Positions 1 to 64,000 of a DNA stretch of 64,000 nt are shown in pieces. How positions within the stretch are numbered: the stretch's first letter is position 1; each line of letters opens with the position of its first letter. Below the pieces are notes generated by a model. The model searched no databases and was not told where the DNA came from. It saw nothing but the letters and a program-made list of their open reading frames with translations. The position numbers and the translations under genes were made by a program. The DNA is from Gloeobacter kilaueensis JS1 (lineage in GTDB: Bacteria; Cyanobacteriota; Cyanobacteriia; Gloeobacterales; Gloeobacteraceae): the NCBI RefSeq assembly GCF_000484535.1, contig NC_022600.1, positions 1,798,001 to 1,862,000 of the forward strand, given 5' to 3'.

Positions 1-1
1 T

Positions 2-94
2 CAAAGCGAGACAAAGACGTATCCCCTCGATGACCTGATTGCCTGCAATCAGAACGTGGATCAGGCTTTCCAGGCTGCAGGAGGTCACCTGTGA
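2..94 (+). CDS. C-terminal end of a small protein, possibly ubiquitin-like (5' partial)
   Basis: An open frame enters from the left edge and stops with TGA at 92-94, overlapping the start of the next gene. The 30 visible residues end in AAGGHL. In loci that pair a JAB peptidase with an E1-like enzyme, the gene just upstream often encodes a small ubiquitin-like protein (Prok_Ub, PRTRC protein C) or an E2-like protein. A Gly-Gly near the C-terminus would fit a ubiquitin-like substrate processed by the JAB enzyme. This is inference from position and a two-residue motif; the fold cannot be judged from this fragment. Confidence 0.45.
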   Translation, partial: QSETKTYPLDDLIACNQNVDQAFQAAGGHL

Positions 95-699
95 TGATTC
101 GCTACCTTCCCCTGGCTGGCCCTTTGCCCCCAGCTTTGCCCTACGGCTGGGATTATCTCTTTGCTCAGGACGGTGTGGGACTGCGCGCCCGCCGCACTGG
201 CCTGGAAGTCTGTATGCCGCTGAGCTGTGGGGCTATTCGCCTGCAGGGTCTTCGACCCCTTCGGCCTTACTTCTCTCTTGAATATCCCCGCGTCCCGGCC
301 ACCTGCCTGCAGGCCATCGTCGCCCACTCCCTGGCCGCCACTGATCACGATGGTCGCCCTCTCGAAGCGTTGTTCTACCTGAAATACAGTCTGGGAGCCT
401 GGCAGTTGCGCGCCCCGGCGACGAGCGCCACCAGTACCAGCGTTATCGCTGTCGATCGCCATGACAGCGACGCCGATGTCGAGTTGCATAGCCATCACGC
501 CATGACGCCCCGCTTCTCGCTGCGCGACGACGAGGAGGAACAGGGTTTTCGCATCTACGCCGTCATCGGCCACTTGTTTACGACCCCGGCTCTCCACGTC
601 CGGGTTGGCTGTTTTGGCCACTTCTGGTCCATCCCGGCGGCCAGCGTCTTCGAGATGCCTGTCGATATCATCGACTACCTGGAGATTCAGAATGGTTGA
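91..699 (+). CDS. JAMM/JAB-domain metallopeptidase (PRTRC protein A-like)
   Basis: A 202-residue protein with a complete JAMM zinc signature near residues 131-146: E131, then H133-S-H135, seven residues, S143, two residues and D146. JAB/MPN peptidases of this kind cleave ubiquitin-like proteins after Gly-Gly or remove them from targets. The N-terminal 110 residues have no motif I can name. The start is GTG at 91 (an ATG follows directly), overlapping the upstream stop by 4 nt, and the E1-like gene starts inside its 3' end, so the three genes are probably translationally coupled. The JAB plus E1 pairing is known from prokaryotic ubiquitin-like loci and PRTRC plasmid loci. The peptidase call is firm from the motif; the substrate is unknown. 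Confidence 0.8.
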   Translation: MMIRYLPLAGPLPPALPYGWDYLFAQDGVGLRARRTGLEVCMPLSCGAIRLQGLRPLRPYFSLEYPRVPATCLQAIVAHSLAATDHDGRPLEALFYLKYSLGAWQLRAPATSATSTSVIAVDRHDSDADVELHSHHAMTPRFSLRDDEEEQGFRIYAVIGHLFTTPALHVRVGCFGHFWSIPAASVFEMPVDIIDYLEIQNG

Positions 700-1579
700 T
701 CTCTCCTATGCCAGAGCCGTGCCTCTCCTCACCCTCAAGGCCCGCCAGACAACCATTGTCCAGGTAGGGGCGGGCGGCACCGGTGGCTGGCTGTATCCGC
801 ATCTGGTCCGCCTGTTGCGTGTCCTGCTCGATCGCGGTGAGAGTGTGCGGCTGTTGCTGTGCGATCCCGACATCGTCGAGGAGAGCAATCTGATCCGGCA
901 GAATTTCTGTGCTGCCGAACTCGGTATGAACAAGGCCGAGGCTCTTGCTTTTCGCTACCAGGCCGCCTGGGGTCTGGAATTGCCCGCGCTGAACGTTCCT
1001 TTTTCCCGGAAGATCCTGGGTGACAACTTCCAGTACGCCCACGACCACTTCTTTGTGATCGTCGGCTGTGTGGACAACGCCGCCGCTCGCCTGACGATCC
1101 ACCAGTTGCTACTCAATATCGCGACAAGGAGCAACGTATCGAATATTCTCTGGATAGATGCGGGCAACCACGTAGACACGGGCCAGGTGCTCGTGGGCAA
1201 CATCGCCGAACCGGACCTGCTCGCCCATAGCTTCGATACACCTGGCCATTCCCACTGCGCTCTGCTGCCCTCCCCGGCCCTGCAGCATCCGGAACTACTC
1301 GTCCCCCAGCTGGAGGAGAATCCTGACGCTGATCTCAGCTGCGAGGAGTTGCTCCGCCTGAAAACCCAGAGCCTCACTATCAATCTGGCAATGGCTTCTC
1401 TGGCAGCCGATTACCTGCTGCACCTGCTGGTCACCCGCAACCTCCGGCGCTTCGCCTCGTACCTCGATATCCCGAGTGGAGCCCGCCGCAACCGGTACAA
1501 CACCCCCGAGCACCTCGCTGCTGCTGTCGGCCTCTCGCCGGACAGCCTCTTTTCTGCTGCAGGTGCCGCTATCGAATAA
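692..1579 (+). CDS. E1/ThiF/MoeB-like ubiquitin-activating enzyme (PRTRC ThiF-like)
   Basis: A 295-residue protein with the E1 superfamily adenylation fold. The nucleotide loop is VGAGGTGG at residues 25-32, followed by DPDIVEESNLIRQNF (58-72), which holds the acidic, Asn and Arg-Gln residues that bind ATP and Mg, and by CVDNAAAR (126-133). C217 in LSCEEL is a candidate for the thioester cysteine. Such enzymes adenylate the C-terminus of a ubiquitin-like protein. I chose ATG at 692, which overlaps the end of the JAB gene by 8 nt; a longer reading from 605 would overlap JAB heavily. The short length fits the PRTRC ThiF-like family rather than ThiF of thiamine synthesis, and no thiamine or molybdopterin genes are nearby. 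Confidence 0.82.
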   Translation: MVDLSYARAVPLLTLKARQTTIVQVGAGGTGGWLYPHLVRLLRVLLDRGESVRLLLCDPDIVEESNLIRQNFCAAELGMNKAEALAFRYQAAWGLELPALNVPFSRKILGDNFQYAHDHFFVIVGCVDNAAARLTIHQLLLNIATRSNVSNILWIDAGNHVDTGQVLVGNIAEPDLLAHSFDTPGHSHCALLPSPALQHPELLVPQLEENPDADLSCEELLRLKTQSLTINLAMASLAADYLLHLLVTRNLRRFASYLDIPSGARRNRYNTPEHLAAAVGLSPDSLFSAAGAAIE

Positions 1580-1634
1580 CAGCAAATTCCTGCTCCCCGG
1601 TCCCTGCTGCCCCTGAACGAAAGATTGCATCCCT

Positions 1635-1668
1635 GGCCCGGCCTTCATCGGTCGGGCCTTTTGCTTTG
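1635..1668 (+). terminator. Hairpin with T-rich tail between the E1-like and methyltransferase-like genes
   Basis: GGCCCGGCC at 1635-1643 pairs with GGTCGGGCC at 1650-1658 across a 6-nt loop (9 bp, one G-U), and TTTTGCTTT follows. This has the form of an intrinsic terminator or attenuator, placed about 55 nt after the E1-like stop. It would separate the JAB-E1 unit from the downstream genes or reduce their transcription. Confidence 0.65.
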
Positions 1669-1679
1669 GAGATAGAACG

Positions 1680-2600
1680 ATGACGAACTGGAGACTCGCT
1701 GATGAGCCTGGCAGCCTCGAAAGTCTGCGCCGCGAGGTTGAGAAAGAACGCAGCAACCGCAAGATCCGGCCCGATTTTGTCTGCGCACCCCTGCAGCCCG
1801 GCTGGATGCGGCCCCTGCTCTTTGAGATGGACACGATACTCTGGGGCCGCTGGGAGTACTGGCTGCAGACTCAGGAGGCTGGCCATCTGCTGGAACGCCT
1901 GATTCCTCAGATCGCATTTCTCGATGACAGCCACAATTACGCTCGCCGGATGATAGAGCGCTGCCTCGATGCTATCGGTTGCGGCTGGTCAGGCTGGAGC
2001 AGCTGGTCGAATTTCAATACTCTGCTCGACTGGATTCTGTTCGGCTTGGGCCACGGTAATGCCCACACCCCGCCGCCACTGGACCAGCGCATTCAGGGGC
2101 AGCTCTACCAGACTTTCGAGCTGGGTGCCCTGCAACTGTGGCCCCACGATTACTGGGGAGCGCTACTTGCCGAGAACCGGCACGGTCGGCACAACGGTTT
2201 CTACCCAACTCCGCTTCCAGTCTGCGAGTTGATGGCGAAGATGCTCTTTGTCGAGTCCGGCGATCCTGCCACCGGGAGACCTACCATCTGGCCCGATTGC
2301 CGCGCCCGACTGGTCTATGAGCCCTGTGTCGGTACCGGTCGGATGCTCATGGTTGCCAGCAACTACAGCTTGCGCCTCTCAGGCTGCGACATTGACCCTA
2401 CGGTCCTGAAAGCCTGTCTGGTCAATCTCTGGCTCTACGCGCCCTGGGGCATTGCTCCTTTCAAGTTCCTCGAAGATGACGGACCCATTGATGCTTCTGC
2501 AGAGGCAGAGCAGGAGACTACCACAGTCCCAGAACACGCCTGCGCTTCTGACGCTGATGAACCCACACCCATTCTCAGCGGGGTGTCTCATGAAGTCTGA
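1680..2600 (+). CDS. SAM-dependent methyltransferase-like protein without a visible catalytic NPPY motif
   Basis: A 306-residue protein. Residues about 180-190 (GFYPTPLPVCELM) and YEPCVGTGRM followed by CDID around 219-244 match the target region and SAM-binding motifs I/II of N6-adenine DNA methylases. The (D/N)PP(Y/F) catalytic motif IV that should follow is not present. Instead the protein ends in an acidic, Glu/Thr-rich tail of about 40 residues. It may be a truncated enzyme or a methylase-fold protein recruited to another role. It lies between the JAB-E1 unit and the helicase, whose start overlaps its end by 11 nt. The Walker-like hit to methylases is clear; catalytic activity is doubtful. 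Confidence 0.6.
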   Translation: MTNWRLADEPGSLESLRREVEKERSNRKIRPDFVCAPLQPGWMRPLLFEMDTILWGRWEYWLQTQEAGHLLERLIPQIAFLDDSHNYARRMIERCLDAIGCGWSGWSSWSNFNTLLDWILFGLGHGNAHTPPPLDQRIQGQLYQTFELGALQLWPHDYWGALLAENRHGRHNGFYPTPLPVCELMAKMLFVESGDPATGRPTIWPDCRARLVYEPCVGTGRMLMVASNYSLRLSGCDIDPTVLKACLVNLWLYAPWGIAPFKFLEDDGPIDASAEAEQETTTVPEHACASDADEPTPILSGVSHEV

Positions 2601-4104
2601 GCCCGATCTTGCTCGCCAACCTGACCCTGACACTTTGACCGATGAGCAGGAGTCGCTCAAAGAATTTTTTCTCACAAGCAACGAGAGCTTCCGCGTCGAA
2701 GCGCCGCCCGGTTCGGGCAAGACCCATCTTCTGAAGCACCTGCTCCTCGATGCGCCCCATCCCCAGCTGGTCTGCATGTTCAGCCACACGGCCCAGCAAA
2801 CTCTGGCCAGACGCCTGATGGTCTCACCGGAACCAACTCCCCATCGCGTGACGACCTTTCATTCGATGGCCATGAAATTGACCGAAGTGTGCTGGGAAGT
2901 GCTGGGTTTTCCCTCCAAACCACACCACATTCACCTCAACGAACCGCCGGTCACTGCTGAAGACGAGTTTCAGCCCCAGCGCATCGCTGCCCGGCGGGCG
3001 CGAGCAACCTTCACTTACAACGATTCGCTGTACTACCTGCTCCAGGTGCTGCGCCGCAAGCTGTTCCGTTTGCGCTATCCGGCCCTGCTGGTGGACGAAT
3101 ACCAGGACACCAACGCGGTGCAGTGGGCGATCATCGAGGCTCTGATGGCCCAGGGGCCGCAACGGCTGGTGCTGCTGGGCGACCAGCACCAGTGCATCTA
3201 TCAGTTTCTGAGCGCTCAGGCGGATCATCCGCTAGCCGAAGGATTGACCGTCAAGCGCCTCACCTACTCGTACCGCTGCCTGAGCCGGGTGTGCGAACTG
3301 GCCAGTTACCTCGTGGGCGAACCCTTTCGGGGCAATCCCGGCGGCACTGTCCAGTTGCACCACTTCCAGCGGGTGGGAGAATTCTGTGAACGGGCTACTC
3401 GCCTGCTACGTACCCGCGAGGCCCGCTCCGCCGCCATCCTCTGCCGGACCAACCGGATGGTCGATGATGTGCGCGCCTACCTGGCAGCCAACCGTATCCC
3501 CGTCGCCGGTAAGACGCCTCCGCTAGCCGTCTCCTTCTGGTCCCATCCTGCAGTGACCTGGGCCATCGACTTTCTGGAAAATCCGCTGCTGCGCTGGCCC
3601 ACGGCTCTGCCCTATCTCTCGCTGAGCCAGGGGTTCAGGACGCTAGAAGCGATGGAACGCCCGCCCGCTACGCTTCCTTCTGAAGAGGCTGCTCGTGCAA
3701 TCCAGTTTGCCCGTGCCGTGCAATCGATGCACGACGCTCCAACTGTGCGCGACAGCCTCGAACTGGTGGACTTTCTGCTCACCTTTCCGGCGGACTGGGT
3801 CGATTTCATCCACACCCTCAAAACCCAGACAGGTCAGATTCGCTCCCATGCAGACCTGCTCAGGCTGCGCGATACCAAGATCGAGCCCTACAAAAGCCCC
3901 GGCGTCGAAGTGCTCACCATTCATGCTTCCAAGGGCCGCGAGTGGCAGCACGTCATCGTCGATGCGGGCCTCCCCGCCAATGCCGTCTGGGCACAGCAAA
4001 AGTTCACCGCCTACGTGGGCGTCACCCGCGCCGAAGCGTTCGTGGACGTACTGTGTCCCTACTTCGGCAATAGCTGGGACATCGATCACTTCGCCTTTGA
4101 CTGA
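2590..4104 (+). CDS. UvrD/Rep-type superfamily 1 DNA helicase
   Basis: A 504-residue SF1A helicase. Motif I APPGSGKTHLLKHL lies near residue 39, motif II LLVDEYQDTN near 164, motif III VLLGDQHQCIYQF near 194, motif IV-like TYSYR near 222, motif V VEVLTIHASKGREW near 440 and motif VI YVGVTRAEA near 475. It is shorter than UvrD (about 700 residues) because the 1B/2B insertions are reduced, as in element-borne helicases. The start is ATG at 2590, inside the end of the methylase-like gene; a longer reading from 2452 would overlap that gene by 150 nt. It probably unwinds element DNA during replication or transfer, next to a primase; this role is inferred from context. Confidence 0.88.
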   Translation: MKSEPDLARQPDPDTLTDEQESLKEFFLTSNESFRVEAPPGSGKTHLLKHLLLDAPHPQLVCMFSHTAQQTLARRLMVSPEPTPHRVTTFHSMAMKLTEVCWEVLGFPSKPHHIHLNEPPVTAEDEFQPQRIAARRARATFTYNDSLYYLLQVLRRKLFRLRYPALLVDEYQDTNAVQWAIIEALMAQGPQRLVLLGDQHQCIYQFLSAQADHPLAEGLTVKRLTYSYRCLSRVCELASYLVGEPFRGNPGGTVQLHHFQRVGEFCERATRLLRTREARSAAILCRTNRMVDDVRAYLAANRIPVAGKTPPLAVSFWSHPAVTWAIDFLENPLLRWPTALPYLSLSQGFRTLEAMERPPATLPSEEAARAIQFARAVQSMHDAPTVRDSLELVDFLLTFPADWVDFIHTLKTQTGQIRSHADLLRLRDTKIEPYKSPGVEVLTIHASKGREWQHVIVDAGLPANAVWAQQKFTAYVGVTRAEAFVDVLCPYFGNSWDIDHFAFD

Positions 4105-4125
4105 TCTGCGGCAAGCAATCAAGTA

Positions 4126-4162
4126 TTGCAAGCCATGCATAAAACATTATGCTATAGGAGGT
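4126..4162 (+). promoter_or_regulatory. Putative sigma70-like promoter and strong ribosome binding site before the BtuR-like gene
   Basis: TTGCAA at 4126-4131 and TATGCT at 4148-4153 are 16 nt apart and lie in a 65-nt AT-rich gap. AGGAGGT at 4156-4162 sits 7 nt before the ATG at 4170. The gap breaks the overlapping-gene pattern upstream and suggests that a second transcript starts here. This is pattern matching only. Confidence 0.4.
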
Positions 4163-4169
4163 ATTCGAG

Positions 4170-5255
4170 ATGGAGCTTATGGAAGCCCTCGGAATCACCC
4201 GTGCATCCCGCACACGCAATCTCGAAATTGGCCGTACCCACTTCTATGGCGGCAGCGGCCCGAGTCGGATCCTGGCTGCCATGGGCGTCGCGTTGCGCTC
4301 GATCGGATTGGGTCTGTGCGGCAGCCACTCCCGCGTCCTGCTGGTTCGGCCCGAAGCGGCAACTGGCGAAGGAGCCTGTGCCCTGCATGCCATCCACACC
4401 GCGTACCCCCATCTGGTAGACCTCTATCAGGGACCGCATCCTGATTGGGTCGGGGCGGGTCTCATCGCCAGCAACCTCTATCAGCTGATCTTGCTCGATG
4501 GTGTCGAAGTGGACGACGCCCTGGCCGCTGCGATCGTCGGAGCACCCCACCCGGTAGAGGTGATCCTCACAGGCGAGCAGTTACCGCCTGCCCTGGCAGG
4601 TTCGATCGACCTGCACTCCGAGCACCAGTGTCACTGCCAGACCGGCATTGCCAACACTGCCCTCATCCACGGCGACGGCAAGGGCAAGAGCACCTCCGCC
4701 CTCGGCCTGCTGCTGACCGCCGTGAGCCGCATCTTGAGCGGTGAAGATACCCGGCCTGTCTCGCTGATTCAGCTACTGAAAGGAGGAGCGGGCTACAGCC
4801 GGGTCGGCCCCTATACAGAAGACCCCGCCATCGCCGCTTTGCAGAGGATGACGGGCCTCGTCGATCACCACCACTTCGGTGATGACCGGGTGATCTTCAA
4901 GCGTGTCCCCCCCGATCACCCCAATGTCCGGCGACCCGCCGACTACACAGAAGCCCAGGCCGGTTGGTCCCTGGCCCAGAAGCATCTGCTGAGTGGTCGT
5001 TATCAGGCGGTTCTGGTCGATGAACTCAACGTTGCCCTCGACCTTGAATTGCTGGGGGACGAAGGCGAAGGTCAACGCCTGGTGCGATCAGCCATGCTGC
5101 TCAAGCAACCCGATGTCGCCTTCATCGCCACTGGCCGCTGCTGGCTGGAGAACCCTCATTCCGAGCAACTGCTCGGTTCCTACCAGCAGCACATCGAGAT
5201 TCGCAACTCCCACCACTATGGCTGCGCATCGTTGCGGGCCGGTATCGACTGGTAA
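4170..5255 (+). CDS. Tandem BtuR/CobO-like (cobalamin adenosyltransferase family) P-loop protein
   Basis: A 361-residue protein whose C-terminal half (about 163-361) has the layout of cob(I)yrinic acid a,c-diamide adenosyltransferase: P-loop GDGKGKST at 168-175, IQLLKGG near 200, a Trp-Ser-Leu-Ala helix, YQAVLVDELNVALD near 280, a TGR strand and the terminal GIDW also seen in BtuR. The N-terminal half looks like a degraded repeat: YGGSGPSRILAAMG (26-39) replaces the P-loop and YQLILLDGVEVDD (104-116) replaces the Walker B strand. No corrinoid genes are nearby. Its neighbours are helicase and primase, so it may be an ATPase recruited by the element rather than a vitamin enzyme. Family membership is well supported; function is unknown. 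Confidence 0.72.
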   Translation: MELMEALGITRASRTRNLEIGRTHFYGGSGPSRILAAMGVALRSIGLGLCGSHSRVLLVRPEAATGEGACALHAIHTAYPHLVDLYQGPHPDWVGAGLIASNLYQLILLDGVEVDDALAAAIVGAPHPVEVILTGEQLPPALAGSIDLHSEHQCHCQTGIANTALIHGDGKGKSTSALGLLLTAVSRILSGEDTRPVSLIQLLKGGAGYSRVGPYTEDPAIAALQRMTGLVDHHHFGDDRVIFKRVPPDHPNVRRPADYTEAQAGWSLAQKHLLSGRYQAVLVDELNVALDLELLGDEGEGQRLVRSAMLLKQPDVAFIATGRCWLENPHSEQLLGSYQQHIEIRNSHHYGCASLRAGIDW

Positions 5256-5292
5256 GCCCCGGACCTTCCTTACGCTATCGGAGGATCACTTC

Positions 5293-6726
5293 ATGGTCCG
5301 CGACGACGAACTGGATTGGTGCATCGAGGCCGCCCGTCAGGTCCCTGTTCTCGAAGTGGCTGCCCGCCTCGGCATCGACATCATCCGTTCTCACCCCCGG
5401 TATACCCAATGTTACTGCCCCTTCCACGGTGGAGATTCAGGCGTAATTCTGCACGATGGCCGCCGCAATCTGTTCAAGTGCCATGCCGGGTGTGTTCCGA
5501 GGAGCCGTGGCGGTCACCAGAAGCAAGCCTTCGATGCCATCGACCTGGTGCAGCAGCTACAGAACCTCTCCTTCCGTGAGGCTCTCGACTACATCCTAGG
5601 TACGTTCCCGGCTCAGGGTGCCCCAACTTCTGCCATCCACAACCGACCAAACCGACCGCCACCTCCGCCATCAGCTCCAGAAGAACCCATTCCTATCGAG
5701 CGGATCGACGAACTGCACAATCGGTTGATGTTGAGCGTTGAAGGAGAGCAGGCTCTGGCATATCTGGCGGCCCGAGGCATCGAACGCCGCACGGCCCTGC
5801 GCTGGCGGCTGGGCCTCAGTCCTCGCTGGGAAGGTTCTCTGGGCGGGCTGTGCCAGGAAGTGCCTGGACTTGTGACGATCCTGGCGGCATTCAAGCGCAA
5901 GGGCATCGACCTCCTCCATCAGCACCGGATTCTGGAGCACCTCTGCCTGGGGAAACTCGAAGAACGTCAGGTCTGCTGGTTTGGTAAGCATCTCGATGTC
6001 CAGATGCTCATTGAGCGGTATGGCCATGCCCACCACTTTCGCTCCTGGCGCATCTCCATTCCTGTCTGGGAGGATGGCCCTCCCCAGGACGGAGCCGCTC
6101 GCTGCTGGGGTTTGCGCTTCCGTCAGGTACCTGGCCTCACCCCCGATCTTCCCGTTCATCCAGGCTGCACACTCATTCACCAGCAGACTGGCATCAAGTA
6201 CCAGCTCCTGGAGGTTCTTGCCGACGGTCGCTTCCGCCTACGGCTCAAACGCGACAGCGCTGCCGAAGCCTTCACCGCCGATCCTTCCACTTATAGACAG
6301 GAGGCGACCAAGTGCTGGGGCCGGGGCACCGTTCGTACCCTGGCTGCCAACCACCGCCACTCGAAGCGCTTTGCCATCGCCGTCGAGGGTGAAATCGACC
6401 TGCTCAGTCTGGATCAGGCTCTGCTGGGTACGCCGCTCCACGGCAACTGCTGGCTCATCTCCTCCACCAATGGTGCTGGGAACTTCCCGGCGGAGTGGAG
6501 CGAGCCGGATTTCTGGAAACCCTTCTCCAGAATCTTCTTCGCCTACGATCGCGACCGGGCAGGTGAGACAGCCCTGCGCAAGATGCGCGCCGAAGGTGTT
6601 GCCCTCGACAGCCGCCCCGTCCCTCACGGCAAGGATTTCAACGACTGGCTCCTGCATCACAGTGGCCACATCCCTCACGATGAACTTCGGATCTGGCTGA
6701 GCGACTACACCTGGTATGCGCCCTAA
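5293..6726 (+). CDS. DnaG-like primase with CHC2 zinc finger and Toprim domain
   Basis: A 477-residue protein. The N-terminus carries a CHC2-type zinc ribbon (CPFH near residue 38, KCHAGC near 62). A Pro-rich linker follows around residues 110-130. The C-terminal half has a Toprim domain with IAVEGEIDLLSL (conserved Glu) near 362 and FAYDRDRAGETALRKM (DxD) near 417. This is the arrangement of phage and plasmid primases that make RNA primers on single-stranded DNA. I chose ATG at 5293, about 40 nt after the BtuR-like gene and just before the conserved N-terminus; a frame open from 4993 overlaps that gene. It supports an autonomous or conjugative replication role for this arm. Confidence 0.87.
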   Translation: MVRDDELDWCIEAARQVPVLEVAARLGIDIIRSHPRYTQCYCPFHGGDSGVILHDGRRNLFKCHAGCVPRSRGGHQKQAFDAIDLVQQLQNLSFREALDYILGTFPAQGAPTSAIHNRPNRPPPPPSAPEEPIPIERIDELHNRLMLSVEGEQALAYLAARGIERRTALRWRLGLSPRWEGSLGGLCQEVPGLVTILAAFKRKGIDLLHQHRILEHLCLGKLEERQVCWFGKHLDVQMLIERYGHAHHFRSWRISIPVWEDGPPQDGAARCWGLRFRQVPGLTPDLPVHPGCTLIHQQTGIKYQLLEVLADGRFRLRLKRDSAAEAFTADPSTYRQEATKCWGRGTVRTLAANHRHSKRFAIAVEGEIDLLSLDQALLGTPLHGNCWLISSTNGAGNFPAEWSEPDFWKPFSRIFFAYDRDRAGETALRKMRAEGVALDSRPVPHGKDFNDWLLHHSGHIPHDELRIWLSDYTWYAP

Positions 6727-6739
6727 CCCTATCTCCATC

Positions 6740-6779
6740 ACAGACGGCAACTCGAATCCTGTTCCGAGTTGCCGTCTGT
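6740..6779. other. 15-bp perfect inverted repeat between convergent genes
   Basis: ACAGACGGCAACTCG (6740-6754) pairs perfectly with CGAGTTGCCGTCTGT (6765-6779) over a 10-nt loop. A run of seven A follows on the + strand, so it lacks the T-tail of an intrinsic terminator for the primase transcript. It lies between the 3' ends of the primase and the helical-protein gene. A degraded version is found at about 28152-28190 before the second copy of that gene, so it belongs to the duplicated block. Confidence 0.7.
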
Positions 6780-6791
6780 AAAAAAATTTGC

Positions 6792-7313
6792 CTATTTGGG
6801 CTCTTCTGCTTTTTGCTCGTCTGCCTCGATCGCCGCAATCTCGTTGAGCACCTTGCGCAGCTCCTCAAGCAGCAGATTCTTGCGCTCCCGCAACCGCTGC
6901 AACTGCCTACTGCGATCGTCGTGCCTGGCCAGCTCCAACCACCGCTCCTTCTCACTGAGCTGGTCGATCCGCTTGAGAATGTCATCGAGGGCTGCCTCAT
7001 CCTTAACCTTCTCCAGGCTCAAGCAGACTGTCCTGGGCAGATGCTTGATCTTTTCGATAAAAGGATACTTGGCCAGCTTCATCAGGTTGTAGGCTGTGCG
7101 CCCCCGCATCGGATAGCCAGACTCGTTGACGTAGTCAAGCCAGCTCGAGTAGCCGAGAATCTTGTATTTTTCTTCTTCGCTGATCTGCAGGAATAGTCGC
7201 CCGAGAGCCAGCCAGTTCGACTCGATGTCCTGCGACAGCTCAAGCGACTGCTCATGAAGCTTTTTTGCTGCTATGACCTTATCAGATGAGGAAACATTCT
7301 TATCCTTAGTCAC
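6792..7313 (-). CDS. Helical coiled-coil protein of unknown function, copy 1
   Basis: A 173-residue protein. GTG at 7313 is preferred to an ATG at 7412 because the copy at 28200-28721 starts at the matching GTG and has the same length. The middle segment (GYSSWLDYVNESGYPMRGRTAYNLMKLAKYP, read in parts near residues 59-90) resembles DNA-binding or phage-associated helical domains. The last 60 residues are a charged Arg/Glu/Leu coiled coil (RLRERKNLLLEELRKVL). I cannot name the family. It is convergent with the primase and lies downstream of the RHS and immunity genes on the same strand. A regulatory or partition-accessory role is possible but unsupported. Confidence 0.7.
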   Translation of the reverse strand: MTKDKNVSSSDKVIAAKKLHEQSLELSQDIESNWLALGRLFLQISEEEKYKILGYSSWLDYVNESGYPMRGRTAYNLMKLAKYPFIEKIKHLPRTVCLSLEKVKDEAALDDILKRIDQLSEKERWLELARHDDRSRQLQRLRERKNLLLEELRKVLNEIAAIEADEQKAEEPK

Positions 7314-7488
7314 TCTTCCCTCATGGCCTCTCGCAAGCATGCATGGCCTGCAAGCTTGATCATATCCGAAATATGGTGATTCCCGCCGGTCTATTATTCG
7401 GGGCACCTCCAAGGCAAGCTGTCTAGTTCTGAGAGCTACCTCATATTTGAGCGCTTTCGCTATTCGCCAAGCCCAAATTAAAATGATA

Positions 7489-8034
7489 TTAGTATGATGC
7501 TTCCGAGCGTTCTACATAGAAACAATTATCACCTGATAATTTATTAAGCACGTCTGCTACCAACTTTATCCCATTCTGATCACTCGAGCGTAGAACTTGA
7601 AATTTTTCTCTTTTTCTTGTTAGCATAACCCAACTACCATCCGGTATATAGGGAGAGATAGAAAAAATGTTATCAAAAAATAATTTAGGAAGAAAAGAGA
7701 AATGATTTAGAAGTTCTACCGTGCTCCATCCCGAGACATCATCAAGAGCAGGTACAAGATTTGCATGAGGAAACCCTGCTGGTGATGGATAAACAAGGAT
7801 ACCGAACCTTATAAAGTTTGTATAGCCATACCATGTCTTAAGAACGCCAAGCCCGTTACCATTCTCATCAAAAGGCTGTACGGGAATAAATCTGCTTAGG
7901 TCGGACGCGCCGATAGCTGAGAAAAACGCCCTTTCTGTATCAACAAATAAAGGTTGCTGAGAGAAGAAAGAGTCATGCTGCTCATTGGATATCCAATGGA
8001 CAAAATCTGCTTGCAAGGAAATCTCGTGAGCCAC
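7489..8034 (-). CDS. Presumed immunity protein for the adjacent RHS toxin
   Basis: A 181-residue soluble protein rich in aromatic residues, starting at GTG 8034 only 8 nt after the RHS stop codon. Its DNA is clearly AT-richer than the flanking genes. A small AT-rich gene directly after a polymorphic toxin is the usual position of its cognate immunity protein. No named family is recognised; an SMI1/SUKH-like or other immunity fold cannot be judged by eye. The assignment rests on position alone. Confidence 0.6.
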   Translation of the reverse strand: MAHEISLQADFVHWISNEQHDSFFSQQPLFVDTERAFFSAIGASDLSRFIPVQPFDENGNGLGVLKTWYGYTNFIRFGILVYPSPAGFPHANLVPALDDVSGWSTVELLNHFSFLPKLFFDNIFSISPYIPDGSWVMLTRKREKFQVLRSSDQNGIKLVADVLNKLSGDNCFYVERSEASY

Positions 8035-8042
8035 TATTTTAC

Positions 8043-11000
8043 CTACATTTGGGTGTTCCTAAGGATTATAACTCTTAAAATAGCAAACTCATCACCATCA
8101 ACTTCTTTAATGGGAACCCCAGGTGTTATATTGCCATACCATCTTACCTGCACACCTGGAACCATACGTACCCCTGTGTTCTCAGGAGAGATTGGAGTTG
8201 TAAACTCTACACCTCGTTCTCCAGGTGGAAGAGCACCAAAGTAAGCTTGCACAGTTGGTACAAATCCCCCCCGTGGAACGCGCCCCCAGATTTCCTGACT
8301 TGCTACTTGCTTCGCTGCAGTCTCCTTTGATTGAAACTCAGCTTCGAACCTATGATACAACGGGAGAACTAAGTCATCTGCATAGCTTCGAGTAATCGTT
8401 ACTTCATTTGGACCTGTCCTTTCTATATTGCGCGGTAATTGCTGACTGGGACTGCCTCCTCCAGCTATCAAATTACCTCCGCCATTGGTAATAAAAGGTG
8501 GCGGCGGCTTTGGCCCTTCCGTCTCGGGATCAGTACTTACACCACCGAAAAGTTTAGGAATAGGTGAAGGCGCAGGGACAGGTGAAGAGTCAGGAGTATT
8601 ACCATCATCAGGGTTCCCTTCCTCATAAGCTCCGATTGGATCAGTTCCAACAGTAGGATTATTGAAGTTAAGAACGTAGAGGTTGGTATTACCACTAGAG
8701 AAACCAATTGGATCTTCGCTGATGAAGCGATGGAGGTCCGGGTTGTAGTAACGGCCTCGAAAGTAATAGAGCTGAACAACATTTTGAACAGTGTTCTTAC
8801 TAAGTTCACGTCCCATGAAGTACAAGCGATTGTCCGTCGTATTTTTGTCAGCTTGAGAAGAACCAATTGCCAAACCAAATCCGGTATATTCTATCCCAAA
8901 CTTTGCCTGCAAAGTCTTTGCGTCAACAACAACTAGAACTGAGTTGTTGAGCGGATCGTGGATTAAGAACTCATCGGTACTATCTGTGCGACTGCCCCAC
9001 ACATCATCGAGACTAGGACCAACCAAGTAGCGTTTGGTGACACCATTGGTAATTTCCTCGATGACCTGACTTCCAGCGTAAACAAACTTAGTAGTTACGC
9101 CATCGACCGTCTCTTGAATGCGACGACCAAGAGCATCATAGACAAAGCTTTCACTCCCGTTATTGACAGTATTTTCATATTTTATCAACTGGTTACGCGC
9201 ATTCCAGGTATAGGTCTCATTGACCGCTGTGCAGCTAGAACTGCACTTTTGAGTTGTAATATTACCATTGTTATCGTTAGTGACTGCACGATTAGCATAA
9301 GTGTCCAAACGATTCGTGCCAAGCTGATAAGTGACGCTACCCTGATTCTCAGATGTAATGTTGCCATCGCTATCCCAGGTCTGGTTATATGCTTGACTGC
9401 CAGTAGAGGTGTTTACCAGTGTTGATATTACCTGGCCATAATGGTCGTAAGTGTAGCTAAGACTATTGGCCGAGAGTTTCTGCCCAGTCAGGGTCCGCTG
9501 TGTCAGTTCTCCTTTATGGGAATAGTTATAGCCGTAAACCACCTCGCGAATCAGCGCAGAAGGCGACAGATTGTTGGTGAAACGGATCTCACTCAAATCT
9601 CCCTGGGGATTGTAATAGTAGTTTCCATACAGGATGCCACTGCCATCGTGATAGTTAAGAACAGTCTGCTGATTGGCATCGTTGTAGCCAATGGCAACAT
9701 TCATATCCGGCGCGCCACTTTGACCTTTGAGAAATGCCTGATGCAGACTGTTATCCGGCCAGTAGTCGTAGGTCAGTAACTGCGTACTGCCTCTTGAGAC
9801 CGCCGTCAGATTGCCCGCCGAATCATAGCTATAGCTAAGCGTGTCAGGAGCAGAAGAACCAGCTCCTGTAGTGACCGTCAGTGGGCCAGGAATATTACCA
9901 TTATCATTATTGTAGGTAAAGCTGACGTCTTTGCTATGAGACGAGTCACTGCTATCCGTAACTGAAGTTACCCGATCAAGAGTGTCGTAGTTGTAGGTAA
10001 CAATAGTGCCGTCGTTGTAAGTGAGCGTATGCAACCGCTGTTTGGAATCGTAGCCGTAGCGCGTTGTCTGGTTCTTTGGGTCAACCGTGTGGTCAAGCTG
10101 GCCCAAAGAGTTGTAGTAGTAGTACTCGGTGTACGAACCCTGCTGCCGGGAAGTTCTTCGACCCATTGCATCGTACTGATACTGGGTCGTTACACCGTTC
10201 GGTGCGGTTACTTTGGTTATATTGTCGTCGCCGTCATACTCGAACTGAGTCGTCTGATTTCCCGGCTGACGAGTAATTTGTTTGACCCGCCCACCGTGGT
10301 CATAAGTGTAATTTGTCGAATCGCCAGACACATTAGTGAGGTAGACGGAGGTGATCCGAGAAAGCTCGTCATAGACAAAGTGGCGAGTCAGGCCATCTGG
10401 ACCAAGCACATCTGTCAGGTCATGAGTTGTGGAGTTGTAGGTGTACTTAGTCTCCCTTCCTGCACCATCGGTGAAGGTTAGCACCTGACCAAAGTCGTTG
10501 TACGGGTTGTAGTTCAAAGACGCTGGTAACGGTGTGGCTACTTGAATCAACGCACCCGGTGCAGTCGTCGCTGTCGCTGAGTTATAGGTGAAGTAAGTCG
10601 TGTGCGAGTTGGCGTCTTCAAGACTGTACAACTGACCAAAAGGACCGCTGAAGTTGAAACTCGTGAACGAAAAGCCATTCGGTTCGGCAATCGAACTCAA
10701 GTGATAAAACGCACCAGCCGTCTGGTAATTGTAATAGGTCGTATAGTCCGTACTGTTTATGTTGTACTTAACTGAGTTGACGAGACCAGAAGTGTCGTCA
10801 TACGTGTAGTAAGTACTGCTATTGTCAGCAGAGTTGTTGATTTGGTTGATGTAGTTGTTGGTGGCGTTGTAGTAGTAGGTCAGTACTGGACCAGCCCCAG
10901 AGCTGGCCCCAAAAGTCTGCACTGTCGCCTTCGAGTACTGGGTGTTGATGCCGTAGTTGACAAGAATATCGTCAGAACTATCGCTGCCATTGGTACCAGG

Positions 11001-11948
11001 CATCCGCTGTTGGCTCACCCGAATCGGTCCGTGCGACGGACCGCTAGTGTAGGTGTTGGTTAAGACCGTGTTAAAGCGTGCATCTTTGATCGAATTCATC
11101 CAATCTGACTCGATGCCGTTGGTGCCAACGTAGTAGCCGTAGTTGGTCGTGTTGCCATTGAGGTCGTGGTAGCCTACCAGATTGCCCGTGTAGTCATAGT
11201 CGTAGCTGACGGTGTAGCCGTGAGCGAGCACATTCGCGTTGTGGGTGTCGTAGAGCTGGGCCGTACTGATACGGTTGTTGGAATAGGTCAGCTGGATGCC
11301 GCGCCCGAGAGGATTCTCGATTTTGGTAAGGTTATCACCGCTCCAGGTGAGGGTTGTAACCTTGCCATAGCGGTCTTTGATGGAACTGAGGTGCTTCTGA
11401 CCCTGGGTAGTCGCGGCTGTGGCAAAGTTGAGCTTGGTGCCGTCTTCGAGGGTGAGAGTATCGGTGGAGCCACTGATAGTGAAAGTGCCTCGGAGAGCCG
11501 CCTTGGAGTCGTCGTTGGTGCAGGTGCCGTTGTTGCAATGGAAATCGGTCTGCTCGCCGGTCAAGGTCAGCACCGACAGACCCCCTGGCAAGGTGTAGTC
11601 GTAAACGATGTAGCTGTACAGACCAAGGGTGGTGCCCCAGCTAAAGGGTCCCTGGACGGTTGGGGTAAAGCCGTCGTTTTTGGCGTTTTGGTAGTGGCGG
11701 TAGATAACGACGGGGTCGATGCCGCCGGTGGTGAGGTCGATGTGGTCGTAGCTAAAGATGCCCAGCTGAGCGTTGACGGAACTGGCCGCCCAACAAAAAG
11801 AGGTGGGTTGAGCAACCAGCAGCAGAGAGAGCAAGGAAGCAACGAGCGCCTTTGGGGAGGGCCGCTTGGCACGCTTTATCGGTCTTACTGGAAGCAGGCG
11901 CAGGAGAAAGCTCAGAAAAACAACGACAAAGCGAAACAGCGGTTGCAT
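8043..11948 (-). CDS. RHS/YD-repeat polymorphic toxin with an unrecognised C-terminal tip
   Basis: A 1301-residue protein. It starts with a basic region and a hydrophobic segment ending near AAS (about residue 55), consistent with export. An N-terminal segment around FSYDHIDLTTGG is followed by many YD repeats (for example YSYDSAGNLTAV and YDALGRRIQE) across roughly residues 190-1010. The RHS core ends with YYFRGRYYNPDLHRFISEDPIG and then NPTVGTDPIG near residue 1106. The final 195 residues start with a Pro/Gly-rich linker and end in a compact domain containing GERGVEFTTPISPE and WYGNITPGVP. In this family the tip is the toxin and is swapped between strains. I cannot assign its activity. Base composition is lower in GC than in the flanks, consistent with transfer. 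The next gene is the presumed immunity protein. Confidence 0.88.
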   Translation of the reverse strand: MQPLFRFVVVFLSFLLRLLPVRPIKRAKRPSPKALVASLLSLLLVAQPTSFCWAASSVNAQLGIFSYDHIDLTTGGIDPVVIYRHYQNAKNDGFTPTVQGPFSWGTTLGLYSYIVYDYTLPGGLSVLTLTGEQTDFHCNNGTCTNDDSKAALRGTFTISGSTDTLTLEDGTKLNFATAATTQGQKHLSSIKDRYGKVTTLTWSGDNLTKIENPLGRGIQLTYSNNRISTAQLYDTHNANVLAHGYTVSYDYDYTGNLVGYHDLNGNTTNYGYYVGTNGIESDWMNSIKDARFNTVLTNTYTSGPSHGPIRVSQQRMPGTNGSDSSDDILVNYGINTQYSKATVQTFGASSGAGPVLTYYYNATNNYINQINNSADNSSTYYTYDDTSGLVNSVKYNINSTDYTTYYNYQTAGAFYHLSSIAEPNGFSFTSFNFSGPFGQLYSLEDANSHTTYFTYNSATATTAPGALIQVATPLPASLNYNPYNDFGQVLTFTDGAGRETKYTYNSTTHDLTDVLGPDGLTRHFVYDELSRITSVYLTNVSGDSTNYTYDHGGRVKQITRQPGNQTTQFEYDGDDNITKVTAPNGVTTQYQYDAMGRRTSRQQGSYTEYYYYNSLGQLDHTVDPKNQTTRYGYDSKQRLHTLTYNDGTIVTYNYDTLDRVTSVTDSSDSSHSKDVSFTYNNDNGNIPGPLTVTTGAGSSAPDTLSYSYDSAGNLTAVSRGSTQLLTYDYWPDNSLHQAFLKGQSGAPDMNVAIGYNDANQQTVLNYHDGSGILYGNYYYNPQGDLSEIRFTNNLSPSALIREVVYGYNYSHKGELTQRTLTGQKLSANSLSYTYDHYGQVISTLVNTSTGSQAYNQTWDSDGNITSENQGSVTYQLGTNRLDTYANRAVTNDNNGNITTQKCSSSCTAVNETYTWNARNQLIKYENTVNNGSESFVYDALGRRIQETVDGVTTKFVYAGSQVIEEITNGVTKRYLVGPSLDDVWGSRTDSTDEFLIHDPLNNSVLVVVDAKTLQAKFGIEYTGFGLAIGSSQADKNTTDNRLYFMGRELSKNTVQNVVQLYYFRGRYYNPDLHRFISEDPIGFSSGNTNLYVLNFNNPTVGTDPIGAYEEGNPDDGNTPDSSPVPAPSPIPKLFGGVSTDPETEGPKPPPPFITNGGGNLIAGGGSPSQQLPRNIERTGPNEVTITRSYADDLVLPLYHRFEAEFQSKETAAKQVASQEIWGRVPRGGFVPTVQAYFGALPPGERGVEFTTPISPENTGVRMVPGVQVRWYGNITPGVPIKEVDGDEFAILRVIILRNTQM

Positions 11949-12528
11949 AGATAGCTACCACGCAAGATAGGGTAATAAAGGCCGCAGAAGGAAGTAGCCT
12001 TCACACAAATAAGACTGCACAAGTAGCAAGTTTCTCGCGAGAACGGCGAGCAGCTAGAAGCGCAGAAAGAATGTAAAAAGCAGTCACAGGGGCAAGAAAC
12101 TCTTGCCCTGGTCAAGTATGACTAAGGGTGACACAGATGAGTGAGTAATGACTCGGTTAAGGCCGAGTTAAGAGCAGAGACTCTGGCTTCACGAAGCGGA
12201 TGGCTCTGCAGATGCATGGGCGGATGTCAGTTCCCCAACTGACAAAGCGAGTATAAAGCAGTAATGGGAAAGATTGCCTTTAAGTTTTATCTCAAAATTG
12301 TTGCGATGCATAAACGATTCCGTCATGCATTTAGACCTGTTGAAGCCGCTACGGCAGTTCGTGCAGAACCGAGCCAGGTAAAAACCATCACTTGAGTGCA
12401 GAAGCTCTCAGCCCTTGACTCTCATTCAAACTCTTTGGTATTTGCAGGTAGAGCTTTAGTGCATTGCTTGCACTATTGCAGAGCGTGTGTAGGATCGCTG
12501 GCGTGAACCTCCTGTAGGAGCTTTGCCT
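11949..12528. other. Gene-free 580-bp stretch with three small hairpins between divergent genes
   Basis: No convincing gene is seen. Three perfect short inverted repeats lie within 160 bp: GGGCAAG/CTTGCCC (12090-12108), ACTCGG/CCGAGT (12151-12168) and GTCAGTT/AACTGAC (12226-12243). None has a clear T-tail. The region separates the leftward RHS gene from the rightward VirB genes and must contain both promoters. TAGGAG at 12515-12520 is the ribosome binding site of the VirB2-like gene. Confidence 0.5.
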
Positions 12529-12963
12529 ATGCTTGCCAAGTTTTCCCGCTCACTCATGGCGGGTATCAGAGGACTATCTTCCAGGTGGCTTGCCCCCGCA
12601 GCACTGGTCATCGCCTTCGTTTTCGCCGCGATTCCCGCTATGGCTGCCGAGTTGCTCTCCAACGATGCCCAGAACATCGATGCTGGTCAGGTGTACACCA
12701 ACATCCTGACCATCCTGCCCTTCATCGCGATCATCGCGTTGCTGGTGACGATCATGTTCGTCTTCTTCCTCCCGCGCTACTTTGGCTATCCCCTGGTAGT
12801 CGGGGCGCTGGCTCTGCTTGCCAACTTTGCTCCCCAGATCGTTAACCTGCTCTGGGGCCGAGGTGATGATGCGGTCACCGCCGGGGCAGAACTGTTCTTG
12901 CCTGAGCAGATCAGCGAGCTGCCTGTATCCTCGCCCAGTAAATCGCTGCATCTCCGTGGCTGA
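12529..12963 (+). CDS. VirB2/TrbC-like conjugative pilin
   Basis: A 144-residue protein with a signal peptide (Arg-rich start, hydrophobic run ending IPAMAAE near residue 40). Two further membrane segments follow, with a short loop (ILTILPFIAIIALLVTIMFV; YPLVVGALALLANF), the topology of VirB2/TraA pilins, although the tail is longer than usual. ATG 12529 was chosen over TTG 12523 because TAGGAG lies 8 nt upstream. It heads a run that continues with VirB3- and VirB4-like genes, which supports the assignment. Sequence signatures of pilins are weak, so position carries much of the evidence. Confidence 0.65.
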   Translation: MLAKFSRSLMAGIRGLSSRWLAPAALVIAFVFAAIPAMAAELLSNDAQNIDAGQVYTNILTILPFIAIIALLVTIMFVFFLPRYFGYPLVVGALALLANFAPQIVNLLWGRGDDAVTAGAELFLPEQISELPVSSPSKSLHLRG

Positions 12964-13035
12964 AGCCGTGGATGCCAGACCAGCCTGCCTTGACCCCTCA
13001 GGTCGGGGCAGCTTTTGTCTTTCGAGGAGGTAGCC

Positions 13036-13314
13036 ATGCTCAGGCGTGTGCCGAGAACCGTAGAAGAGCCGGTTCGCATCGGTCCATTTGATGCCACCGA
13101 CTGGCTCATCATCCTGCTGGCGCTGCTGCTTCCCCGACTGTTCTACCGCTGGACCTACAACGTCTATCTGCTCGGGATGTCCCTGCAGTCGCTCCTTTTC
13201 TGGATATTTCTCGCCACCGGCTACGTCATCCTCCAGTTTTTCAAGTGGGGAAAGCCCCGTGGCTACCTGTGGGCGAGCGTGCTCTACGCCTTTCGCCCCA
13301 ACCGCTACAAATGA
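13036..13314 (+). CDS. VirB3-like type IV secretion inner-membrane protein
   Basis: A 92-residue protein with a charged N-terminus (RRVPRTVEEP), two adjacent membrane segments (residues about 22-65) and a basic tail (KWGKPRGY...FRPNRYK). Size, topology and place between the pilin gene and the VirB4-like ATPase fit VirB3/TraL. GAGGAGG at 13024-13030 precedes the ATG at 13036. The gap from the VirB2-like gene contains a weak imperfect hairpin with a T-rich tail (about 12985-13022) that could reduce read-through. Confidence 0.65.
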   Translation: MLRRVPRTVEEPVRIGPFDATDWLIILLALLLPRLFYRWTYNVYLLGMSLQSLLFWIFLATGYVILQFFKWGKPRGYLWASVLYAFRPNRYK

Positions 13315-13334
13315 GCGCTCATCGGGAGTGAACG

Positions 13335-15989
13335 ATGATACAGGCAGATAAATCTACTCGCTACGCAGATATCTTTCCTTATAAGTGGCTCGGGGGACCG
13401 TTTCTGGGAACGGCTTGCGGTCGCATCCGCTTCGTCTTCAAGGTGATCGGAGGCTGCAATCCCGAAGCGTTGATGCCGGATCAGCTGACCGTGTTTGCCG
13501 ACATGATCGCAGGCTTCTGCAACCGGACGCTGCCCGTCTGGGATCATCTGCAGACGTTTGTGATGGTAAGCCCCGATGTCCGGCCCGTCCTCGACGAGCA
13601 CATGGCTCAAGTCGTGACCCAATCAGATTTTGTCCGGGAACTGGAAAAGGAGCGCTGCCGGGGGTTTATCCATCGTGCTCAAAACGGCCAATGCGCTGCG
13701 CTGGAAACCTACATCTGCGCCGGTTTCGATCCCTACATCGAGCGCCGTCAGGGACTGCTGGGCTACTTGCGGCCAGACCTGCCTGGCCTGCTCCACTGGC
13801 AGGAGGTCCATCCTCCCGAGGGCGATAGCCTCGCTCCGCAAGTGATCCTCTCCGGTGCACTCGAACGGCTCGCCCAGATCGAGAGCTTCCTCACCACTGC
13901 CGGCCTGGAGGTGCAGATGATGGACGGGCCACAGCTACGCCACCTGCTGCAGCAGGCCCAGTACCCTGCCTATTCTCTTACCGGGCACACCAGTGATGCT
14001 CTGCCCATCGGTCGCTACACTTTCCTCGATGACTGTGTCATCCAGACGATTGGTAACCGGCATCTGGGACAGTCGGAGCAGCGCACCTACTACACCTGCC
14101 TGGTGCCCAGAACCTTTGCTCAGGTGACCTGTGCGGGCATGCTCGTCCCCTACATCTCGGAGGGCAACTTCACCCGACTGTCTATCTCCACGGCCCGGCC
14201 CTCCGATACCGCCAACCAGATGCACATCAGCATCAAGAAGAACCTGGGGGAGCTGGCCAATGCCTTCCAGGCGATGATCGGTCGGGGCCAGTCGATGGCT
14301 TCTTCAGTCCAGCAGGGCGATCTCCAGTACACCGAGCAACGCATCTTTCAGGACAAGACCAATATCGTCCAGTGCGGCATCATCGTCGTCGTCGCTGCCC
14401 CAGATCGCGAGAACCTCCAGTACGCCGTCAAACAGACCTGCGATCGCTGGCGGTCGCTGTTCCAGATGGAACTGGAAGTGGGCCGCAAGTGGCAGGAGGA
14501 TCTGTGGTTCGCGAGTCTACCGGCGGCACCGGTGCCGCCGCCTGAGAGCGTCCGTAACCGCTGCTTTCCAGAAAATGCTGCCGATTTCATGCTGCCGGTG
14601 CTCCCCTGGCAGGGCTCACCCAAAAAAAATTTCCTCATCGCCAACCGCTGGCGGCAGGTGATTGGCTACGACCTGTTCAACTTCACCAGTTGCCACGGCA
14701 TTCTGGGCGGGCGAACGGGCGAAGGCAAGTCCTTCCAGGCACTGGACCTGTACCTGCAGGCAGCAGCGGTCGGCTGCCGGGGTGTGATCCTCGACAAGAT
14801 GGGCAGCTACTACTTTCTGTTCAAGCATGTTCTGGGCGGCATGGCCCGCACGATGCAGCCGGGCACCTTCACGATCAATCCCTTCGAGTTCTACCTGGGC
14901 GAGGGCCAGGATCTGCGCACCGCCACCGTGCCGCCCAGCCGGATCGAGGCGCTCAAAGCCTGCTTTGCCACAGTGCTCGGCCTGCAACGCGACACCAACG
15001 GCAACATCCGCGCCCTGCTCACCAAAGCGATCAGCCTTACCTATCAGCGCATTCTGCCCACCGGTCGCTATCCGATCATCTCGGATCTGATCGACACCCT
15101 GCGCCTGTTTCTCGAAGGTCAGGGTTTTCAAGAATGCGAAATCGAGTTCACCAGTCAGAGCTTCAAGGAGCTGGTCTCCAGCACCCTGGTCAGCCTCTTC
15201 GAGTTCAACACCGAGAACTCGATGCTCAAGCTCTGCTTCAACGGCCAGTCCAGCGAACGCTTCTTCGAGCATGATCACATCTACTTCGACCTGGCTCCCC
15301 TGGGCAAGGGCACGATGACCCAGCGTCTGGTGGCCCAACTGCTTGCCACCAGCATCGACGAGTGGGTGCAGACCGTCCCGAAGCGCACCTTGATCATCTT
15401 CGAGGAGATCTGGTCGGATGTCACCGACAACCCGGAGATGGTCAACCTGATGAAGAACTCCGTCCGCGCCTACCGCCGCTATGGCGTGCGGGTCTTCTTC
15501 GTCACCCAGTCGTTCGGGGACATCCTCGATAGCGAATACGCCCGTGACCTGTTCGAGCAGACGCGGGTGCGGATCGCCCTCAAGCAGGACAACTTTCACA
15601 AATCCGCCCAGGATCTCAAGGCCAACCCGATCGCCCTCGCGACGATCAATACCCTCGAAACTGTCAAGGGCGACTTCTCGGAGCTGTTCTTCTTCTGGGA
15701 CAACGACCGCAGCGCTGTGGTCAACTTCTCGACGCCGATGCGCTACTGGGTGGCAACTACCGACGAGCTGGACACCCCCTGGCGCAACTATCTGGTGAAC
15801 GAGCTGAAAATGGATGCCCGCGAAGCGATCGTCCGTCTGGCACGAACTTTCCCCAACGGCGTCCATGATGCCACCCTGCTGGACAAGTTCAAAGCAGGCG
15901 AGTTCGACCTCGCCCCTTACGGCGAACCAGACCCCACTCCTCCCGCCCCCGAAACTCCACCACCCGGCGAACTCCAGCATGTCTACTGA
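13335..15989 (+). CDS. VirB4/TraC-type conjugation ATPase
   Basis: An 884-residue protein. Walker A GRTGEGKS lies near residue 458, following FNFTSCHGILGG, and Walker B LIIFEEIW near 685, followed by a RAYRRYGVRVFFVTQSF motif typical of VirB4. The N-terminal 450 residues match the CagE/TrbE-like region in size. VirB4 ATPases energise pilus assembly and substrate transfer at the inner membrane. It begins 20 nt after the VirB3-like gene and its last 11 nt overlap the next gene. The C-terminus ends in a short Pro-rich tail. This is the strongest evidence that the region encodes a conjugation machine. Confidence 0.88.
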   Translation: MIQADKSTRYADIFPYKWLGGPFLGTACGRIRFVFKVIGGCNPEALMPDQLTVFADMIAGFCNRTLPVWDHLQTFVMVSPDVRPVLDEHMAQVVTQSDFVRELEKERCRGFIHRAQNGQCAALETYICAGFDPYIERRQGLLGYLRPDLPGLLHWQEVHPPEGDSLAPQVILSGALERLAQIESFLTTAGLEVQMMDGPQLRHLLQQAQYPAYSLTGHTSDALPIGRYTFLDDCVIQTIGNRHLGQSEQRTYYTCLVPRTFAQVTCAGMLVPYISEGNFTRLSISTARPSDTANQMHISIKKNLGELANAFQAMIGRGQSMASSVQQGDLQYTEQRIFQDKTNIVQCGIIVVVAAPDRENLQYAVKQTCDRWRSLFQMELEVGRKWQEDLWFASLPAAPVPPPESVRNRCFPENAADFMLPVLPWQGSPKKNFLIANRWRQVIGYDLFNFTSCHGILGGRTGEGKSFQALDLYLQAAAVGCRGVILDKMGSYYFLFKHVLGGMARTMQPGTFTINPFEFYLGEGQDLRTATVPPSRIEALKACFATVLGLQRDTNGNIRALLTKAISLTYQRILPTGRYPIISDLIDTLRLFLEGQGFQECEIEFTSQSFKELVSSTLVSLFEFNTENSMLKLCFNGQSSERFFEHDHIYFDLAPLGKGTMTQRLVAQLLATSIDEWVQTVPKRTLIIFEEIWSDVTDNPEMVNLMKNSVRAYRRYGVRVFFVTQSFGDILDSEYARDLFEQTRVRIALKQDNFHKSAQDLKANPIALATINTLETVKGDFSELFFFWDNDRSAVVNFSTPMRYWVATTDELDTPWRNYLVNELKMDAREAIVRLARTFPNGVHDATLLDKFKAGEFDLAPYGEPDPTPPAPETPPPGELQHVY

Positions 15990-17190
15990 GGCGACCAGTC
16001 AGAAGCGCTTCAACGTCCTGGCGGGTGCCCAGTTGCTGCAGCTCAGGCTGCCGGAACGCTTCTGGCCCGGCTGGTGTCTCGGTTTGGGATACGGCCTTGC
16101 CTCTTCTCTGTGGATCTGGGGAACTCTGCCCAGTGAATGGCTCGCCATCCCAACCTTGCCAACCGGAGCGGCCCTCATCGGCACAACCTGGCTGGGCATG
16201 GCCATCCTCGTCGGCCTGCCCTTCGGAGCCTGGGCCTGGTTGCGGGGACGTCTGCCTCCGTCAGCCCGCCCGCTTCTGGCTCCCGTGGCCGTAACCGTTG
16301 CCTGGAGCCTGCACCCGCTGCCTCTTTTTGCCCCCGGCTACCTGCTCGCCTACACACCCCTAGAACTCCTGGCTCACCTGGGCGGCGTTCACATCCTCAC
16401 CGGCTGCTTTTTTTTGTTTCTGGAGCTGTTCAGCCCCGCCCGCCTGAGTGAAAGAAGCGGGCTTGCACTCCTGTGCGCAGCACTCTGGTATCTGCCACCC
16501 AGAGCCATGCCTGCACTTTCTCGACCTGAGCATCACCTCAAGCTCTTCATCCTCCAACCTGCGGCAGCTCGACCCGGCAGGCTGGCCTACCAGAGTGCCC
16601 ACCGCCTGCTGAAACAGCTCCCCGCCGATGCTTTTGTGGTTCTGCCGGAGGGTGTCTTCCAGACTCCGGCGCAATCTGCCGACTGGCAACGCGCTCTAGC
16701 TAACCGTACCGCTGTCTGGGGAGAGATCCGTCCAGGAGCGCTCGGGCTTCGCAACACCCTGGTTGCCCTCACTCCGACAGCCAATCTGTTCACCTACGAC
16801 AAGCGACACCTTGCTCCCGGTGGCGAATGGCTGGGTCCGGCGGGGATAGACTGGCTGATGCACCGCCTCACGGGCCTCGCTCCTTACGTCGCCGGTCAGT
16901 CCACTGGCCTGTGGCTCTCTCCCTTCGGTCCCGTCGCTGTCGCCCTCTGCTATGACATCGCCTGGCCCCTGGAATATCCCGCTCGCTTTGCCCTTGTTCT
17001 CAGCAACGATGACTGGCTCGGCTCCGGCTTCCTCTGGCTGCGCGATCGGATCGAACGTATTCGGGCCATCGAATTGGGCATACCGATTCTGCGCGTTGCC
17101 AACCGTCGCAGCCGCCTGAGCTATCCAGACCGTCCTGCCCGTCAGTTCCCGAATGCTCCGGGCATCTTCAGCGTCGATCTGGCTTACTGA
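15979..17190 (+). CDS. TraB-like membrane protein with nitrilase/Lnt fold
   Basis: A 403-residue protein. The first 170 residues hold several hydrophobic segments. The C-terminal part is a carbon-nitrogen hydrolase domain with an intact catalytic triad: Glu near 224 in VLPEGVF, Lys near 275 in YDKRHLAPGGEW and Cys near 324 in VALCYDIAWP. This layout matches apolipoprotein N-acyltransferase (Lnt) and the related TraB proteins of Agrobacterium-type conjugation loci. It starts inside the end of the VirB4-like gene (11-nt overlap), so it is part of the transfer operon. It is shorter than chromosomal Lnt (about 500 residues). Substrate unknown; pilin or lipoprotein modification is a reasonable idea, not shown. 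Confidence 0.75.
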   Translation: MSTEATSQKRFNVLAGAQLLQLRLPERFWPGWCLGLGYGLASSLWIWGTLPSEWLAIPTLPTGAALIGTTWLGMAILVGLPFGAWAWLRGRLPPSARPLLAPVAVTVAWSLHPLPLFAPGYLLAYTPLELLAHLGGVHILTGCFFLFLELFSPARLSERSGLALLCAALWYLPPRAMPALSRPEHHLKLFILQPAAARPGRLAYQSAHRLLKQLPADAFVVLPEGVFQTPAQSADWQRALANRTAVWGEIRPGALGLRNTLVALTPTANLFTYDKRHLAPGGEWLGPAGIDWLMHRLTGLAPYVAGQSTGLWLSPFGPVAVALCYDIAWPLEYPARFALVLSNDDWLGSGFLWLRDRIERIRAIELGIPILRVANRRSRLSYPDRPARQFPNAPGIFSVDLAY

Positions 17191-17211
17191 CCTGCCGCAC
17201 TCGAAACCCTC

Positions 17212-17841
17212 ATGCCCAATCAGGCCGGCCAAAACGTCCAGAAACTCGCCATCCGCCGCCGCAATCAGGCGCTCGGTCTGGGCATCTGCGCCTTCTGCCT
17301 GGTTCTTATCTCTCTTGCGATTCTGGTCTTCAACTCTGGCTTGCTGTCCCTCGCCGCACTGCCGCTGATAGGAAGCGCCTATTTTGCCTGGCGCTCCCGC
17401 CAGCTTATCCGCCAGGTGGCCAGAGCGAAAAAAGGTGCCCAGGCTGAGCGTCAGGTGGCCCGGTTACTCGAATCGTTGCCGGGGGGCTGGCAGCTGAGCT
17501 TCGGCGAACGCTATCCCGTCGTCGGCGACATCGATGCACTTGTGATCGCTCCTGATAAGCGCGCCTGGTGCATCGACGTCAAGTCTCACAGAGGCACCGT
17601 CCTGCTACGCTCCGGCCAGCTTTGGAGAGTCGATTTTCAAGGCAACGAGCGCCGCTTCGAGAAAGACTTCATAGCCTCTGCCAAAACCCAAGCGCGTCTG
17701 GCCTCCGCCCGCAAAAAGCTTCGCGTTCGCCCGATCATCGTCTTTTCTGCCGCCCGAGTGCAAACCCCCCGCATCGTTGAGCGGGTAGCCATCCTTGAAA
17801 TGAGCGAGTTGCTCAACTACCTGCACAACGACCATCGCTGA
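17212..17841 (+). CDS. Membrane-anchored NERD-domain protein
   Basis: A 209-residue protein with two N-terminal membrane segments (about residues 22-65) followed by a NERD (nuclease-related) domain: KKGAQAERQVARLLESL near 78-94, YPVVGDIDALVI near 103 and WCIDVKSHRG near 120. The D..DVK arrangement resembles the active site of restriction-like nucleases. It follows the TraB-like gene by 21 nt and may be the last gene of the transfer unit. NERD proteins occur often on plasmids, but their role is poorly known; nuclease activity is inferred from the fold family. Confidence 0.75.
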   Translation: MPNQAGQNVQKLAIRRRNQALGLGICAFCLVLISLAILVFNSGLLSLAALPLIGSAYFAWRSRQLIRQVARAKKGAQAERQVARLLESLPGGWQLSFGERYPVVGDIDALVIAPDKRAWCIDVKSHRGTVLLRSGQLWRVDFQGNERRFEKDFIASAKTQARLASARKKLRVRPIIVFSAARVQTPRIVERVAILEMSELLNYLHNDHR

Positions 17842-17959
17842 GAACGGTGAAACCGATCACGCCTGGCCTTCCTGGTTCTGCTAATCACCAGCGATCGAGC
17901 CCTACTGTGTTGTCTCCTGAGTACAAGATAGAATTTTCACGCCAAACTGAAGAACCTGT

Positions 17960-19033
17960 ATGCTGCCACCCGATGCAAACCCAGAGGCCAAGCAGACACT
18001 GTCCCGCCGCCGATTCGCTGTTCTGGCTCTGGCGGCAGGTGCTTTCGGACGGGCCGCACCCGCCGCCGCTGAAGACTTGCTCAGCTTTGGTCGGGACCAG
18101 CCCTTTTTTAGCTTCCATAGCGGCTTCTGGCTGAGCCTGCACCACTTTCTCTACCAGCATGGCGAATACCGCAAGTTCCTGAGCAACTCCACTCTTCCAG
18201 GCACCAGGGCGGCGGCTTACCGAAAGGCTCTGGCTGAAATCGACCTGCTGCCCCTTTCCCATCGACGCATCTGGAATAGCACCGTGGCAGAATACCAGGA
18301 CCATTGGGCAGGCAAGGATCTGTTGTTCGACGACAGCCTCTTTGGCACCAAGATGGTACTCATTGCCACTCCCGACAGCCAACCTCCACAAAAAATCGCC
18401 CTGCCCGAAAACCTGCACACAGCTTTGACCACTGCTGCTCCCATCTACCGCAAAACCTGGTGGCCGACTCACATGCGCCAGAGCCGCCTCTGGGTCTCAA
18501 AGCTGATGCCAGGGCTGAAGAAGTACGGTCCGACGATCCAGAAACGGCTTGTTTCTCTTTACCAGCAACCCCGGCCTACGAAGGGCCAGGTACCAATCGA
18601 ACTCGTCCCCTATGCCCGCAGATTCAACGCCTACACCACAACCGAACCGACTGTGATTGTCCTCTCTACGGGCCCTGGCGACATCTCAGGCTGGGCAGCG
18701 CTGGAAACGGTCTTTCACGAGGTTTCCCACGGCATCCTCAGCGACGAGGGGCCGATTCTGACCGCGTTCGCAAATCTCTGCAAAGCGAAGAACGCACCGG
18801 TGCCCGAAGGCTTCGAGCACGCTCTGATCTTTTACACCACGAGCGAAGTGGTAAGGCAGGAGCTGGCTCGGGACGGCATCGCCTACAGCCCATTCTGGAA
18901 TCAGGATTTCTACGAGCGCGTGGGCTGGAGCAACTACGATCGGGTTTTGAAGGCGTTCTGGCAAAGCTACATTGACGGCAGGAGCGCCATGGAACCGGTG
19001 GTGGCGAAGATGTTTGAGGGTCTGGTGTCGTGA
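17960..19033 (+). CDS. TAT-exported protein with HExxH zinc-protease motif
   Basis: A 357-residue protein with a twin-arginine signal (SRRRFAVLALAAGAF, cleavage likely after PAAA near residue 42). HEVSH at residues 253-257 is a gluzincin-type zinc motif, in TVFHEVSHGIL. A downstream Glu ligand is plausible in VRQELARDG near 298 but not certain. I do not recognise the family. The DNA from about 35 bp upstream through the first third of the gene is duplicated at 29042-29352, where it is broken. The gene is about 118 nt after the NERD gene and may be cargo of the element. Secreted or periplasmic location is inferred from the signal. Confidence 0.7.
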   Translation: MLPPDANPEAKQTLSRRRFAVLALAAGAFGRAAPAAAEDLLSFGRDQPFFSFHSGFWLSLHHFLYQHGEYRKFLSNSTLPGTRAAAYRKALAEIDLLPLSHRRIWNSTVAEYQDHWAGKDLLFDDSLFGTKMVLIATPDSQPPQKIALPENLHTALTTAAPIYRKTWWPTHMRQSRLWVSKLMPGLKKYGPTIQKRLVSLYQQPRPTKGQVPIELVPYARRFNAYTTTEPTVIVLSTGPGDISGWAALETVFHEVSHGILSDEGPILTAFANLCKAKNAPVPEGFEHALIFYTTSEVVRQELARDGIAYSPFWNQDFYERVGWSNYDRVLKAFWQSYIDGRSAMEPVVAKMFEGLVS

Positions 19034-19187
19034 GAGCCTATGGACAAGGGGTAGTGGGCTGAAAGCTGCAGCCAGGGATCACATAGTCTTTCTATTCTCA
19101 ATCCAGGTTGCTGAAACTATCGCACAGCCTTGATCGTAGCGATCTATCCTTGAGAAAGAGGATTGTATGCTTCCGGACCCTGACCCC

Positions 19188-20039
19188 TTATAGCCCGAAC
19201 CGTTTCCGCATCTCGTCGGTGCGTGCCCAGGCGGCTCCGGGGAGCAGGCGGATGATCTGATCGAACACGGCGATGAAGGATGCTCGTGCCGCCGCCTCGT
19301 CGAAGGTCTCCCGCTCGTCGGCGGCAAGCAACGGGCGCACATCGGCCATAAAGTTGCGCTCATCCAGCTTTTCGAACATGCGCTGTTCGGCCTGCGCCCT
19401 GGATATGACTGTCTCGGTCGCCATCAGGTAGCGACCAAAAAGATCGACAACTTTCTGCACGTCGAGCGCCTCGAAGATCGCCAGCGCGTGCGAAAGGTCG
19501 ATGAGATCGCGGCCCTTCTTGCGCTGGAGCAGCGCGCGAAGCTTGGTGGCCAGTAACTCCTCGTCGGAGAATATCGGGATGTCAGCCGCGCCCGAGAACC
19601 ACGGGTTCTCGACCTTGAAGGGGCGCAACTGGATCGGATCATAGGCTTCCCGCTCACGCGTGTTGATTTCGATCTTGAGCCGGATGGGAGTCTTATCCTC
19701 TCCCTCAATCACGTACCTGAACTTCGGGGCGACGGGGCTTTGATCGAATTTCGGCTGTCCCAGCCACGGATCGAGAACGTCATGCACGTGGTCCAGGACC
19801 GGGCGAATGGGGCCGCCGGTGGTGCGCACCAGGTCAATGTCTTCCGAATAGCGCAGCGGTTTTGGCAGATGCAGCTTGTTGAGCGCCGTTCCGCCACGGA
19901 ACCGCAGCTGCTGGGCAAGGAAGGAATCGCCGAACAACGCAACGAGCGCGCGGCTGATGATGAGATCCTGTTCGACCTGCCGCTGTTCTGCCCACGGAGC
20001 CTGCCCTGACCACGCGATGATGTTCTGCGCCGGAATCAT
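19188..20039 (-). CDS. abiEii: AbiEii-type nucleotidyltransferase toxin
   Basis: A 283-residue protein of the AbiEii/AbiGii family. FRGGTALNKLHLPKPLRYSEDIDLV (in two parts near residues 46-70) carries the GG and DxD residues of the DNA polymerase beta nucleotidyltransferase fold, followed by RLKIEINTRE near 117 and LATKLRALLQRKKGRDLIDL near 160-180. Toxins of this family transfer nucleotides to tRNA (known for MenT relatives). The ATG at 20039 overlaps the antitoxin stop in ATGA, so the pair is translationally coupled. It may act as phage defence through abortive infection or as a stabiliser of the mobile region. Confidence 0.88.
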   Translation of the reverse strand: MIPAQNIIAWSGQAPWAEQRQVEQDLIISRALVALFGDSFLAQQLRFRGGTALNKLHLPKPLRYSEDIDLVRTTGGPIRPVLDHVHDVLDPWLGQPKFDQSPVAPKFRYVIEGEDKTPIRLKIEINTREREAYDPIQLRPFKVENPWFSGAADIPIFSDEELLATKLRALLQRKKGRDLIDLSHALAIFEALDVQKVVDLFGRYLMATETVISRAQAEQRMFEKLDERNFMADVRPLLAADERETFDEAAARASFIAVFDQIIRLLPGAAWARTDEMRKRFGL

Positions 20040-20884
20040 TCGTCGATCTCTGGCAGGTGCTGCACCACGACGCGCCAGCGTGCGTTTTTCTCGGCAGGCT
20101 CGCCTTGGGTGGACACGATCTTGTCCTTGCGCCGCGCCGGATCGAGCTTCACCCACGGGACGGAAGACTGCTCGAATAGCTGGCGGTGCAGAGCTTCCGC
20201 TGCCGCCGCATGTCCAAGGTGATCTAGCAGGTAGCCAAGCCGCTGGACGGTCGCCCGCTCGAAATGCGGGGCGATGAGCGCTAGCTTCTCGCCGTCGATC
20301 TTCTCACCGAGATCGACAAGCACCGTCGCCACGGCATCGAAGCCGCCCGCCCCATGAACATAGCGGATCAGATCAAGACAGGTGAGTTCAACCGATGACA
20401 CCGCCATGCTGCCGGTGTCGGTTTTGCGACGCTCGACGGCAGACAGGACAGGCTCCATCTCCTTGCGAAAATAGAACACGATGTAAGACCGCCCGGCGCG
20501 GATTTTGGGAAGCTGCCTGTCCGTGACGACTTGAAATTCCATGACGGCGTGATGCGTCGCGCCGTGCAACTCGGCTGCCTTGAGCAGGCCGACGTAGTAG
20601 GGCCTGCCCTCATGCCGCATCAGGTCGTCGATATACCAGCTTGGCGGCGGGGCCTCCCAGGAAAGGAACTGGGGCGGCACCACCACGTAGAATCCGTGGC
20701 GAGGACTAAGCAGCATATGTTTGCGCCGGAGACGCGCCGCGCTTTTCAAGAAGGCGGCGTCGGAAAGCCGCACGGCCTCCAGGGCTTCACCTCGCGTGAA
20801 GGAAACGCGCCCGCCCGCCTGTAGGTGGGTGAGGTAGTCGGGAAGGCTGGCACGGCTTTTTAGCATCATATTGAGATTTAGCAC
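20036..20884 (-). CDS. abiEi: AbiEi-type antitoxin with N-terminal winged helix
   Basis: A 282-residue partner of the AbiEii toxin. The N-terminal 80 residues (TRGEALEAVRLSDAAFLKSAARLRRKHML in parts) form a winged-helix-like region as in AbiEi. The middle has YYVGLLKAAELHGATHHAVMEFQVVTDR, the conserved AbiEi core, and VSSVELTCLDLIRY near 165. AbiEi neutralises the toxin and represses its own operon by binding inverted repeats in the promoter. A matching palindrome lies 16 nt upstream (20901-20935). Several Met codons occur near the start; the first is used here. Confidence 0.87.
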   Translation of the reverse strand: MLNLNMMLKSRASLPDYLTHLQAGGRVSFTRGEALEAVRLSDAAFLKSAARLRRKHMLLSPRHGFYVVVPPQFLSWEAPPPSWYIDDLMRHEGRPYYVGLLKAAELHGATHHAVMEFQVVTDRQLPKIRAGRSYIVFYFRKEMEPVLSAVERRKTDTGSMAVSSVELTCLDLIRYVHGAGGFDAVATVLVDLGEKIDGEKLALIAPHFERATVQRLGYLLDHLGHAAAAEALHRQLFEQSSVPWVKLDPARRKDKIVSTQGEPAEKNARWRVVVQHLPEIDE

Positions 20885-20900
20885 TTAAACGTCCATATTT

Positions 20901-20935
20901 CAATATGACGCTTGGTGTTCTTAAGCGTCATATTG
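20901..20935 (-). promoter_or_regulatory. Palindromic operator upstream of the abiE operon
   Basis: CAATATGACGCTT (20901-20913) and AAGCGTCATATTG (20923-20935) are perfect 13-bp inverted copies, separated by 9 nt. They lie just before the antitoxin start, where AbiEi is known to bind paired repeats to repress its own operon. A further CATATTG occurs a few bases to the right as a possible half site. The repeats are directly visible; AbiEi binding is inferred. Confidence 0.75.
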
Positions 20936-21023
20936 GCAATTCACCCATATTGTCCAAAAAAGGAGGCCGTCAATTTTCGGGGGGTGGGTAGCCCAATGCA
21001 TCGCTTCGATTGCTCTGTGCCGC

Positions 21024-21497
21024 TCAATACACGCCGGGGAAGAACTTACCCACTCGTCGCCGGTAGTTTTCATACTCTAGAAATCGCTCCTGAAGCCAGG
21101 CTTCCTCCCGGCTTGCTTTACCATCGAGCAGCCACAACAGCACAGCACTCAAAGCCAATCGGGCAGGACTGTTGGTCCAGAGGGCGACTCCCAAACAGAC
21201 GAGCATCAGTCCGGTATAGAGCGGGTGGCGCACCAGAGCATAGAGGCCACTCGTCACCAGCTGGCCATCAGGTACAGGCCGGGGAAAAGGAGATAGGTTA
21301 CGCCCAAGTCCGCTCACTGCCAGCAGCAACACCAGCGAGCCCAGAGCGGTGAGTAGCCCACCGAGGAGGGTCCATAGTGCTCCCAGCGGCCAGGGCGTGC
21401 TTGCGCCAGGAGCGAGGACGAACAGTCCCAGCACCAGACCTTGAGCAATGACCCATCCCTCGCCGCGCTCTCCCATGATTGAACTGTATACCGTCAC
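21024..21497 (-). CDS. Membrane methyltransferase of the ICMT/PEMT-like family
   Basis: A 157-residue protein with about four membrane segments. The C-terminal part has LVTSGLYALVRHPLYTGLMLVCLG and a later REEAWLQERFLEYENYRRRVGKFFP, the RHP and E..L motifs of isoprenylcysteine carboxyl methyltransferase-like and NnrU/PEMT-like bacterial proteins that use SAM at the membrane. Start is either GTG 21497 or ATG 21476; the second begins nearer the first membrane helix. Substrate unknown. It stands alone between the abiE region and a short hypothetical gene. Confidence 0.75.
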   Translation of the reverse strand: MTVYSSIMGERGEGWVIAQGLVLGLFVLAPGASTPWPLGALWTLLGGLLTALGSLVLLLAVSGLGRNLSPFPRPVPDGQLVTSGLYALVRHPLYTGLMLVCLGVALWTNSPARLALSAVLLWLLDGKASREEAWLQERFLEYENYRRRVGKFFPGVY

Positions 21498-21568
21498 TCG
21501 CTCTCACGGGATGGATGTGGAGTCTGAAGTTGGTGGACCGGCTACTCGAAGCTCTGGTCCGTCGCTCG

Positions 21569-21775
21569 CTATGAATTGGACCTGAGATACTTCTCGATTA
21601 ACTGCAGAGCTTCGAGCTTCGGTCGCAGTTCCCGATTTTTGAAAGCGCTGTGCAGGTAGTTGACCGCCTGAGTCCATGGGTCTGCCGATGCAGATATTCT
21701 GGCAATCTCACTTTCAGCAACGCCTGCGAGCCGCATTGCCTCGAGTAGAGATGTCACCGGCACGCTCCTTTTCAC
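21569..21775 (-). CDS. Small hypothetical protein
   Basis: A 68-residue helical, charged open frame (SLLEAMRLAGVAESEIARIS, then a Lys/Glu/Leu-rich tail). No family recognised. The DNA upstream has purine-rich sequence but no clear ribosome binding site. It could be a small regulator or phage remnant; support as a real gene is modest. Confidence 0.4.
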   Translation of the reverse strand: MKRSVPVTSLLEAMRLAGVAESEIARISASADPWTQAVNYLHSAFKNRELRPKLEALQLIEKYLRSNS

Positions 21776-22315
21776 TGGAGAAACCCATCATGATTTTCAG
21801 TCCTGACTGGCAGCAGTGGAGGTCGGCTCCGCTAATTCATATGTGACTTCCAACAGCTACAGAATTTTCAGTGTGACCACAGATTCATCCCTGCTCTTCT
21901 GTGATGAGGCAGCTAGGACGGACGGGGAAGCTCATCCAGCAGTGACAGTCATTCGGTAGATTCAGCCGAAATTTCGTCTATCAGCGGCGCACGACTTCTT
22001 AGAAGGACGTACCTGCTCTTTATTCGAGAGACATCGATACCGGATGTCTGCTGTGAGCAACAGCCTATCACGCCAGATAACGCTCGAATAGAGGCAAAAA
22101 GCAGCAACATTCATGCACTCATTTGTGCTGAGATGCTTTCATTCTATAGTTTCAGATTCATCTACAACTAAAGTATAAAGATCGACAAAAATCTGTGGAA
22201 CTCCTTGCGAAGTTGCATCCCTTAGACTAAGGTTGACAGTCAGGTTACCTCAATACAGATTTATCAGCTGCCCCCCCGCCAGCGCGACTGCAATTGTGTT
22301 TTGGACAATGCGTTC
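21776..22315. other. Gene-free 540-bp AT-richer region
   Basis: No gene, RNA or repeat that I can support. It is AT-richer than the flanks and precedes the JmjC-type gene. TTGACA occurs at 22233-22238, a possible -35 element, but I could not identify a good -10 partner. It probably holds the promoter for the oxygenase-peptide unit. Confidence 0.35.
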
Positions 22316-23572
22316 ATGATCACCACGTTTCAGGAAGTCATTTTCCCTATCTCGGTAGACGATTTTCTACATCGCTACTGGGAGAGAGAACCTCTGTACA
22401 TTTTCAGAGATAATCCGTATTACTACAATGGCTTGATCAATTTTGATGATTTCGAGCAGCTAATTCTTTCGACATGGCCAGGCCCAGAGAACATCCTGGC
22501 TTCAAGGATCGATCCGCTCAGCGGTCTTGGGCACTACAAGAACTACTCTGCCGACGACCCGCACGCCATATCGAAGATCCTGTTCGATTACGCCTCGGGT
22601 TTCACGATCGCGCTGTTTGGCCTGACCAAACGCAGTCAGGCCGTCCATCAGCTCGTCCGCAGTGCTGAGCAATTGCTGCTGGGCACAGGCAGCGCCGGTC
22701 TGTACGCGAAAGCCGGAGAACCGCAGGGCTTCAGAATCCATAAAGATCCCCATGACTCCTACGTCCTTCAGCTTGAAGGGATCAAGCAGTGGACAATCTA
22801 CGAACCTCAGCGCCTGTTCCCCATTCCACATGATGACGATTCTTACGAGGTCGATGAGAGCACTCTCGGCTCGTCCATCCTGCAAGTCGAGCTGCATCCT
22901 GGAGATATGCTCTACGTGCCGCGAGGATTTGTACATGAAGTTAGAAGTAATGCTGCTGCCCTGAGCCTGTCGCTCATCTTCAGGAGCTGCAAGCGGAGCG
23001 ACCTGCTGCAGGAAACCGTCAATCTCCTGATTGCCCGCAACCCGGAGCTGCGACGTAGTGTGCAAGGCAGTTTTGTGGCATTCACGCTGGAAAATCACCA
23101 GCATACCGTTCACAGCATTCGAGACGCCTGTTTGCAGGCTCTAAGCGATGAAGTCGTCGAGCAGGCGATCGAGAACATCAAACGTAACATGACCGGGACG
23201 ATCGTTCCGTCTCAACGCGGCAAATTTTCTCAAGCGCTTCGGGTTACCTCCCTTTCTCATTTTTCCGTTCTTCGCAAGCGTGAAGGAAACATCTTCCATC
23301 TTGAGAAAACACCAGCAGGTTTGATCCTAACTTTCCCTGGCGGCTGTATTTCTCTGCAGCCTGAACTGCTCACAATGCTCCGTTTCATTCTTGAGCGAGA
23401 ACAATTCACCCTCGACGAGTTGTCTGGCACCTGCGGCCATGAACTGGCTCTGCCGCTGGTTCAGCGGCTGGTTATTGAAGGATTTTTGTTCGTTGAGGAC
23501 AGTCTCACTCCGATTCTTCCCGGAGCAGAATCTTCAAACTCCAGCGGTCTACTTTGCACTGATTCACCTTGA
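22316..23572 (+). CDS. JmjC/Cupin_4-type iron and 2-oxoglutarate-dependent oxygenase (ROXA-like)
   Basis: A 418-residue protein. The jelly-roll core holds H142-x-D144 (in FRIHKDPHDSYVLQLEGIKQW) and a distal H207 (in YVPRGFVHEV), the facial triad of JmjC hydroxylases. IKQWTIYEP after the HxD is typical of the Cupin_4/ROXA group. The C-terminal 150 residues look like the dimer and winged-helix parts of ribosomal oxygenases. ATG 22316 is preferred to TTG 22301. The next gene, 7 nt downstream, encodes a small Pro-rich peptide. Most bacterial members hydroxylate ribosomal protein residues, but several act on peptide natural products, so the neighbour is a plausible substrate. Fold and triad are well supported; substrate is inferred. 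Confidence 0.82.
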   Translation: MITTFQEVIFPISVDDFLHRYWEREPLYIFRDNPYYYNGLINFDDFEQLILSTWPGPENILASRIDPLSGLGHYKNYSADDPHAISKILFDYASGFTIALFGLTKRSQAVHQLVRSAEQLLLGTGSAGLYAKAGEPQGFRIHKDPHDSYVLQLEGIKQWTIYEPQRLFPIPHDDDSYEVDESTLGSSILQVELHPGDMLYVPRGFVHEVRSNAAALSLSLIFRSCKRSDLLQETVNLLIARNPELRRSVQGSFVAFTLENHQHTVHSIRDACLQALSDEVVEQAIENIKRNMTGTIVPSQRGKFSQALRVTSLSHFSVLRKREGNIFHLEKTPAGLILTFPGGCISLQPELLTMLRFILEREQFTLDELSGTCGHELALPLVQRLVIEGFLFVEDSLTPILPGAESSNSSGLLCTDSP

Positions 23573-23579
23573 GGTCGAG

Positions 23580-23927
23580 ATGAAGAGCATTCAGCGTGGT
23601 TTTTCGCTTGTAGCTGTTTTGACCAGCACTGTTGGTATCGTTACTGATGGTACTCATTCCCGCAAAGTTGTTGATGCTTCGGCTGACAGTTTTTTTGGAG
23701 AAAGATATCTTAGTCAGTCATTTCCCTCATTTCCCTGGACTATATCTATCCCTATGCCTAAGCCTCAGCCACAACAGCCATCAACAAATCCTGATCGCCC
23801 TGCACCCAAACCTGATCGCGTTTGTCCGCCAATGTGTCCTCCGCATGGAGGAGTTCCACATCTTCATCCTGATGAAAACAAACCATTCTTTACTGTTGCC
23901 AGTAGTGAGCTTCTGTCTCCCCCCTGA
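23580..23927 (+). CDS. Small Pro-rich peptide with a CPPMCPPHGG motif, possible oxygenase substrate
   Basis: A 115-residue protein starting 7 nt after the JmjC-type gene, with GAGGT as ribosome binding site. Residues about 8-22 are hydrophobic (FSLVAVLTSTVGIVT), which could be a weak signal or anchor. From residue 55 it is rich in Pro and Lys/Arg (PMPKPQPQQP...APKPDR), then CPPMCPPHGGVPHLHP. It has no homologue that I recognise. Pro, Asp and His residues are typical oxygenase targets, and tight coupling suggests it is modified by the neighbour. A ribosomally made peptide precursor or a small secreted metal-binding protein are both possible. Confidence 0.55.
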   Translation: MKSIQRGFSLVAVLTSTVGIVTDGTHSRKVVDASADSFFGERYLSQSFPSFPWTISIPMPKPQPQQPSTNPDRPAPKPDRVCPPMCPPHGGVPHLHPDENKPFFTVASSELLSPP

Positions 23928-23970
23928 TTGAGCATGGTCGTTCCATTCAAAACAGCCTTTGGTGAATTGT

Positions 23971-24810
23971 ATGAGCAGGAAACCGTTGCTTTCGAAAGGC
24001 ACCAATCGCTGGCAGACCCTTCTACAGCTTGTCGGATTGAGCCCGCAGCTTAATCTGCAGTTCACGGTGATTATCTTGTTCTGTGTGATGCTGCCTCTGG
24101 TCGTTCTCGCAGAACTGCAGTTCAGCTATTTCCGGCAGTCTCAGAAAGATTACAGCCTTTCGGGCTTAATTAGTGGTGTAAATACGGTGGAAGGTTACCT
24201 TTTCGAGCATAAAGGGTTGCTGCGCAACATGACTGCTCTTGCTGGGGCAGCCCTACCCACGGCTCAGGATGCCAAACCCCAGGCTATGCGTCTGCTTACC
24301 CAGAGCCTGATCAGTAGTCGATCGAGCTTTGCAGTTGTGATCGATGGCCAAGGGCATCTTGCTTATGGAATTGCCCAAGTTTTAAAAGACTCCTCCCTAC
24401 CGCAGCAACTGGCCCATCCTTCGATAAGGCTAGCTGGTCTCGGCTACCTGGATGACTTTGCCCAGATGCTACGCCAGAAAAACGGAAATCCGACTGAGGC
24501 TCTCTCGGCCACTCGATATGCCCTGGTACCTGTCCGCCAGAACTGCTCACTGCGGGAGCTAGCTGGTGTCAATGCTTCAGCCCGCCACATCAACTTCCTT
24601 CGCCTCTCAAAGCGAACTATAGATTGTCTTGGTTTGAGCAGCCAGTTGCTCGCAGATGAGAACCGCTCCCTGCCAGCCCTGGCCCTAGTTGCAGTTGAGC
24701 CCATCTCCAACAGCAAGGCTGGGCAGACTGTCTACATTCTCCAGGGGCTGCTACTCAACCATCTGAATGCGCTGCCAGAGTTTTTCACTGAGCACTTTGA
24801 TGCTGGATGA
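23971..24810 (+). pseudogene. Sensor protein with extracytoplasmic domain, truncated by the IS3 element
   Basis: An open frame of 279 residues with a cytoplasmic start, a long membrane segment (LQFTVIILFCVMLPLVVLAEL near residues 29-50) and a roughly 220-residue region resembling the extracytoplasmic part of a dCACHE-like receptor. The last codons (DAG stop) come from or abut the IS end at 24808, so the second membrane helix and the output domain (kinase, cyclase or chemotaxis) are missing. The output type cannot be known from this fragment. No continuation was found directly right of the insertion. The fold call is tentative. Confidence 0.5.
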
Positions 24811-24924
24811 GGTGGACCCCATTGTTTGGACAGCTTGAGGGCTTTGCTAAGTTATGCCCTGCTGGCCGACTTGGTCGTGTTTCCCTCTAGTTGGCTTTTC
24901 AGCCGTCTTTACATTATCCTCAAG

Positions 24925-25809
24925 TCAGTTGAGCGTCAATACCTCCTGCGCTTGCAAGCATGCCGTCACACTTCCTGCCTCATACACTGCCTGCGGCGTC
25001 AGGTAATGCAAGCTTTGATGCCGTCTTTCCCGGTTGTAGAAATGCAGGTACTCGCTGATATTTGCCTGTGCCTCCAATCCATTCATGTACACCTTAAGGT
25101 ACACCTCTTCGTACTTGAGCGACCTCCATAATCGCTCTACGAACACATTATCCAGACAGCGGCCACGCCCATTCATACTGATTTGGATGCCTTGATTTAG
25201 CAGCCTTCTTGTCCAGGGCTCGCTGGTGAACTGGCTACCCTGATCTGTGTTGAAGATCTCTGGTTTGCCAAAGGCAAGCGCTCCTTCCAGTGCCTCCAGA
25301 CAGAAGTGTGTGTCCATCGTGTTTGACAACTGCCAGGACAAGACAAAGCGACTGTGCCAGTCCATTACAGCGATCAGGTACAGAAAGCCTTTTGGCATCG
25401 GAATATATGTGATATCCGCACACCATACTTGATTGGAACGTACCACGGCTACGCCACGCAAAAGATAAGGCCAGAGCTGGCTGCCTTGTTCTCCCTTACT
25501 GGTGTTAGGCTTCTGGTAGATCGCTTCGATGCCCATCAACCCCATCAGCCGCTGAATCCGCTTGCGGCTCACCCGGTAGCCCTGGTCTCGCAACCACAGA
25601 GTCATACGTCTTGAACCGTAAGACGGTCTAAGCAGGTACTGTTTATCCAGCAGCGCCATCAGATGCAGGTCTTCTTCTGAGGCCATAGCTGGTCGGTAAT
25701 AGACAGAAGAGCGAGGCAAGTCTAACAATTGACATTGGTGAACAAGAGGCAGTGTACCCTCAGAACGTTCCAGCATTTCCATGCGAATGCTGCGGTTCAT
25801 CTGGCACAC
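24925..25809 (-). CDS. IS3-family transposase OrfB (DDE integrase domain)
   Basis: A 294-residue catalytic subunit. The DDE triad is visible in WCADITYIPMP (Asp), FNTDQGSQF (Asp) and NVFVERLWRSLKYEEVYL (Glu, 35 residues on, followed by the usual Arg/Lys). The N-terminal part carries the HTH_21 segment (LLDKQYLLRPSYGSRRMTLWL). It lies in the -1 frame relative to OrfA and is expected to be made as an OrfAB fusion through frameshifting. It may also start at ATG 25809 on its own. Confidence 0.93.
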   Translation of the reverse strand: MCQMNRSIRMEMLERSEGTLPLVHQCQLLDLPRSSVYYRPAMASEEDLHLMALLDKQYLLRPSYGSRRMTLWLRDQGYRVSRKRIQRLMGLMGIEAIYQKPNTSKGEQGSQLWPYLLRGVAVVRSNQVWCADITYIPMPKGFLYLIAVMDWHSRFVLSWQLSNTMDTHFCLEALEGALAFGKPEIFNTDQGSQFTSEPWTRRLLNQGIQISMNGRGRCLDNVFVERLWRSLKYEEVYLKVYMNGLEAQANISEYLHFYNRERRHQSLHYLTPQAVYEAGSVTACLQAQEVLTLN

Positions 25810-26081
25810 TTGCGCGCTAAAAAATCGCGTTCTACCTTCAGTTCACCAATCTGCCTGTACAACTCATCGACAGCTACCGTCTGCTGCGAATCTTTTGTGG
25901 CTCGTGGGCAGGCAAAAATGGAAGCGGCAGAATCAAGAAGTTGCTTTTTCCAGTGCGAGATCTGAACCGGATGTAATTCGTAGAACTTGGCCAATTCAGC
26001 AATCGTCTGCTCGCCCTTGATGGCATGGAGGGCGACTTTCGCTTTAAACTCAGGTGTGTACTTTTTGCGGCTTTGCGTCAT
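25797..26081 (-). CDS. IS3-family transposase OrfA (helix-turn-helix)
   Basis: A 94-residue DNA-binding subunit beginning MTQSRKKYTPEFKAKVALHA, with the IS3 HTH_Tnp_1 segment (TIAELAKFYELHPVQISHWKKQ) and a C-terminal leucine-zipper-like helix (VDELYRQIGELKVERDFL). It overlaps OrfB by 13 nt. A TTTTTTA heptamer lies near its end (25818-25824). Confidence 0.93.
   Translation of the reverse strand: MTQSRKKYTPEFKAKVALHAIKGEQTIAELAKFYELHPVQISHWKKQLLDSAASIFACPRATKDSQQTVAVDELYRQIGELKVERDFLARKCAR
25818..25824 (-). promoter_or_regulatory. Programmed -1 frameshift heptamer T-TTT-TTA in the IS3 element
   Basis: Read on the - strand, the OrfA frame has GAT TTT TTA, giving the heptamer T TTT TTA of the X XXY YYZ type, a few codons before the OrfA stop. 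A -1 shift from OrfA (codon starts at coordinates of residue class 2 modulo 3) gives exactly the OrfB frame (class 0), so the geometry fits programmed frameshifting. The stimulatory structure downstream was not assessed. Confidence 0.75.
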
Positions 26082-26159
26082 GGTCTGCTCCTACTGGTAT
26101 CAGTGTAGTGGAGCAGGCACATAACTTAGCTCGGTGTCCAGTTTTCCGGGTCCACCTCA

Positions 26160-26274
26160 GTTTGAGCGCTGCCGCGCATACCTTACAGAAGCTGTTCTGC
26201 GCACTTACGGTGATCCCGCTGAGGCAGAAGCCTTAGCCCAACTCCTGGAGTACTATGAGTTTGGCCTGCAGTAG
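26160..26274 (+). pseudogene. Orphan 3' gene fragment right of the IS element
   Basis: An open frame without a start runs from the IS edge to TAG at 26272-26274 (FERCRAYLTEAVLRTYGD, then a helical tail ending EFGLQ). It is a plausible C-terminal end of a gene whose 5' part was lost when the region rearranged. I could not connect it to the truncated sensor on the left. Confidence 0.35.
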
Positions 26275-26346
26275 ACTTCAATCTTAATTTTGAACACACC
26301 TGTACAGTGAGTTCGGGTTAAAATGCATCTGCAAGCTAATGAGCAG

Positions 26347-26380
26347 TAAGCTTATTTTTAAGCTTGCAAAAGTACAAAAG
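26347..26380. repeat. Imperfect direct repeat, left copy, containing AAGCTTA/TAAGCTT
   Basis: TAAGCTTATTTTTAAGCTTG followed by CAAAAGTACAAAAG. The sequence recurs with a few changes at 27970-28003, so the two copies bracket the DUF1778-GNAT pair and the gene at 27601. The core is itself an inverted repeat (AAGCTTA, 4 nt, TAAGCTT). Confidence 0.65.
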
Positions 26381-26385
26381 CTGGA

Positions 26386-26457
26386 ACCCGCTTCTAGAGC
26401 AGATCGGCATTAGACTTCCAAACTGTCGTTGCGGGTTCGATTCCTGCCACCCGCTTC
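26386..26457 (+). tRNA. 3' fragment of a tRNA-Gly (UCC)-like gene, possible attachment site
   Basis: The 3' end is a proper T-arm and acceptor strand: GCGGG (26431-26435), TTCGATT loop, CCTGC (26443-26447), CACCCGC (26448-26454) and T. The TTCCAA upstream (26415-26420) fits the UCC glycine anticodon loop, but the anticodon stem is poor. The 5' acceptor strand GCGGGTG and D-arm are missing, so this is not a working tRNA. ACCCGCTTC at 26386-26394 repeats the 3' end (26449-26457). Integrative elements often leave such tRNA 3' ends as att sites. Confidence 0.5.
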
Positions 26458-26692
26458 ATAGCTTGATTCAGAGAACTTTGCGAGTACTACAGTCTGAAAT
26501 TTTTCAGGATTTATGTATTTTTTCTCTTCCAGGTGCTGGCTAGAGGTGCAGTGCTTGCGCGAGGCGGATTTCTATAGTCTTGAGACTGTAGATTTTAACC
26601 TTGAGTATCAACGGCGAGTTGAGCGAATTCCTTACGGTGGGAAAACTGAAGTGGTCGATGGGCGAAGTCTGCATCATCGTCTTTTGCCGAAG

Positions 26693-27205
26693 TCAACCTC
26701 CAAGAGATTGGCGAATGTCTTTGAACAACAAGAATAAATGCAGGGGATTGGTCGGGGATGCTTCCATGCCAAATTTGAGGTAAAAGGCACGGGCGTCCTC
26801 GTCTTTGGCGTGAATCAGAAAAGCCCGTCCGCCGATCGCTTCTGCTCCCGCTAGAGAGCGGCGCAAAGCGTCACGCAACATGGCTTTGCCAAATCCTTTT
26901 GCCTGCTCGCTTCTATCAATTGCAAATCGTGCCATCAGAATAGTCGGCACGGGGTAATGCCCCTGTCCCTTGGTGACACGAGCAGGAGCGTCTTCCGGGA
27001 ACACTGAAGCCGGAGCGAGACTGTAGTAGCCGAGCACACGCTCCCCACGTGTCAGGACGTAAGTTCTCGCTCCTCCGCTTGTCTGATTCTGCAGGGCGTA
27101 CTTTGTCAGGAAGTCATTGAGCGGCGGCTTGCCACAATCAAAACCTGCGAGTTCGTGATTTCTGGTCAGCAGAACAGGGGCGTTTAACTGCTCATCCGGC
27201 ATCAA
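26693..27205 (-). CDS. GNAT acetyltransferase toxin (TacT/AtaT-like)
   Basis: A 170-residue GNAT-fold protein. FAIDRSEQAKGFGKAMLRDAL carries the acetyl-CoA P-loop (Q/RxxGxG/A form). LNDFLTKYALQNQTSG near the start and the HLFLLFKDIR tail match the toxin subfamily that acetylates aminoacyl-tRNA. ATG 27205 overlaps the antitoxin stop in ATGA. The partner is a DUF1778 RHH protein, the standard pairing for this toxin type. The pair lies between two imperfect direct repeats (26347 and 27970). Confidence 0.88.
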   Translation of the reverse strand: MMPDEQLNAPVLLTRNHELAGFDCGKPPLNDFLTKYALQNQTSGGARTYVLTRGERVLGYYSLAPASVFPEDAPARVTKGQGHYPVPTILMARFAIDRSEQAKGFGKAMLRDALRRSLAGAEAIGGRAFLIHAKDEDARAFYLKFGMEASPTNPLHLFLLFKDIRQSLGG

Positions 27206-27483
27206 AACGGGTCTCGTTCATTGAACAATGTTTGCAAGGCTGGAATTACTTTTGGCGGCTCATCGAGGCGCTGACAAAAAGCTTCCCACTGGTCTGGCGG
27301 TAACTGGAACACTGTCTGATCCACAAGAAGCATGTGGGCAGCGTTAAGGGACGCTTGAAGCACAAACTGGCTGACATTCGTGCCTCGCACCCGCGCGGCT
27401 TGTGCCAGAATCATTTTCTGCGGTTCCGTCGCTCGGATAGAAAGCCGCTTTTCTTTCTGCGTCGTGTTTTCTCTCCGAGACAT
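27202..27483 (-). CDS. DUF1778 ribbon-helix-helix antitoxin (TacA/AtaR-like)
   Basis: A 93-residue protein. KEKRLSIRATEPQKMILAQAARVRGTNVSQFVLQASL in its first half is the DUF1778/RHH DNA-binding domain. The C-terminal half (QLPPDQWEAFCQRLDEPPKVIPALQTLFNERDPF) is the toxin-binding tail. ATG 27483 is preferred to an upstream ATG at 27552 because AAGGAG lies 9 nt before it. It is expected to repress its own operon and block the GNAT active site. Confidence 0.88.
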   Translation of the reverse strand: MSRRENTTQKEKRLSIRATEPQKMILAQAARVRGTNVSQFVLQASLNAAHMLLVDQTVFQLPPDQWEAFCQRLDEPPKVIPALQTLFNERDPF

Positions 27484-27600
27484 GAGCTTGGCTCCTTCAA
27501 CTCGAACGCATTCGAGATATTTTAAGATGTGCATCCATTGTACACCCAGCAAAAGAGTCGGCTAAACTGGCAACGAGTATTACCTCACACCCAGATTGCT

Positions 27601-27972
27601 GTGCCGGGCACCCCCGTGGATGAAGAACGCGAACACCGGATCTCCATGGAAATCATCGTTGACGCCTACGGCCCCGAAGAACAGGCCATAGGCTGGTACT
27701 GCTATCTGGAGAACAATCTGCAGTTTCCCTTTTCTGCTCGCTACATCGACCGCCGTCCCAGATCAGGCTGCGACATCGTTCGAGAGGTCACGGTGACAGG
27801 TCTGGCTGAACTGGAGGAGTGCGAGGCAGAGATCTATGTCTTGATTGACTGGGATGGTGATCCACTGCCGGTTCCCCTTCGCAAAGTTGATCCCTTCACG
27901 ACGGATGAGAAGACTCTGGAAGCTGTAGGGGACTGGCACTACTGGGTGGACCAGGGGTACGGCTATACATAA
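27601..27972 (+). CDS. Cyanobacterial calcium-binding-family protein
   Basis: About 123 residues. EREHRISMEIIVDAYGPEEQAIGWYCYLENNLQFPF is the conserved N-terminus of a small acidic protein family common in cyanobacteria and annotated as calcium-binding; ADWHYW-like GDWHYWVDQGYGY ends it. The frame is open from ATG 27529, but the family starts close to the EREH segment, so GTG 27601 or GTG 27619 is more likely. Function is unknown beyond the family name. It is oriented away from the toxin-antitoxin pair, with a shared upstream region. Confidence 0.7.
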   Translation: MPGTPVDEEREHRISMEIIVDAYGPEEQAIGWYCYLENNLQFPFSARYIDRRPRSGCDIVREVTVTGLAELEECEAEIYVLIDWDGDPLPVPLRKVDPFTTDEKTLEAVGDWHYWVDQGYGYT

Positions 27973-28003
27973 GCTTATTCTTAAGCCTGCCAAAGTGCAG
28001 AAC
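27970..28003. repeat. Imperfect direct repeat, right copy
   Basis: TAAGCTTATTCTTAAGCCTG followed by CCAAAGTGCAGAAC. It matches the left copy at 26347-26380 at most positions. It begins at the stop region of the calcium-binding-family gene. Confidence 0.65.
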
Positions 28004-28142
28004 CAGAAAGTCGCTCGGACCAGGGCAGTCAGTATGCTAGCCGGGTCTACCGGCCAGCGCTTGCGGATGGCGGAATCACTTGCAGCATGAGCCGGACGGT
28101 TCACTGTTGGGATAATGCCGTGGCCGAAAGCTGACCACATCT

Positions 28143-28800
28143 CCATTACGGAAGGCAGCTCAACTTCTGGTCCGGGTTGCCGCCTGTAAAAAAATTTGCC
28201 TATTTTTGCCCTTCCGCTTTTTGCTCTTCTGCCTCGATCGCCGCAATCTCGTTGAGCACCTTGCGCAACTCTTCGAGCAGCAGATTCTTGCGCTCCCGCA
28301 ACCGCTGCAACTGCCGACTGCGATCGTCGTGCCTGGCCAGCTCCAGCCACCGCTCCTTCTCACTGAGCCGGTCGATCCGCTTGAGAATGTCATCGAGGGC
28401 TGCCTCGTCCTTGACCTTTTCCAGACTCAAGCAGACCGTTCTGGGCAGATGCTTGATCTTCTCGATAAAAGGATACTTGGCCAGCTTCATCAGGTTGTAG
28501 GCTGTGCGCCCTCGCATCGGATAGCCAGACTCATTAACGTAGTCGAGCCAGTTAGAATAGCCAAGAATCTTATATTTCTCTTCCTCGTTGATCTGCAGGA
28601 ATAGTCGCCCAAGAGCCAGCCAGTTCAATTCGACGTCCTGCGACAGCTCGATCGCCTGCTCGTGGAGCTTTCTTGACTCTATAACCTCATCTGATGAGGA
28701 AACATTCTCATCCTCAGTCACTCTTACCTCGTACTATATTGCAAGCTTGCACGGCCTACAATTTAATCCTACCTGAGATGTGGTTGTTCCTGCCGATACA
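28143..28800. repeat. Long duplicated block, copy 2
   Basis: Close match in the same orientation to 6734-7400: decayed hairpin, TAAAAAAATTTGCCTATTT, the helical-protein gene and the DNA upstream of its GTG. It is followed after about 270 bp by the broken copy of the HExxH gene, whose intact copy lies 10.6 kb from block copy 1. The ends were judged by eye. Confidence 0.8.
28200..28721 (-). CDS. Helical coiled-coil protein of unknown function, copy 2
   Basis: A 173-residue near-identical paralogue of the protein at 6792-7313, with the same GTG start and length. Differences are scattered conservative substitutions, mostly in the first 30 and last 10 residues. Since both copies are intact, the protein may be under selection in both places. 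Here it is not accompanied by an RHS toxin. Confidence 0.7.
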   Translation of the reverse strand: MTEDENVSSSDEVIESRKLHEQAIELSQDVELNWLALGRLFLQINEEEKYKILGYSNWLDYVNESGYPMRGRTAYNLMKLAKYPFIEKIKHLPRTVCLSLEKVKDEAALDDILKRIDRLSEKERWLELARHDDRSRQLQRLRERKNLLLEELRKVLNEIAAIEAEEQKAEGQK

Positions 28801-29075
28801 GTTTTGGACTCACCTCCACAAGCGAGTAGGTGCTTGTTGACATATTCAGGCCAGTTTTTAGTTGACAGACCAGCCTCCACAATGCAATTGAGGCGAGCAA
28901 AACCCAACCGCTCTCCCATTACTTGACCTTCCTGCTCATTAACCCCACTTTCCGCAGGTTGGTGGATAGCAGTAAAAATTCTGGTTGTGCCCAGACATAG
29001 GCGTCTGCTTCCCCAAAAGTACAGCCCTGCCTGCGAGTGCAGGATATAATCTCCACGCCAAACCAAAGAACTTGT
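28722..29075. other. 354-bp stretch between the two duplicated genes
   Basis: Its left 80 bp belong to the duplicated block and its right 35 bp match the DNA before the intact HExxH gene (around 17925). Between them I see no convincing gene. A leftward frame (28734-29066) is open, but its product has no recognised family. Confidence 0.4.
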
Positions 29076-29544
29076 ATGCTGCCACTCGATGCAATGCTGG
29101 AGGTAAAAGTGTCGCTGTCCCGCCGCCGATGCGCTGCGCTGGCACTGGTGGCGGGCGCGTTCGGACTGGCTGGACCCGTCGCTGCTGACGATTTATCTAA
29201 CCTCAGTCGGGGCCAGCCATTTTTCAGCTTCCACAGCGGCTTCTGGCTCAATCTGCACCACTTTCTCTACCAGCATGGCGAATATCGCAAGTTCCTGAGC
29301 AACTCCGCTCTTCCAGTCACCAGGGCGGCAGCTTACCGAAAGGCTCTAGCTGAATACGGACCTAGCCAAAAAACCGCCGGAATTTCTCGAATACGTCGTC
29401 GTCCACGAGATGGTGCATCTTCTCGAACCGACCCACGGCAGCCGCTTTCGTACTCTGATGGACCAGTTTCTGCCAAAGTGGGCGTTCTATCGCAGCGAGC
29501 TGAACCGGTTGCCGGTACGCTCCGAAAAATGGGATAACTCTTAG
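29076..29544 (+). pseudogene. Chimeric remnant: 5' end of the HExxH gene joined to the 3' end of a YgjP-type peptidase
   Basis: From ATG 29076 the translation (SRRRCAALALVAGAFG signal, then FSFHSGFWLNLHHFLYQHGE) follows the protein at 17960 for about 90 residues, up to KALAE near 29352. After that a different frame takes over: from 29350 LNTDLAKKPPEFLEYVVVHE, MVHLLEPTHG and LPKWAFYRSELNRLP to TAG at 29542-29544, which is the C-terminus of a YgjP/SprT-like metallopeptidase with the HExxH motif. The join sits at GCTGAA, present in the intact gene too. The two parts are in different frames, so this is a dead fusion left by a deletion. Confidence 0.8.
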
Positions 29545-29611
29545 GGCGGTTGCGCAGTCCAGTAAAGAGACAGTCAGCCGCCAGTACCGGCATATACCAC
29601 CGAGAACCTCC

Positions 29612-31609
29612 GTGCCCAAAAATCGCTTACTGGTAGCAGCAATGACGCTCCTGTTCGCCTCTGCGTGTTTTTCCCGTGGGGCGGAAGCGCGGACACAGGA
29701 GCAGACGATCAAGCTCGACACCGGCCTGGTAAGAGGCGTACCGTCGGGCGGCGTTCTCGCTTTTAAGGGTATTCCCTACGCGGCTCAGCCCGTGGGCGAT
29801 CGGCGCTGGCAACCACCCCAACCGGCCCCCGCCTGGAAGGGGGTGCGCCGGGCAGCGGCCTACGGCCACGACTGCGTTCAGTTTCCAATTCCCGGCGACG
29901 CCGGGGCCAGTGGCTCGGCGCGGGGCGAAGATTGTCTGGTGCTCAATGTCTGGCGACCGGCAAAAATCCAGCCGGGCTCCAAATTGCCGGTGATGGTCTG
30001 GCTGCACGGCGGCGGCTTTCTCAACGGCGCGGCCTCGGTGCCCTTTTTTAATGGCAGCCAGTTCGCGCGCGAGGGAGTGATTCTCGTCAGTCCCAACTAC
30101 CGGCTCGGGCGGCTGGGCTTTTTTGCCCACCCGGCTCTCAGCGCCGAGAACAGGCGGCCCCTCGCCAACTACGCCTTTCTCGATCAGCTCGCGGCCCTGC
30201 GCTGGGTGCAGCGCAACATCGCAGCCTTCGGCGGCGATCCAAATCGGGTGACGATCGTCGGTGAATCCGCCGGTGGGATTTCGGTGGTTCACCTGCTCAC
30301 CTGGCCCACGGCGCAGGGGCTGTTTCAGCGGGCGGCGGTGCTCTCGGGCGGTGGGCGCAGCTACATCGTTCAGTACCGCAAGCTCAAGGAGGCGATTGGG
30401 CCTTTGCCTTCTGCCGAAGCGAGTGGCCTGGCCTTTGCCAGAAGCGTCGGCGTGGACGACACCGGTCCGGCGGGGCTCGCGGCGCTGCGTGCCCTTCCGG
30501 CTATCAAGGTAAACGGCGATATGAGCATGGCGGCTCTGCTTACCAAACCACCGACTTACACCGGCGGCCCCGTCAACGAGGGCGATGTCGTCACTGCCCA
30601 GCCCGAGCAGAATATCCTCAAGGGCAACCTGGCGCGGGTGCCGCTCATCGTCGGCAGCACAGGCGCGGACCTGCCGGGAGACTTTCCGCCGGATAAGACG
30701 CGACCGCTCGATTTTTTTGGGGCGGACAGCGAGGTGGCCCGCCGCCTCTACGACCCGCTGGGCAGGCTGAAGGCGAACCAGCTCAGCACCCTTATCGCCG
30801 TCGATATGACCATGCAGGAGCCCGCCCGTTTCCTCGCCCGCCAGATGAGTACTGGGGGAGCACCCGCCTGGCTCTACCGCTTCGACTACGTGGCCGATAG
30901 CCTGCGGCCCAGGGTGACGAGCGCCGAACACGCGGGCGAGCTGGGCTTTTTGTTCGATCAGCTGGGAGCGCGCTACGGCAAGAACGTCTCCAAGCGGGAC
31001 CGGACCGTAGCCAGGACCTTCCATCGCTACTTCGCCAATTTTGCCAGAACCGGCGATCCGAACGGTGCGGGCCTGCCGGAGTGGCCCAAATTCGATCCAA
31101 CCAAATTTGACTTGATGGTATTTCAAAACAACGGCACAGCCCGGTCCCAGCCCGACCCCTGGCGCGAACGCCTCGCCCTGGTCGAGCGACAGCTAGATGC
31201 GCGGGCAGCAGCGGCGGACCCACAGCCATCGAGCCCTGCCCTCGCCGGTACTGCCTGGCAACTGGTAAAGTTTCAAAGCGGCGACGGTACGACCCTCACC
31301 CCAGACGACAAAGCCAGGTACACGGTTGCCTTCGGCGAAGATGGCCGGGTAGCGGTGCGCATCGACTGCAACCGTGGGGCAGGAAGCTGGAAGTCCACGG
31401 CTCCAAACGCGCTGCAGTTCGGTCCGCTCGCTCTTACCCGCGCCTTCTGCCCCCGGCCTTCGCTGGGCGACCGGGTGAGCAGGGACTGGCCGGCCATCCG
31501 CTCTTACACCCTCAAGGACGGCCACCTCTTTCTGTCGCTGATGGCAGACGGCGGCATCTACGAGTTCGAGCCATTGATCGAAGCCAACCCGACCAGGCCG
31601 AAACCCTAG
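29612..31609 (+). CDS. Secreted type B carboxylesterase with C-terminal META domain
   Basis: A 665-residue protein. A signal peptide occupies about residues 1-27 (LLFASACFSRGAEA). The alpha/beta-hydrolase domain has FKGIPYA, EDCLVLNVWRP, WLHGGGF (oxyanion hole) and GESAGG with the nucleophile near residue 219; SAEHAGELGFLF near 435 holds the likely catalytic His. From about residue 540 a META/HslJ-like domain follows (LAGTAWQLVKF, YTVAFGEDGRVAVRIDCNRGAGSW). META domains are usually separate heat-shock or lipoprotein modules, so the fusion is uncommon. The start is GTG 29612; ATG 29642 is an alternative with a shorter signal. Substrate unknown. Confidence 0.85.
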   Translation: MPKNRLLVAAMTLLFASACFSRGAEARTQEQTIKLDTGLVRGVPSGGVLAFKGIPYAAQPVGDRRWQPPQPAPAWKGVRRAAAYGHDCVQFPIPGDAGASGSARGEDCLVLNVWRPAKIQPGSKLPVMVWLHGGGFLNGAASVPFFNGSQFAREGVILVSPNYRLGRLGFFAHPALSAENRRPLANYAFLDQLAALRWVQRNIAAFGGDPNRVTIVGESAGGISVVHLLTWPTAQGLFQRAAVLSGGGRSYIVQYRKLKEAIGPLPSAEASGLAFARSVGVDDTGPAGLAALRALPAIKVNGDMSMAALLTKPPTYTGGPVNEGDVVTAQPEQNILKGNLARVPLIVGSTGADLPGDFPPDKTRPLDFFGADSEVARRLYDPLGRLKANQLSTLIAVDMTMQEPARFLARQMSTGGAPAWLYRFDYVADSLRPRVTSAEHAGELGFLFDQLGARYGKNVSKRDRTVARTFHRYFANFARTGDPNGAGLPEWPKFDPTKFDLMVFQNNGTARSQPDPWRERLALVERQLDARAAAADPQPSSPALAGTAWQLVKFQSGDGTTLTPDDKARYTVAFGEDGRVAVRIDCNRGAGSWKSTAPNALQFGPLALTRAFCPRPSLGDRVSRDWPAIRSYTLKDGHLFLSLMADGGIYEFEPLIEANPTRPKP

Positions 31610-31668
31610 ATGAAAACCAGCCGGGAAGCTTACTTTTTCAGCAGCCCCTTATTCCGGGCCAAATCAAC

Positions 31669-32724
31669 TCAGTTATTCGTGCCAAAGAGTTTGATCGAAT
31701 CGTTCTGGGGAGTGGCCGGTTCGAGCGGAATCAAGGGCTGCTTGCTGTCAAAGCGAAAAAGATAAAGAAGCAGTTGCCCGCTGCCCATCTTCAGCGTCAT
31801 AAAAATATTGATCCGGGTAAGCGGGTCGCTCAGGTCCGGCTTGTTGAGGTTGAACTGGGCAATGCGCTCGGCGAGGGGCGAGCGGGCCTGCTGGTTGGAG
31901 ACGCTGAGTTCAAGAGTGTTGCCCAGGATCTTGCTGTTAGAAGAATCCGGCGATGCGGGGGCAGGGAGCGCCCTTTGAGGCTGGGCGGCGGGAACCGCCG
32001 GTAGAGGGGCGCTGTCGCCAAAGCGGTACTCGCGATAAAGACTACCGACATCGAGCGAGCCTGCGAAGGTGCGGCGGGTAAAACCCACCGGTACCCAGAA
32101 GTTCATCTGGATCTGCGTCCGTGAGCGCTCCGGCAGCCAGTAGGTACCGACTGGTTGAAAGTCGAGAGTAAAGTCGGCCACCCCCCAGACGCCCGCGAGG
32201 TGAGCGGTGGCGCGGCGCGGCAGGGCTGTGGCCGGGTCGAGCCACAGATCCCGCAGGGGGCCACCTGCTGTGGGGGCAAGGTGCAGGTGGTAGACCGTGT
32301 TATCGCCCAGGCTCGTCGTCTCAGCGGCGGTGACGCGGTAGGAAGTGGTATCGGCGTCGAGATCGATGAGGGCGTGGGGAGCTACCCGCGCCGGTCGCCG
32401 ACTGTACTCGCTGTAGAGCCCGAGCCGGTCCGCCTCGCTCACCAGCACCAACCCATCGCTACTGAGCCGGTAGAAGTGATCGCCCTCGGTGAGGTTGGCT
32501 TCCCAACCGCCGTCGGCGCGAAAGACAAATTCGCCCGCAGTGATCGCTTCCTGCCAGCCGTAGGTCTGGATCTGCTGCTCGTAGCGCCGTTCTATAGGAA
32601 GGCTCAAAGATGTGATCGCCCGGTGGTAGCGGCTGAGCCAGTCGGGTGTTTCTTGAGCCGGTGCGGGCGAAGCGACTGTCAGCAGAGAAGCCAGGACCAG
32701 TAGCCAGAAACGCAGTTCAGGCAT
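31669..32724 (-). CDS. Secreted protein of unknown function, LolA/outer-membrane-lipoprotein-like beta fold
   Basis: A 351-residue protein with a signal peptide (FWLLVLASLLTVASPAPA). The middle (GLYSEYSRRPARV, TVYHLHLAPTAGGPLRDLWLDPATALPRRA, VGTYWLPERSRTQI) resembles the half-barrel of LolA/LolB-like and DUF lipoprotein-sorting families. The last 100 residues are Pro-rich and end in FGTNN. ATG 32724 gives a good signal; an earlier frame from 32778 would add 18 residues into the neighbour. It is next to a DUF2807 gene on the same strand, and both may act at the envelope. Confidence 0.65.
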   Translation of the reverse strand: MPELRFWLLVLASLLTVASPAPAQETPDWLSRYHRAITSLSLPIERRYEQQIQTYGWQEAITAGEFVFRADGGWEANLTEGDHFYRLSSDGLVLVSEADRLGLYSEYSRRPARVAPHALIDLDADTTSYRVTAAETTSLGDNTVYHLHLAPTAGGPLRDLWLDPATALPRRATAHLAGVWGVADFTLDFQPVGTYWLPERSRTQIQMNFWVPVGFTRRTFAGSLDVGSLYREYRFGDSAPLPAVPAAQPQRALPAPASPDSSNSKILGNTLELSVSNQQARSPLAERIAQFNLNKPDLSDPLTRINIFMTLKMGSGQLLLYLFRFDSKQPLIPLEPATPQNDSIKLFGTNN

Positions 32725-32743
32725 ATCAGTTGCCGGAGTGAGA

Positions 32744-33376
32744 CTACAGCGGCTCAATCTCCCCGGAACCGGCGACATTTTTGTTCACCCGCCGGGGATT
32801 ACCGGCGTAGCGAATATCGCCGCTTCCTAAAAGATTTGCGCTCAGGGCCTCGGTAACGTTGACTTTGACATCGCCGCTGCCTGCGACATTTACCGCCGCG
32901 CTGCGGGTAGGCAGGGCGCGCAGGTCCGCGTCACCGGAGCCGGAGATCGTGACGCTCAGCGAATCGACCCCCGAGCCCTGGGCCTTGACATCGCCGCTGC
33001 CGCTAATCGCGACGGCAAACTGGGATCCTGCCAGAGCGTTCACCTGGACGTCGCCGCTACCGGAAATCTCGACAGCGTTGAGGCGGGGCACGGTGATGTG
33101 GACCCGCAGTTTGCTGCGCTCGTTGTCGAGATACATCCCCCGGTTGGAGACGACGAGGGTATCGCCCTTGACCTCGGTAACCACCCGATCGAGCTGGCTG
33201 TCGCTACCTTCGACGATCACCGACTGGCCTGCACCGACCCGCACATCGACGTCGGTAGAACCATTCACGCGGAGGCGCGAAAAAGAAGCCAACTCCCGCG
33301 TCTGCTCACCGGCAAAGGCAGCCGAAGCGCTGAGGAGGAGGGCCAGGGCGGCTAGCGGAGCAAATCTGGCGTTCAT
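32744..33376 (-). CDS. DUF2807 (head GIN domain) secreted protein
   Basis: A 210-residue protein with signal peptide (ALALLLSASAAFAGE). It consists of repeated GSGDV-type beta strands (VEISGSGDVQV, VAISGSGDVKA, VTISGSGDADL, VNVAGSGDVKV), the right-handed parallel beta helix of DUF2807. Such proteins are exported and probably anti-sigma-linked or adhesive in other phyla; function unknown here. It is 20 nt upstream of the preceding secreted-protein gene in the same direction and probably co-transcribed. Confidence 0.85.
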   Translation of the reverse strand: MNARFAPLAALALLLSASAAFAGEQTRELASFSRLRVNGSTDVDVRVGAGQSVIVEGSDSQLDRVVTEVKGDTLVVSNRGMYLDNERSKLRVHITVPRLNAVEISGSGDVQVNALAGSQFAVAISGSGDVKAQGSGVDSLSVTISGSGDADLRALPTRSAAVNVAGSGDVKVNVTEALSANLLGSGDIRYAGNPRRVNKNVAGSGEIEPL

Positions 33377-33384
33377 CGTCTCTC

Positions 33385-33609
33385 CTAGTCGATGGCGATC
33401 GATTGGGGCCCTTTGCTGGAACCGTTGTTGCTGCCAAAATTGGCCGAGGAGGCATTGTAGCTGCCGCCTTCGCGCTGCAACTGCTCGATCAACCAGCCTT
33501 TAACTGGATCTTCCAGGGGATTGAGGCGCAACAGACCGGCGACAAATCCGCCAAAAAAACCGAGGGGCTGATCGCCAAGCGAGCGCAGGATCGGGCTTAA
33601 TTCGTCCAT
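33385..33609 (-). CDS. Small hypothetical protein, likely cyanobacterial
   Basis: A 74-residue protein with a Gly/Leu-rich start (LRSLGDQPLGFFGGFVAGLLRLNPLED) and a Ser/Asn-rich tail. A short hydrophobic helix may insert in membranes. It is 8 nt upstream of the DUF2807 gene and may be its leader gene in an operon. No family recognised. Confidence 0.5.
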   Translation of the reverse strand: MDELSPILRSLGDQPLGFFGGFVAGLLRLNPLEDPVKGWLIEQLQREGGSYNASSANFGSNNGSSKGPQSIAID

Positions 33610-33683
33610 TCGATGATTCTCCAGCCGGTTTGCTTCTCGCCTCTATGTTAACGCCGCTGTATGGCACCGGCGCTTTGGGCGCG

Positions 33684-35501
33684 TCAGCGCACGCCGACCA
33701 TGACCCCCAGGGCAATCACCGCTGCAAAGACCACGAGCAGATAGAACTGGGCCTTGCCCGTTTCGAGGTACTTGAGCCCTTCGCCCCCGAGCAGGATGGC
33801 AGCACTCACCAGATTGACGATGCCATCGACGACGTTGCGATCGACCCAGGCGATCACGATCGCGATGCCCTCTAAGCCGCGCCCGAACAGTTGGGCATAG
33901 AGATCGTCGATGTAGAGGCGGTTTTCAAGGGCCGTGCGCACAGGCTCCAGCGCCTCGACGAGCCCCTTGGGTGCCAGGTGAAGCGAGTAGACGGCGACGG
34001 CGACCGTGAGCCCGACGGCAACGACGAGGGAGGAGCTGACCAGGAGCGTCATATCCATCGGCTCGTGCAGAAACCAGGTGTTGCCCAGATAACCGGCGGC
34101 AGCGGCGGGTACGACCAGCGCCAGCAGGGGCAGGATCATCGTCCAGGTCGATTCGTGGGCAGAGCGCGACTTGGCCGTGGGCGCACCCAAAAAGACGAGG
34201 ATGAACTGGCGGCCCATGTAGAAGGCGGTCAGCCCGGCGGTGAGCAGGCCCATGACAAAGACCGGGTAGAGTCCGGCGTGTTCGAGGGCGTGGAGGATCG
34301 CGTCCTTCGACCAGAAACCGGCGAAGGGAAAGACACCGGCCAGAGCCAGCACACCGACGCCGTAGGTGAGGGCAGTAATCGGCATCCGGCTCATCAGACC
34401 GCCCATCTCGCGCATGTCCTGGGTATGGGCGCTGTGGATCACAGAACCTGCCCCCAAAAAGAGCATCGCCTTAAAAAAGGCGTGGGTAAACAGGTGAAAC
34501 ATCGCCGCTTCGGTATTGCCCACGCCGAGGGCCATAAACATATAACCGAGTTGGGAGATGGTCGAGTAGGCGAGGACGCGCTTGATGTCGTTTTGAGAAG
34601 TGGCGATGAGGGCTGCCCCCAGGGCGGTGATCGCTCCGGTGTAGGCGACGACCAGCATCGCCGTGCTCGACAGCTCAAAGACGGGCATCAGCCGCACGAC
34701 CATAAAGACACCGGCGGCCACCATCGTCGCGGCGTGGATGAGGGCGGAGGCAGGGGTCGGGCCTTCCATCGCGTCCGGCAACCAGACATGGAGCGGAAAC
34801 TGGGCGGACTTGCCCACCGGACCCGCAAACAGTAACAAAACGATGATCGTCGCCAGCGGAGCGGCGACCGTCGCCGTGTGCGCCCATTCGCCCAGTTGAG
34901 AGATATCGAGGGTACCGGCGCTCGTGTAAAGGAGGATGATGCCCACCAGCAGCAGAAAATCGCCGACGCGGGTGGTGATAAAAGCTTTTTTGGCGGCGGC
35001 GGTCGCTTCGGGCTTGGACCACCAGAAACCGACCAGCAGATAGCTCGACAGACCCATCAGCTCCCAGAAGCCGTACATCACGAGCAGGTTGTCCGAAAGC
35101 ACCAGCCCGAGCATCGCCATCGTGAAGAAGTTGATGAGCCCGTAGTAGCGCGCCAGCCGGTGCTCGCTATCCATGTAGCCGACCGAATAGAACTGCACCA
35201 GCAGGCTGACGAACGACACCAGCGCCAGGGTACCGGCGGTCAGGGGATTAATTAGAAAGCTCGCCTCGATGTTGACGGAGCCGAGGTTGAGCCAGGGCAA
35301 CTCAAAGGTGCCGCCCTTACCGGCCAGCACCGCAGGCAGCATCAAACCCGAATGCACCAGCGCCAGGGCGGTCAGGGCGATGCCGGTGAAGACCACCGCT
35401 CGCTGGCCCTTCCACTGCGTCAGTGCCCACGGTAGAGAAATCAGAGCACCTGCTGCACAGTAGATTGGGATGAGCCAACCAAATTGCACGAGGCTTTCCA
35501 T
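33684..35501 (-). CDS. ndhF: NDH-1 subunit 5 (NdhF/NuoL family)
   Basis: A 605-residue polytopic membrane protein with the NuoL/Mrp antiporter core: FWELMGLSSYLLVGFWW near 145, VGKSAQFPLHVWLPDAMEGPTPASALIHAATMVAAG near 230-265 (conserved Lys and His of the proton channel), RVLAYSTISQLGYM near 310 and the FSKDAIL-like GFWSKDAILHALEH near 395. It is a proton-pumping arm subunit of the cyanobacterial NAD(P)H or ferredoxin-plastoquinone oxidoreductase. No other ndh gene is adjacent, which is usual for dispersed cyanobacterial ndh genes. It could be an F1 (respiratory) or F3 (CO2-uptake) isoform; I cannot decide by eye. Confidence 0.9.
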   Translation of the reverse strand: MESLVQFGWLIPIYCAAGALISLPWALTQWKGQRAVVFTGIALTALALVHSGLMLPAVLAGKGGTFELPWLNLGSVNIEASFLINPLTAGTLALVSFVSLLVQFYSVGYMDSEHRLARYYGLINFFTMAMLGLVLSDNLLVMYGFWELMGLSSYLLVGFWWSKPEATAAAKKAFITTRVGDFLLLVGIILLYTSAGTLDISQLGEWAHTATVAAPLATIIVLLLFAGPVGKSAQFPLHVWLPDAMEGPTPASALIHAATMVAAGVFMVVRLMPVFELSSTAMLVVAYTGAITALGAALIATSQNDIKRVLAYSTISQLGYMFMALGVGNTEAAMFHLFTHAFFKAMLFLGAGSVIHSAHTQDMREMGGLMSRMPITALTYGVGVLALAGVFPFAGFWSKDAILHALEHAGLYPVFVMGLLTAGLTAFYMGRQFILVFLGAPTAKSRSAHESTWTMILPLLALVVPAAAAGYLGNTWFLHEPMDMTLLVSSSLVVAVGLTVAVAVYSLHLAPKGLVEALEPVRTALENRLYIDDLYAQLFGRGLEGIAIVIAWVDRNVVDGIVNLVSAAILLGGEGLKYLETGKAQFYLLVVFAAVIALGVMVGVR

Positions 35502-35637
35502 ATTTCGGGCGACCGTCCTTCCCTTGCTGGATGGGAAACCGTTTTAACCAAGAAGCGATGTAAAGCCCCTTGTTGAAACTCACTTTTTCTTTATCTTTCT
35601 TTACTCTACTCCTTTCGAGGGCCGGGGGCTAGTAAAA

Positions 35638-36654
35638 ATGCCTAATCCGGAAGATGAGAATTCGCTTAATAAAGCGCTGTGGCTGGCTGTAGCGAGCGAA
35701 ATGGCCAGGTGCTGCCCGTCGGCTCGTCCGGTGGTTCAGGGCATCCTCGGCCCGCAGGGCAGCGGCAAATCGACCCTGGCAGGGCTGCTCGTCCAGTTGT
35801 TGGACCAGCTCGGTCGGCGGGCCGTCAGCCTGTCGCTCGACGATCTGTATCTGACGGCAAGCGAAAGGTGCTCCCAGGCGCTCTGGAGGTGGCGCGGACC
35901 GCCCGGAACCCACGACCTCGATCTCGGGGAACGCACCCTGGAGCAGCTCGTCGGCGGTGAGCCGCCCTTCTGGTTGCCGCGCTTCGACAAGGGGGCCACA
36001 GGCGGCCAGGGGGACCGCTTTGCCTGGGTGGAGCCAGACGAAGCGCTCGTCTTAAATGGGCGGATCGAGGCGGGATCGTTCTATCTGGAGGGCTGCGTGT
36101 ACCGAGATAGGCCGCTACCGCTGCCTGAGAAGATGGGCAGGCCCGTTCCTCTCGGGGCCGCGTTTGTAGACGGCCCTGCCCGCTGGCAAGTGTGCGGAGG
36201 GAGGTGGGTTTTAAAGCAAACCGGACAGTTGCTGCCGCTCTCGTCGCCTGTGGGCTGGCAACTGCTGCCCGTTCGGCCCGATGCAGTGATCTTCGAGGGC
36301 TGGTTTGTCGGTGTCCAGCCGGTGGACGCCGCGAGCTGCCCCAACCCCCTGGCGGCTCAAAGCAACCGGTTGTTGCCTGGGTATCTGCCCCTGTGGCGCT
36401 ATCTGGACCGGCTTCTGGTCCTGCGGCCCGCTGAACTTGCCTGGAGCAAAACCTGGCGGGAGGCAGCCGAAGCCCAGCGCCGCGCCGCAGGCCAGCCGGG
36501 CATGACCCCCCGCGAAATCGAAGCGTTCGTAGCGTACTTCTGGGAGGCGCTGCCGTGGGAAGTGTTCGTCGAACCGCTCATCGCCCGCAACCGGTGCGAT
36601 CTGCTCGTCGAGATCGACGCTCAGCACCGGCCCCGGCACTTCCGGCGCTTGTGA
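35638..36654 (+). CDS. glxK: D-glycerate 3-kinase, plant/cyanobacterial type, with large insertion
   Basis: A 338-residue P-loop kinase of the GLYK type that makes 3-phosphoglycerate in photorespiration. ILGPQGSGKST (residues 36-46), SLDDLY near 66, RGPPGTHD near 86-93, LPRFDKGATGGQGDR near 113-127 and VIFEGWFVGVQP near 217-228 are family motifs. Between GDR (127) and VIFEGW (217) there are about 85 residues (with WVEPDEALVLNGR and GCVYRDRP) where I expect about 10-20, so an extra segment appears to be inserted. The frame is open throughout with no sign of frameshift. The symbol follows common usage for this enzyme. Confidence 0.85.
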   Translation: MPNPEDENSLNKALWLAVASEMARCCPSARPVVQGILGPQGSGKSTLAGLLVQLLDQLGRRAVSLSLDDLYLTASERCSQALWRWRGPPGTHDLDLGERTLEQLVGGEPPFWLPRFDKGATGGQGDRFAWVEPDEALVLNGRIEAGSFYLEGCVYRDRPLPLPEKMGRPVPLGAAFVDGPARWQVCGGRWVLKQTGQLLPLSSPVGWQLLPVRPDAVIFEGWFVGVQPVDAASCPNPLAAQSNRLLPGYLPLWRYLDRLLVLRPAELAWSKTWREAAEAQRRAAGQPGMTPREIEAFVAYFWEALPWEVFVEPLIARNRCDLLVEIDAQHRPRHFRRL

Positions 36655-36729
36655 GTACCGGCCTGCCCTTACGCGAATCGGCGCTTTCGGTTAGTCTGGG
36701 GGGAACGCATTTTCCAGCTCTGGACCCCG

Positions 36730-39372
36730 GTGGTCGTCTCTTCATCACTCGACTTAAGCAAACTTTTTCCCTTCGATCTCGACGCTTTTCAAAAAGAAGC
36801 GATCGCTGCTCTTGATGAAGGTGAATCGGTGGTGGTCTGCGCTCCGACCGGCTCCGGCAAGACGGTGATCGCCGAATACGCCGTCTATCGGGCGATCGCC
36901 CACCAGCGGCGTGTCTTTTATACGACGCCGCTCAAGGCGCTCTCCAATCAAAAATTTCGCGATTTTTGCGTTCAATTTGGCCCGGAGCAGGTGGGCTTGT
37001 TGACCGGCGATATCTCGGTCAACCGCGACGCCCCGGTGGTGGTGATGACCACCGAGATCTTCCGCAACATGCTCTACGGAATGCCGTTAGGCGAGATGGG
37101 CACCTCGCTCGCCCTGGTGGAGGCGGTCATCCTCGACGAGTGCCACTACATGAACGACGCCCAGCGCGGCACGGTCTGGGAAGAATCGATCATCTACTGT
37201 CCGGCGGGCATTCAACTGGTGGCCCTCTCGGCGACGATCGCCAACTCCGGGCAGCTCACCGACTGGATCGGTCGCGTCCACGGACCCACCCGGCTCATCT
37301 ACTCCGACTTTCGCCCGGTGCCGCTCGAATTTCATTTTTGCTCGCCAAAAGGGCTTTTTCCGCTCCTCGATCGCACCGGCAAGCGCCTCAACCCCCACTT
37401 CAAACCGCTCAAAAAACGGCTGCGCGGCGAGCGCAACCTGCAGGCGGAGGCTCCCAGCCACAAGTACGTGACAAGCCAGCTTGCCCGCCGCGACATGCTG
37501 CCGGCCATCTACTTCATTTTCAGCCGCCGGGGCTGCGATCAGGCCCTCGAAGAACTGGGAGATCTCAATTTGCTCAGCGAGGGCGAGCAGACCCAACTCA
37601 CCGCCCAGGTGGACGCTTTTGTGCAGGAGCACCCCGAGGCGGTGCGCACCCACCAGCTTGAGCAGATCTACAACGGCATCGCCGTCCACCACGCCGGGGT
37701 GTTGCCGGCCTGGAAGGGTCTTATCGAGGAGCTGTTTCAGCAGGGGCTCATCAAGGTGGTCTTTGCCACCGAGACCCTCGCCGCCGGGATCAACATGCCG
37801 GCGCGCACGACGGTGATCTCGATGCTCTCCAAGCGCACCGACCGGGGCCACAGGCCCCTCAACGCCAGCGAATTTTTGCAGATGGCGGGCCGGGCCGGAC
37901 GGCGGGGCATGGACGCCGTGGGCCACGTCGTCACCCTGCAGAGCCCCTTCGAGTCGGCCCCCGAGGCTGCCGCCCTCGCCCTCTCCCAGCCGGATCCGCT
38001 GGTAAGCCAGTTCACGCCCAGCTACGGCATGGTGCTCAATTTGCTCGAGCGCCATCCCCTCGATGTGGCCCGCAGATTGATCGAAAGCAGCTTTGGGCAG
38101 TACCTGGCGACACTGCACCTTGAGCCGGTGCGCCGCGAGTACGCCGAGGTGAGCGCTGAGCTCCAGGCGATCGACGGCGAGGACACGCCCGTGAGCGAGG
38201 CGGAACTCGCTGCCTACGAAAAGCTGCGCGGCCAGTTGCGCGAGGCGCGCCGCCTGCTGATGCTCCTTAAAGAACAAACCGACCGCGAGCGCGAACAGCT
38301 GCTCACTGGCCAGCTTAAATTTGCCCTGGTCGGCAGCCTGCTCGTCGTCGTCGATCCCCTCGACCGGGTGGCAAAGACCGCTGTGCTGGTGCGCAAGATT
38401 CCTGGTCCGCCCCTGATGCTGGTCTGCTTGAGCGCCGACAACCGCTGGATCGTCACCGGCAGCGGCGGCGTGCTCGACTACCAGGGCAGCGCCCACCTGC
38501 GCTTCGACGAGGCCGAACATCTGACCATCCCCGCCCACCTGATGCTGCGCCCCGGTGGCCACATCGCAGGCAGCGCCGAGAGCGAAGCGCTCAGTTGCCG
38601 TCTGCCGACTTTGCCGGTGCCGGGACCGCCCGAGGCGGTGATCGCCCAAAAAAACGAAGTCGAGCGCCTGCGCGAGATCCAGGAAAACCATCCTGCCCAC
38701 CGCTGGAGTGGCCGCTCGGCCCACCAGCGCTCGCAGCACCACCGCGAAAAACTCCTCAAGCGCCACCAGCGCCTGGCTGAGCAACTGAGCGGCGAGTCCG
38801 ACCGCTACTGGCAAGAATTTTTGCGCCTGGTGCGGGTACTCGAGCGCTTCGAGTTTCTTGACAATCAAAGGCCCAACCAGCTTGGGGCGGTCGCCGCAGC
38901 GATTCGGGGCGACAACGAGCTGTGGCTGGCGCTGGCGCTTTTGTCGGCGGAGATCGAGGCGCTGGAGCCGGTACAGATGGCGGGGCTGGCCGCTGCCCTG
39001 GTGAGCGAACCGCCCCGGCCCAACACCTGGGCGACGGTCGAACCCTCCGAGGCCGTTCAGGAGGCGATCGGTGCTCTGCGCCAGACCCGGCGCACCCTCT
39101 TTCGCACCCAGCGCCGCTACCAGGCGCTGATTCCGATCTGGCTTGAAGAGCGGCTGGTCGGCCTGGTCGAACTGTGGGCGAGGGGAACGAGCTGGGACGA
39201 GCTGTGCAGCCGCACCAACCTCGACGAGGGCGACCTGGTGCGGCTGTTGCGCCGCACCGCCGATCTGTTGCGCCAGGTGCCCCACGTTCCGCACCTGCCC
39301 AAAACCGTCCTCGACAGCTGCGCTGAGGCCCAGCGCCTGCTCGATCGCTTCCCGGTGAGCGAAGTGGTCTGA
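36730..39372 (+). CDS. Ski2/Mtr4-like DEAD/DExH RNA helicase (ISE2-type)
   Basis: An 880-residue SF2 helicase. Motifs: APTGSGKT near residue 38, TTPLKALSNQKF near 62, DECHYMND near 136 (DExH), ALSATI near 163, HHAGVLPAWK near 320, QMAGRAGRRGMD near 388. A long C-terminal region with Arg/Glu-rich helices follows, including an arch-like part. Cyanobacteria and chloroplasts share this type (ISE2/RH). It probably acts in RNA processing or decay. The start is GTG 36730, the first one giving the FPFDLDAFQ N-terminus; no strong ribosome binding site was noted. Confidence 0.9.
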   Translation: MVVSSSLDLSKLFPFDLDAFQKEAIAALDEGESVVVCAPTGSGKTVIAEYAVYRAIAHQRRVFYTTPLKALSNQKFRDFCVQFGPEQVGLLTGDISVNRDAPVVVMTTEIFRNMLYGMPLGEMGTSLALVEAVILDECHYMNDAQRGTVWEESIIYCPAGIQLVALSATIANSGQLTDWIGRVHGPTRLIYSDFRPVPLEFHFCSPKGLFPLLDRTGKRLNPHFKPLKKRLRGERNLQAEAPSHKYVTSQLARRDMLPAIYFIFSRRGCDQALEELGDLNLLSEGEQTQLTAQVDAFVQEHPEAVRTHQLEQIYNGIAVHHAGVLPAWKGLIEELFQQGLIKVVFATETLAAGINMPARTTVISMLSKRTDRGHRPLNASEFLQMAGRAGRRGMDAVGHVVTLQSPFESAPEAAALALSQPDPLVSQFTPSYGMVLNLLERHPLDVARRLIESSFGQYLATLHLEPVRREYAEVSAELQAIDGEDTPVSEAELAAYEKLRGQLREARRLLMLLKEQTDREREQLLTGQLKFALVGSLLVVVDPLDRVAKTAVLVRKIPGPPLMLVCLSADNRWIVTGSGGVLDYQGSAHLRFDEAEHLTIPAHLMLRPGGHIAGSAESEALSCRLPTLPVPGPPEAVIAQKNEVERLREIQENHPAHRWSGRSAHQRSQHHREKLLKRHQRLAEQLSGESDRYWQEFLRLVRVLERFEFLDNQRPNQLGAVAAAIRGDNELWLALALLSAEIEALEPVQMAGLAAALVSEPPRPNTWATVEPSEAVQEAIGALRQTRRTLFRTQRRYQALIPIWLEERLVGLVELWARGTSWDELCSRTNLDEGDLVRLLRRTADLLRQVPHVPHLPKTVLDSCAEAQRLLDRFPVSEVV

Positions 39373-39414
39373 ACGGACGCCTGCATACCGTGTCTACCAG
39401 TTTGGAATTTAGCC

Positions 39415-40905
39415 ATGTCAGAGACGATCTTGATCTGGTACCGCAACGATCTGCGCCTGCACGATCACGAGCCGATATATCGGGCGCTGCAGCAGCGGGC
39501 GCAGGTTGTGCCGCTCTACTGCTTCGATCCGCGCGCTTTTGGCCGGACCCCCCATGGCTTTGCTAAAACCGGTGCCCACCGCGCCCGGTTTTTATTGCAG
39601 AGCGTTGCGGCACTTAAAGACGCCCTGGAGCAGTTGGGCAGCGGCCTCGTCGTCCGGCTGGGGGAGCCGGAAGCGGTGATCCCGGCTCTGGTAAAAGAAC
39701 TCAACATCTCAGCGGTCTACTACCACCAGGAAGTGACCAGCGAGGAACGGGCCGTCGAAAGCGCCCTGGAGATCGCCCTCAAGCCCCTGAATGTCGCGCT
39801 AAGAGCCTTTTGGGGGACGACGCTCTTTCATCTGGAGGATCTGCCCTTCGATGTCGCGCAGTTGCCGGAACTGTTTACCGATTTTCGTAAGCGCGTCGAA
39901 GAATCGCCGACCGTCCGCGAGGCGCTGCCTGCCCCCGGTCAGCTGTCAAAGCTGCCCGAAGTCGATCCAGGAGCGCTCCCGACTCTCGCCACCTGGGGTC
40001 TGGAGGAACCGGCAACCGACCCGCGCCAGGTGATCGAATTTACCGGCGGTGAGCCGGCGGGACTGGCCCGGCTCGATCACTACTTCTGGCAGGCAAACTT
40101 ACTCAAGAACTACAAGCAGACCCGCAACGGCATGTTGGGAGGGGACTACTCTTCCAAGTTCTCGCCCTGGCTTGCCCACGGTTGCCTCTCGCCCCGCCGG
40201 ATCTACGAGCAGGTCCGGCTCTACGAATCCCAGCGGCTCAAGAACGATTCGACCTACTGGCTTATCTTTGAACTGCTCTGGCGCGACTTTTTTCGGCTGG
40301 TGGCCCTCAAGCACGGCAACCGCCTGTTTCGCGCCTCGGGACTGAGGGGACTGGTAATCGACTGGCAGGACGACCCGGAGCGCTTCGAGCGCTGGCGGAC
40401 GGGCCAGACCGGCTTTCCACTGGTCGATGCCAACCTGCGCGAACTGGCGGCCACCGGCTATATGTCCAACCGGGGGCGGCAGAACGTCGCGAGCTTTCTC
40501 ACCAAAAACCTCGGCATCGACTGGCGGCAGGGAGCGGAGTGGTTCGAGTCCCAGCTCATCGACTACGACGTGACGAGCAACTGGGGCAACTGGAACTACA
40601 CCGCCGGTGTGGGCAACGACGCTCGCGGTTTTCGCTTCTTTAATATCCTCAAGCAGGCCAGGGACTACGACCCGGAGGGCGATTACGTCAAACACTGGCT
40701 GCCGGAGCTGGCCCACGTTCCGGCCCCAAAAATTCACGAGCCCTGGAAGCTTCTGCCCGTCGAGCAGCAGCGCTTCGGCGTCCGGCTGGGGGTCGATTAT
40801 CCGCTGCCCATGGTCGATCTTTTTCAATCGGCGGCGGCGAACGAGGCGCTCTACAACGCCGCCGGCGAGCGGCGAGCTGGTCGCCGCCGCCGGGCCGGGC
40901 GCTAG
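39415..40905 (+). CDS. CRY-DASH cryptochrome / single-strand-preferring photolyase
   Basis: A 496-residue protein of the cryptochrome/photolyase family. It begins ILIWYRNDLRLHDHEP (photolyase N-terminal domain). FAD-binding residues are visible in TRNGMLGGDYSSKFSPWLAHGCLSPR, STYWLIFELLWRDFF and GRQNVASFL..DWRQGAEWFESQLIDYD. The WRDFF and NRGRQNVASFL blocks match the DASH clade (cyanobacterial sll1629-type). It repairs CPD lesions in single-stranded DNA or acts in light signalling. The C-terminus has a short Arg-rich tail (RAGRRRRAGR). It stands 42 nt after the helicase gene. Confidence 0.9.
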   Translation: MSETILIWYRNDLRLHDHEPIYRALQQRAQVVPLYCFDPRAFGRTPHGFAKTGAHRARFLLQSVAALKDALEQLGSGLVVRLGEPEAVIPALVKELNISAVYYHQEVTSEERAVESALEIALKPLNVALRAFWGTTLFHLEDLPFDVAQLPELFTDFRKRVEESPTVREALPAPGQLSKLPEVDPGALPTLATWGLEEPATDPRQVIEFTGGEPAGLARLDHYFWQANLLKNYKQTRNGMLGGDYSSKFSPWLAHGCLSPRRIYEQVRLYESQRLKNDSTYWLIFELLWRDFFRLVALKHGNRLFRASGLRGLVIDWQDDPERFERWRTGQTGFPLVDANLRELAATGYMSNRGRQNVASFLTKNLGIDWRQGAEWFESQLIDYDVTSNWGNWNYTAGVGNDARGFRFFNILKQARDYDPEGDYVKHWLPELAHVPAPKIHEPWKLLPVEQQRFGVRLGVDYPLPMVDLFQSAAANEALYNAAGERRAGRRRRAGR

Positions 40906-40979
40906 TGTCGCACTTGAGTCAGATACCCTGAGCAGTTACAGTTACAGTACATGTAGGTTTTTGAAGCTTTCCCAGCACG

Positions 40980-41414
40980 ATGGATTGGCTGCAGGTTCCA
41001 CCCTTACTCGAAAAAGATCCCGAATCCCCGGCGGCCAACAGCTGGGGCACGATGCTGGCAAACGACCTCGACAGTTTGATCTTCGGCAGCCAGCGCGGCA
41101 TCTATCGGGGCAAAAATCCGCTCATGAAGCGCTACAGCTGCGACTACGGTCAGCTGGTGGCGGAGATCGTCTTCTGCCTGCGCCTGGGCGGCTGCCTGCT
41201 CAAAGGACCGCCCCAGATTCGCTTCTGCTCCAATCCGCAACTTGAAAGTATCTTGCAGGAGGGGCTCGAACTGATGCCCAGCTTTCCGATCTGGCTTGCG
41301 GATCGCTGTGTGGAGGCACGCTACCGGATCGGCGTCGATGCCAAGCGCAATCACGTCCTGGTGCGCTGGCTGCCCGCCGCACCGGTCAACAAGCAGCCGC
41401 CGCAGCCTGCCTAG
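40980..41414 (+). CDS. Hypothetical protein, cyanobacterial
   Basis: A 144-residue protein (MDWLQVPPLLEKDPESP start; KRYSCDYGQLVAEIVFCLRLGGCLLKGPP middle; VRWLPAAP near the end). It has no signal peptide or clear membrane helix. No named family recognised. It lies in the same direction as the CRY-DASH gene, 75 nt downstream, so co-transcription is possible. Confidence 0.6.
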   Translation: MDWLQVPPLLEKDPESPAANSWGTMLANDLDSLIFGSQRGIYRGKNPLMKRYSCDYGQLVAEIVFCLRLGGCLLKGPPQIRFCSNPQLESILQEGLELMPSFPIWLADRCVEARYRIGVDAKRNHVLVRWLPAAPVNKQPPQPA

Positions 41415-41468
41415 CACTGGGGTCTAAGTTTTGTGTGAAGCGCCCACGGAGAGAGGGGCACTTTCGGC

Positions 41469-43151
41469 ATGATGGAGAATGTAGTAAAGCAGGTTGAGAC
41501 AATGGAATCCACCGCCCTGTCCGTGGGAGCCTATCTGATCGAGCGTCTGCGCGCCTTTGGCGTCGATCATGTATTTGGTGTTCCCGGCGATTATGTGCTC
41601 AGTTTCTTCAAGCAACTCGAAGAAAGCCCGATCGAGGTGATCAACACCTGCGACGAGCAAGGGGCGGGCTTTGCTGCCGACGCCTATGCCCGCATCCGGG
41701 GGATGGGGGCTGTCTGCATCACCTACTGCGTGGGTGGTCTGAAGGTGGCCAACACGACCGCCCAGGCGTTCGCCGAAAAATCGCCCGTCGTCGTGATAAG
41801 CGGTGCTCCCGGCACCAACGAGCGCTACAAGAACCCCCTGCTGCACCACAAAGTCCGCGACTTCGACACCCAACTAAAAGTCTTCGAGCAACTCACCGTC
41901 GCCACCGCCGTCCTCGACGATCCCCAGACCGCCTTCTGCGAGATCGATCGCGTCCTGGCAGCGGCCCGGCGCTACTGCCGACCGGTCTATATCGAGTTGC
42001 CGCGCAACATCGTCAACGCCATCGGCACCACCTGCCTGCCGCGCATCACTATTCAAGAAAAGAGCGATCCGGCTGTGCTCGCCGCCGCCCTCCAGGAGGC
42101 AGTCGCTCTCATCAACACCAGCCGCCAGCCGGTCATCCTCGCCGGTGAAGAACTGCACCGCTTTGGCCTGCAGAGCCTGCTTGCCACACTCATCGAAAAG
42201 ACGAATATTCCGGTTGCCTCGACTATTCTCGGCAAATCGGTCTTCGCCGAGTCCCACCCGCGCTATCTGGGCGTCTACGAAGGAGCGATGGGCCGCGAGG
42301 AGGTGCGCGAGTACGTCGAATCGAGCGATTGTGTGATCCTGCTTGGGGCACTGCTCACCGATATGAACCTGGGCATCTACACCGCCCAACTCCAGCAGAA
42401 GTACTCGATCTACTGCGCCACCGAAAAGCTTTCGATCGGCTACCACACCTACGAGGAGGTCGGCCTTGAAGAATTTATCGAAGGTCTGCTCAAAGCCGAT
42501 ATCGTCCGGCAAAGCGACGAGCCGGTGCCCCACCCACTGCAACCCGCCAATTTTCAAGTTGTCAAAGACCGACCGATGACGGTCCAGCGCCTCTTCCAGC
42601 AGCTCAACGCCTTTCTTGACGACGATATGGTCGTCGTCGCCGATCCGGGCGACGCCCTTTTTGGTGGCGCGGATCTATTCATTCACGGCAAGACCCGCTT
42701 TCTCGCCCCGGCCTACTACGCCTCGCTCGGTTTCGCTGTGCCCGCTGCCATCGGTGCCCAGGCGGCGGCTCCCCAGCTGCGCCCCCTCGTGCTGGTGGGC
42801 GACGGTGCCTTCCAGATGACCGGCATCGAACTTTCGACGGCGGCCCGCTTTGGCCTCAATCCGATCGTCGTCGTCCTCAACAACCAGGGCTACGGCACCG
42901 AGCGACCGATGCAGGACGGCCCCTTCAACGACGTGCTCGGCTGGCGCTACAGCCAGCTGCCTCAACTGTTGGGCCAGGGCATAGGCTTCGAGGTCCACAC
43001 CGAGGACCAGTTCGCCGAGGCCCTCCAAAAAGCGCACACCCACACCGACAGCTTCTGTCTCATCGAGGTACACCTTGAACCAGGAGATTGCTCGGAAGCC
43101 CTCAAGCGGCTGACCGGCTCGCTCGCTGAACGCATTCACTCGACGGTGTGA
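41469..43151 (+). CDS. Thiamine-diphosphate-dependent 2-oxoacid decarboxylase (PDC/IPDC-like)
   Basis: A 560-residue enzyme. Catalytic Glu in NTCDEQGAGFAADAYARIRG near 65; LLHHKVRDF near 122-130 has the His-His pair seen in pyruvate and indolepyruvate decarboxylases; GDGAFQMTGIELSTAARFGLNPIVVVLNNQGYGTERP near 443-480 is the GDG(x)nNN ThDP motif. VPGDYVLSFFKQL near 38 fits the N-terminus. It likely converts pyruvate, phenylpyruvate or another 2-oxoacid to an aldehyde. Acetolactate synthase is less likely because of the HH motif. ATG 41472 gives one residue less. Cyanobacterial pyruvate decarboxylases are uncommon, so the substrate is worth testing. Confidence 0.82.
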   Translation: MMENVVKQVETMESTALSVGAYLIERLRAFGVDHVFGVPGDYVLSFFKQLEESPIEVINTCDEQGAGFAADAYARIRGMGAVCITYCVGGLKVANTTAQAFAEKSPVVVISGAPGTNERYKNPLLHHKVRDFDTQLKVFEQLTVATAVLDDPQTAFCEIDRVLAAARRYCRPVYIELPRNIVNAIGTTCLPRITIQEKSDPAVLAAALQEAVALINTSRQPVILAGEELHRFGLQSLLATLIEKTNIPVASTILGKSVFAESHPRYLGVYEGAMGREEVREYVESSDCVILLGALLTDMNLGIYTAQLQQKYSIYCATEKLSIGYHTYEEVGLEEFIEGLLKADIVRQSDEPVPHPLQPANFQVVKDRPMTVQRLFQQLNAFLDDDMVVVADPGDALFGGADLFIHGKTRFLAPAYYASLGFAVPAAIGAQAAAPQLRPLVLVGDGAFQMTGIELSTAARFGLNPIVVVLNNQGYGTERPMQDGPFNDVLGWRYSQLPQLLGQGIGFEVHTEDQFAEALQKAHTHTDSFCLIEVHLEPGDCSEALKRLTGSLAERIHSTV

Positions 43152-43327
43152 GAAAGGCAAGCGGGCTGTAATCTGGTTTCCCCCATAAAAAGGATCTTTG
43201 TTTCAGCAATACTTTGTTTTTCTGCCCCACGGACGAGGAGGGTTTGCCTCCTGTGGCAGGGGAGGAACAAGCGGTGGCGTCTGTACAGTGGAAACAACTG
43301 CGATTGGACATTTTGGGAGTAACGCTC

Positions 43328-43519
43328 ATGACTTTAGAACCGCGCAAGGATCTCGATCGCACCGAGATCAACGGCAGTGATCGCAACGCTTTTCTATTCG
43401 GTTTTACACCCCAGGCTGAGATCTGGAATGGCCGTCTGGCGATGATTGGCTTTATCGCTTACCTGCTCTGGGATCTGGCCGGCTACAGCGTCGTGCGCGA
43501 CGTTCTTCACCTTATCTAG
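43328..43519 (+). CDS. High-light-inducible protein (one-helix Lhc-like)
   Basis: A 63-residue single-helix protein with the chlorophyll-binding signature AEIWNGRLAMIGFIAYLLWDL (read as two parts, residues about 29-50): Glu and Asn/Arg of ExxNGRxAMxG. HLIPs bind chlorophyll and carotenoids, protect photosystem assembly and rise under high light. ATG 43328 was chosen because it matches the usual HLIP length; a longer frame from 43214 lacks the family N-terminus. A strong terminator follows at 43578. Confidence 0.9.
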   Translation: MTLEPRKDLDRTEINGSDRNAFLFGFTPQAEIWNGRLAMIGFIAYLLWDLAGYSVVRDVLHLI

Positions 43520-43577
43520 CTCGACCTGGCCCTGCTATCGCATGTCGATACGGGCCACGACAACCCATAGGTGCAGG

Positions 43578-43608
43578 CGGCAGGATCGTTATGCGATCCT
43601 GCCGTTTT
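43578..43608 (+). terminator. Intrinsic terminator after the HLIP gene
   Basis: CGGCAGGATCG (43578-43588) and CGATCCTGCCG (43594-43604) form an 11-bp perfect stem with a 5-nt loop, followed by TTTT (43605-43608). This is a standard rho-independent terminator about 60 nt after the HLIP stop. Confidence 0.85.
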
Positions 43609-44045
43609 AATCTCGATTAACCGGAGCCAGCCGGATAAGAATCCGCTGCGTCTTTCTGTCAAAAATGTGTGGGATTTGCGATTTAAAATAAAGCGAATCG
43701 CTCGTATCTACCTGCCCAAAGCACCCGACACCTTCACCCATTGTGGCTATATTCGCCAAAATCGGCCCGTGTTAAACTTGGTCTGGCAAAGATCTTGACC
43801 GGTGTACAGTTGAGACTCATATTTCGTCGGCGCTCAGGGCTATCCGGAATGTGTGCAGACTGTTTCTGGTCGTGCCTGCGCCATCTGCCGCGCCGAGCAC
43901 TCTCTTGCAGAGGATTCTGCGCTTACCTGCCTGAGGGTAGATGGCGAAATGAGTGTTACGTTCTACGCTCATTTTGTCAGGTTAAAGCTGACACAGTGGT
44001 TGACAGTCCCTTCGCTGCTTGCCGTTTAGCTGTGCCCTCCCTGCT
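43609..44045. other. Gene-free 437-bp region before the kinase gene
   Basis: No gene, RNA or clear repeat supported. It should contain the promoter of the kinase gene. Several short open frames are present with no coding features that I trust. Confidence 0.4.
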
Positions 44046-46319
44046 ATGATCGATCCCTCCTGCCCGACGGACTATCTGCTGAACCGCGTCACCAGCCGCT
44101 ATCGGTTGGTCGAAAAAATTGGCTCCGGCGCGATGGCATCTGTATATCGCGCAGTTCACGTTGAAATTCCTGATTTGCTCGTTGCTGTCAAGTTGCTTTC
44201 CCAGACCTGTGCAGACAAGGAGATGCTCAGGCAGCGCTTTCGAGACGAAGCGGCGATCTGTGCGCGGCTGGGCGATCGCAGCCCCCACATCGTTCAGATC
44301 CGCGACTTTGGTATTCTCGAAGCGTTTAATCTGCCCTACTTCGTCATGGAGTTCCTGCGCGGTCGCAGCCTGGAGGCGCTGCTGCGCTCGGGCGAGAGCT
44401 TGAGCCTCAATCAAGTGGTGCTGATCGCAAGACAGTTGTGCGACGGCCTCAAAGTGGCCCACGACGAGGGGATCATCCACCGCGATCTCAAGCCCAGCAA
44501 CATTTTTCTCAGCCCCGATCCGCAGTTCGGCACGCGGGTGACGATCCTCGATTTTGGTATTGCCAAGTTTTTGAGCGAAGCGGCGGCCCTCGGAGCGAAC
44601 GGGCCGATCACCCAGGGGTACATGGGTACGCCCCGTTATTCGTCCCCTGAGCAGTTGAGCGCCATCGACATCGACGTGCGCTCCGACATCTACAGCCTCG
44701 GGTTGATCCTCTACCAGCTGCTGTGCGGTGCCCAGCCCTACACCGACACCGATCGCGAGCAGACGTTTGCCTTCTGGTGCAAAGCCCACAGCGAGCAGAC
44801 GCCGAGGCCGATGGCTGCTGCCTGCCCAGAGCGGGCAATCCCGGAGCAGATCGAGCAGATTGTCCTGCGCTGCCTGGCAAAGCGCCCCGAGGAGCGGCCA
44901 AATCTGCTCGAGGTGAGCTACCACCTGCAGCAGGCCATCCGTGACCAGCGCCGCCACGAAGAAGAGCAGGTGCTCGAAGATGCCAGTCAGCTTGCAAAAG
45001 ATCAGCGCTGGCCGGCGGCGATCGCTATGGCCCAGAACCTCCCCTACGATTCGCCGCTCTACCTCGACGCCCAGCTCGCTGTGCGGGGCTGGCAGCTGGA
45101 GGCCGAGTACCAGCGGGTGCTCGATCAAGCCCGCGAACTGACCGTCCGGGGCGACATCATCGGTCTGGTGCGGGCAATCTCCTGCGTCGGTTCGATTCCG
45201 ATCACTGCAGCGGTCTTTGCCCAGGCCCAGGCCGAATCGCAAAGCTGGGTGGAGCGGGTGCTGGCCACCGCCGAGGCGCTGGCGGCTCAGCGCCGCTGGA
45301 ACGAGGCACTGCAGCGGGCGGAGCTGGTGAGAAGCCTGCCCGGTGCAAGCCAGCGGATCAACAGCCTGATGGTCCAGTGGCACCTCGAGCAACAGGCCGA
45401 AGAAGTCTTCGATCAGGCGCGCCGCCACGCCGCCGACGGCCAGTGGGCCGAAGCTCTCCAATCCGCCCAGGCAATCGTGACCGGTACGCTGGCCCACGCG
45501 CAGTGCGATCGGTTGCGCCCGCTCTGGGAGCGTGAACTGGCAGCCGCACAGCAACTGCAGACAGCCGAGCGGCTGGTAGCCGATGCGCGCCACGAAGCAG
45601 CGGTCGAGCCGGAAGTTACGCCTGCACCCGCAGCGGGAGAGCAGAGCAACCCGGCCCCATCCGTCCCCGCGATGGCCGGTGCCAGCATCCGACTGGGTGC
45701 CCTGCTCGTACCGGCGGGCATGGCAGTTCTGCTTTTTAGCGCTACGGCTCTGCTGGTGCGCACCGCCGCCAACGACGCGCCAGCCGTCTCCTCCAGGGCT
45801 GCCGCCCCCCGGCCCGTCAGATTGATCGCTGCCCAACCGGCTGCACCGGTGGGTGAGCCACTGAAGGCATCGGCTCCACTCCGGCCCCGGCAGGTGCCAC
45901 CGCCCGCCGCTTTCTCCCGGCCACCGCAGGCGCATCAGATTGCCCTGGCAGTCCGTCCCCAAAAACAGTTGCCGGCCATCTCCGAGCGCCCTGCAAAACC
46001 AGATGGACCCGGCCCAGTCCCTCAGATCCAGGCTGCCCCTCCAGTAGTGGAGAGCCAACCGCCCACCATGAGCGCTGCGCAACCGGCGACGTCACCGGTC
46101 CTCAGCGAAACAGCTCAGCCCCAGAGTGAGTCACCGCCACTAGCCCCCCGCCCGCACATCGAAGCGCGCTCCCTTGAAACAGCCGAAGCACCACTGCCAA
46201 CTTCCGAGAGCGTCGAACCGCTCCGGCGTCCCGAAGCCACCCCGATCGTCGGCGTCAGTTGCCGCCCGCGCTGGCAGCAGAACAAGAACCTGCGGCCCCT
46301 GCCCAACTGCCCCGAGTAG
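44046..46319 (+). CDS. Membrane-anchored serine/threonine protein kinase
   Basis: A 757-residue Hanks-type kinase. Catalytic motifs: GSGAMASVYRA (glycine loop, near 25), VAVKLL (Lys), HRDLKPSNIFL near 150, LDFGIAKF near 170, GTPRYSSPEQLS near 195-206 and SDIYSLGLILYQLLCG. Residues about 300-535 form helical, TPR-like segments. A membrane helix follows near 555-580 (GALLVPAGMAVLLFSATALLV). The remaining 170 residues are Pro/Ala-rich, probably periplasmic, ending VSCRPRWQQN...LPNCPE with two Cys. ATG 44046 is used. A strong palindromic terminator follows. Confidence 0.9.
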   Translation: MIDPSCPTDYLLNRVTSRYRLVEKIGSGAMASVYRAVHVEIPDLLVAVKLLSQTCADKEMLRQRFRDEAAICARLGDRSPHIVQIRDFGILEAFNLPYFVMEFLRGRSLEALLRSGESLSLNQVVLIARQLCDGLKVAHDEGIIHRDLKPSNIFLSPDPQFGTRVTILDFGIAKFLSEAAALGANGPITQGYMGTPRYSSPEQLSAIDIDVRSDIYSLGLILYQLLCGAQPYTDTDREQTFAFWCKAHSEQTPRPMAAACPERAIPEQIEQIVLRCLAKRPEERPNLLEVSYHLQQAIRDQRRHEEEQVLEDASQLAKDQRWPAAIAMAQNLPYDSPLYLDAQLAVRGWQLEAEYQRVLDQARELTVRGDIIGLVRAISCVGSIPITAAVFAQAQAESQSWVERVLATAEALAAQRRWNEALQRAELVRSLPGASQRINSLMVQWHLEQQAEEVFDQARRHAADGQWAEALQSAQAIVTGTLAHAQCDRLRPLWERELAAAQQLQTAERLVADARHEAAVEPEVTPAPAAGEQSNPAPSVPAMAGASIRLGALLVPAGMAVLLFSATALLVRTAANDAPAVSSRAAAPRPVRLIAAQPAAPVGEPLKASAPLRPRQVPPPAAFSRPPQAHQIALAVRPQKQLPAISERPAKPDGPGPVPQIQAAPPVVESQPPTMSAAQPATSPVLSETAQPQSESPPLAPRPHIEARSLETAEAPLPTSESVEPLRRPEATPIVGVSCRPRWQQNKNLRPLPNCPE

Positions 46320-46332
46320 CAGCAACAAAAAA

Positions 46333-46366
46333 CCCGCCAGCGGACAGTTAACTGTCCGCTGGCGGG
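46333..46366 (+). terminator. 17-bp perfect palindromic terminator after the kinase gene
   Basis: CCCGCCAGCGGACAGTT (46333-46349) and AACTGTCCGCTGGCGGG (46350-46366) are exact inverted copies, forming a very stable stem without a loop gap, followed by a T-rich stretch (TTTATC, then TTTTTTT from 46379). It is consistent with an intrinsic terminator for the kinase transcript. Confidence 0.75.
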
Positions 46367-46629
46367 CGTCTTTATCAGTTTTTTTGACTGGCTCTCTGGA
46401 GACTGTCAGCTGGGACGGGGGGAGGAGAGTCTGAGGCGACGATGAAAGCCTGATGCCTGGACGCAGAGGGAAAGGAAGGGATGGGTGCGGAAAGAATGGA
46501 CGGTGAAGGGAGACAGATTTGTGACCGATTCGAGGGGGGAAGTGAAAGCAGGTAACTCATTACAGAATAGAGTCCCCGGATCGCTTTTAATATAAAGCTT
46601 GTATGAAGACAGCAACTTATTGTCCACAC

Positions 46630-46746
46630 CTATACCCAGGTAGAGGAGCAACTATCGGAGCTATACCTGGGTAGAGATAATAACTTTTTGAGAAGCAAAA
46701 AACAGCAACACGACTGGCTTCTGGCTATTTTGTCTCTACCTGGTAT
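46630..46746. repeat. Three copies of a 13-16 bp ATACC(C)AGGTAGAG repeat
   Basis: CTATACCCAGGTAGAG at 46630-46645, CTATACCTGGGTAGAG at 46661-46676 and, inverted with one base missing, CTCTACCTGGTAT at 46734-46746. TACCCAGGTA (46633-46642) and TACCTGGGTA (46664-46673) are perfect reverse complements and can pair as a 10-bp stem across a 21-nt loop. They lie between converging genes, in a 537-bp stretch (46320-46856) with no gene that I support. Confidence 0.65.
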
Positions 46747-46856
46747 CTAAAGAAAGGTGCAAAGCTAAAAGAGAAAAATAGCTGCGGACTGTTAGCTTTC
46801 GAGATCGAACTTCTCTTCTGCGAGTTAACAGAATCAGATTCTATAACGGTCTCCAT

Positions 46857-47462
46857 TCAGGCTGCTGTCGGATCGGTAGTTGCCGCCAGCTTCGCCTCGT
46901 AGAAGCGGCAGGCTGCCTGACCGAGGGCGTAGAGGGTGGTAGCGCTGGTGCCCGCCTCCACCAGCGATCCGACCAGGGGCAGACGGACCAGGGGAGCGAG
47001 TCCCAGCCGCAGAGCCTGATTGCCGCCGAAGGCGAGGGCAAAGATTAAGACGACTTCGCCCTTGCGGTCGGGGTTGCGCAGGTCGAGGCCATAGACAGCG
47101 GCGATCTGATAGACCATCTGGGCCTGCAGGAGCAGGTTGGCGGCCAGATCGATCGCGAGCAGACCGGCGAGAAAGCCAGGAACGACGCTGCCGGCGAGGC
47201 CAATGCCCCCGGCGTAGGCGGCTTTTTCGGCAATGATCCGGCCAGCCAGTGCCGCCGGTCCCTCGTCGGGGTGCTCGCGCCGGAAGCGATCGACCTCCGC
47301 CTGCACCTGATCGACATCGACGCGCTCGACGGCATTGAGCACACTGCCCAGGCGGACCACACCGGCCACCGTGCGGACAACGGGGTTGGCAACCACCGCA
47401 TCGACGGTGCGGCCCGCTTCCCGCGCCGCCTGTTCGATCCACCGCAGTCCATCGTTCATCAC
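46857..47462 (-). CDS. Membrane protein, DUF697/EcsC-like
   Basis: A 201-residue protein with hydrophobic stretches at about 93-115 (IGLAGSVVPGFLAGLLAIDLAA) and 140-185. The first helix is followed by LLLQAQMVYQIAAVYGLDL, which resembles DUF697 or EcsC-type domains in orientation and sequence style. The N-terminal half is charged and helical (VDQVQAEVDRFRREHPDEG). Function unknown. Confidence 0.5.
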   Translation of the reverse strand: MMNDGLRWIEQAAREAGRTVDAVVANPVVRTVAGVVRLGSVLNAVERVDVDQVQAEVDRFRREHPDEGPAALAGRIIAEKAAYAGGIGLAGSVVPGFLAGLLAIDLAANLLLQAQMVYQIAAVYGLDLRNPDRKGEVVLIFALAFGGNQALRLGLAPLVRLPLVGSLVEAGTSATTLYALGQAACRFYEAKLAATTDPTAA

Positions 47463-47650
47463 TGTCCTGGTATCCTCTCGCCGAGCGTATTGCTTTCAGT
47501 ACAGCACAGTCCTGGCTCTGGCTCCTTCTCTCGCGGGAGGGAGCTTTGGGGGAGCCCACCGGATTGTTGCATGTTTTTTCAGTCCAGTGCCGCCGGGCAG
47601 CGGACGGCCTAAGATACGCAGTTGCTTGCCGATTTTGTCGAGCCCTTGCA

Positions 47651-48157
47651 ATGAATAACCCCACTCGTCATCAAAACGCCCCTGCTGTAGCCGTAGCGTC
47701 CCTGCTGCTCCTTGCCGCCACCTTGTTTGTGGCGACGCCGGTTCGATCTGCTCCTGAGGCGCGGATCGCAGCTAGCGCCCCCCTTCTGGTGCGCTACAAG
47801 ATCAGCAGCGGCAAATGCGGCGACAGTCTATGTAACCGTACCTACACCATCGATCGCGGCGGTCTTTTGAGCTACACCGATCCAGCGGGCAAGGTTGTCG
47901 AGAAGACGCTGAGCAAAGAAGAACTCACAGCCCTGAGCGGGCAGATCGATGGGGCAGATTATCAGCAACTGCGTTCCAACCGCACGGAGTACTTCGAGTG
48001 CCCCTCTGCGGCTGGTGGTCAGGACGTTACCTACACCTTCTATACGGCCCGTGGCTCGCAGATGATCTCGAACTGCAACATCAAGTTCGATGCCACGAGC
48101 CCGCCCTTTGCCAAGCTGCAGGAGATCATCGACCACCACCTGCCGCCGTCTCAGTAG
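47651..48157 (+). CDS. Secreted protein of unknown function
   Basis: A 168-residue protein with a signal peptide (VASLLLLAATLFVATPVRSAPE). The mature part has four Cys that could pair (SSGKCGDSLCNRTY, YFECPSAAG, ISNCNIKF) and a small beta-rich domain. ATG 47651 gives a normal signal; the frame continues upstream to 47546, but that extension is poor. Its 3' end overlaps the convergent dehydrogenase stop by 7 nt. No family recognised. Confidence 0.65.
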   Translation: MNNPTRHQNAPAVAVASLLLLAATLFVATPVRSAPEARIAASAPLLVRYKISSGKCGDSLCNRTYTIDRGGLLSYTDPAGKVVEKTLSKEELTALSGQIDGADYQQLRSNRTEYFECPSAAGGQDVTYTFYTARGSQMISNCNIKFDATSPPFAKLQEIIDHHLPPSQ

Positions 48158-49113
48158 CGCTCGCGGTTGTCGATGAGCACCTTGAGCACGCCGGGTTGGC
48201 CGGCGCGCTCCAGAGCTTTCTCGCCATCTATGAGGGCGAACTGTTCATCGATCAAAGTGACTGGATCGACCAGCCCCCGCTCCAGTAGCCGCAGGGCACT
48301 GGCAAAGGGGCCGCAGCGCGAACCGACGATCCGCACCTCGTCGATCACCCAGGGTGCCAGGTGCAGCGAGTGGTGCGCTTCGACCGTCGTCTTGAGCACG
48401 ATCGTGCCGCGCGGGCGCACCATCCGGGTTGCCGCTGCGAGTCCCGCCTCCGAGCCGGTGCAATCGACCACCACGTCGAGCAGCGCGCATTTTTCTGCCT
48501 CCGCCAGCGTCAGCGCCCCAATCCCTGCCGGTAGGCGATCGAGTTTTGATCGCGAGCGGGCGACGACGCTCACCTCGGCACCGGTGAGGGCGAGCACACG
48601 GGCGCACAGTTGGCCGAGGCGACCGGCACCGAGGACAGCGATCCGGTCGGTGGGGTGAATGTGAACTTGATCGAGGATGGCGCAGGCGGCGGCGAGCGGT
48701 TCACAAAAGACCGCCTGCTCGTCGCTCACCGCCTCGGGGACCAGGTGCAGGTTCTTCTCAGGCAAGTTCAAGTACTCGGCAAAAGCTCCGTCCCGGCCAC
48801 TGATACCGAGGACCGTGCGCTCCCGGCAGTGGATCGCAAGACCCCGGCGGCAGAGGGCGCACGCGCCACAACCGGCGTTGATTTCGCCCACCACCCGCCT
48901 GCCCACCCAGGCCGGATCGTCTGCGGCTTCGACCACGCCCACCCACTCGTGGCCGAGCACGCCGCTAAAGCCCATGTAGCCTTTGATAATCTCAAGATCG
49001 GTGGCACAGATGCCGGAGCGGGTCACCCGCACCCGCACTTCGCCCGCTCGCTCCGGGAGCGGCCAGTCGCGTTCGACGCGCACCTGTCGATTGTCGTATA
49101 CCAGTGCCAGCAA
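48151..49113 (-). CDS. Zinc-dependent medium-chain alcohol dehydrogenase
   Basis: A 320-residue MDR-family protein. GHEWVGVVE near 57 (catalytic zinc site), CGACALCRRGLAIHC near 84-100 (four-Cys structural zinc site), VLGAGRLGQLCARVLALTG near 163-182 (Rossmann nucleotide fold) and DVVVDCTGS near 220 are visible. Start TTG 49113 (LALVYDN) matches the usual family beginning, like MKALVYDN; a longer frame to 49530 runs over the divergent gene and has low plausibility. The tight size matches threonine/sorbitol-type ADHs. Substrate unknown. Confidence 0.82.
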   Translation of the reverse strand: MLALVYDNRQVRVERDWPLPERAGEVRVRVTRSGICATDLEIIKGYMGFSGVLGHEWVGVVEAADDPAWVGRRVVGEINAGCGACALCRRGLAIHCRERTVLGISGRDGAFAEYLNLPEKNLHLVPEAVSDEQAVFCEPLAAACAILDQVHIHPTDRIAVLGAGRLGQLCARVLALTGAEVSVVARSRSKLDRLPAGIGALTLAEAEKCALLDVVVDCTGSEAGLAAATRMVRPRGTIVLKTTVEAHHSLHLAPWVIDEVRIVGSRCGPFASALRLLERGLVDPVTLIDEQFALIDGEKALERAGQPGVLKVLIDNRERY

Positions 49114-49203
49114 AGCCGCTTCTTGAAAGCTTCCCTGCCAGGTTAACCAATTGCTTCCCTGCCGGGTGCGATCATCGATCAAGAGCACTTCCACCGGCAG
49201 GCC

Positions 49204-49482
49204 ATGGAAAAAAAGCTGTTCGTCAAGATCGAGCGGGGAGTCGTTCCCAAAACGATCTTCGACCTGTCCGTTCCGGATCACATCGCCTACGTTCACGCCC
49301 TGCGCAAGGATGGCAGGCGGGTCGAAAGCGGCTACTGGGCCGAGCGGGGTGGTGGGATGATGCTCTTCGAGGCGGCATCTATAGAAGAAGCAGAGGCAAT
49401 CGTCGCCGCCGATCCACTGGTGCGCAGCGGCTGCGTCGAATTTGAGCTGCACGAGTGGCGCTGCATTGCCCCTCAGGAGTGA
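49204..49482 (+). CDS. YciI-like protein
   Basis: A 92-residue YCII-related protein (VPDHIAYVHALRKDGRRVESGYWAE, then MMLFEAASIEEAEAIVAADPLVRSGCVEFELHEW). The His-Asp pattern is that of the YciI family, dimeric ferredoxin-like proteins of uncertain enzymatic role. It diverges from the dehydrogenase with about 90 nt between the starts, so the two may share regulation. Confidence 0.82.
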   Translation: MEKKLFVKIERGVVPKTIFDLSVPDHIAYVHALRKDGRRVESGYWAERGGGMMLFEAASIEEAEAIVAADPLVRSGCVEFELHEWRCIAPQE

Positions 49483-49750
49483 GCACCTACCGCCAGCACC
49501 AGACAGAGGGCGGCAAGGGCACTCTGCCACTCCCGGCGCACCGTCGCCCCCAGCGCCTGGCTGGCTCTGCGCTTATTCTAGCGGCTGGAATTTGCCTTCA
49601 GCGGTGCCTGGCTCAAGCGAACGGATACAGCTGCAACGGCTATTGAGAAAATTGTACGGCCTGGGAGAACCCCCAACCCAGAAACGACTATTGTTTTTAT
49701 ATAAAAAATATGGCATAAGTACACTATGGTCGAACAGGAGGAGAGCGACT

Positions 49751-49960
49751 TTGGACAAAAAGACACTGATCTCGCTGCAGTTGTCGGCGGCGGAACTGGA
49801 ACTGCTCAACGAGTTGAGTGCCAGAAAGGACATGAGCAAAACGGCGATCATCCGTCAGGCTCTGCGGATGATGGGGGTGATCGAGCGGCGGTTGGAGCAG
49901 GGCGAAAAATTTTACTTCGAGACCGCTGACAAACAAAAAGCGGAAGTTTTGCTCTTGTAA
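49751..49960 (+). CDS. Small ribbon-helix-helix DNA-binding protein
   Basis: A 69-residue protein, TTG start at 49751 with AGGAGGAG about 8 nt upstream (49736-49743), which decides the start. TLISLQLSAAELELLNELSARKDMSKTAIIRQALRMM is an RHH/CopG-type motif. It lies 31 nt before a GNAT-like gene and may be its antitoxin or regulator. A longer frame to 49442 is a shadow. Confidence 0.72.
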   Translation: MDKKTLISLQLSAAELELLNELSARKDMSKTAIIRQALRMMGVIERRLEQGEKFYFETADKQKAEVLLL

Positions 49961-49991
49961 ACAAGCTTGAGCCTTCGACAGGGGGTGTTCT

Positions 49992-50612
49992 GTGAAAGTA
50001 GCGTTAGAGCTTCTGCGCGCAGGCGACAACCAGCGAGTCCCGGCTGAGATCGTCCCGCTTGCCCTCAGGCACCTCGAGGACTTTAGAACTTACTGGCTGC
50101 CGGGTCTAAAAGGTTCGACTCAGCAGGACAGGCACTGGGATTGGACAGTCAAGTGGCTGGTCACCAACACACCCAACTTCGAGCGCTACGCGATCGTCTG
50201 CGATCAACTGACGCAGGGATTGATGCTCATCGAACTCGACTGTCACCGCTCCCGCGTCGTAGCCGGGGCAAGCCTGGTCTACATCGACTTCATCAGTATC
50301 GCCCCCTGGAACCGCCGGGCGCTGAGCGAGACGCCCGCCTACAAAGGTGTCGGCACCGCCCTGCTCTGCTGCGCTGTCGCCCGCAGCAAAGTCTACGAGT
50401 ACAAGGGCCGGATCGGACTGCACGCGCTGCCGAACGCCGAAGGCTTCTACCGAAAGCTCAAACTGCGCGATTTTGGGCCGGACGCGAGCAAGCAGAACCT
50501 TCGTTATTTCGAGCTAGAAGAGTACGTGATCGAAAGCTCACCGCTATTTCAGACTGAACTGGCTCGGGGCACGGCACCAGAAGATGACCCATTATCGGAG
50601 CAGAGGGCATGA
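49992..50612 (+). CDS. GNAT-like acetyltransferase
   Basis: A 206-residue protein. YIDFISIAPWNRRALSETPAYKGVGTALLCCAVARSKVYEYKGRIGLHALPNAEGFYRKLKLRDFG shows GNAT features: a Rxx/G-x-G/A-like acetyl-CoA loop in KGVGTALL and the ALPNAEGFYRKL segment. The start is GTG 49992. It is a candidate toxin paired with the RHH gene before it, but the classic toxin motif is less clear than in the pair at 26693. The next gene overlaps it in ATGA. Confidence 0.7.
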   Translation: MKVALELLRAGDNQRVPAEIVPLALRHLEDFRTYWLPGLKGSTQQDRHWDWTVKWLVTNTPNFERYAIVCDQLTQGLMLIELDCHRSRVVAGASLVYIDFISIAPWNRRALSETPAYKGVGTALLCCAVARSKVYEYKGRIGLHALPNAEGFYRKLKLRDFGPDASKQNLRYFELEEYVIESSPLFQTELARGTAPEDDPLSEQRA

Positions 50613-50893
50613 CGATAGACCCCACAAAAAACTGGTTGGATCTGGCGGTTCAACTGGAAGAGGCCGCCGACTGCGATATCTCTGCCGGACTGGATCTCGG
50701 CGCTTATCTGAGCGAATACCTGGCAGAAATTTGCAGCGATCGGCGCATCGTCCACGAGGCTGTTCTCGAGGTCTTGCTCGAAAAATTTGGCGATTTTCTC
50801 TCCCCTCGCGACCTCGAAGAGATTGCGATCGTCACCCAGGAGCGCCTGATTGCCAAGTTGCGCCAGAAGTTCAAACCCCCCATAGTTGCCTAG
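50609..50893 (+). CDS. Hypothetical protein in the RHH-GNAT operon
   Basis: A 94-residue acidic, helical protein (LAVQLEEAADCDISAGLDLGAYLSEYLAEICSDR). It overlaps the preceding GNAT gene by 4 nt (ATGA), so it is translationally coupled. No family recognised. It might be a partner in the same toxin-antitoxin or regulatory unit. Confidence 0.6.
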   Translation: MTIDPTKNWLDLAVQLEEAADCDISAGLDLGAYLSEYLAEICSDRRIVHEAVLEVLLEKFGDFLSPRDLEEIAIVTQERLIAKLRQKFKPPIVA

Positions 50894-50902
50894 CGAGGCG
50901 AT

Positions 50903-51445
50903 ATGTCAAAAGATTCGAGCAAGGTGACGCGGCTTTCCCGTGCCCCTTCAGCTAAAAAGGTCGCTCGCAACATGGCCAGCGCCTCCCGCGACGAAATCCG
51001 GGAGATGTTCGACGAATTTATCGATCTGCTCGATCACCGGCTCGAAAAAAGAGCCGACGAAAAAGAAAAGCGAGCCGAGGCCAAACTCCGGCGGCTCGAA
51101 AACAGCATCAACAAGCTGGTGAACTACCTCGACGCGATGCGCAACGGCGAACCGGCCAGTGCGGTCTTGAAGGTGACGACCGAGCTTGAGAATGCCGATA
51201 TTGCTCTCGCAAGCATCACCCTGCCCAAAGAAGAATACTACACCTATTCCTGTAGCCAGCTCGCCGAAAAGCTCGACGTCCGCCCCTACGACGTTCAGAT
51301 GCTGATCAAAAAGCTCGGCCTCCGGGGCGACCCGCGCTACCACCTCTGCATCAAGTCCGGCAAAAAAGGCCAGTTCCACAAGTGGTCCGCCCAGGCGCTT
51401 GAGGCGATGCGGGACGCTCTCAAAGCATCGCCGGTGGGCCGATGA
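50903..51445 (+). CDS. Hypothetical coiled-coil protein with C-terminal HTH-like domain
   Basis: A 180-residue protein, 9 nt after the previous gene. Residues 25-75 form a charged coiled coil (ASRDEIREMFDEF, KRADEKEKRAEAKLRR). The C-terminal third (CSQLAEKLDVRPYDVQMLIKKLGLRGDPRYH) looks like a winged-helix or MerR/HTH-like DNA-binding unit. No family recognised. It may be the final gene of the operon. Confidence 0.6.
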   Translation: MSKDSSKVTRLSRAPSAKKVARNMASASRDEIREMFDEFIDLLDHRLEKRADEKEKRAEAKLRRLENSINKLVNYLDAMRNGEPASAVLKVTTELENADIALASITLPKEEYYTYSCSQLAEKLDVRPYDVQMLIKKLGLRGDPRYHLCIKSGKKGQFHKWSAQALEAMRDALKASPVGR

Positions 51446-51532
51446 GCGCGCTGAGGGGAAGGGGGTCAGGGGGTTAGGTCAGAAGGGAAGAAACAGCTAG
51501 GATACTCATAGGAAAGCTGCGAGGTAGCCATC

Positions 51533-51973
51533 GTGAGTGATCCAGTGCGTTACGTAACTAACCAGGAGGGCGAGCGCGTTGGCGTTCTGCTCGACCTTGA
51601 ATCCTATCGACACCTTCAAAATCAGCAGCAGAGCCGACGTGACTCTGAGGAGTTGCAAGGGTTGAGCGATGAAGAGTTAAGGGCTCTCACTATGGCCTGG
51701 TTGGCCCCTGACGCGCAAGCTCAGCTCGATAATCTACTTGCCCGGAATGCCGAAGGCGATCTACCGCCCGAAGAGACTACCCGGCTCGACGAGTTGCTAG
51801 CTAGAGTCGATCAACTAGCTTTGTTGGTCGCCCGCGCACGGCTCACTCTTCGTAAGAGTAAGAGCGCGTTCAATGCCCTCGTTTCCGTAGTAGATGCAGG
51901 TCCGAAAGAAATCCAAGATAACCTGGAACCTGACTCACCACGAACTGTACGGAATAACGCTGAAAACCAGTGA
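51533..51973 (+). CDS. Phd/antitoxin-like protein
   Basis: A 146-residue protein starting at GTG 51533. VRYVTNQEGERVGVLLDLESYRHLQNQ resembles the N-terminus of Phd/YefM-like or RHH-type antitoxins with the conserved YL/ESY block. The rest is charged and helical. It overlaps the HNH gene by 4 nt (GTGA), the usual coupling of such pairs in cyanobacteria. Confidence 0.65.
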   Translation: MSDPVRYVTNQEGERVGVLLDLESYRHLQNQQQSRRDSEELQGLSDEELRALTMAWLAPDAQAQLDNLLARNAEGDLPPEETTRLDELLARVDQLALLVARARLTLRKSKSAFNALVSVVDAGPKEIQDNLEPDSPRTVRNNAENQ

Positions 51974-52410
51974 GGAAGTCTATTCCGCCAGATCTACAGC
52001 GCCAAGTTAAAAAACACTTCGATGGTTACTGTGGCTGCTGCCATTCGTGGGAAAAGCTAATACCTGTCACCTTTGAGTTCGACCACATCGTACCGGCGGT
52101 GGCTGGAGGCACGTCTACCTTCGAGAATCTAGCCTTGACCTGTCCAACCTGTAACCGAAACAAGGGAAGGAGGCAGAGTGCCTCCGATCCGAAAACAGGA
52201 ATGACGGAGAGCCTCTTTCATCCGCAACAGCAGGTATGGGACGAACACTTCGCTTGGTCTGAAGATGATACGCAACTAATAGGATTGACACCCACCGGCA
52301 GAGCGACGATCGAGGCACTGCAGATGAACCGGCCAGATTTGATGCGGGCGCGCAAGATTTGGAGGCAAGTAGGTGAACACCCTCCAGACAGGGACAGTCG
52401 GCTTCCTTGA
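51970..52410 (+). CDS. HNH endonuclease
   Basis: A 146-residue protein starting at GTG 51970. CGCCHSWEKLIPVTFEFDHIVPAVAGGTSTFENLALTCPTCNRNKGRR holds the two Cys pairs (CGCC, CPTC), the catalytic DH and the N-x8-H-like finger of HNH endonucleases. With the preceding antitoxin-like gene it forms a coupled pair that might be a toxin-antitoxin or a defence unit; DNA cleavage is inferred from the domain. Confidence 0.88.
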   Translation: MRKSIPPDLQRQVKKHFDGYCGCCHSWEKLIPVTFEFDHIVPAVAGGTSTFENLALTCPTCNRNKGRRQSASDPKTGMTESLFHPQQQVWDEHFAWSEDDTQLIGLTPTGRATIEALQMNRPDLMRARKIWRQVGEHPPDRDSRLP

Positions 52411-52426
52411 ATTTGAGGAAGCCTGC

Positions 52427-54367
52427 CTACACCGTTGCGGCCTCAGCCTGCTCGCTTTTGATTTTATTGAGCAAACCACCAGCCAGGATCACCTCCCGCT
52501 CCCGCTCGGTGAGGGCGGCTTTGACGGTGAAGGTGGTCTTTTGGGTCAGGTTGCTGACCCTCAGTTCTCCCGCCGCCAGCCCTTCTAAGACGCCATCGAT
52601 GCGCAGTTGATCGCCCGGCTCGATGCCGTCGTAGTCGGCTTCGTCGGCGAAGGTGAGGGGCAGAATGCCGAAGTTGACCAGATTGGCCCGGTGGATGCGC
52701 GCAAAGCTCTTGACGAGCACCGCCCGCACCCCCAGATACATCGGAGCGAGGGCGGCGTGCTCGCGGGAAGAACCCTGGCCGTAGTTGCTGCCGCCCACGA
52801 CGATCGACTGACCGGCGCTGCGGGCGCGCTCGGGAAAGGTCGGATCGACGCGCATGAAGACAAATTCGGAGATGGCCGGAATATTGGATCGCAAGGGCAG
52901 TACCTTTGCTCCGGCGGGCATGATGTGGTCGGTGGAGATGTTGTCGCCCAACTTGAGCAGGACCGGCGCTTCGAGGCTCGTCCGGACAGGCTCAGCTAAG
53001 GGCACAGGTTTGATGTTGGGACCGCGCTCGACCTCGACGCTCTGGCCGTCGGCGGGCGGGAAGACGAGCATGTTGTCGTTGATGAGAAAGTGCTCGGGGG
53101 TGGCGACGGCGATAGGCGCAAGCTCAGCCAGATCCCGTGGGTCGGCAATCTGGCCTGTGAGGGCGCAGGCGACGCAGACTTCCGGGCTTGCCAGGTAAAC
53201 CAGGTCTTCGCTGGTGCCGGAGCGGCCTTTGAAGTTGCGGTTGAAGCTACGCACCGAGACGCCGCCGGTGGGCGGTGCCTGGCCCATGCCGATGCAGGGG
53301 CCGCAAGAAGATTCGAGAATGCGGCAGCCGGCGGCAATCAGATCCGCGAAGTAGCCGTCGCGGACGATCATCTCGAAGACCTGCTTGGAGCCGGGGGTCA
53401 CCGTCATCGAGACATCGGGATGGACGCGCCGACCGCGCAGCATCAAGGCGGCGGTGGCCAGATCTTCGTAGCTCGAATTGGTGCAGGAGCCGATGCAGAC
53501 CTGGACGACCGGTGTGCCGGCCACCGAGCGGACGCTGACGACGTTATCCGGGCTGGAGGGGCAGGCGATCAGCGGTTCGAGGGCGTCGAGGTCGATTTCT
53601 ACCAGCTCGTCGTAGCTGGCATCCGGATCGGCGGCAAGGGGTACCCAGGCATCCTCGCGGCCCTGGGCGGAAAGGAAGTGGCGCGTTATCTCGTCGGAAG
53701 GAAAGATGCTCGTGGTCGCTCCCAGTTCCGCTCCCATGTTCGTGATCGTAAAACGATGCGAAGCGCTCAGCGAGGCGACGCCGGGACCGGTATATTCGAC
53801 GATCCGGCCTGTGCCACCTTTGACGCTCAGGCGGCGCAGCATCTCAAGGATGACATCCTTGCCCGAGCACCAGGGCTGCAGGCGGCCAGTCAGTTTTACG
53901 CCCAGGACGCGGGGAGTGGGGATAAAATACGGCTCTCCCGCCATCGCCACCGCCACATCCAGGCCGCCTGCGCCCATCGCGAGCATCCCGAGACCGCCGC
54001 AGGTGGGCGTGTGCGAGTCAGAACCCAGCAGCGTCTGGCCAGGCACCGCGAAGCGCTCGCGGTGGACCTGATGGCAGATGCCGTTGCCGGGGCGCGAGAA
54101 GACGATGCCGTAGCGCTCGGCCACCGACTGCAGGTAGCGGTGATCGTCGGCGTTCTCGAAGCCCGTCTGCAGCATGTTGTGATCGACGTAGGAGACCGAT
54201 AGCTTCGTGCGCACCCTGGGCAGGCCCATCGCCTCGAACTGCAGGTAAGCCATCGTGCCGGTGGCATCCTGGGTGAGCGTCTGGTCGATGCGGATGCCGA
54301 TTTCGGCTCCGGGGGACAATTCGCCGCTCATCCGGTGGGCACTCAAAATTTTGTAGGTCAGGTTCAT
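52427..54367 (-). CDS. Aconitate hydratase, short Aquifex-type
   Basis: A 646-residue aconitase-family protein, about 200 residues shorter than AcnA/AcnB. TCIGSCTNSSYEDL and SSCGPCIGMGQAP carry the three Cys that bind the [4Fe-4S] cluster; DSHTPTCGGLGMLA and the C-terminal swivel domain with VGGSNYGQGSSREHAA are present. Start ATG 54367 (MNLTYKILSAHRMSG) is preferred to earlier starts. Activity in the TCA or half-cycle is likely. Cyanobacteria usually use AcnB, so this type may be unusual. The swivel domain is C-terminal. Confidence 0.82.
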   Translation of the reverse strand: MNLTYKILSAHRMSGELSPGAEIGIRIDQTLTQDATGTMAYLQFEAMGLPRVRTKLSVSYVDHNMLQTGFENADDHRYLQSVAERYGIVFSRPGNGICHQVHRERFAVPGQTLLGSDSHTPTCGGLGMLAMGAGGLDVAVAMAGEPYFIPTPRVLGVKLTGRLQPWCSGKDVILEMLRRLSVKGGTGRIVEYTGPGVASLSASHRFTITNMGAELGATTSIFPSDEITRHFLSAQGREDAWVPLAADPDASYDELVEIDLDALEPLIACPSSPDNVVSVRSVAGTPVVQVCIGSCTNSSYEDLATAALMLRGRRVHPDVSMTVTPGSKQVFEMIVRDGYFADLIAAGCRILESSCGPCIGMGQAPPTGGVSVRSFNRNFKGRSGTSEDLVYLASPEVCVACALTGQIADPRDLAELAPIAVATPEHFLINDNMLVFPPADGQSVEVERGPNIKPVPLAEPVRTSLEAPVLLKLGDNISTDHIMPAGAKVLPLRSNIPAISEFVFMRVDPTFPERARSAGQSIVVGGSNYGQGSSREHAALAPMYLGVRAVLVKSFARIHRANLVNFGILPLTFADEADYDGIEPGDQLRIDGVLEGLAAGELRVSNLTQKTTFTVKAALTEREREVILAGGLLNKIKSEQAEAATV

Positions 54368-54498
54368 CTTGCCGCTCGCTCGTGATCGGGCCTGAGTTTT
54401 CTTTCTTAGTGTATGCGAGGGTACAGGTCGGTATCGGACGCTGCCGTTTGGCTGAGCGATGGTACACTGCGGTGCGACACCTGTGGGCACGCACATCT

Positions 54499-55239
54499 AT
54501 GGAATCACACCCGAGCGATGGTCCCGTCGAGATCGTCCTGGGCATCCCCGGCCACTGGCCCGAGCCGGATGCGATTGGCCAGGCAATCTTAAGCCAGAGC
54601 GAGCGGCTTTTTTTTGCTGGTTCGATGCTCATCGACTCGGGAACCGACTCGACACTGCAACTGGACGTAGCGGACCACGATCCGCAGCTGCAGCGGGCCT
54701 TTGAGCTATCCGCCTCCACGCCGCACGATCCGCAACTGCTCAAGGCAATCGGTTCTCACACCTATGCGCTCTACCTCATCGGTGCGGGTGGCTCCCTCGA
54801 CGCTGCCCAGAACATGATGAGCACCGCGATCGAGCTGCTCGACGCCGGTGGTCTGGCGGTCAAGGTCGAATCTTCCGGTCTTTCCCATAGCGCCGAGCGC
54901 TGGCGGGAGCTGGCCGAACGGCGGGGAGTACTCGCTTTGCTCGAAAGCTACGTGACGCTGGTGCGCAGCGAGGAGCAGTTCTACACCTGCGGGATGCACA
55001 ATCTCGGGGTGCGCGATCTCGCCATACCCGGCCACCTGTCCCCCGAGCAGGCGGCAATTGCCCTGCAGGGCTTTTCGCAGTACCTGCTGCTGCAGAACCC
55101 GAGCCTGAGCGACGGGGATACCTTCAGCCCCGGTCCCCAGTTTCCCACCTACCGGCTGGTGGCGGAACCCTGCACCCTCTACCCGGAAGGCGACCTGCTC
55201 TACAACCCGTTTGGCTGGTGGCGTCTGTTGCCCGCCTAG
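54499..55239 (+). CDS. DUF4261-domain protein
   Basis: A 246-residue protein. GIPGHWPEPDAIGQAI, HTYALYLIGAGGSLDAAQNMMSTAIELLDAGGLAVKVESSG and FWTCGMHNLG-like FYTCGMHNLGVRDL match the DUF4261 layout. It diverges from the aconitase gene with 131 bp between starts. Function unknown. Confidence 0.7.
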   Translation: MESHPSDGPVEIVLGIPGHWPEPDAIGQAILSQSERLFFAGSMLIDSGTDSTLQLDVADHDPQLQRAFELSASTPHDPQLLKAIGSHTYALYLIGAGGSLDAAQNMMSTAIELLDAGGLAVKVESSGLSHSAERWRELAERRGVLALLESYVTLVRSEEQFYTCGMHNLGVRDLAIPGHLSPEQAAIALQGFSQYLLLQNPSLSDGDTFSPGPQFPTYRLVAEPCTLYPEGDLLYNPFGWWRLLPA

Positions 55240-55571
55240 CCGCCCAGGCTCATCCAGCAGAGGATGACGGCGGTGAGCGTCCCAAATAGACCCAGCCAGC
55301 GCAGGTGCTCCTCGCCTTCGGCCTGCCAGCCGAAGGCGAGCAGATAACCGACAATGATCAAAAAACAGACGGGCGGAAGCCAGTTGTTACCAGCATTAAT
55401 AGAAATCTCCCAGCCCGCCAGGACGGCTAAAAGCAGCCGGGCATAGCGGGTGGGCAGGGCGACGTTATTGGTCTGCATACCCAGAAAAAAAGCCGGAAAG
55501 CGGGCGACCAGCCCCTGAAAGTTCCAGGCAAAGGCAGCCAGAACCACCCAGAGCGCCGCTTCAGCCAGCAT
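55236..55571 (-). CDS. Small membrane protein of unknown function
   Basis: A 111-residue protein with about three membrane helices (LWVVLAAFAWNFQGLVARFPAFFLG; LLLAVLAGWEIS; VCFLIIVGYLLAF and LFGTLTAVILCWM). The ATG at 55571 or a GTG about 15 nt upstream may be the start. It overlaps the end of the DUF4261 gene by 4 nt in convergent orientation. No family recognised. Confidence 0.6.
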   Translation of the reverse strand: MLAEAALWVVLAAFAWNFQGLVARFPAFFLGMQTNNVALPTRYARLLLAVLAGWEISINAGNNWLPPVCFLIIVGYLLAFGWQAEGEEHLRWLGLFGTLTAVILCWMSLGG

Positions 55572-55729
55572 ATCGGTGTTGATCACGCTCCTTCGCTCCC
55601 AACGGAGGTTGTTGCTGTCCGCCCCCGGCGGACATCTCTGGTATCTTATCCGCCCAGAGACGATTGTCAGCAAGTTTTCTTGAGATTGAGAGCGAAGGCT
55701 GGATGGCAGCTCCTCTGGGATTTTTGAGA

Positions 55730-58700
55730 TCATTCGGCGGGCGTCTGGGCCTTGGCGATCGGCTGTGGCTCACTGTGGCGGCCAAGCACGCGCTCGCGGA
55801 TGCTCACGATCACGATGTAGAGCACAGGTACCACAAACAGGCTCAAGAAAGTCGAGATCACCATGCCGCCCACCACCGCCGTGCCCAGCGACTGGCGGCT
55901 GGCCGCTCCCGCTCCCTCCGCCACCACCAGGGGCCAGGTGCCGAGGATAAAGGCGAACGAGGTCATCAAGATGGGCCTGAGCCGCTCGCTCGCCGCCTCC
56001 AGGGCCGCCTTTGTGATCCCCAGACCGCGCTCCCGCGCCTGGTTGGCAAATTCGACGATCAAGATCGAGTTTTTGCTCGCCAGACCAATCAGCATCACCA
56101 GCCCGATCTGGGTGTAGACGTCGTTGGGAAAGCCCCGGACGGTGAGGGCGACCAGCGCCCCGAGGACGGCCAGAGGGACGGCCAGCAAGATGATGAAGGG
56201 CTCTACCAGGCTCTCGTACTGGGCAGCGAGCACCAGATAGACAAAGACGATACCCAGAGCAAAGATGAGCGGTGCCGCACCACCGGAGGTCTTTTCTTCG
56301 AGCGAGATGCCCTTCCATTCAAAGCCCATCGTCGCCGGCAGGTTCTGGGCGGAGAGTTTTTCCATCGATGCGAGGGCCTGACCGGAACTGTAGCCCGGTG
56401 CCGGGTTGCCGCTGATCTCGATCGAGCGGAAGAGGTTGAAGTGGGTGATGATCGACGGCGCGGTGGTGGGCGTGATCTTGAGCAACTCGCCCAGGGAGAC
56501 GAGGCTGCCACTCTGGGAACGCACGTAAAGGGCGCGGATGTCGCGGGGATTGGAGCGGAATTTTTCGTCGGCCTGCACGTACACCCGGTAGCTGCGGCCA
56601 AAGAGGTTGAAGTCGTTGACGTAGCGCGAACCGAGGTAGGTCTGGAGGCTATTGAAGATATCCGAGAGCGACACGTTGAGCGACTTGGCGCGGGCGCGAT
56701 CAACCTCGATAAGCAGTTGGGGCGAGTTGGGGTTGAAGGTGGTGAATAGCCCCTGCAAACCCGGCGTCTGGTTGCCCTGGGCGACCAGGCCCTGGGCGGT
56801 ACTGGCAAAGGTCTGGATGTCGTTGTTGCCCTTGTCCTGCAGTTCGTAGGTAAAGCCACCGAAGGTACTCAGACCCTGGATCGCCGGAGCGTTGAAGGGC
56901 ACGACGATCGCTTCTTTGATGCCCAGGAGCGGACCGCGCACCCGGTTGATAAAGGCGAGCATCTGTTCTTCAGGCTTGTGGCGCTGGGACCAGGGCTTGA
57001 GGGTGGTAAAGATGACACCGCTGTTGGCCGCACTGCCGTTGAAGCCAAAGCCGCCCACCGCGAAGGTGCCCTCGACCTCGGGCTGCTTGAGCAGGAGCTT
57101 TTCGACCTGGCGCATCACGTCGCTGGTGTAGTTGATCGAAACCCCCTCCGGTGCCTGGACGAGCGTAATAAAGTAGCCCTGGTCCTCCTCGGGCAAAAAG
57201 GCAGAAGGGGTGCGCAAGAAGAGCCAGCCCGTCACCCCGAGCAGGGCGACAAAACCCAAGATCACCAGAACGGACACGCGGGTCAGGCGCTCAAGCAAAC
57301 CGGCGTAGCCGTTGCGGAAGCGCTCGAAGCCGGCGTTGAACCAGCGAAACAAAATAAAGTTCGACTCGCCCGCCTGCTGGGTCGAGAGCAGCGCCGCCAG
57401 AGCCGGGGTGAGTGTCAGGGCGTTAAACGTCGAGATGATGATCGAAAAGGCGATCGTGAGGGCAAACTGCTTGTACAGTTGCCCCGTCGTTCCGGGAAAG
57501 AAGGCGACCGGAATGAACACCGCCATCAGCACCAGGGCGATGGCGATCACCGCCGCCGTCACCTCGCGCATCGCCTCGGAGGCGCAGTCTTTGGGATCGA
57601 CGCACTGCTCTTTGCTGGTGCGGGCAATGTTTTCGATGACGACGATCGCGTCGTCTACCACCAGCCCCGTGGCGAGGGTCAGACCAAAGAGCGTCAGCGA
57701 GTTGATCGAAAAGCCGAAGAGCTTGACAAAGATAAACGTGCCCACCAGCGACACCGGAATCGTGATGGCCGGGATGAGCGTCGCCTTCCAGTCCTGCAGG
57801 AAGACGAACATGACGATTACCACCAGCACGATCGCCTCGATCAAAGTTTTGACGACTTCACCCGCCGACTCCTGAATAAAGTCGGTGGTGTCGAAGGCGA
57901 TGCGGTATTTTACGCCTGGCGGAAAGCTCTTCTGCAGTTCTGCCATGCGGGCTTTGACGCCTTTACCGATGTCGAGGGCGTTGCTGCCGGGGATCGGATA
58001 GACGCCGAGGCCGACACCGTCCTGGCCCCGGAAGCGCAGGAAGGAGTTGTAGTTTTCGGCTCCCAGTTCGACCCGGCCCACGTCCCTGAGCCGCACCAGC
58101 GAGCCGTTGGGGTTGGTCTTGATGACCATATCGCCGAACTGGTCCGGCTCGGCCAGTCGCCCCAGCACCCGCATTCCGACTTGAAAAGATTGGGAGTTGG
58201 CGATGGGCGGCTGGCCAATCTGACCGGCTCCGACCTGCTGGTTCTGTTCGCTGATTGCTGCGACCACATCCTGGGCAGTCAGGTTGCGGCTGGCGAGGCG
58301 ATTGGGATCGAGCCACAGCCGCATCGAGTAGCGCCGCTCGCCGAAGATGCGCACGTCGCCCACCCCCTCCACGCGCTTGAGGGCGTCCACCAGGTAGAGA
58401 TCGGCGTAGTTGCTTAAAAACGTGTTGCTGTATTCGCCCTTGTCAGAATAAAAGCCCATGCCCAGCAGGGGCGCACCCGTCGTCTTGGTAATCGATACTC
58501 CCGTCTGCTGCACCAGACTTGGCAACTGCGAGAGCACCGTGGAGATCCGGTTCTGGACATCGACAGCGGCGATATCTTTGTCGCGATCGAGTTCGAAGGT
58601 GACGACGATCGTGCTCACGCCCTGATCGGAGGAGTTGGAGTCGATGTAGCGCATCCCTTCGACGCCGTTGATTGCGCGCTCGAGAATGGTGGTGACCGTC

Positions 58701-58879
58701 TCCTCGACCACCTGGGAAGAAGCGCCGACGTAGGTGGCGCTCACCGTCACCTGCGGCGGGCTGATCTCGGGGTACTGGGCAATCGGCAGCGACGGAATCG
58801 CCACTGCCCCCGCCAGCAGAATGATGACGGCGCACACCCCCGCAAAGATTGGCCTGCGGATAAAGAAATCGACGAACAT
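55730..58879 (-). CDS. RND multidrug efflux transporter, HAE1/AcrB family
   Basis: A 1049-residue inner-membrane pump. The start MFVDFFIRRPIFAGVCAVIILLAGAVAIPSLPIAQYPEISPP is standard, then VVDDAIVVIENIART near 405 (the Asp-Asp proton-relay helix), the GTFIFVKLFGF segment and GLASKNSILIVEFANQARERG near 960. Both large periplasmic docking and pore domains are present. It works with the adjacent fusion protein and a TolC-like channel. It follows the MFP gene by 29 nt and is probably co-transcribed. Confidence 0.93.
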   Translation of the reverse strand: MFVDFFIRRPIFAGVCAVIILLAGAVAIPSLPIAQYPEISPPQVTVSATYVGASSQVVEETVTTILERAINGVEGMRYIDSNSSDQGVSTIVVTFELDRDKDIAAVDVQNRISTVLSQLPSLVQQTGVSITKTTGAPLLGMGFYSDKGEYSNTFLSNYADLYLVDALKRVEGVGDVRIFGERRYSMRLWLDPNRLASRNLTAQDVVAAISEQNQQVGAGQIGQPPIANSQSFQVGMRVLGRLAEPDQFGDMVIKTNPNGSLVRLRDVGRVELGAENYNSFLRFRGQDGVGLGVYPIPGSNALDIGKGVKARMAELQKSFPPGVKYRIAFDTTDFIQESAGEVVKTLIEAIVLVVIVMFVFLQDWKATLIPAITIPVSLVGTFIFVKLFGFSINSLTLFGLTLATGLVVDDAIVVIENIARTSKEQCVDPKDCASEAMREVTAAVIAIALVLMAVFIPVAFFPGTTGQLYKQFALTIAFSIIISTFNALTLTPALAALLSTQQAGESNFILFRWFNAGFERFRNGYAGLLERLTRVSVLVILGFVALLGVTGWLFLRTPSAFLPEEDQGYFITLVQAPEGVSINYTSDVMRQVEKLLLKQPEVEGTFAVGGFGFNGSAANSGVIFTTLKPWSQRHKPEEQMLAFINRVRGPLLGIKEAIVVPFNAPAIQGLSTFGGFTYELQDKGNNDIQTFASTAQGLVAQGNQTPGLQGLFTTFNPNSPQLLIEVDRARAKSLNVSLSDIFNSLQTYLGSRYVNDFNLFGRSYRVYVQADEKFRSNPRDIRALYVRSQSGSLVSLGELLKITPTTAPSIITHFNLFRSIEISGNPAPGYSSGQALASMEKLSAQNLPATMGFEWKGISLEEKTSGGAAPLIFALGIVFVYLVLAAQYESLVEPFIILLAVPLAVLGALVALTVRGFPNDVYTQIGLVMLIGLASKNSILIVEFANQARERGLGITKAALEAASERLRPILMTSFAFILGTWPLVVAEGAGAASRQSLGTAVVGGMVISTFLSLFVVPVLYIVIVSIRERVLGRHSEPQPIAKAQTPAE

Positions 58880-58908
58880 ACGGGCTCCTTAGCTTTGGGG
58901 CAGTGGGA

Positions 58909-60141
58909 CTAAGGCTGGGCGACGATCGGTACGCCGTCTCTGAGTTTGAGAATGCCGGAGACAACAATTTTTTCGTTGGGCTTGAGGCCCGATTTGACCT
59001 GATAGGCGTTGCCCTGGATGTCGCCCAGTTGCACCGGACGCTGGCGGGCGACGAGCATGTCCGCTTTTTGACCGGGTTGGGCGACGAAGACGAAGTTTTG
59101 ATCGGCCACCCGCGAGATCGCCGCCGTCGGCACCAGCACGCCCGGTTGGCGCTGCCAGACAACCCGCACCTGCACGAGCTGATCGGCCTTTAGGCGATTG
59201 TTGGGGTTGTCGTAGAGCGCTTTGACGAGCACTGCCTGGGAACTGGCATCGACGTTGGGAGCGATAAAAAAGACCTTGCTCTCGCCCGCCACCTTGCCCT
59301 GATTGTCGAGCAGTTCGACCGTCTGGCCCCGCTGCAGGCGGCTCGCCTGCTCCATCGGAATTGACACGGTCACCTCGAGCGGCCTGTTTTGGGTAACGCT
59401 CAAAAGCGAAGTACTCGTCGAAACGTAGTCGCCCACCTTGACCGGAATATTGCCGACGACCCCGGCAAACGGTGCCTGGATCTGGTAAAAGTTCAAGCTC
59501 GCCTGCTGCTGCTGCAGATTGGCCTGGGCCTGCTTGATCGAACCTCTGGCGGCGTTGACCTGGGCCTGCTGCGCCTCGATCTGGGCCTTGGTCGCATCGA
59601 CGGTTGCCTGGGCTGCCTCGAAGCTCTGGCGGTACTGATCGACCGTAAGCTGGCTCACCGCCCCCTGCTTGCCCAGTTCGACGTAGCGGTCGTAGGTCGA
59701 TTTTTGCAGCCGCAGGTTGGACTGGTTGGAGACCAGCGTCGCCTGGTAGGAGCGCAGCGTTTGAGAGGCGGAATTGAGGTTGGCCTGGCTGGTGCGCACG
59801 GCGGCAGCGAGGCTCTCGACGTTCGCCCGCTGCACCGAAGGATCGATCTCGATGAGCGGCGCTCCGGCGTTGACCGCGTCGCCGTAGCGCACAAAGATGC
59901 GCGAAACCTGACCGGCAACGCGCGGCTGCATCGTCACCGACTTGCGCGAGATGAGGGTGGCGACGTAGCCGGAGGTATCGCTGACGGTGGCATCGCTCAC
60001 CGTCGCAACTTTGACCGGCACACCCTGGGCAGCCCCCGGCGGTCCGCCCCCCTCGCCCTTGGCCTGTTGCTCGCCGCTGCAGCCACAAAGCACACTCAAG
60101 ACGAGGGCTCCTGCGCAAACTTGCAGACTTCTATGCTTCAC
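58909..60141 (-). CDS. RND membrane fusion protein (AcrA/HlyD-like lipoprotein)
   Basis: A 410-residue periplasmic adaptor. A lipobox LCGC follows the signal (VLSVLCGC near residues 15-22). GYVATLISRKSVTMQPRVAGQVSRI is the lipoyl-half motif; a long coiled coil (EAAQATVDATKAQIEAQQAQ) spans residues about 110-190; and the SIPMEQASRLQRG region is the beta-barrel. It joins the pump to an outer-membrane channel. Confidence 0.92.
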   Translation of the reverse strand: MKHRSLQVCAGALVLSVLCGCSGEQQAKGEGGGPPGAAQGVPVKVATVSDATVSDTSGYVATLISRKSVTMQPRVAGQVSRIFVRYGDAVNAGAPLIEIDPSVQRANVESLAAAVRTSQANLNSASQTLRSYQATLVSNQSNLRLQKSTYDRYVELGKQGAVSQLTVDQYRQSFEAAQATVDATKAQIEAQQAQVNAARGSIKQAQANLQQQQASLNFYQIQAPFAGVVGNIPVKVGDYVSTSTSLLSVTQNRPLEVTVSIPMEQASRLQRGQTVELLDNQGKVAGESKVFFIAPNVDASSQAVLVKALYDNPNNRLKADQLVQVRVVWQRQPGVLVPTAAISRVADQNFVFVAQPGQKADMLVARQRPVQLGDIQGNAYQVKSGLKPNEKIVVSGILKLRDGVPIVAQP

Positions 60142-60448
60142 CCTGCCCCTCCTGGTTGTGCAATTGCTGACGCCACCGGCACTCTGATGCCGAATATAAC
60201 CAATTATTCACCCGGACGTTACCCCAGTGGTGTATGCGGTAACCCAGTACCGTTACAGCCTAACGAGAAGTGCTGAAAGCCCACTACTGGCTGGCTGTCG
60301 AACTTGCTCCCAGCCTTACGATGGGGGCAGATCTATGCAAATTAGCATAGATTAATGGCTGAAAAAAATATAGAGCAGCGGCTCAACTTTTTATCGCCTT
60401 CGAGCTGATTGGCAATGCCTTTTGCTGCTTTGCAAAGCAGCAAGTTTT
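60142..60448. other. 307-bp intergenic region with an 11-bp palindromic hairpin
   Basis: TTGCTGCTTTG (60422-60432) and CAAAGCAGCAA (60433-60443) form an uninterrupted 11-bp inverted repeat followed by GTTTTT on the + strand. It sits right after the gatA stop on the opposite strand and can act as a terminator only for rightward transcription. No gene seen. Confidence 0.55.
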
Positions 60449-61903
60449 TCACTGGGCGAGTTTGGGGGTGCGCTTGTGCCAGTCGGTGGCCTGCTCGTAG
60501 GCGTAGGCGGCGCGCAGGAGCTTGCTCTCTTCGAGGGCACCTGCCATGATCTGCAGGCCGATCGGTAGCCCCTTGCTGTCGAAGCCGCAGGGAACGCTCG
60601 CCCCGGCCACCCCGCCGAGGTTGAGCGGGATCGTGCAGATGTCCGAGAGGTACATGCTGAGCGGGTCGTTAACTTTGTCGCCGAAGGCGAAGGCGGTGCT
60701 GGGGGAAGTGGGACCGACCAGCACATCGACCTGGGCAAAGGCGTCGAGAAAGTCCTGCTTGATGAGCGTGCGCACCTTCTGGGCCTTGAGATAAAAGGCG
60801 TCGTAGTAACCGGCAGAAAGCGCGTAGGTGCCCAGCATGATCCGGCGCTTGACCTCGTTGCCGAAGCCCTCGTCGCGGGTGCGGCCATACATCGGCACCA
60901 GGGCGTCGGCCTCGCGGTCGCGCAGGCCGTACTTGACCCCGTCGTAGCGGGCGAGGTTGGCGGACGCCTCGGAGGTAGCGATGATGTAATAGGTCGAAAG
61001 GCCGTGCCGGAAGCGCGGGCAACTGATTTCTTGAATCTGGGCTCCCAGATCCCGCAGCGTCTCGATCGCCTCGAAGACGGCGTCCGCCACATCCGGATCG
61101 AGGCCGTCGCCAAAAAATTCTTTGACAAAGCCCACTTTAAAGCCTTTGAGGCCGCCTTTGAGCGCCCGGCGGTAGTCGGGCACCTCGACTTTGAGGCTGG
61201 TCGAATCGAGCGGGTCGTGACCGGCGATCGCCTGGAGCACCAGGGCCGTGTCCTCGACCGTGCGCGCAAAAGGACCGATCTGATCGAGCGAGGAGGCAAA
61301 GGCGACCAGGCCGTAGCGGGAGACCAGGCCGTAGGTGGGCTTGAGGCCAATCACGCCGCAGAAGGAGGCGGGCTGGCGAATCGAGCCGCCAGTGTCGGAG
61401 CCTAAGGAGGCCACCACCTGGGAAGCGGCCACCGCCACAGCCGAGCCGCCGGAGGAGCCACCCGGCACCCGGCTTAGATCCCAGGGGTTGCGGCTCGGGC
61501 CGTAGGCCGAATTTTCGGTGGAAGAGCCCATCGCAAATTCGTCGAGGTTGGTCTTGCCGATGATCACCGCTCCCTGGGCTTCGAGGCGGCGGGTGACCGT
61601 CGATTCGTAGGGAGGCTGGTAATTTTCGAGAATTTTGGAGCCGCAGGTGGTCGGGATGCCGGTCATGCAGAGGTTGTCCTTGACCGCCACCGGCACACCC
61701 GCCAGTAGCCCGACCTCCTCGCCACGGGCTATCCTGGCATCGACGGCCTCGGCCTGGGCGAGGGCCCGCTCGGGGGTAAAGCGCAAAAAAGCCTTTACCT
61801 TTGTGTCGAGTTGTTCGGCCTGCTGCAGGTATTGCCGGGTCAGTTCGACCGCCGAGCGCTCCTTGCCCGTCACCTGTGCCCGCAATTCAGCAATCGTGGC
61901 CAT
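60449..61903 (-). CDS. gatA: Glutamyl-tRNA(Gln) amidotransferase subunit A
   Basis: A 484-residue amidase. VAVKDNLC near 73 (Lys), [14 protein letters not shown] (cis-Ser) and [12 protein letters not shown] (nucleophile Ser) near 150-180 form the Ser-cisSer-Lys triad of Gat[27 protein letters not shown] follows. It releases ammonia for Gln-tRNA synthesis in GatCAB. ATG 61903 gives the usual N-terminus. It is adjacent but divergent to pdhA. Confidence 0.94.
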
Positions 61904-62068
61904 CTGTCTTTCTCACCGAGGTGGGTTGCTCTCTGGACCGGAGTCCATCGTATCGAACTTCACACCGGTTCTGGAGCGTGCGACACCAAAAGCGCCGAGG
62001 GAATTCGTAGTATTGTTAAGCAATTGCCAGCGCGCACGACACACTGCCCGGTTTTTGTGAGGTAGATG

Positions 62069-63067
62069 ATGGTCCAAGAAAAATTACCCCCCACGCGCTT
62101 TGCGCTCGATCGCCAGGAAGCTTTGATTCTTTATCGCGACATGATCCTCGGTCGCACCTTCGAGGATACCTGTGCCCGGATGTACTACCGGGGCAAGATG
62201 TTTGGCTTTGTTCATCTTTATAACGGTCAGGAAGCGGTTTCGACCGGTGTGATCAAGTCGATGCGGTCCGACGACTACGTTTGCAGCACCTACCGCGACC
62301 ACGTCCACGCCCTTTCGACGGGACTGACGCCCCGCTCGGTGATGGCGGAACTGTTCGGCAAGGCGACCGGTTGCTCGAAGGGCCGGGGCGGCTCGATGCA
62401 CCTGTTTTCGGCGGAGCACAACTTTTTGGGCGGCTACGCCTTTGTCGCCGAGGGGATTCCGGTAGCGACCGGCGCGGCCTTTGCCGCCAAGTACCGGGGC
62501 ACCGACCAGGTGACCGCCTGTTTTTTTGGCGACGGAGCCAGCAACAACGGCCAGTTCTTTGAATGCCTGAACATGGCGGCGCTCTGGAATCTGCCCATCC
62601 TCTACGTCGTCGAGAACAACCTCTGGTCGATCGGCATGTACCACCCCCGCGCCTCCTCGATCACCGATATCTACCGCAAGGCCGACGCCTTCGGCATTCC
62701 GGGGGTGCGGGTAGACGGAATGGACGTGCTCGCCGTGCGCGATGTGGCCAAAGAGGCGATCCAGCGCGCCCGCGCCGGCGAAGGGCCGACGCTCATCGAA
62801 TGCACCACCTACCGCTTCCGGGGCCACTCCCTCGCCGATCCGGACGAGTTGCGCGATCCAGCCGAAAAAGAGTTCTGGCGTCAGCAAGACCCGATCCCGC
62901 GCCTCGCCGCCTTTATCGCCGAGCAGGGCTTCGCCGGTCCCGACGAATTGAAGCTCATCGATCAGGAGATCCGATCCGAGGTCGAGGAGGCGGTCGTCTT
63001 TGCCGAGGAGTCGCCGGAGCCGCCGGTGGACGAGCTGTATCGCTTTCAGTTTGCAGAGGACGAGTAA
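62069..63067 (+). CDS. pdhA: Pyruvate dehydrogenase E1 component, alpha subunit
   Basis: A 332-residue protein. [62 protein letters not shown] (ThDP motif GDG to NN) and [19 protein letters not shown] are conserved E1 alpha elements. Start is ATG 62069, with one codon (62066) as alternative. The pdhB gene begins 5 nt after it, so both form one transcript. It converts pyruvate to acetyl groups for acetyl-CoA. Confidence 0.93.
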
Positions 63068-63072
63068 CTTCG

Positions 63073-64000
63073 ATGGCAGTCAAACTTTTTTTTGAAGCCC
63101 TCCACGACGCGCTCCAGGAGGAGATGCGCCGCGACCCCAATGTTTATGTGCTGGGCGAGGATGTCGGCCACTACGGCGGCTCCTACAAAGTCACCAAAGA
63201 CCTGCACAAAGAATTTGGCGACCTGCGTTTGCTCGACACGCCCATCTGTGAGAACGCCTTTACTGGTATGGCGGTCGGTTCGGCGATGTGCGGTCTTAGG
63301 CCCGTGATCGAGGGGATGAACATGGGCTTTTTGCTTCTGGCCTTCAACCAGATCGCCAACAACGGCGGCATGTTGCGCTACACCAGCGGCGGCCAGTTCA
63401 AGATCCCGATCGTCGTGCGCGGTCCGGGCGGCGTCGGGCGGCAGTTGGGAGCCGAGCACTCCCAGCGGCTCGAAGGTTACTTCAACAACGTTCCTGGCCT
63501 CAAGATCGTCCACACCTCGACCGTCTACAACGCCAAGGGCTTATTAAAATCGGCGATCCGCGACGACAACCCGGTGATGTTCTTCGAGCACGTGCTTCTG
63601 TACAACCTCAAAGAAGAGATCCCCGACGAGGAGTACCTCCTGCCCCTCGACAAAGCGGAGATCGTCCGTCCGGGCCGGGATGTGACGATTCTTACCTATG
63701 GCCGGATGCGCCACCACTGCACCCAGGCGCTGGGAGCTTTGATCGAGAGCGACATCGACCCTGAAATTATCGACCTCATCTCACTCAAGCCCCTCGATCT
63801 AGAGACGATCGGCGCATCGGTCAAAAAGACCCACCGGGTCGTGATCGTCGAGGAGGACATGAAGTCCGGCGGCGTCGGCGCTGAGATCGTCGCCTCGATC
63901 GACGAGCACTTTTTTGACTACCTCGATGCGCCGGTGGTGCGCCTCGCCTCCAAGGACGTGCCGGTGCCCTACAACGGTCGGATGGAAGCGGCGGTGATCC
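63073..64000 (+). CDS. pdhB: Pyruvate dehydrogenase E1 component, beta subunit (3' partial)
   Basis: The first 309 residues of E1 beta, running off the right edge. [20 protein letters not shown] near 25, [17 protein letters not shown] near 57, [36 protein letters not shown] near 95-130 and [17 protein letters not shown] near 257 are the usual blocks. ATG 63073 follows pdhA by 5 nt. It has no internal stops. Confidence 0.93.

Follow-up and report, generated by a model that had tools for sequence, protein, structure and literature searches.

A stretch of 64,000 nucleotides of Gloeobacter kilaueensis DNA (G000:C1:1798001-1862000 of a genome that is one contig of 4,724,791 bases; the whole stretch is called the window below) begins within a group of genes reminiscent of ubiquitin-like conjugation. 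The question is whether these genes belong to a complete pathway and, if so, where on the element that carries them such a pathway could act. The enzymatic core of the cassette is already known: as far as its account of operon type 6d goes, the paper of Iyer et al. (2006) predicted a ubiquitin-like protein (UbL), a JAB, an E1, an E2 and a helical protein, with members in Anabaena (PMC1779556). Cassettes of the PRTRC type occur on hundreds of plasmids, and in the literature that we found no function is established for them. The search of PMC returned no paper on PRTRC function, matches to "PRTRC" being in part unrelated pRtrc promoter text, and one plasmid map groups PRTRC-type cassettes with partition genes (PMC7466150).

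Results

The left edge of the window (1..2) cuts the operon, the remaining genes of which lie leftward on the same contig (L003 in Table 1; L003 position equals window position plus 18000). The order of the genes is E, UbL-C2 fusion, zeta-like insertion, F, E2, JAB and E1, where E and F are named by their position in the cassette. Leaving the insertion aside, this gene order is common to canonical PRTRC plasmids and about 70 relatives; the canonical cassette of Aromatoleum plasmid 1 reads ParB, E, C, F, B, A, ThiF. The cassette is common on cyanobacterial plasmids, many of which have the same gene order with the genes annotated as hypothetical, and 360 PLSDB records match the Gloeobacter E1.

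Could the Gloeobacter copy be a decayed, non-functional remnant, in which the zeta-like insertion parts UbL-C2 from F? The insertion amounts to about 1.1 kb, the element lies within a chromosome-sized contig, and a match to the E1 was absent from the three other genomes of the same genus that were searched. We consider decay very improbable all the same: all six operon frames are intact, the catalytic residues are retained, and the overlaps of a few bases between F and E2, E2 and JAB, and JAB and E1 are preserved.

Table 1. Coordinates of the cassette genes, their motifs and the flanking features
Feature	Position	Strand	Remarks
dnaN (second copy)	L003:12461-13585		upstream of operon
Intrinsic terminator, strong	L003:13607-13632		between dnaN and E; upstream operon boundary
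E	about L003:13715-14935		~400 residues, low-complexity, C-terminus NQLPIF
UbL fused to C2	L003:14932-15432		166 residues; GHKG at junction
Zeta-toxin-like P-loop gene	L003:15612-16187		Zeta_toxin Pfam E=5e-12; between UbL-C2 and F
F	L003:16575-17432		no family matched
Whole E2-like gene (PRTRC_B / Prok-E2_D)	G000:C1:1797429-1798094 = L003:17429-18094	+	motif PLPN-ISSRGLI-C-FG
E2-like gene, 3' end	window 2..94	+	last 30 codons and stop
JAMM/JAB peptidase, PRTRC_A-like	window 91..699	+	Prok-JAB E=6.7e-4; PRTRC_A TIGR03735 E=6.6e-8
JAMM zinc motif HSH-x7-SxxD	window 487..528	+	within JAB frame
E1-like activating enzyme, PRTRC ThiF-like	window 692..1579	+	ThiF Pfam E=1.8e-11; PRTRC_ThiF TIGR03736 E=1.4e-34
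E1 nucleotide-binding loop VGAGGTGG	window 764..787	+	
Candidate thioester Cys217 of E1	window 1340..1342	+	invariant in clade and canonical PRTRC ThiF
Intrinsic terminator	window 1635..1658	+	9-bp GC stem, T tail; downstream of E1, ends operon

Membership of dnaN in the cassette operon was ruled out by the strong terminator that stands between this gene and E, thus we place this dnaN, one of two in the Gloeobacter genome, in a separate transcription unit. The first-pass annotation had drawn attention to the linkage of the cassette to a helicase and a primase; both are near, but both lie past the strong terminator downstream of E1, and for this reason they are probably outside the cassette operon. 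Its broader claim, a PRTRC-related ubiquitin-like conjugation cassette on a mobile-element-like region, was borne out. The cassette probably sits on a plasmid-like element that is integrated and conjugative.

Several neighbouring genes deserve mention. A TraG/TraC-like conjugation ATPase (window 13335-15989) supports an integrated conjugative element. The gene at window 4170-5255, between the element helicase and primase, has a CobA/BtuR-like P-loop domain in its C-terminal part, and this is unusual company for a cobalamin enzyme. The element region also encodes, on its minus strand (window 8043-11948), a 1301-residue RHS-repeat protein, and a small ORF after the zeta-toxin-like gene is a possible antitoxin. 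Near the cassette there are also a DUF1257-like gene, recognized by eye, and an AAA ATPase (L003:7335-9656); a DUF1257/DUF2997/AAA module lies near the cassette in the Leptolyngbya plasmid pLBX (L011:15703-16804), and DUF1257-AAA is possibly a shared cyanobacterial plasmid module. As a segregase partner, the CDC48/FtsH-like AAA gene 4 kb upstream was unsupported, resembling instead the plasmid DUF1257-AAA module.

On sequence criteria, the JAB and E1 assignments are beyond chance. The three overlapping plus-strand frames were present where the first-pass annotation had placed them, and the peptidase and activating enzyme that it described stood up to comparison with relatives. The JAMM motif of the JAB is complete; its two His, its Ser and its Asp are conserved in the alignment, as is the catalytic Glu, and the protein is presumed to be the enzyme that processes the UbL and also removes it from conjugates. 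The nucleotide-binding loop and the candidate thioester Cys of the E1 were both located; aligned relatives retain the glycine loop, Asp58, Arg69/Gln70, Lys81, Asp128 and Cys217, the last of which is invariant across 13 aligned E1s and retained in the canonical Aromatoleum protein.

The frame at the left edge had been taken for the tail of a small protein, with the true ubiquitin-like protein expected there and no E2-like gene visible. Its product does terminate in AAGGHL, as claimed, but once the gene had been completed at its 5' end with sequence of the same genome, it proved to encode an E2-like enzyme. It matches Prok-E2_D (PF14460, E=2e-25, 89.9 bits, cut-off 25) and PRTRC_B (TIGR03737, E=1.7e-17), so the profile search for an upstream E2-like gene, suggested as a check, was positive; the match to Prok-E2_D at 1797570-1798040 is the only one in the Gloeobacter genome. 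As the whole gene matches this family, the E2 thought to be missing was the very gene mistaken for the ubiquitin-like protein, and the latter identity is ruled out. Taken literally, this refutes the first-pass annotation for the left gene, which was to have a ubiquitin fold or kinship with PRTRC protein C, but a UbL is present about 2.7 kb farther left. The relatives of the E2-like protein keep an Asn and a Cys, aligned as PLPN-x(5-9)-C-x-G, which recalls the HPN-Cys arrangement of E2 enzymes. A conserved His after the E2 Cys, as described by Iyer et al., was not found in the cyanobacterial alignment, in which a PN motif shortly before the Cys is kept instead.

The dedicated E2-like enzyme with its conserved Cys speaks against ThiS/MoaD-like sulfur transfer in place of protein conjugation, and so does a neighbourhood without rhodanese or sulfur-metabolism genes. 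The E1 domain is ThiF-like, and sulfur-transfer systems do pair E1-like proteins with JABs according to the relevant portion of Iyer et al. (2006; PMC1779556), yet we find this reading hardly credible.

Scanned as a single sequence, the 166-residue UbL-C2 protein of Gloeobacter matched no profile. A profile built from its relatives aligned with PRTRC_C (hhalign probability 93%, P 4.5e-7) and with the Bacillota UbLs (P 7.8e-12), and three of 16 UbL relatives matched TIGR03738 (best E 8.8e-4). In the AlphaFold model of one UbL relative, a strand-strand-helix-strand-strand arrangement is joined to a helical domain through a GTKG linker that is modelled with low confidence. VIA-align overlaid residues 1-62 of this model on residues 1-76 of ubiquitin, thus GTKG maps onto the ubiquitin tail; the score (1ubq, Z 4.5, rmsd 3.1 Å, 59 residues aligned) is middling and was weighed only alongside the sequence evidence. 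By sequence and predicted structure, the protein is a beta-grasp UbL related to PRTRC protein C. Searches of PDB sequences yielded no useful match for UbL, E or F. The model of F is helical and confident (pLDDT 90), and F gets no fold assignment because the best Foldseek E was 2.2 and the best VIA-align Z was 2.3.

Canonical UbLs mostly terminate exactly at GTKG or near variants of it. The UbL of Planktothrix, Microcoleus and Pseudanabaena likewise ends no more than a few residues from GxKG, and a separate gene for the helical C2 comes next. A single gene encodes both in Gloeobacter, Nostoc and others, and there GxKG marks the boundary between UbL and C2. Looking for a terminal glycine in the Gloeobacter UbL, we found GxKG present but internal, with C2 following. 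A Cytobacillus plasmid encodes two tandem UbLs, each unit closing with GTKG, and a single gene of Bacillus velezensis pAD3 (L114:3641-4378) encodes four tandem UbL units, each closing with AGTKG, which would resemble a bacterial polyubiquitin-like precursor. Such tandem units imply maturation by the JAB. As the simplest reading, by analogy with ubiquitin fusions and polyubiquitin, we infer that the JAB may cut the UbL precursor after the GxKG glycine; tandem GTKG-ending UbLs would parallel polyubiquitin and make JAB-processing directly testable.

Protein E is highly variable, yet its tails read QLSLF, QISLF, QLTLF, QLNLF, QQSLF or QMALL, preceded by a linker that is not conserved, and a C-terminal QLxLF is an established clamp-binding consensus (PMC4549789). 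Among the 66 loci with room for E, the strict motif was found at the C-terminus of E in 52 and the relaxed one in 54, the additions being Gloeobacter (QLPIF) and Leptolyngbya (QRSLF); counted by UbL cluster (70%), the numbers were 18/32 and 20/32, respectively. The Gloeobacter tail NQLPIF deviates from the consensus, failing the strict pattern and matching the relaxed one. The UbL, C2, F, E2, JAB and E1 proteins gave 0 matches. In other ORFs the motif occurred 24 times among about 7,552, several of these being the plasmid DNA polymerase beside dnaN/dnaX, and the plasmids' own DNA polymerase has the tail KQLSLF, the same motif. Bacillota plasmids encode a UbL-JAB fusion with a clamp-type motif at its N-terminus (Alicyclobacillus NQSSLF, Thermobacillus QQMDLF, Alkalihalophilus KQFDLF, Paenibacillus GQSDLF); in the Rubrobacter (Actinomycetota) member the Gln of the motif is missing. 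A dnaN gene was on the same record in 12 of 13 cases with the motif vs. 4 of 15 without it (Fisher P 6e-4, a test that ignores kinship, on a table of whole records compiled after the motif was noticed). In PLSDB only 189 of 72,556 plasmids have a DnaN match. Another link to the replisome is seen in Leptolyngbya boryana pLBX, where holA, the gene of the clamp-loader delta subunit (L011:8826-9776), starts 3 bases after E1. The sequence comparison suggests that the C-terminal peptide of E is a putative sliding-clamp docking site, a hypothesis with good support at this level.

The motif is not a trait of the whole family. With the E1 alignment 78 viral loci were retrieved, and two IMG/VR loci (L125 and L133) contain full UbL-C2/F/E2/JAB/E1 cassettes in which a ParB-like protein precedes the UbL; L125 also contains terminase and portal genes. 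The strict motif was present in 0/32 E-position proteins of the phage-derived IMG/VR loci, obtained with the same alignment, and absent from canonical proteobacterial PRTRC_E, therefore clamp docking as a family-wide property is ruled out. A 93-kb viral contig with dnaN encodes an E-like protein that ends in QTTLNLFG. Depending on the element, then, the E slot holds either a ParB-like protein that binds DNA or a protein with the clamp motif.

These observations can also be read to mean that the PRTRC-type conjugation cassette works in maintaining or partitioning the plasmid without being recruited to the clamp, the QLxLF of E having another use. ParB-like proteins in or beside the E slot of canonical PRTRC and phage versions would fit, as would the phage and proteobacterial versions without the clamp motif. 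We regard this as rather unlikely for the Gloeobacter cassette, which has no ParB, the only ParB_N gene of the genome being 84 kb distant. Moreover, the motif stands at the exact C-terminus past a non-conserved linker, as in the tail of the plasmid polymerase; Bacillota have it independently, and its presence goes with that of dnaN.

Discussion

It is useful to compare the Gloeobacter cassette with the known systems. It belongs to the cyanobacterial branch of the PRTRC cassettes, type 6d of Iyer et al. (2006), to judge from the type 6d entries of that paper. According to its Table 1 (PMC1779556), type 6d shares with Gloeobacter a UbL with a C-terminal glycine, a JAB with an N-terminal domain, an E1-like protein, a helical protein and an E2-like protein that has the Cys but not the classical His, and Anabaena and A. 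variabilis are already among the members. The clamp motif, the UbL-C2 fusion, the tandem GTKG UbLs and the dnaN linkage are not part of the type 6d account as it stands in these entries.

With the PRTRC system (TIGR03735-TIGR03738 and partners) the cassette shares the order E-C-F-B-A-ThiF and matches to the ThiF, B and A models, in addition to the relatedness of the UbL to protein C. Unlike canonical members, its E1 (119.5 bits against TIGR03736, curated 144.75) and its JAB (against TIGR03735) score under the cut-offs, and the place of ParB is filled by dnaN and E. The Gloeobacter E and F gave no NCBIfam match and an hhalign probability <1% to PRTRC_E and PRTRC_F, with which they share position only. 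In the E1 tree the Gloeobacter protein falls in a clade of 52 rows (support 95/97) from Cyanobacteria, Chloroflexota, Acidobacteriota and one Bacillota bin, canonical PRTRC ThiF forms a separate clade (100/99), and the Bacillota plasmid proteins lie between them on long branches. Given that E and F lack detectable homology to their PRTRC counterparts and that the cassette has no ParB, it is better classed as a divergent branch of the PRTRC-like / type 6d family than as strict PRTRC.

The set of E1, E2, JAB and UbL is the same as in Bil (BilABCD; PMC11354881), and the chemistry resembles the ubiquitin-like conjugation of CBASS Cap2/Cap3 as portrayed in the pertinent part of PMC10097602. Together with the zeta-toxin-like gene in the region, this could point to an anti-phage or anti-plasmid defence that tags proteins of the invader. 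Such a role appears improbable to us. The architecture and the UbL are different, and among the six operon genes we saw no Bil- or CBASS-specific UbL, cyclase or defence effector; the context is that of plasmid replication, most plasmids linking the cassette to dnaN, dnaX and polymerase and not to defence genes, and the cassette is also found on phages.

We think it fairly likely, on the strength of sequence comparisons, that the Gloeobacter element carries a complete ubiquitin-like conjugation pathway and that E docks on the replication clamp. In the mechanism that we propose, the JAB would cleave the UbL-C2 precursor after GHKG and expose the terminal glycine, then the E1 would adenylate the UbL and hold it on Cys217. 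From there the UbL would move to the Cys of the E2-like protein, which would attach it to lysines of the targets, and the JAB could also detach it again. Through its C-terminal QLxLF-type peptide, E would dock on the sliding clamp, for which the DnaN of the element is the likeliest candidate, and we propose that conjugation would thereby be brought to the replication fork of the element.

In the literature searched, limited in extent, there appears to be no description of the clamp motif, of UbL precursors in fused or tandem form, or of the phage cassettes. By analogy only, eukaryotic polyubiquitin and ubiquitin-fusion precursors resemble the tandem UbLs and UbL-C2, and the ubiquitination and SUMOylation of PCNA resemble the modification proposed here at the replication sliding clamp; unlike in the case of PCNA, the modification of DnaN is a conjecture. 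We put forward tentatively, as a possibility, that the plasmid UbL systems act at the clamp, where the UbL, released by the JAMM protease from a fusion or polyubiquitin-like precursor, would be attached to DnaN itself or to replication proteins bound to the clamp. If true, this would be a bacterial equivalent of PCNA ubiquitination, with control over the replication of the element. A clamp-type peptide in two different proteins and positions is a concrete and readily testable hint that conjugation may take place at the replication fork, and it suggests a simple bacterial parallel to the tagging of replication clamps in eukaryotes.
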